A stretch of DNA of 23,315 nucleotides from Neolecta irregularis DAH-3 (Eukaryota; Ascomycota; Neolectomycetes; Neolectales; Neolectaceae). Below, in pieces: positions 1-23,315 of the stretch. A program made the translations under genes and the position numbers. The notes beneath the pieces are model-generated. The model saw nothing but the letters and a program-made list of their open reading frames with translations. It searched no databases and was not told where the DNA came from. The stretch lies in contig LXFE01000156.1 of assembly GCA_001929475.1 (NCBI GenBank), positions 1-23,315 on the forward strand, in the 5' to 3' direction. Position 1 is the stretch's first letter. Every line of letters begins with the position of its first letter.

Positions 1-1185
1 GGCCCATTGCCAACACTGGCCGGGAGCTAGTCTTTTGCAGCAGCGAAAATACAACCTTTTATTCTCTCTTTACCTTATCATCCCCTATCACTCAATCTTC
101 AACACACCCTCCCTCTTCTCTCTCTACCTCATATCACTCAAACTATCACCGTTTTTCCAAAACAAAGTTATCTAAATATTCCCTGAACCTCCCTCCCTGA
201 CTTGCAACCTTCCTGTTACATGTTCCGAGATGCATTTGGCACGTCAAGTGTCATTCTGCAAGCATACATCTCTTATTAGTTTGTCACATGCCTGCGCAAA
301 CAAGTATACTTTTAAATAAAAGCAAATCTTGAGCAAGTTGGAAGGACAAGGACCAAAGGTATATCTTGAATACAATATAAATAGGAAAGAAGATCAATCC
401 GGTCAACGATGGAGATATCTGAAGGTGCGAGAACAAGAGTAATTCCGAATAAAAGTAAATCCAGCGCCGAGTGAAATGCCAAGGACCGAAAATAATCTCA
501 TAAACGAGGTAAGCCAATAATCTCAAACAATCCTTTAAAGTGCGCGTAAATTAGGCCCAAGGTATATAAATAGCAAACAAGACAACCCGGTCAATCGATA
601 TAAATAATGGGAGAATCAACAATATAGAATCTGCCAATAGATAGAAATTGATAAAACAAGTTTCATACAAATCACAAATTCAATTACTCGGCAACATCCT
701 CGACGGTTAAACTACAAACTTGATAAACAAGTGTTATACAAATCACAAACCCAATAAATCGGCAACATCCTCAACGGATAAACTTCAACATGATAAAACA
801 AGTTTCAAACAAATCACAAACTCGATTATACTCGAATCACTCGGTCGACACATCAAAAAATAACTTGATAAAGCAAGTCTCGTAATAGTAATCAAGTCAA
901 AAGACCTGCTTTGAATGATATATACAAAAAGACCAAGAACTAGTGAAAAAAGAAGGAAAAGCATATCTAGGATATACGAAAAGCTCGGTCAAGAACGGAA
1001 AAAGGGGTATAAATGAATACACCGAGACTCGTTTAAGAGGACGAAACAATAAGATGACGGTGGCGGGAGTAATACAAAAATAAAAGAAGGGTATCGATAG
1101 CCAAATAAAAAAATATTTCCGGACCGGAAATAAGATATGAATCGAAAAAGAAGATGGTCGGGCTGTGGATTGCAGGATGGAGGAT
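1..1185. other. AT-rich non-coding region
   Basis: I see no convincing gene here on either strand. The only long open stretches have low-complexity or aromatic-rich translations that resemble no family. The left part has pyrimidine-rich runs around 60-190. From about 300 the sequence is built of degenerate repeats. A segment near 352-414 (accaaaggtatat ... ccggtcaacgat) recurs imperfectly near 553-606 (cccaaggtatataa ... ccggtcaatcgat), and a clearer ~72-bp tandem array lies at 648-897. It lies downstream of the minus-strand SUN gene, so its right edge should hold that gene's 3' UTR. Confidence 0.6.
648..897. repeat. Degenerate ~72-bp tandem repeat, about 3.5 copies
   Basis: Four units begin with a variant of TTGATAAAACAAGT at 648, 720, 790 and 865, giving periods of 72, 70 and 75 bp. 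The first three units share a TACAAATCACAAA-like block, and the first two also share CGGCAACATCCTC-ACGG. The last unit is truncated and diverged. The copies differ by many substitutions, so the array is old. No coding frame runs through it. Confidence 0.8.
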
Positions 1186-2377
1186 TTAGTTGGATAGAAC
1201 GATGTGGGCTTTACCAGCTGTAAGACTGGCAGTACAACCGCTATTTCCATTTGTATTCCCACCGAACTGGCCGTTTGAAATAGAGCATGCACCATTGACG
1301 GTAGATCCGGGTGCAGCCACTATTTGTGCATTGAAATTTATTTTTGAAGAGGTTAGTGGATTAGCAATCAGCGAGACGTATGTGATTCCGTCTGAAGTGC
1401 CTGCGCCTACATTCAACGGGGCCCAATTTCCTAGATTCTGAGAAGAGGAGCCCCAGACACAGCCTTCAGTGATGGCGATGCCGGCAGAGTTCACATAGTA
1501 TTGTGTTGAAGTGGGTTTGCCGTTCCACTTGAAGTAGCTGCTTTGGTCTGGGACAGAGAGCGGTTGAGTTTCGCCAGGGGCGATGCTTACTGGACGGACC
1601 ATGTTTTCTGTGCCGGGGTAGTCTGTGGCGCAGAAGACGACCTGTTGGGAGAGGTTGTTTACAACGTAGACGGTATCCGTGCCCCATTCGCAGAGGTAGG
1701 GGGACCTGTCAGGGGAGGTGAGGGTGAGAACCCCGTTTTTGCAGAGCAGGCCGCCGACGGAGGCGCCGTTTGCAGGCTGCGATGCCGGCCATTGTGTTTT
1801 GAGCATTCCGGCCTGGCAAGCATAGGAGCAGTAGACGCCTTCCGAACAGGCGGAGGCTGGGGAGTGAGCGGGGCAGGACAGGGAGAGGGGAGATACGGTT
1901 GAGGCCGCCCGGGTTCTGGAGGCCGGCCCAGCCGCCGAGATTGAGCCAGGCGAGGTTGAGGACGCCGGGCTGGTCGCCGGGAAAGGACGAGCAGGGGATG
2001 GAGTTGTCGGGGAAGGGTGTGGCGGGCGGGGCGAAGAGGCCGAGGAGGGCCTGGGCGAGGGCACTGACGACGGGGTCTGAGGAGCCGACGGGGGAGGTGG
2101 CGGCGGAGGATGGATGGGGCGTGTGGGCGGCCGGCGGGGTGGTGCCGGAGGCCTGAGGGGCGGCGCGGGAGGAATAAACAGCGGACGAGGACAAAGCAGC
2201 AGCAGCAGCCTCAGGAGCGGGTGCCGGGGTGTGCGAGGGCCGCGCAGTCTCGGTGACATAGACGACGACGGTCTCGATTTTGACGCCGTCGTGGTTGCGC
2301 GGGTGCAGGTGATGGCGGTGCCGGGCGAGCGGCGAGGCGGAGGCGGCGAGAGCAAGAGCGAGCAAGGAGAGCAGCAT
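1186..2377 (-). CDS. SUN-family (GH132) secreted cell-wall protein
   Basis: Two exons on the minus strand, 2377-1897 and 1856-1186, split by a 40-nt intron (1896-1857; GTATCT ... CCCCAG, with GCTCAC before the acceptor). They encode 383 residues. The protein opens with a signal peptide ([15 protein letters not shown]), then a basic His-rich stretch ([14 protein letters not shown]) and VVVYVTETA, the usual N-terminal layout of Uth1/Sim1/Sun4-type proteins. A low-complexity Ala/Ser/Pro linker follows. The SUN domain covers roughly residues 125-383: [26 protein letters not shown], then across the splice [35 protein letters not shown] and [10 protein letters not shown]. Known members are secreted or wall-bound and act in wall remodelling and septation. 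The intron is supported because it restores the conserved cysteine block in frame. The linker and 5' half are very GC-rich, while the 3' end is closer to the local average. The gene is divergent from the alkyltransferase gene at 2679. Confidence 0.9.
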
Positions 2378-2560
2378 TGAAGGAGTGGGCAGAGCAGGCA
2401 GGCTGAGACTGGGTCTGGGTGAGTGGGAGAGAGCGCGGCAGGGGCGGCAGTGTTTTTTTTGCAGCGGCCAGGAATGCCCCGCCCTTTTCTACCCGCCGCG
2501 GAACGGAGGGGCCTGTGCGTGTCTTGCTGCGGCACGCTGATCTCCATACATAACTCTGGG

Positions 2561-2674
2561 TGTCTGTCTGTCTATCTGTCTATCTCTCTCTCTCTCTAGC
2601 TATCTCTCTGTATCCATCTATCTCTCTGTACCATCGTATGCCCCGTATCCATCATATCCATCGTATCCATCCAT
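2561..2674. repeat. Compound pyrimidine microsatellite (TCTG/TCTA/TC, then CCAT-rich)
   Basis: Runs of TGTC, TATC and TC units pass into repeated ATCCATC/CATATCC units. The stretch fills the shared upstream region between the SUN gene (start 2377) and the alkyltransferase gene (start 2679). Its purine/pyrimidine strand bias could affect promoter structure. That is inference. Confidence 0.75.
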
Positions 2675-2678
2675 CTAC

Positions 2679-3171
2679 ATGTCCCGCTCCCCCTATTTCC
2701 ACCCCTCCCCCGATCAATCCATCTCCTCCTATTGCAATACTGTCCTCCTTCTCTGCTGCCAGATCCCGCCCGGCCACGTCGCCTCCTACAAGGCCATCGC
2801 CCTCGCCCTCCATTCCTCTCCCCGCGCTGGTCTGCCCTTTCTCTCCCCCCTGACCTTGCAGTAGGAAACGCTCTCAAGCACAACCCCTTCTCCCCAACTG
2901 TCCCCTGCCACAGAGTAATCGCCACAGACGGCTACATCGGCGGTACCCCGCCCTTTAATTCCTTCAATTAATTCGCTCAGGCTTCAAGGGCGGATGGGGC
3001 ATCCACTCCCACTCCTGCAAATCAAAACTCCTTCTCCTCGAAAATGAAAACGTCCATTTCGACAACAAAGGTCGCATCATCAATCCTAAATTCTTTACCG
3101 CCTTTGACACTGCTGCTTTGTCCACGCGTGTCCTTCCTGTACACAAAGCGTCGCGCCCCTCCGATAATTAA
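2679..3171 (+). CDS. MGMT/ATL-type DNA alkyltransferase-like protein
   Basis: Three exons: 2679-2829, 2862-2942 and 2981-3171, encoding 140 residues. The introns are 32 nt (GTCTGC ... CCTGACCTTGCAG) and 38 nt (GTACCC ... GCTCAG). Splicing restores the O6-alkylguanine-DNA alkyltransferase core: IPPGHVASYKAIA, SPRAVGNALKHNPF, the active-site motif VPCHRVI (Cys about residue 66), GYIGGFKGG, then KLLLLENENVHFD. In this family the PCHR cysteine accepts the alkyl group from O6-alkylguanine. Members lacking the cysteine are non-enzymatic ATLs, so this one should be catalytic if folded. It has only the C-terminal DNA-binding/catalytic domain and a short N-terminus, like the small fungal members. The usual (T/S)YG of the helix region reads SYK. 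The start at 2679 is the first plausible Met. A further upstream exon cannot be excluded. Confidence 0.8.
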
Positions 3172-3420
3172 CATTATCCTACATACATACATACATTCAA
3201 TGAATTAAAACATTACCATGACTATAAATATATAAATATATAATTTGATCCATGTTTTGTTGATCCTACCTATTGTTATACTGCCATGGTTGGAATCTGA
3301 CCCGTTGGACATGATTCTCTCCACCAGGCAATGTCGCCTTGAATTTTTTATGAATAGATATTCCATATGAAATTAAAATATTAGTCGTGGCTATGAATAC
3401 AATGTAACTCTTTATTATTA
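3172..3420. other. AT-rich intergenic with short (CATA)n run
   Basis: This is the 3' flank of the alkyltransferase gene. It has a short ACATACATACATACAT run at about 3179-3195 and ATAAATATATAAATATAT-like sequence near 3223-3243. I see no gene. Confidence 0.5.
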
Positions 3421-3421
3421 A

Positions 3422-3520
3422 TTATCCGATACGATGGTTGATAGTCTTTATCTGAGGGTTGGATAATCTTTATCACGTTGTTGGAGAAACTTTATCAGAC
3501 AGTTGGTTATATCAGACGAT
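3422..3520. promoter_or_regulatory. Tandem GATA-motif array upstream of NFS1
   Basis: TTATC cores (GATAA on the minus strand) occur at 3422 (TTATCCGAT), 3448 (TTATCTGAG), 3470 (TTATCACG) and 3492 (TTATCAGAC), with TATATCAGACGAT just after and GATAA at 3462. Three tandem units with a GTTGG..-CTTTATC frame run 3436-3456, 3457-3477 and 3478-3500, with a shorter fourth to 3517. Fungal iron-repressing GATA factors (Fep1/SRE/SreA type) bind ATCWGATAA-like sites, and three of these cores match eight of the nine positions or close to it. NFS1, the Fe-S sulfur donor, begins at 3657. Iron control is an inference. Confidence 0.5.
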
Positions 3521-3656
3521 CGCTATTTATAAGTAATAGACTCGCTGTAAAAATAAAGTCAAAACATTACACATTACATAATATGGTGGTGGAGATTATT
3601 CTTCAACTTCATATCTGATTTCTGCCCTCCAATATTCATTCAGTCGCCACCTCGCA

Positions 3657-5292
3657 ATGTTCCCTTGTCGAATGCTCTCCCGCCGTCTCCGTCCTCTAAT
3701 GAGGACAATGGTGACTGTCTCCCGGACAAGTGAAGCAACAGTCCAAATAGGCAAGGGCGTCTCCTTGTCTCCTATAAACGCAGCAATCTCCCAATCTACC
3801 ATTTCTCAATCTGGAAATCGTCCAATATATCTCGATATGCAAGCGACGACACCAACAGATCCCAGAGTCCTCGATGCCATGCTCCCGTTTTATTCAGGTT
3901 TATATGGAAACCCACATTCGCGCACACACGCTTATGGCTGGGAATCTGAAAAAAGTGTGGAAAAGGCCCGAGAACATGTTTCTGCGTTAATCGGCGCCGA
4001 CCCCAAAGAGATTATATTCACATCAGGAGCAACTGAATCAAACAACGCATCAATAAAAGGTGTCGCTCGATTCTATGAATCTAAAAAGAAACATATAATC
4101 ACTACAAACACCGAACACAAATGTGTCCTTGACTCTTGCCGAGTCCTTCAAGACCAAGGTTTCGACGTGACCTTTCTTCCCGTGCAATCCAACGGCCTCG
4201 TTTCACTAAGCGATTTGGAAGCTGCTATTCGTCCAGATACAAGTCTAGTCTCGATAATGACTGTCAACAATGAAATCGGGGTAATTCAACCAATTCAGGA
4301 AATCGGTTCAATCTGTCGAAAACATAAAGTATTCTTTCATACAGACGCTGCCCAAGCCGTAGGGAAAATACCGGTTGACGTGAATAAATTCAACATTGAT
4401 TTAATGAGTATCTCAAGTCATAAGATTTATGGACCAAAAGGTATTGGGGCAGTTTACGTTCGCAGAAGACCTCGAGTTAGAATTGAACCACTTATTAGTG
4501 GCGGCGGTCAAGAACGTGGATTAAGAAGTGGAACATTGGCGCCTGCTCTAGTCGTTGGTTTTGGCGAAGCTTGCAAGATTGCAAAAGAGGAACTCGAGGT
4601 ATTTTCTTTTTCTTCTTTTTTTCTGGCAAAAGAGCTTGATGATGATAATGGGTGCCAACCTTTGTGCTAATAAACCTCTTTTTTCCCGTGTGGACTTTAG
4701 GTTTATCATGCGCTTTTGTGCAGGGGTTCCGAGAGACTTTTCGTTTGCTCTCTTTTACTTTTCACTTTGTTTTATCTACTGACGCAGTAGTATGACCATC
4801 AACATGTTTCCCGATTATCCAAACATCTTTTAGAGGGTCTCACATCAATTCCACACGTCGTTTTAAACGGAGACAAAGACAGCCATTATCCTGGCTGCGT
4901 AAACGTATCATTTGCTTATATCGAAGGAGAATCACTCCTCATGGCTCTCAAGGTATATCTTGTCTTGATCTCCCGTTTGTAACGTATGCAGGATGTAGCG
5001 CTGAGTTCAGGCTCCGCTTGTACATCTGCATCCCTTGAACCTTCCTACGTCCTCAGAGCACTCGGCGCAGACGACGATATGGCTCATTCATCCATCCGTT
5101 TCGGCATTGGTCGTTTCACTACTGAAGCCGAAGTACTTGTCCTCTTTTCTATTCACGAGCTAATCAGTTTAGATTGACCACGTCGTAAATTTGGTAAAGA
5201 GTAAAGTCGACTTTTTAAGAGAATTGTCTCCGCTTTGGGAAATGGTGCAGGAAGGTATAGATCTCAAATCAATTCAGTGGAGTCAGCATTAA
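3657..5292 (+). CDS. NFS1: Mitochondrial cysteine desulfurase (NFS1)
   Basis: Four exons: 3657-4598, 4791-4952, 4992-5132 and 5173-5292, encoding 454 residues. The introns are 192, 39 and 40 nt. The enzyme takes sulfur from cysteine for Fe-S cluster assembly and tRNA thiolation, working with Isd11 and the Isu scaffold in the mitochondrial matrix. The N-terminus ([15 protein letters not shown]) is basic and free of acidic residues, as in a presequence. Visible motifs are [29 protein letters not shown], the cofactor region [20 protein letters not shown], the PLP lysine in [10 protein letters not shown] (about K256), the catalytic loop [14 protein letters not shown] (about C378), and the C-terminal [18 protein letters not shown]. 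Length and order match eukaryotic NFS1 closely. Intron 1 is about five times longer than any other intron here and ends GCAGTAG. Only the second AG keeps the frame (LEYDHQ), because the first would place TAG in frame. Confidence 0.97.
4599..4790 (+). other. Unusually long (192-nt) intron 1 of NFS1
   Basis: It begins GTATTT and ends CTACTGACGCAGTAG, with long T-rich runs and no coding frame. The other introns assembled in this window are 32-44 nt. It contains an internal GCTAAT...TTTAG stretch around 4662-4701 that could be part of a second, nested intron, but that is speculative. An ATGATGA box lies at 4639-4645 without a suitably spaced CTGA partner. Confidence 0.8.
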
Positions 5293-5819
5293 TTGATTCT
5301 TTTCAACTATGTTTTTCTTTGTATAGTCTTGTTTCTGCTTTTTCGGGTGGGTATGAAAAAATGTGTATCGTATTATTCTCGGGATAGCATTTGTGATATC
5401 TTCACGAAAAGATTGACGGAAGGAAAATTCTCGTCTGTATACGACATATCAACATCTCATCTTGAATTGTAATATTAAATATCATTTTATATTCGAGCGA
5501 TAGCCATATTTCTTGTATCGGAAACTAAAGATGGATTGGAATTCATGGTTTAAAGGTGGTTGTGATATGACGTTTTGATAATATGTGTGCACTTAATACA
5601 TACATTCACAAGTCAAGTATCACGAATTACAACAGAACCGCTAACCCTAATCACTTTGTTATATGCAGTTCAAACAGACATAGATGTCGAGTTACCGATA
5701 CATGGTGCTTTGGTGCTCGCTGTTTACGACACTTAGTATGGGAAGGAAGCATGTAAAACGTCATCGACAACCGTGAGTATGTATACATTCAACACCAACT
5801 ATGTACCCATTTTCACTCG
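5293..5819. other. Intergenic, NFS1 3' flank
   Basis: AT-rich sequence with no supported gene. A stop at 5754 in the frame of the next gene, and the lack of any ATG after it, make 5820 the first usable start there. A single CTAACCCTAA at 5641 is not an array. Confidence 0.5.
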
Positions 5820-6680
5820 ATGCCTCGGTCTCGAGGTTCTTCGTCCATCTCATCTGTTTCGATGCCTACATCAGAGTTTAGCTTTGAAGAGATACTTATT
5901 CGTAAAACGGTTTATCGAGAGCTGGCGCTTTGTTGATTTATTTAGGATATCGAGGCTATATCTCAAGCTGACGAACCATCGAGCGATGATGATTCTGTTG
6001 AAATCGGTTCTGTGGAGAAATTACTCGAGTCTTTAAAGATTACTTTGTTGCGTGAAGATGACGAACCGGAATACGTTGATTCTTTTGTGATGGCGACAGA
6101 TACGTCTTTTGCAAACGATTTATCAGTAGAAAATATCTCTCAAATTGATAAAGCATCGATCGGTAGCCTTCGAACATTAATTCAAGTCCTCTACAACGAC
6201 ATTCAGAAATCCAGAAATCGAGAGAAAGAACTTGAAGAGAATCTCAAAGGTACAACAACAGTAATTGAAAAGCTTCAAATCGGAAAAACTAAACTTGCGG
6301 AGAAATGCGTGGATTTAGGGCACCAAGTCTTCCAACTCGAGAGGCTAGTCGCACATTTCAGTAACACACGGGCCGTTATGAAAGGATACCGCAATTTGAT
6401 GATTGGTCAATATGACAACGCGCGGATAATTAAAGCGTTGCAAGATCGAGTCCAGGAGTGGACGGTTGAAGTATACCAATTTCGTGAAGCAAGTGAGGCC
6501 ACCATTCGGTACCTTGAACAAAGATGTCGAAATCTCTCGGTTTATGGCGATGAAATGAAAAAGCGGCTAGACCAAGCGCTTTTGTACGCCTTTAGGACCC
6601 CATTGGAGCAGAGGCAGGGAGCTCATTATCTCGAGGAGAAACCTCGGTTCATCAAAGATTCTGCCGGATCGCTGTTGTAA
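5820..6680 (+). CDS. Coiled-coil protein, unrecognised
   Basis: Two exons, 5820-5909 and 5946-6680, joined across a 36-nt intron (GTTTAT ... TTTAG), encode 274 residues. I do not recognise the family. The N-terminus is Ser-rich (MPRSRGSSSISSVSMPTSEF), followed by an acidic stretch (ADEPSSDDDSVEIGS). From about residue 100 the sequence is helical and heptad-like: SLRTLIQVLYNDIQKSRNRE, then ELEENLKGTTTVIEKLQIGKTKL, and later IIKALQDRVQEWTVEVYQFREAS and YLEQRCRNL. A structural, cytoskeletal or kinetochore/spindle-pole role is conceivable but unsupported. The splice is supported by frame continuity (RKTDIEAISQADEPSS) and by its size, which fits the other introns. Codon use is AT-leaning like its neighbours. 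Confidence 0.75.
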
Positions 6681-7074
6681 GAAACCATTGTGTTGGATGG
6701 ATGGCCCGTATTTGAAGAGCGTTATAGATAAAGTACCTCTCATAGCGATATTGTGTGATACCTATTTGAGAGTCGTAGTTGAAGTAGGTGATTAATTTGT
6801 CTGATTACCGAAGTTGGGCTTATTATTAGGCCAAGAAGCACTTTTTGAAGGTGTTTTTTTCCTGTTTAAAGACCAGCCAATAAACACATTCCAGTATTCC
6901 GAACAAGAAATAGTTTCAGAATTTATCCATGGCTGAGCAAATCATGACGTTACCAGGAACACCGAAAAAAACGCACGTGTAACGAATAAGGCAAAACGCT
7001 TACATAATGTACTCCCATTGCGCCCAGCTTGCATTTCCTGATTTGCGGCCTCTTATTTCGCATTCGCCACAAAA
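6681..7074. other. Intergenic upstream of the DLH-family gene
   Basis: No gene is visible. It contains CCAAT (about 6878) and one CACGTG (6974-6979), about 95 bp before the next start codon. Both are common motifs and the evidence that they act is weak. Confidence 0.4.
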
Positions 7075-7997
7075 ATGTCTAATACCTGTTGCCCGACCAC
7101 AATTCCTCCGGTCGTTGGAAGCAACTACCAGACAAAGGGAACTCATTTGACTGCAGATAACGTAACATACTATTCAGTAGGGAAGAAAAACTCTGAAACG
7201 GCATTAATTTGCTTTTATGACATTTTTGGTCTTCAGATTGTAGGCCACATCTCTCTGCGGATCCAAGCCTGACCTGGACAGCCTACATTACAGGGAGCTG
7301 ACATACTCTCTGCAGCTCTTGGATGTAGGTATGTCAGTCATAGCATGAATTTTATTGATAGGTAGAGTTATCATGCCCGATTTTTTCAAGGGAAATGCTT
7401 GGCCCTTGTCCAACTTTCCTCCTAGCGATCAAGGCGAGTTCAAGAAATGGCTTGAACCTTTTTATTATCCCGGAATCCAAAGTATAATCTCGCAATTCGT
7501 TGACATGGCGAGGAATGACGGTGCCAAGAAGATTGGTAAATTTCTTTTCTTTGAGATAAGCTAATTGGACAGGTGCATACGGATTCTGCTGGGGTGGAAA
7601 GATGGTTGTAAAGACGGGGAAGACGTTTGCTGCTATTGCCCTGTGTCATCCTGCCTTTATCACCGGCGAAGACGCAGCAGGGGTCGAGGTTCCTCTTGCC
7701 CTCTTTCCCAGGTACACAATGACTCTTGGTCGTCCAACTAATTACCAGCGATAATGAAAACAAAGCAGATATGGATTTATTCTGGAGCAAACTTGAATCT
7801 AAATCGTTTTACGATAAATGTGTGCGAAAGGATTACAAGGCTGAAGGAGCACATCATGGATTCATGGCTGCTCGTGCAGACTGGTATATTCAACAGATGG
7901 AGTCACGACTAATATTACTAGGGACAACCCAGAGAACAAAAAGAAGGCTACAGACGCTTACGGTGTTCTGGTTACATTTTTCAAAAATGCGCTTTGA
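7075..7997 (+). CDS. Dienelactone hydrolase family protein (AIM2-like)
   Basis: Six exons: 7075-7239, 7282-7328, 7366-7535, 7573-7711, 7749-7883 and 7922-7997, encoding 243 residues. The introns are 42, 37, 37, 37 and 38 nt. It is an alpha/beta hydrolase with the Cys-Asp-His triad of dienelactone hydrolases. The nucleophile elbow is GFCWGGK (Cys about 133), the histidine is in GAHHGF (about 210) and the acid is probably Asp176 in FPSDNENKAD. Other family landmarks are ICFYDIFGL, PTLQGADILSAALG, RVIMPDFFKGNAWP, and the tail ARADWDNPENKKKATDAYGVLVTFFK. The natural substrate of the fungal AIM2-type members is not well defined. Intron 2 has GTAG at both ends of the removed segment, so 7325-7361 and 7329-7365 give the same mRNA; GTATGT at 7329 is the better donor. 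The gene faces the glutathione peroxidase gene tail to tail. Confidence 0.92.
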
Positions 7998-8426
7998 AAT
8001 AGGATTTTGTATAAAGATTTGAATCGTTATCACCTTTGAACAAAATTCTTAATTTTTACCAAACTGGCCCCAGGCATCACTATTGTCTACTTGGTCATAC
8101 ATGTAAGTTGCTGGAGAAAGAAATGGGGTTCAGTCCGGAGCGTTATGCCGGAAGCAAAGATACAGTGCAATTTGTCTCTGACAGTACTGGTCGCCTCAGA
8201 GCTGAATCCATCTAATTTGATTGACATGGAGCCTTGCTATGAACAATGGCGTTAAAAAAGGAGTCTGGAAATCTTCCAGCATGTGACGAAGATGATGCAA
8301 GTCAACAAATATATGAGCAATTCATTTTGGAGATTCCATTTCATTCCATCTTTGGATACGTAATTATTCTTGGAAAACTGCGTGTCACTCTATATAACTG
8401 AATTCGACCTCTTACCCAATTATGTT
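7998..8426. other. Convergent intergenic region with an orphan open frame
   Basis: It lies between the stops of the DLH-family gene (+) and the glutathione peroxidase gene (-). It should contain both 3' UTRs. A plus-strand frame is open from about 8012 to TAA at 8213-8215. Its last 36 codons (8105-8212) read KLLEKEMGFSPERYAGSKDT and on to GRLRAESI, which looks like ordinary protein, but it has no clear start or splice partner. I do not annotate it as a gene. Confidence 0.4.
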
Positions 8427-9221
8427 TTATAGCTCATGCTTTGCTTCGAAGTCCGTTGGTTCAACTTTATTTCCAGTAAGGAGATTCTCGACATCTTTGG
8501 CAATTGACTCTGGTTTCGCAGTCGAAGCATAACGATTGACTACCTACCACTGTTAATCGCTGATTATCTGATGTGTCATGAACATTGCCATTTTTGTCAA
8601 CCAAGAACTTTTCTTATCGCATTAGAACAATGTGAAAGATTCAGGGTTTACCAAAGTTCCATTTAATTCTCTTTAATCCAAGTAATCCAGCTCTTTAAAG
8701 TCAACATCAAGGGGGATAACAGAAGGCCGCACTTTTTATCCTTCAACCAGCCAAATACGGCGTCCTCTTTATCTCCATTGACGTCAATTTTTCCTAAAAC
8801 TGGAAACGAAACACCATAGTTCACTTGGCAGAACTGTTGGATTTCGTTGTTGGTCCCAGGTTCTTGGGATCCAAATTGGTTTGAAGGAAACCCAATTATC
8901 GTCTATCGTCTAAACTTCCAACCTTTACCCAAGACGACATACAAATCCTTGGTCTTTATATTTTTTGTATATCTCTTCAAGACCTTTGTATTGCTACATG
9001 GTCAGTCATTCAAGTAAGAGGAACGGCAAAGATACAGAGGTAAATCCACATTTGGAAGCAACATTGACGATAAGAACTACATGGTCCTTTAATTGAGCGA
9101 AGCTGAACTGTTCGCCTTTCGCATCGGCAGGCGCAAAATCGTAAAATGAAGCAGCAGAGGCCATTTGGAGGAGGAGCAATAATATGGCTAGAATGAGAAA
9201 AAAGGCGGCGTTTGCGGGCAT
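8427..9221 (-). CDS. Glutathione peroxidase family, probably ER-resident
   Basis: Six exons on the minus strand: 9221-9036, 8993-8943, 8902-8733, 8692-8652, 8612-8584 and 8543-8427, encoding 197 residues. The introns are 42, 40, 40, 39 and 40 nt. Motifs of the Gpx/Hyr1 family are SFYDFAPADAKGEQFSF, NVASKCGFTSQYKGLE (peroxidatic Cys about 58), FPSNQFGSQEPG, QQFCQVNYGVSFPV (resolving Cys about 104), KIDVNGD, LKRIKWNFEKFLVDKNGN and RYASTAKPES. Such enzymes reduce peroxides, in fungi usually with thioredoxin. Two additions are unusual: a hydrophobic leader of about 22 residues (AAFFLILAILLLLLQMASAA) before the normal start of the fold, and a tail after the last helix ending in KHEL, a KDEL-like tetrapeptide. 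Together they suggest retention in the ER lumen. A second Met at residue 20 could give a leaderless cytosolic form. The cysteine usual in FPCNQF is Ser. Donors of introns 3 and 5 (GTGCGG, GTTCAT) are weak, but the restored frame is conserved. Confidence 0.93.
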
Positions 9222-9484
9222 TTTGTACCCGACCTGTCCTACTTGATAAATGACGTAGATTTAATGAGGGATCCCGAGAATCCGGCCCTTGCTTCTTTGT
9301 TCTTACCGATTACTGTAGATACATAGAACATGGCGCAACTTTGCAATCTGCAGGTTGATACTAGTTTAGCAGTAGACTCTATGATGACGCAACAAGCAAT
9401 ATTCTACTCTATGCATGTCGACGATGAACGGGTATTAAATAGTTAGACAAAAATATAATTCTCCAAGTGGGAAACCGCAGCCAG

Positions 9485-11943
9485 CTACTCTGCTTCCAGA
9501 CTCACATACCCTGAATCCTCTCCGAATCCATTAATCCGTTTACAAAACCCAATACATTCTCTCACAACATCTCGCCTCTTCTTTAGCTCCACCAGACCCG
9601 CGTGTTCCTCATGGCCAATCCAAACTCGCAAAGCGGCAGCGACATTCTCCAGGACACTCTCAGTCTTCTCATCGATTTGAATCCGCTCTTGCACAACGAT
9701 AAAATGAAACACGCGCCATAAACCAATCATTCCCAATGGTCCAAGACGATCCAGTAGAAATGGCGTATCGTCGTGTCGAAGAGCACTAGTCACCCATCCC
9801 GAGGAAAGCAGTAGATTTCGAATAGAACAAACCATTCCTTCCGAGATTTCAGTCTTTGTTAATAAGCCAAGAAGAATGGCGCAACGCATGGCCACACAGA
9901 TGTCGTCGTTGATCCGAACCACGTCACCATCCTTCGAAATAGCAGGTACCGAATTCGTTTCAATCACTTGTAAAACGCTCTTCAAGCCGTCTTTCCAGAG
10001 ATTCATAACAGGGAGTAAAGTTACTTCACCGGGACGCAACAAAGCCGTTAAAAGGACCAACCAATGCTGGAAATCGGGATGAGGTGGGGGTACGACGTCG
10101 ATATAGTCTTCAAATTTGAAGCTGGAGGGGCTTGCATTTCCAAAAGATCCATTTATCGCGGCGACAGCATACTTGTGAACAAAAATGATCGAGAGCGCAT
10201 CAAGTGGGTACCGAACAGTTGAATCATCAAGAACAACTTCTTCAAAGAAAGAAATGGAATGCATTCGTGCAACGATTTCTTCACAGAACAATTCATCCGG
10301 ATCAACCTCTAACAGTCGTTGTAAATGAGCAGGAATTGGATCTGATGATCTTTTTACTTGCAAATACTTGGCCCTGTTCCAGAAATACGATGAAACCCAG
10401 GCTCCTGTTTTCTCCGGAAGAAAATCAAAAGAAAGAACACGGAAATGAAGGGCGTTGGTCATAAGACGCAAAGTGGTCACTGGCATTGTCAGACTCGCCA
10501 AAAACGTCAACACAAGTCTCGCTCGATTTATCAATTTATCGCCCCCGAGAAGTTGAGCATCGATTGCGAGTTCCCAAGCTGCTTGTCTAGCGAGATCGTC
10601 CGCTGCTGAGGTATTCGTAAGTAATCGATATCCATCAATGCCAATCAATATTCGCATCCCCATACGGAGAGCTCTCATTGTCAATGCGATAGTCAAGCAA
10701 AAGTACGAGGAATAAGGCACCCATACTGACTGCATTGCTGTTTCGAATGCCATTCGATGATCTGTATGGGTTGACGAAGAATTCTGACTAGATGGATGGG
10801 CATCAGGTGTACTCATTGATCGATGGAGACCGGTTACGGGACAAGTTTGATCTGATTCTGATTTTTTCCTTGATGAAATGAAAAATCGAGGTAAGCCAAT
10901 AAAAATCAATACAGAGAGCAGTAGCATAAGTTTCAATAGAAACGCTATCTGTGGGTTAACCATCGGCGTAACCATATTCGCTGCTTTGCCCAGAAATATT
11001 TTAGTGATTCCCGGGATCGCCGCAAGTCCCTGTGTTCCCGAATTTTCATCAGCGGTACTCCCCAGAAACATCAATCCGGCAGCACTGGCCAGTATCGCCT
11101 TTGGCACCAGACTTTTTTGGAAAGGAGTGCTCTGTCCATCTCGTTTTTGCATGCTCTCCAGACACCGTTTCAATATGGTGACTTCTTCGGTCAATTGCCG
11201 ATTCCGACCTTCCAGATGATGGATATATTCAGTTGCCTTTTCCAAAACCGTACCCTTTTTAATTTTATCGGATTGCTCGGATTCTATGCTAAAAGCCGGA
11301 ATGCAATCACGGAGCGCACCGAGTTTGTCGTTTATCCTATTTCTATAGCGCTTTTCGATCACATTGTGCGATGTTTTTACTTTTCCAGGTTTACTTACCC
11401 TACCGTTCGCAACTTGTGCAGATGTCCACGATGTGGATTTTAAGGATTTGTGTTTTTGAGATGGAGAGGAAGATGAGCAATCCGAAGCCAGAGATCTCTG
11501 AGATTGATCTTCTGATCTAATTGAAATGCCTGGTGAATTAGTACCACTCTCAAGTAAAGCGACGTGCTTGACGGAGAAGTAGACAGTATTACAAACTCGT
11601 CATTTTGTGAAAACTGTTCCTTCCTAACCGTCGGTTCATAAAGATTTCTACTGTCGACCATATTCGCATCCATCGTTCCAAACCAATCGGAGTATGTAAA
11701 ATGCGCAGGTGGAAGAGTATTTCCCCACATCTCTGAACTAAACTGTGTATCTTGTGCGTGCATTGGCGTGAGGAATGTACTTTCCGTTGACGAGACAGAA
11801 ACCGGCTGCTGATGTTGGCGCTGATTAACAGTATCGAGGCCCTGTAGGATCGCAGAGTAATCTAGCGATTGATCCACCTGTTGCTGGAGGTAAGAATTTA
11901 TATCATCCGTAGCAATAGAAGGGGGCATGTAGACACTGTCCAT
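9485..11943 (-). CDS. SREBP/Sre1-like membrane-bound bHLH transcription factor
   Basis: The main exon runs from about 11516 down to 9485. It encodes the bHLH basic region SHNVIEKRYRNRINDKL with the SREBP-diagnostic Tyr, helix-loop-helix and zipper (KKGTVLEKATEYIHHLEGRN ... LTEEVTILKRCLES), then hydrophobic segments NPQIAFLLKLMLLLSVLIFI and YFCLTIALTMRALRMGMRIL flanking a polar loop, and a long C-terminal domain. In fungi such factors are released from the ER by cleavage under low sterol or low oxygen and activate ergosterol genes. An upstream exon in another frame (Met at 11943, good context; MDSVYMPPSIATDDINSY, Gln/Ser-rich) fits an activation domain. The two frames must be joined by an intron whose length is 2 mod 3. 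Candidates are 11563-11517 (47 nt) or 11572-11517 (56 nt), each ending ATTAG, but neither donor is strong. With the 47-nt choice the protein has 803 residues. Confidence 0.85.
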
Positions 11944-12036
11944 GGCAAGAGTGACTGTTGGAATATATTTAGTACAATGGGTTGTCCGAGCGTAGTCTGA
12001 ATGCAGAGACAGAAAGTGGTCTGATTGACGATATGC

Positions 12037-12042
12037 CACGTG
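12037..12042. promoter_or_regulatory. CACGTG E-box upstream of the SREBP-like gene
   Basis: A palindromic CACGTG lies about 95 bp upstream of the probable start codon at 11943. bHLH proteins bind E-boxes, so self-regulation is possible. Several CACGTG sites occur in this window, close to the number expected by chance, so this is weak. Confidence 0.25.
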
Positions 12043-12329
12043 AGGTCATATTGTTAATCGAAAACCAAGATGTCTGGAAGATTCATCGATATAGTGAACC
12101 TCGACAACTACCCGAGTACCAAAATTGGGCGGGCAGGCACTCTTCATATCCAAACACCACAGGGTCAATGCCCTTCCGCCATCGATGCTCTGTAGCCTTA
12201 TCTTGATGCTCATCCAGTTATTCATGTGGACCAGCCACCTTTTACCATTCTGGTCAAACCCTTGAAATTCGCACATCTTCATGAGATTTTCCGATTCATT
12301 CCATCTTCTTTCCCCGTTCGAAACGTGTT

Positions 12330-12576
12330 TCAAGTTACAGCGACCCCTTTAAGGGATTGTGATATTCGAAGATCAGAATAAATCTTAACGATCAGTGGGA
12401 GTAGGCCGAAGTAGAAATGCCCTCCACGTCTGAGAACAACAACGGTCCAGAGGGGATGCACAGCATACACAGACATCTTGTCGATCAATTGCTTTGGAAT
12501 TACGCGGATGTCTTGGACTTACATCCGGGATTCCAGCTCCTGTGTTGAGCCAATCAAGGATATTCAAGATCGACAT
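12330..12576 (-). CDS. Possible 71-residue membrane protein
   Basis: A tentative two-exon model: 12576-12523, a 31-nt intron with a perfect GTAAGT donor ending CCAAAG, then 12491-12330. The product begins MSILNILDWLNTGAGIPD and continues QLIDKMSVYAVHPLWTVVVL and RRGGHFYFGLLPLIVKIYSD, with two short hydrophobic stretches. I do not recognise it. Support is the perfect donor, intron size near the local norm, and protein-like composition of the joined frame. Against it are the lack of a clear branch site, the small size, and an adjacent minus-strand frame (12333-12046) that might be a further exon or nothing. Confidence 0.35.
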
Positions 12577-13921
12577 GTTATGATTGCCTTACAAGCCTTT
12601 GATATTGAGTAACATTCGTATGACTCTCTCGCCCTTCCAGCAGACTTGCAAATATAAACCCTGGCATGAATGGGGGCTTTCGCTTACGGTCCACCTAGGC
12701 CAAATGCTACTCAGAGGCGATTTTTCTGGCCATTTCGCTCGATCTCTGCGGATAGAAGGGTTGATTGCAAATGATTCGTTCAGTCAATAGCATTTAATGT
12801 TCATAAACAAAGAGCATCAGCGCTGCCTGAAAATCTTTGCGATCTTATAGGGGTCAGTCTCTTCTAAACAATGCTAACGGCAAGGATTCGAAGTGTTGGG
12901 TACTGCCTTCGAGATATCAGTACTGGATTTCATTATGAACTTTTAGTTTCACTTCTTCGATTTCTTCACTTTCTGGTCAAGGTTATTGTGCATGTTTTGT
13001 TCATTTGAAATCTGACCGTGAGATAGTATTTCTCTTTGCTTTTTGAGATTTCCGTTACAACGGGTGGCACCAACATTAGACAAAATAAAATCAATAGGGA
13101 TTCCCCTACTTTTGAGCGTTCATTCATTAATGCTGTCACTCTTGCAACTTCTCCCTATGCGCTGCATCAAGTTAGCTTTGGAAAGACCCAGCCCGTTAGT
13201 GATTGGTGACACATGTCACACGCATCACCGGCTCTGCAACTCACACTTGTCTCGCATGAGCAGCGGGTTAGGAAATACATCAAACACTCATGATGAACAA
13301 AGTATTACTTGTTTCAAGTATTTATTGTTTTTAAACTTGCAACCTGATTTGCAAGCACGAATTTTCAGTAGACGAACTTGTTTTCAGGGGCCTAACCAGG
13401 AACAAATACCTCATTTAAAATAAGTACCCACATAGTTTAAATAATTAATCGAATGTAGTCTCGACATTAACAAATTCCAGCTCCTGTGATAACTAGATAT
13501 TTCATATTATCGACGATAATCGCATTTTAAAATCTTTCAGAAAGAGAATATATTCATGATTAGGAGCGACTGATCTTATGAAAGTGATTGGATACCAGAT
13601 GACTAAGATATTAAGCCATCCGTGTTTGTAACTGGATCAGGTGATTCTATTCAGCCAAAAAGCAAATGATATCCGTTATCCAAAGGGGCCCGTGCGGAGT
13701 CTACTCGGAGTGATGTGTGACGACATGTAACACCAAATAGTGGCTAAATCTGATGGTTGCCGAGTTTAGTCTCTTGGTTTCTACAGATCAAAGCGTAGAG
13801 ATTGGTGTGGGAAGAAGCCGTTTTTGTACCACATGACACCTCGGATTAGATCTTGATCTGTCCAAAGAAAAACCTGTCCGTAGCATCTGACACAGGCTAC
13901 CCAATTCGTCACCAAAACATC
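12577..13921. other. Long intergenic region, nothing recognised
   Basis: About 1.3 kb, mostly AT-rich. The open frames here are short, lack a proper ATG start or have compositions unlike protein, and I found no pair that joins across a short intron into a recognisable motif. The right end should hold the promoter of the gene at 13922. Confidence 0.45.
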
Positions 13922-14236
13922 ATGTCAAGCCCACGCGCACGGTTTACTACTCCTTCCAGATCACATCCTCTCAGTATCAACACGTCTTCCCGAATACAAG
14001 TAGCCAGTGCCAATCAAACGAGTTCAAGTTCGGATAAAAGGATGTTTGCATCATCGGGATGTCGGCCAGCAAGTCCAATAAAGCGAATGCCGGCAACACC
14101 ATTACCCGCAAAGCAATGGGCTCAGTCGCCGAAAATGCCTCCGGGTCCTCGACTGAAGCCGGTGGAGAGTCCGGGGCTGCCTATTACTCCGCTCGCCCTT
14201 GATGGAGAAGATGGATATTTTTCGGGATATTCTTAA
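13922..14236 (+). CDS. Short basic S/T-P-rich protein, unrecognised
   Basis: A single exon of 104 codons, starting at the first ATG of the frame (MSSPRARFTTPSRSHPLSIN). I do not recognise it. It is low in hydrophobic residues, rich in Ser, Pro, Lys and Arg until the acidic end (ALDGEDGYFSGYS), and therefore probably disordered. Seven Ser/Thr-Pro dipeptides are present, including TPSR and SPIK, which fit the S/T-P-x-K/R CDK consensus. A small phosphoregulated adaptor or cell-cycle substrate is possible. This is inference from composition only. Confidence 0.5.
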   Translation: MSSPRARFTTPSRSHPLSINTSSRIQVASANQTSSSSDKRMFASSGCRPASPIKRMPATPLPAKQWAQSPKMPPGPRLKPVESPGLPITPLALDGEDGYFSGYS

Positions 14237-14509
14237 GGACAACGTGGTATTACTTGGGGAGCAGGTCATGCAGAGTATTGGGGACTAGTGTACTGGGATA
14301 TCATTGATTCTTTGTAATGCGGTTGTTGCATGCGGGCATGAATACATGTTCATATAGTCTCGAAGAGAAATTATACTTTAAATATGCCATATCTTCACAA
14401 GACTCTGGTTTATTAGAACAGAGTTTAATGGTCAGCGTGTCTAGAGACTTGAGGTGTAGGGAATGTCTAGGGTAGCGCCACACTCCTGAAAGTCCTCACC
14501 TCTCCTGCA

Positions 14510-14989
14510 ATGTTACGCAAGCTGGCTGGTACACTAGCTGACCCTCTGTTTTCGGCCCCAACGGAATCATCTCGACAGACACAGACAGTACGGACGCCTG
14601 AGATGTCGCGACTTGATACCGCGTGGGCGCACGTCGCTGCAGAAGAAGAATACAGCGCAGCATGGGCACCACAGACACTGCCGTTGAGCACCGCTCTGTC
14701 CGAGACGGCTTATCCAACTTTCTCATCGAGCGGAGCGTGCGTGTCGATGTCGCCCGAGCCGTTTGGGGAATGCTGGTGGGCGGTGGAGTATGAGCAGGAC
14801 GAGCGGGCGACTACGCGGCGAGCAGATTCGCGGGATGGGGCCGAGTGGGAGAATGTGGGAGGCAGGCGGTGGGGGCAGGATCGACTTGCAGCAGAGGGGC
14901 AGGCAGAGAGACAGAGGCAGGCGGTGGAGCGGCTGCGAGGAGTGTTGGGCCATGTCGGCGCCACGATGCGGTCTCCGCGCCTGCACTAA
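14510..14989 (+). CDS. Possible gene in GC-rich patch, unrecognised
   Basis: An uninterrupted plus-strand frame of 159 codons starting at ATG 14510, with another Met at 14604 (MSRLDTAWAHVAAEEEYSAA). The composition is plausible for protein: acidic and Trp-rich in the middle (WAPQTLPLSTALSETAYPTF, GECWWAVEYEQDE), then an amphipathic Arg/Gln-rich C-terminal helix (GQDRLAAEGQAERQRQAVER). WAVEY is a WxxxY pentapeptide of the kind found in peroxisomal receptors, but one short match proves nothing. The patch is GC-rich, so long chance open frames are expected, and competing minus-strand frames exist. I favour this strand on amino-acid composition only. Confidence 0.4.
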   Translation: MLRKLAGTLADPLFSAPTESSRQTQTVRTPEMSRLDTAWAHVAAEEEYSAAWAPQTLPLSTALSETAYPTFSSSGACVSMSPEPFGECWWAVEYEQDERATTRRADSRDGAEWENVGGRRWGQDRLAAEGQAERQRQAVERLRGVLGHVGATMRSPRLH

Positions 14990-15010
14990 CCCCGCCGCCG
15001 CCGCCGCCGC
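14987..15010. repeat. (CCG)n microsatellite
   Basis: About seven consecutive CCG units just after the stop of the frame ending at 14989, at the edge of the GC-rich patch. Confidence 0.75.
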
Positions 15011-15144
15011 TGCCCGTGCTTTGGCTCTGCCGCCATTCGAGGGCTAGGCCTCTGCGCGCCTACGTCATCCTGCAGTCATCAGCACCCTCGGTTCATCCTC
15101 CAGCCTACACCGCCTGCCCTCCCTCCCAGGAGAAGGAGCGATTT

Positions 15145-15957
15145 CTATTTCTTCCAAGTAAATACATATCCATGCACGGTTGCCCTGACATCCCAATCGC
15201 CCCTGTCCTCTTCAAACATCGGCGTCATTTTCGACTCGTAAATCTTTTCAACCTCAAACCCGCCTTCCTCCGCCAGCACAAGAAACCGGAGATCTTCAGC
15301 TTGCTTGTAAGGCCGGTGGTGTATAAACGACACCAGTATCTTGCCCTCGCGACAAAGCGTCTTCTTGCACGTTGAAATCAGTTTAGCATGTTCAGAGTGA
15401 TTGAAAACCAAGTCTGATAATATCAAAACGTCAAATTTCTCACCTGGGAGGAAAGACTCCGGCGAATTACCCCACAAATATCCCTTTGCAAATCAGCTCA
15501 ACTACCAAGGATACAATACCTCAACGATCACTTTACCGCGTGGATCATCAATGTTCTTTTCCACATTATACCGGATATTCTCAACTAATTCTATATCAGG
15601 ATAATCAGTAATCACTGTCTTTCCTGTCAGTCGTACTGCACATGGTTAATTCAATACTAACTGAGCCCCGTTCAACGCCGCAATAATTCCAGGCAACGCC
15701 GCACCAGCGCCTAATTCCAACACTCTCTTCCCGCGACACCAATCTTCGCGGTTCTCCTCAAGAAAATCCGCCACATGTTTCCCGGAATTCGACAAACGAT
15801 GGCCCCATAGTGGATGAGAGTTTAGCAAGCGGAGAGAAAGAGTGCGGTTGGAGCGAGTGGTGAAAGATTCGAAACTAGGAGGACCTGGGGGTTGGAAATA
15901 GTCATCCGGATCGCCAAAGAGCAAGGAGAGACCAGAGATGTCTGGAGTACCAGGCAT
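15145..15957 (-). CDS. EFM7: EFM7-like protein methyltransferase (NNT1 family)
   Basis: Three exons on the minus strand: 15957-15658, 15618-15520 and 15483-15145, encoding 245 residues. The introns are 39 nt (GTATTG ... CTGACAGGAAAG) and 36 nt (GTATTG ... GCAAAG). It matches the EFM7/Nnt1 class of seven-beta-strand methyltransferases: the N-terminal LLFGDPDDYFQPPGPPSFES, LRLLNSHPLWGHRLSNSGKH, SAM motif I VLELGAGAALPGIIAALNGA, VITDYPDIELVENIRYNVEK, EGYLWGNSP, and DVLILSDLVFNHSEH. Yeast EFM7 methylates the N-terminal glycine and Lys3 of elongation factor eEF1A in the cytosol. In intron 1 the first AG follows CTGAC by only two bases, and using the next AG keeps the frame into TVITDYPD. Length fits the family. 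Assignment to this family is strong; the exact substrate is inferred from yeast. Confidence 0.93.
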
Positions 15958-16546
15958 GTTGGTTACTGTGCGAATATTTTTTATTTCTCAGGTGAACATT
16001 GGGCTGCATTTGACGCGCGCCAAATTTGACAAATTTCATGAAATTTGACGCCGTCAAACGCAGCCGTGATATCAAATCAATTGAAATCAATTTTGCAGGC
16101 AAACTTGCAAGGAACGCTTTAGAGTACTACCTTTCCGAGCGCCACTCTCGCACGTCATAACAAGTTCCTTTGGGTTTCAATATATGTGGGGCCTGGTGAA
16201 AGCAATCCCTGCAATGATATTTGGTATTGCTCTTGGACTGCTTTGTGCAATACCGGGGAGAACCGCTGCAACTAGTAGTGTAATGTTTTCCCAAGTTATG
16301 AATTGATCGACGTTGTAAATCCAGTGAATTGAACGGATTGCGTCTTTCAGGGGTATAATGTTTTCTCGGCTATAATGAATGGGACTGTTGAGACCTTCAG
16401 ACTAATGCAAAAAAAGCTTGACGGGCTTCAACCGAATCCTATGTAGTTTGCCAGGAACACCTGGCGCGAACAATGTTAAAAACTCTTGAAATTATTTGAT
16501 CCACAAGCCTGCAATGATCCGCAAACACCAAGCAAATGAGCAAACT
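15958..16546. other. Intergenic between EFM7-like and exonuclease genes
   Basis: Upstream region of the EFM7-like gene and 3' flank of the exonuclease gene. It contains the palindrome cluster listed separately. I see no gene in the rest. Confidence 0.5.
16009..16058. promoter_or_regulatory. Nested palindromes with TTTGACG and GCGCGCCAAA motifs
   Basis: Within 50 bp there are TTTGACG (16009-16015), GCGCGCCAAA (16015-16024; reverse complement TTTGGCGCGC, the E2F-type consensus), a perfect 18-bp palindrome CAAATTTCATGAAATTTG (16030-16047) and TTTGACG-C-CGTCAAA (16044-16058). The cluster sits 52-101 bp upstream of the EFM7-like start codon, so a promoter role is likely. Which factor binds is unknown. 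Confidence 0.55.
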
Positions 16547-18425
16547 CTACCCAGTGATTCTCTTCCACACTAATTCTAACGCTGACTTTGCGTCTTCAAA
16601 ACTATCGTGACCCTTTGCCCCTGCATCTTGTATCTTCTTATTCAGATGCTGAGCCGCGAGATCACGTAGTTTGAGTCGATAAGGCCGGCCTCGAGGCGAT
16701 GGATACAATATCGAAGTGTCTATAATCCGATGGTGAACGAGACGCAGTGACAAGAGATCGTTTTCTAGACCATGTCCAATGAAAATCGTTCGTGAATCAG
16801 TAAACTTGAAAAGTTGTCCACGAGCTTCACTGAAAGACACAGCTGGAACGTCTTTTAACGAAGTAATACCGCTGAATCGAGTATTATAATCGAGAATAGT
16901 GTTTTCTGGTCGAACGAAAATATCAACAAGTTTTTCGCCGTCCCAGTCGACTATCGTCACTCGTGAAAGTTCCATTCCCGAGGTTGTATAGACCATCTCG
17001 CAATCCAATGCAATAGCAGGTAAACCACCCTCATCGGTTGGTGATTTGATGAATGGTATCTGAGAAGCAAGTCTACTATGACTTGAAATTTTGAAAACAT
17101 GAACTCCTTGACAACAACCAGTTGATTCTGCAGCAGGTAAAGCACAACACGTATACTGCCGTCCTGAAAAGTCATTTTTTTGTATCTTAAAAGGGAGAGT
17201 AACACACCTCCTGTAGTAGTAGTCAGACGCCCCCAATGAAAACAGCATTCGTTTTCGACAGGGTTATCAGTAACTGTATAACGCTGAGAACACCGATCAC
17301 ATTCTCTCCTTTCTCCAACTTCGTCCTTGGGAGCGTTGACTTCAGGCTCTGGAAGATCAATAGGAAAGCCCCACTTCTCCAATTCAGGAACAGGATGGAC
17401 ATACTTTTCCGCCTCGACAACAGCTGGCGCAGCAGATTCGTTGGCAAAAGTTTCCATTATCGCTCGTTTCTTGAGTGCTAGTAAAGAAGATCTCGACTGC
17501 GGTTTATAAGTATATTTTAAATTCTCGGATTTCAACAGCTTTTCTTCATTTATAATAGCATCTTTACGCGCTTGATTGTCACGATCCGGATGATTAGTAT
17601 AAATACGAAGATATTCATTATGAAATAGTCTAAGCATTTGATTTCGTGTTGATTCGGAAATAGGACAGATTTTGACTTGGACAGGGGCGAGAGCTTCGGG
17701 TGCAAAAGGAGATACTGCTGGGTTCGCCTTGACGCGAGGGCCAAGAGCTGCGAATCTTTCAGCCGCAGTCTTTGCTTCCTGCGTGATAGGTGCGAGAACA
17801 GACTTTGATCGTACAGGTCTGATCAGTTTTGTCGAGGCATCTACAGGGATTACAGGAACTGAAAGAACTCGAGTTGACGCGACTGGATGAGTGCCTGTCT
17901 GCACGGACTGCAGAGAATTTGTCGGAATGAGACAGTTATCGTTTCCATTATCGTTGCAAGACATCACAATTTTGGAGTTGCAAACATTGGAATCGTTCTT
18001 GAGGATTGGGGCTTCCTTGATCGTCTCTTTATGAAGGAGTTCTTTTTCTTCATCGGTAAATTTGCCGTGCGCTCCTTCAAGGGTCCTTTGTTTCTTGGAT
18101 GGGTGTTCTAAGGGTCCTCAATTACAATTGCAAGTAGGATAATAGTACGAGTTTCAACATGCACCTCCTTTTCCAAATTGCCATTCAAGAGATCTCGAAC
18201 CCTCGCTTCTTGTTCAGCTGTGAAGATTTTACTTCTCTGAGTCGATGGGATCGTGGCTTCAAGTTCGATCGGAGGATCTTCCACGTCGACGACTTGGGTG
18301 CAGCCCACAGGATCCGCAAGCGCTGCTAAATTTCGCATGATTTGAGCTAATCGGCGATTGTTGGCGCATTTTGGTTCTTTACATTGAGGATTCTTGCCGT
18401 GAGGACATTTTGGTGATTGGTTCAT
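16547..18425 (-). CDS. REXO/Rex3-type DEDDh RNA exonuclease
   Basis: Three exons on the minus strand: 18425-18149, 18107-17208 and 17163-16547, encoding 597 residues. The introns are 41 nt (GTACTA ... CCCTTAG) and 44 nt (GTGTGT ... TTTTCAG). The N-terminus has a Cys/His cluster (CPHGKNPQCKEPKC) of zinc-finger type. A linker follows, then the family's second metal-binding segment CDRCSQRY ... ECCFHWGR ... YTCCALPAAESTGCCQGVHVF around residues 350-416. The C-terminal exonuclease domain has all DEDDh motifs: AIALDCEMVY (D446, E448), IGHGLENDL, IIDTSILYP, and GHDSFEDAKSALELV. Members trim the 3' ends of RNAs such as RNase MRP RNA, snRNAs and 5S rRNA in the nucleus. Splicing of intron 2 reconstitutes the cysteine cluster, which supports it. 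Rex3 is the closest named relative I can suggest, with REXO1 an alternative. Confidence 0.9.
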
Positions 18426-19268
18426 CGGTGTACTCCCATCTGTCTAAAAAGTCTGCTTGTGAAGCCAACGCCACAAAAATGGGGTAAAGTTGTACATATC
18501 TATAGGACGACATGTATTCATTACTGATGCTGTCTCTGCGTTCTGCAATATGTCGGCCAGCTTAGAATAGAAATAAAAGTTGTACTTTTCCATCCGCGAT
18601 TACAGGTCGTAACGAAACATAGGACAATTCTCATCCATTAATTAAACTTTTGCTTTTTTGTTTCTAATGTTTCATCTTTTCATCGCCATTGTATCATTAG
18701 GAGCAACCTCATGATCTGCAAACATTAAATCATGGTCTTGATTTAGAGAATAAGTTGTTCGAATAGTGTGAGCATTAGGTCGCTGGACTTGCTGCTTGGG
18801 AGACTTAGGTTAAAGTATAATATCGCGATCATTTGGATAAAGGCAACTACGTATATTATTCCTCGGGTTCAAGCCTCGCTTGATAACCAAGCTAGGCGTT
18901 AGTTATAGAAGAATGGCATATGCGCTTCCTTATTTCTGTTTGCCTCGCCTCAGATGCCTTGGGTGGCAATGCTTGTTACAGTCCTTACTTGGCTTGGTGG
19001 TACTGCTTGTCCAGGATGTACTCTTGGTTCTGTTTCCACATCAGTGGGTCCTAAACCTTTGGGGGAGCATTGGTGTCTTTGGATGTGGGATACTGGTGCC
19101 TCCTGATCGGGGGCATGATCAAATCTCCACAAATAGCTTAGTGGATATGTGCTTAAGTTTAGGCAGATAGTTCAATACGTGCAAAGGAGCTGAAAGATAT
19201 AATAGAGCGCTTGACACTGAAGCGCACGTGTGTACTTGAAAAAGAAATAGGGTCTCTACGTTGTGGGG
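18426..19268. other. Intergenic left of the LTR-like element
   Basis: About 840 bp with no supported gene. It begins with the promoter side of the exonuclease gene. Between about 18900 and 19170 both strands have 60-96-codon open frames, and the composition here is more GC-rich than around it. The segment might be a worn fragment of a mobile element, but I cannot identify any domain. Confidence 0.4.
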
Positions 19269-19427
19269 TGTAAGAACATAGGTTCTTCCAGATCACGTGG
19301 ATATGTTATCAGTTTAACGGTCATTTGAGGAGCTATATAATAAAGAGGGGCTACGTGCTAACCAAGTTCACTTACCTTGGTTAGAATATATACCGGGTCT
19401 TATTCGTACTTCAGGCGATCGCTTACA
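19269..19427 (+). mobile_element. LTR-like sequence (159 bp), retrotransposon relic
   Basis: The segment starts TGTAAG (19269-19274) and ends CTTACA (19422-19427), perfect 6-bp inverted ends with the TG...CA rule of LTRs. Inside are TATATAATAAA (about 19334-19344), suitable for a promoter, and a 9-bp perfect inverted repeat with a 9-nt loop. It is followed without a gap by a primer-binding-site-like sequence. No second copy lies in the window and no gag or pol frame follows, so it would be a 5' LTR remnant or a solo LTR beside residual leader. Confidence 0.55.
19358..19384. repeat. Inverted repeat, 9-bp stem and 9-nt loop
   Basis: CTAACCAAG (19358-19366) pairs perfectly with CTTGGTTAG (19376-19384). 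It lies downstream of the TATA-like sequence inside the LTR-like segment, where the R region and polyadenylation signals of an LTR would be. Confidence 0.85.
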
Positions 19428-19438
19428 TGGGGGCTCGA
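19428..19438 (+). other. Putative tRNA primer-binding site
   Basis: TGGGGGCTCGA begins exactly at the end of the LTR-like segment. LTR retrotransposons place a TGG-initiated sequence complementary to a tRNA 3' end (CCA) here. The sequence would pair with a tRNA ending TCGAGCCCCCA. Only 11 nt are available to judge. Confidence 0.45.
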
Positions 19439-20010
19439 CAAAAATTCGGAAAATCCTTAATTTGTTTACCTTATAAGAAGAGTGTCGGATACATCGAGTG
19501 AGACATACATACCCACGGATTAAGGCAAAAAGAAAAAGACTCTTTAGGCGGGTGTACCAACTCCTTAGGTCTTTGAAGAGATTGAGTAAGATTGCGACTC
19601 CAAAGCTCGTTACCGAAGCCCACTGAATCCCGAGCAGTCCTTGCTCAACCTCCTTCCGCCACCCTAAAAGGACTATCCGCGATTTCAGTGTGTCAATAAT
19701 AAGAATTTCTATGTGTTTCTCTGTCCTATTATTCTGTTTCTGTGCCTCTGGAATATCTTAGATCCGGATATGAAGAAATCTTTTATTCAGCGAGTCCTAT
19801 TGAAATGCTCTTGAGCATTGCTGGGTATTTGCCAGATGACCCGATGATTAATATGAAAAACATCATCCTTGCGAGAGGTAATTTTGAGGGATCTCATGTA
19901 GTCTTCACACCCTGAAGGCATCAGGTATTTAAGTATATAGACTGCTACAGTTTGAGACATGCTCTCGCATTATAAAAGGACGAAGGATTCAGAGTCACTG
20001 CAAAAGAGCC
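19439..20010. other. Non-coding region downstream of the LTR-like element
   Basis: No open frame of note follows the putative primer-binding site, so any internal region is eroded or deleted. The right end is the promoter of the secreted-protein gene. Confidence 0.5.
19971..19978 (+). promoter_or_regulatory. TATA box of the secreted-protein gene
   Basis: TATAAAAG lies 40 bp upstream of the ATG at 20011. A start about 30 bp downstream of it would leave a 5' leader of only roughly 10 nt. Strong TATA boxes are typical of inducible fungal genes. Confidence 0.6.
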
Positions 20011-20522
20011 ATGAATTTCCTTCTTATATCATTCCTTGCGATTCTTGTATCTTCAACAAAGCTCCAGCAATGTATCGACAACGGAAAAAACTCGTTACAT
20101 ATCGTTAATACATATCTTTCGAATCCTCGGGTCACGGATGAACAGCTCAGGAACGTTGTGTGTGATCAGTTGAAGCTTGATATGCTCACGTAATTCTACT
20201 CTTTAAACTGCAAGCTTATGAAAATAGTTGTGCTAAGGGCCTTAGGGAGAATCCAAATACGGTAGCGGCGCAGTATCTCGGAAAATTGGCCATAACGGGC
20301 CCAGAAGCATTGCCATCCTATGTTTCTGCAGCATGCAACCTCCCCATGCTATTTGTTAGAGAGTTTCTAAAAATTAATGAGATCGTCAAGACTGCTCGCG
20401 AGACAAAGGAAAAGGTCTGTGGAGATGATATTATCAAGGAGCAAATTTCCAGGTCCTTGATCGGAACCGAGATTGCTCAAGATAAACTGAGCGAAATCAT
20501 TGAACATTTCTGTAATAGCTAG
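20011..20522 (+). CDS. Small secreted six-cysteine protein, unrecognised
   Basis: Two exons, 20011-20189 and 20228-20522, joined across a 38-nt intron (GTAATT ... AAAATAG), encode 157 residues. I do not recognise the family. The first 18 or so residues (MNFLLISFLAILVSSTKL) form a signal peptide. The mature part has exactly six cysteines (about residues 21, 51, 61, 96, 124 and 155), enough for three disulfides, and the sequence between them looks helical (VTDEQLRNVVCDQLKLDMLT, IIKEQISRSLIGTEIAQDKL). There is no GPI signal or transmembrane segment. Small, secreted, even-cysteine proteins of fungi include effectors and surface proteins, but no role can be named. The alternative 25-nt intron ending GCAAG would run into a stop, so the AATAG acceptor is preferred. 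Confidence 0.75.
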
Positions 20523-20620
20523 TAAGATTCGAATGGAAGCTATGTGATATCAATTTGGTAAAAAGATTTGGAAATTTGTTTAGGGCGCGTTCTGTGCTAT
20601 ACTCCCTAGGAACACCTTTA

Positions 20621-21998
20621 TTAAACTTCAACAAAAGCTCTATAGATAACACATTTCTCAGTTTCCGATCGAATTTCTAATTCAGCATCTGCACCCACAA
20701 AGACTACTTTTCCGGTAGTCATTTTTTCTTCCTTGCCTCCAACGATAATCTTCCCTCCTCCCTGTGTACAAATCATTATACTTGGCCCAGATAATCCTTC
20801 AATAATCTGCTTTTCTCCAGAATTCAGGACAGTCAATAGCACACTGAATTCCGCAATCGGCGGGTCGAATAACACCGTCTTCCCATCTCCGGTTGCACGA
20901 GAAAAAGGCCATGGTTCAATCTTTTGAGATTCCGCAGGCCCACAGTCGTATGTTAACATGGATACCAAGTTTTTGACATCTTTAAATTTGGGCGTAAATC
21001 CTGCACGAACAACGTTATCGCTCGTTGCCATACATTCAATCGCATCTTGAATTTATTGACAAGTAATCAAGTTGGTTACCTCCAGATAAATAAGCGTGAA
21101 TGTCCTTTGCTTTAAGAAACATTGCTTCTCCTGGCCGAAGTTTGATATAATTCATCATAAACACACAAAACAATCCTATATCTCCAGGATACTGTTCATT
21201 GAGCCGAAGAAGTAAATCTCCCAACTCTGGATCCTCTTTGAACCCATACTTCCTAATTCGAGAAACAAGTTGATTGGATAATTCCTTGATTTTAGTCTCG
21301 CTGGATTCCATCAACTCTGTAAATAGGGACCTCAAAGCCTCCTTTGAGTCAGAGTTTATAGATGAAGAGAACTCGTGATTTTCACCGACTAGTTCGGAAA
21401 ACTCGGGAACTGAAGAGAGAAACGATTTGATTTGATCAATTGGTCGAAAGCCACAGAGACCTGCAAATGGAGTAATTGCAATAACCATCTCCGGTTTGTG
21501 ATTGCTATCTATATCTTAAATTCAATCCGCCTGATGAGAGACCTTTGTAATTTTTGGGATCATCGGCATGTAAACGTTTCGCAAGGTCTTTGTCTGGATG
21601 GGCTTGGATTGATAGTGCCTTGTCTATCGAGAGTACCTTAAATAAGAACGGGAGATCGCCATCGAAGCGAGAAAACACTTTATCGCCGAGAAGTGAACGA
21701 TTTTCAGAGAGTAGGGTTTTCAGATCACAGTTGTCGTGAAAAGAGGTCGATGGACCGGAAGGATGAGTCCCCATCCATAGCTAGATATGAGAACATGGCA
21801 TAAGTTGAACAGTACTTCAGCATACCGCTTTGAAGGATCTATATCGCTGTCCGAGGTTGCCTGGGCGAAACGTGCGACTGCGGATGTTGATCCTGGCTTT
21901 CCTAGACAGTTTGAGGAAGAGTTACTCAAGAAAAGCAAGACACCCCATTCATAACACTGCAATTTACAGGATAATTGGATAAGCGGTGGTGGGAGCAT
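20621..21998 (-). CDS. Mannose-6-phosphate isomerase
   Basis: Five exons on the minus strand: 21998-21944, 21901-21816, 21780-21543, 21508-21080 and 21045-20621, encoding 410 residues. The introns are 42, 35, 34 and 34 nt. The enzyme (type I PMI, PMI40/ManA) interconverts fructose-6-phosphate and mannose-6-phosphate in the cytosol, feeding GDP-mannose for protein glycosylation and wall mannan. Zinc-site and active-site motifs are present: [40 protein letters not shown] (Gln106, His108), NHKPEM (Glu133), FCGFRP-type [14 protein letters not shown] (His264), and [20 protein letters not shown]. The C-terminal cupin part is complete (PIAEFSVLL ... [11 protein letters not shown]). Length is typical for fungi. 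Splicing is well supported, since each junction falls in a conserved block. It shares orientation with NOP16 upstream, with about 200 bp between. Confidence 0.96.
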
Positions 21999-22202
21999 AC
22001 TATTGGTTAGTAGGGCAGTTGGGTCGCAATCAACTACCCAAACGGTGATGGCAAGGCGCTATTTCACATAAGGGCATGTATATTCTTCACGTATAAATAA
22101 TAAAACAATAATACAGTGAGAACGGATAACCACGTTCCCAGTCGAGCATTCATATCTAAAACCAGACAAACGATGTCGTTTATAATTGACGGGAAAGGCC
22201 CA

Positions 22203-22867
22203 CTAGTCTTTCTTACATGAAGTTCCCCATCGTTTAAGTTTCCTCGAAATTTCCCCAGTGGTATTTTGGTTAGGATTCAAACGTCGATCACGAGCCATCT
22301 CATGTACATCGTCCCCATGCTTCGCTACCAGCTGTTCCAACCAGCTGGCTTCATTCTCTGATGTAGTCCTTGGGTTGCTATAGTCTATGTTTGCTTGTTT
22401 CTCAAGTTCTGAGTTCGTCAGCATCATCATGAACTAAATCATATATACCTCTAACGACCTCTGTTTTTGCTTCTTCAGGTTCTATCTCTTCATCTGAACC
22501 AATCTCCTTTCCGTAAATAATATTGATTACGTTTCCCTGATCGTCTCGTTGAATGATAGCTTCATTATGCCCTATTCTTTTGGCTATGTCCTTGAGTTCT
22601 TCAGCAGTTGGTTCTTTCGGAGGATATAGCATTTCCTTTCCCCCAGTTACAGGGTTTGGATTTGAAACCAATCCTAATCGTTGATAACTAAATTACTCAA
22701 CGTTGCTCTTAAGATTCATACTTTTGCAATAATGTCTGCTTTTTGTTCCAGTTTGCTTTGATGATGTCATTCCCATAGATAGCAACATTACGCCTGCGTT
22801 TAGAGGGTTTTTTGCTCAGAGTTGGACGCGAGGATCTTTGCTTTTGGCGGGCTCTGGGACGAGCCAT
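22203..22867 (-). CDS. NOP16: Ribosome biogenesis protein NOP16
   Basis: Three exons on the minus strand: 22867-22722, 22687-22449 and 22408-22203, encoding 196 residues. The introns are 34 nt (GTATGA ... TTTAG) and 40 nt (GTATAT ... GCTGACGAACTCAG). NOP16 is a nucleolar assembly factor of the 60S ribosomal subunit. The basic N-terminus (MARPRARQKQRSSRPTLSKK, then PSKRRRNVAIYGNDIIKANW), the block LLQNYQRLGLVSNPNPVTGG, an acidic stretch (GSDEEIEPEEAKTEVVRELE), and the C-terminal signature HGDDVHEMARDRRLNPNQNT followed by GEISRKLKRW match the family. Both junctions lie in conserved segments (Q-NY, R-ELE). The gene is divergent from an open frame starting at 22983, leaving a 115-bp shared upstream region with one CACGTG. 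Confidence 0.95.
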
Positions 22868-22922
22868 GTCTCAGTGGAGGAGGAAAATTCAACAGGTTTG
22901 TTTCGTCAAAGGTTTACTTTTG

Positions 22923-22928
22923 CACGTG
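22923..22928. promoter_or_regulatory. CACGTG in the divergent NOP16 promoter
   Basis: The palindromic E-box lies 56 bp before the NOP16 start and 55 bp before the ATG at 22983, so it is centred in a 115-bp divergent spacer. Position is suggestive, but the motif is common. Confidence 0.35.
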
Positions 22929-22982
22929 AAAATAAAAACTCTGAGTGGGTGACAAAATTTGATACTCTCAATAGCCACTAAC

Positions 22983-23315
22983 ATGCGACCGAGTCACTGC
23001 ATCTATGGTGCAAAAAGCAATTCAAATTTTCCTAAATCCGCTAATAAGTTATTGAATCTGCCAGTCTCTCCGGACCGCATCGAGCTTGATATCGGCATTT
23101 GGCTAAGGTTCCTGCTAGTAGGTCGAGAGCTAACTGTCCGCTGCATGGACCTCTGTGGCGGTGCGTCAGCACTGCTAACCAGTGGTGAGCGAGAGCACCG
23201 CAGGGAACTTTATATTCCCAATCTCTGGCTGTTCACGTTGGTATTCCTTACGGTAGGACTAGCTTGGGCATACTCCCACCTTACAATTTGCTATTTTCGT
23301 TTGCCACATACATAT
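22983..23315 (+). CDS. Partial gene at right edge, membrane segment predicted
   Basis: From ATG 22983 the frame is open for 111 codons to the end of the window with no stop. The N-terminus (MRPSHCIYGAKSNSNFPKSA) is polar and basic. After about residue 80 comes a strongly hydrophobic segment (LWLFTLVFLTVGLAWAYSHL) of transmembrane length. I do not recognise it. Introns cannot be ruled out: GTAGGT at 23119 and GCTAACCAG near 23175 could mark one. Divergent arrangement with NOP16 and the length of the open frame in moderately AT-rich DNA support a real gene. Confidence 0.5.
   Translation, partial: MRPSHCIYGAKSNSNFPKSANKLLNLPVSPDRIELDIGIWLRFLLVGRELTVRCMDLCGGASALLTSGEREHRRELYIPNLWLFTLVFLTVGLAWAYSHLTICYFRLPHTY

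What the first reader, a model, noticed from the sequence alone, without database searches (positions are those of the whole stretch)
8427..9221. Glutathione peroxidase with a signal peptide and a C-terminal KHEL
The six-exon model gives a standard fungal Gpx core, but it carries a ~22-residue hydrophobic leader before SFYDF and a tail (GNKVEPTDFEAKHEL) beyond the usual end of the fold. KHEL resembles KDEL/HDEL ER-retrieval signals. Vertebrate GPX7 and GPX8 are ER-resident, but fungal Gpx/Hyr1 enzymes are normally cytosolic or mitochondrial. An ER-lumen Gpx would link to oxidative folding. Whether KHEL is read by this fungus's receptor is inference.
Basis: partly seen in the sequence, partly recalled or inferred. 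Interest (0 to 1): 0.75.

Follow-up and report, generated by a model that had tools for sequence, protein, structure and literature searches.

The report
Fungal peroxidase possibly sent to ER
An otherwise ordinary fungal thiol peroxidase gene in Neolecta irregularis can be read with a secretion leader and ends in an ER-return-like tail, so one form of the enzyme may work in the endoplasmic reticulum, though this is not shown.

Summary
The window is Neolecta irregularis DAH-3. A six-exon minus-strand gene (9221-8427, five GT-AG introns of 39-42 nt) encodes an intact Hyr1-type 2-Cys Gpx of 197 aa with a hydrophobic N-terminus and a KHEL end. Two corrections: the deposited protein (178 aa) starts at Met20, where 35 of 119 listed homologs also start, so the leader is an unannotated 19-residue extension; the KHEL tail is already in the deposit. 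For an ER form: leader hydrophobicity is frame-specific (0 of 20,000 shuffles reach it); the tail end is poorly ordered in the model; Neolecta ER-type proteins end HDEL (three), KDEL and KEEL, and its KDEL receptor is human-like. Against: position -3 is acidic in all five of those but His here; a leaderless Tuber Gpx ends KAEL; no listed homolog has both features; the leader may be 5' UTR, perhaps a 41-nt intron. Best reading: Met20 gives the cytosolic enzyme, Met1 an ER-directed form (probability about 0.45). It is a Hyr1-type Gpx, not GPX7 by model cut-off. No transcript or localisation data were available.

The parts
9165..9221 (-). Leader extension, residues 1-19 (MPANAAFFLILAILLLLLQ); with Met20-Ala24 it has signal-peptide anatomy: no Lys/Arg before residue 35, 12-residue hydrophobic core F7-L18, A-x-A site at A21-A23
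   Evidence: first ATG after an in-frame stop at 9263; T at codon position 2 in 12 of 19 codons against 4 and 3 at positions 1 and 3. A-x-A rule recalled.
9162..9164 (-). Met20, the start codon of the deposited protein and of many homologous Gpx
   Evidence: P0001 (178 aa) begins here; 35 of 119 homologs of the first list start exactly here
9036..9221 (-). Exon 1 (leader, N-terminus, peroxidatic Cys58 at 9050-9048)
8943..8993 (-). Exon 2
8733..8902 (-). Exon 3 (FPSNQFG motif with Ser86; resolving Cys104 at 8830-8828)
8652..8692 (-). Exon 4
8584..8612 (-). Exon 5
8427..8543 (-). Exon 6, ending with tail and TAA stop
8430..8477 (-). C-terminal tail TGNKVEPTDFEAKHEL (16 aa past the conserved LL)
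   Evidence: model pLDDT mean 54 for the last 8 residues, with a short predicted helix there
8430..8441 (-). KHEL codons (AAG CAT GAG CTA)
9188..9228 (-). Possible 41-nt 5' UTR intron (GTACAA...CATTCTAG) that would remove Met1; lacks the YTRAY branch-like motif found in 8 of 9 Neolecta introns checked

Best explanation
A Hyr1-type 2-Cys thiol peroxidase with two in-frame starts. Starting at Met20 it is the ordinary cytosolic enzyme. Starting at Met1, the 19-residue leader plus MASAA acts as a cleavable signal peptide (cut after A23 or A24) and delivers the same enzyme to the ER, where the exposed KHEL end is returned from the Golgi by Erd2, probably more weakly than HDEL or KDEL. In the lumen Cys58 would be oxidised by H2O2 (for example from Ero1), form a disulfide with Cys104 and pass it to a PDI. 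Shown here: gene structure, catalytic residues, leader anatomy, tail, and Erd2, Ero1 and PDI-type genes in the same genome. Inferred: use of Met1, cleavage, retrieval, dual use and PDI coupling.
For: Intact frame and splice sites. Frame-specific hydrophobicity: 0 of 20,000 shuffles reach it, and the other two frames are not hydrophobic. Only this ATG and one repeat reach 3.0 among 1593. No Lys/Arg before residue 35, unlike a typical mitochondrial presequence (presequence rule recalled). Poorly ordered tail end. Lys at -4 is used in this species: an FKBP with a signal-peptide-like start ends KDEL and a Scj1/ERdj3-like DnaJ protein with such a start ends KEEL; a BiP-type Hsp70 and two PDI-type proteins end HDEL. 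These ends were read from frames, not from full spliced models. Erd2 (spliced from L003) keeps R5, R47, D50, E117, W120, R159, W166 and R169 (residue roles from PMC8248988). Ero1 present. HTEL, and by citation HIEL, hold carboxylesterases in the ER without Asp at -3 (passages of PMC4624787). Yeast Gpx3 is dually targeted by an 18-aa upstream extension (passages of PMC5368413).
Against: The deposited model starts at Met20, as do 35 of 119 homologs; 41 more start just inside it. The Asp at -3 that pairs with receptor R169 is His here, while all five Neolecta ER-type ends I found have Asp or Glu there. A leaderless Tuber Gpx ends KAEL, so such ends arise without a leader. 0 of 234 listed homologs have both features. 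The leader is 70% pyrimidine, and the 57 nt before the Erd2 ATG, where no leader is coded, are 67% pyrimidine. No RNA or localisation data. A basidiomycete survey states that earlier studies found only cytosolic fungal GPx and itself adds mitochondrial predictions (passage of PMC10512322).
Confidence: 0.45

Rival explanations
1. Ordinary cytosolic Hyr1/Gpx only. Translation starts at Met20, the leader is pyrimidine-rich 5' UTR (possibly part of a 41-nt UTR intron), and KHEL is a chance end.
For: Deposited start, and 35 of 119 homologs start at Met20. Leader 70% pyrimidine, like the 67% before the Erd2 ATG. A GT...CTAG stretch of 41 nt, a usual intron length here, spans Met1. The KHEL pattern occurs genome-wide at the control rate. 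KAEL and two AKEL ends in leaderless homologs. His at -3 where five Neolecta ER-type ends have Asp or Glu.
Against: Frame-specific hydrophobicity not explained by dinucleotide composition. The putative intron lacks the branch-like motif found in 8 of 9 checked introns. It requires leader and tail to coincide by chance.
Confidence: 0.37
2. The signal peptide works but KHEL is not read: the long form is secreted or goes to the vacuole or cell wall.
For: Leader evidence; His at -3 loses the R169 partner and is unlike the five Neolecta ends found.
Against: HTEL works in human cells; Lys at -4 is used by a Neolecta FKBP and a DnaJ protein.
Confidence: 0.1
3. The extension targets mitochondria (intermembrane space), as the upstream extension of yeast Gpx3 does.
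For: Same place and nearly the same size (19 against 18 aa) as the yeast Gpx3 extension; S. japonicus Gpx1 (P0013) and other listed fungal Gpx have long N-terminal extensions.
Against: No Lys or Arg in the first 34 residues and an uninterrupted hydrophobic core; it would leave KHEL without meaning. No targeting predictor was run.
Confidence: 0.06

Closest known systems
Saccharomyces cerevisiae Hyr1/Gpx3 (PDB 3cmi)
   Same: Closest solved relative by sequence (235 bits) and first by Foldseek (57% identity); an upstream N-terminal extension reroutes part of the pool in yeast
   Different: Yeast extension starts at a non-AUG codon and is mitochondrial; here it starts at AUG, is signal-peptide-like, and the protein ends in KHEL
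Human GPX7 / GPX8
   Same: Same fold; ER-lumenal, with signal sequence or membrane anchor and a KDEL-like end (REDL, KEDL; PMC3824332)
   Different: 102 and 106 bits against 235 for Hyr1; TIGR02540 gpx7 model 127.8 bits, below its 207.3 cut-off
Trichoderma reesei TrGPx (6vpd, 'Trgpx'; species taken from PMC10512322)
   Same: Second-best sequence match in the PDB, 191 bits; thioredoxin-type fungal Gpx
   Different: No ER signal is mentioned in the passage seen; its ends were not compared

Membership tests
Glutathione peroxidase family (PF00255) | Match over the curated cut-off | tested here: met
   148 bits against 27, profile 1-108 of 108
Fungal Hyr1-type 2-Cys Gpx | Peroxidatic and resolving cysteines in the conserved places | tested here: met
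   The position of Cys58 is Cys in 119 of 119 and 115 of 115 homologs of the two lists, that of Cys104 in 119 of 119 and 113 of 115. Trp and Asn of WNF invariant and Gln of NQF at 90% or more in a 37-row alignment of my choosing
Fungal Hyr1-type 2-Cys Gpx | Thioredoxin as reductant | not testable with these tools
   -
GPX7 (animal ER Gpx) | Sequence membership (TIGR02540 equivalog cut-off) | tested here: not met
   127.8 bits, cut-off 207.3; Hyr1 is much closer
ER-lumen resident (KDEL class) | Signal peptide | tested here: inconclusive
   Anatomy and frame-specific hydrophobicity fit; use of Met1 unproven; no predictor program was available
ER-lumen resident (KDEL class) | C-terminal tetrapeptide readable by the species' Erd2 | tested here: inconclusive
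   K at -4, E and L fit the receptor residues and species usage; H at -3 loses the R169 partner and differs from the Asp/Glu of five Neolecta ends
ER-lumen resident (KDEL class) | Tail conserved in relatives | tested here: not met
   1 of 234 other listed homologs ends in [KRH]xEL (Tuber KAEL, no leader); no second Neolecta species was seen in the lists
ER-lumen resident (KDEL class) | Leader conserved in relatives | tested here: inconclusive
   23 of 235 listed proteins have a hydrophobic N-terminal extension, none with an EL end; leaders left out of deposited models cannot be seen this way

The most novel reading that the evidence does not exclude
The only Gpx gene found in the held 62% of the Neolecta genome serves two compartments. 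Retaining or removing the 41-nt stretch 9228-9188, or choosing between two starts, switches between a cytosolic peroxidase and an ER-lumen peroxidase held by a non-canonical KHEL signal: an ER Gpx in a fungus, evolved independently of animal GPX7/8.
Probability: 0.3. Interest if true: 0.65.

Novelty: new variant of a known kind. Interest (0 to 1): 0.42.

Why it matters
My paper searches (listings; passages of PMC10512322) showed no report of a fungal Gpx in the ER lumen. An ER form made from a Hyr1-type gene would be a convergent counterpart of animal GPX7/8, a possible sink for Ero1-derived H2O2 in fungi, and a test of how far position -3 of the retrieval signal can vary.

Tried and rejected
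Second Gpx gene in the held genome: none seen (PF00255, P0001; every match lies in this gene). The held assembly is 8.96 Mb of a published 14.5 Mb, so absence is not proven.

Homologs selected by the tail region: P0001 alone, out of 3 candidates. Homologs selected by the leader region: 261 hits, best 120 listed, 115 of them new. Of the 235 listed proteins in all, 23 have a hydrophobic N-terminal extension, two of which carry an organism name (Dendryphion nanum, Lacunisphaera); none has an EL end.

Tail patterns: the HDEL pattern had 9 matches against 5 for the control. Six of the 9 are HDEL plus stop, and three of these I could assign to ER-type genes.

Pseudogene: rejected, all exons in frame. 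GPX7 membership: rejected. Plasmid match: none. Cyclophilin loci showed no ER-type end in the frames I looked at; of 20 DnaJ matches, 16 came with loci and were scanned.

Correction made on checking: I first passed over the KEEL end in L057. On a second look it belongs to a DnaJ protein with a signal-peptide-like start.

Papers: 'KHEL' with 'KDEL receptor': 0. Glutathione peroxidase, ER, HDEL, fungi: 6 listed. Glutathione peroxidase, signal peptide, fungal, ER lumen, KDEL: 1, the animal review PMC3824332. Secreted fungal Gpx terms: 12 of 40 listed. S. pombe/ER terms: 7 listed. 'Neolecta' with 'glutathione peroxidase': 0. In these listings I saw titles and abstract openings only, and no title on a fungal ER Gpx.

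Full report
Identity and gene structure. The window is contig C211 of an 8.96 Mb, 363-contig assembly. Its Gpx matches 'Peroxiredoxin HYR1' of Neolecta irregularis DAH-3 at 100% over 178 aa; the species is a Taphrinomycotina ascomycete. The genome paper reports 14.5 Mb, 44% GC and RNA sequencing from fruiting bodies (PMC5309816, passages), so about 62% is held here. On the minus strand, six exons joined across five GT-AG introns of 39-42 nt give 197 aa without a stop. The deposited protein is residues 20-197: it lacks the leader and has the KHEL end.

The enzyme. Pfam GSHPx 148 bits over the full profile. Best solved relative by sequence is yeast Hyr1 (3cmi, 235 bits), then 6vpd (191 bits); GPX8 106 and GPX7 102 bits. 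Foldseek ranks 3cmi first. The position of Cys58 is Cys in 119 of 119 and 115 of 115 homologs of the two lists, that of Cys104 in 119 of 119 and 113 of 115. The FP-x-NQF position is Ser here, as in 17 of 119 and 14 of 115. It is below the TIGR02540 gpx7 cut-off (127.8 against 207.3 bits).

The leader, for. Met1 is the first ATG after an in-frame stop at 9263, 263 bp from the end of the upstream open frame at 9485. Residues 1-24 have a 12-residue hydrophobic core and an A-x-A site, with the first Lys at 35. T occupies codon position 2 in 12 of 19 codons, positions 1 and 3 in 4 and 3. Of 20,000 dinucleotide shuffles, 11,562 stayed open, none reached 3.58 and 4 reached 3.0. Of 1593 open ATG stretches in 95 kb, 9 reached 3.0: this one and 8 overlapping starts in one repeat of L019. 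The hydropathy test was chosen after seeing the sequence.

The leader, against. Of 119 homologs 35 begin exactly at Met20, 41 begin 1-6 residues inside and 43 are longer (16 of the longer ones have a Met at that place). The A-x-A site lies in MASAA, which comes free with that start. The leader is 70% pyrimidine, and so nearly is the 57 nt before the Erd2 ATG (67%). A 41-nt stretch, GTACAA...CATTCTAG (9228-9188), could be a 5' UTR intron removing Met1. It lacks the YTRAY motif that lies 8-11 nt before the end of 8 of 9 Neolecta introns checked (5 Gpx, 4 Erd2; the second Gpx intron lacks it too).

The tail. In the AlphaFold2 model of P0001 (37 rows, mean pLDDT 87.8) the last 8 residues average 54, with a short predicted helix at 171-174, so KHEL is not part of the confident fold. 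Neolecta's own ER-type proteins calibrate it: a BiP-type Hsp70 and two PDI-type proteins end HDEL, an FKBP ends KDEL and a Scj1/ERdj3-like DnaJ protein ends KEEL. The FKBP and DnaJ proteins have signal-peptide-like starts. These were read from frames, not full spliced models. So Lys at -4 is used, and -3 is acidic in five of five. Erd2 spliced from L003 aligns with KDELR2 over its length (250 bits) and keeps R5, R47, D50, E117, W120, R159, W166 and R169 (my reading of that alignment). Roles: D50 and E117 screen position -4, W120 binds it, Asp at -3 pairs with R169 (PMC8248988; abstract, sections 5, 9 and 13 and passages). K, E and L are therefore acceptable and H at -3 is the open point. HTEL, and by citation HIEL, retain carboxylesterases in human cells (PMC4624787, passages).

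Base rates. KHEL pattern: 6 matches, control 6; 4 of the 6 are KHEL plus stop, and of these I assigned only the Gpx one to a gene. Among the 235 distinct listed proteins, 5 end in xxE[LIFV] or xxDL: P0001, Tuber KAEL, two AKEL and one CMEF; 23 have a hydrophobic N-terminal extension; none has both. The deposited P0001 would itself fail that test, because its model leaves out the leader. Only the best 120 of 7963 hits and of 261 hits were listed, so rarer cases could be missed.

Mechanism and context. Ero1 is present. GPX7 and GPX8 end REDL and KEDL (PMC3824332, passages). Yeast Gpx3 is sent to the mitochondrial intermembrane space by an 18-aa upstream extension (PMC5368413, passages), so rerouting by an upstream extension is known for this very enzyme type. 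A basidiomycete survey says earlier studies found only cytosolic fungal GPx and itself predicts a few mitochondrial (PMC10512322, passage).

Weighing. Leader and tail together on one gene are unlikely by chance, but each alone has a plausible trivial source. My estimates: ER-directed long form 0.45, cytosolic only 0.37, secretory without retention 0.10, mitochondrial 0.06. They are judgements, not computed.

Noticed in passing
window 9485-11599 (-): Open frame with helix-loop-helix and DUF2014 domains (SREBP/Sre1-like by recalled architecture) ends 263 bp upstream of the Gpx Met1 on the same strand.
   Followed up: no
window 3582-4670 (+), 1186-2571 (-), 16547-17263 (-), 21036-21515 (-): Class-V aminotransferase, SUN-family protein, RNase_T exonuclease and phosphomannose isomerase domains.
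   Followed up: no
L040 (G000:C35, reverse strand), L057 (G000:C192), L021, L024, L025: Neolecta ER-type proteins mix KDEL (FKBP), KEEL (DnaJ) and HDEL (BiP-type, two PDI-type) ends.
   Followed up: partly
P0018 (Tuber brumale Gpx): Leaderless Gpx ends in KAEL, while the T. magnatum homolog P0030 ends in AGL.
   Followed up: partly
P0002 (Candida viswanathii): 339-aa annotated protein that by eye holds one partial and one complete Gpx domain in tandem.
   Followed up: no
L019 about 2570-2715 (+): Leucine/methionine-coding simple repeat gives a very hydrophobic open stretch; perhaps only a repeat.
   Followed up: no
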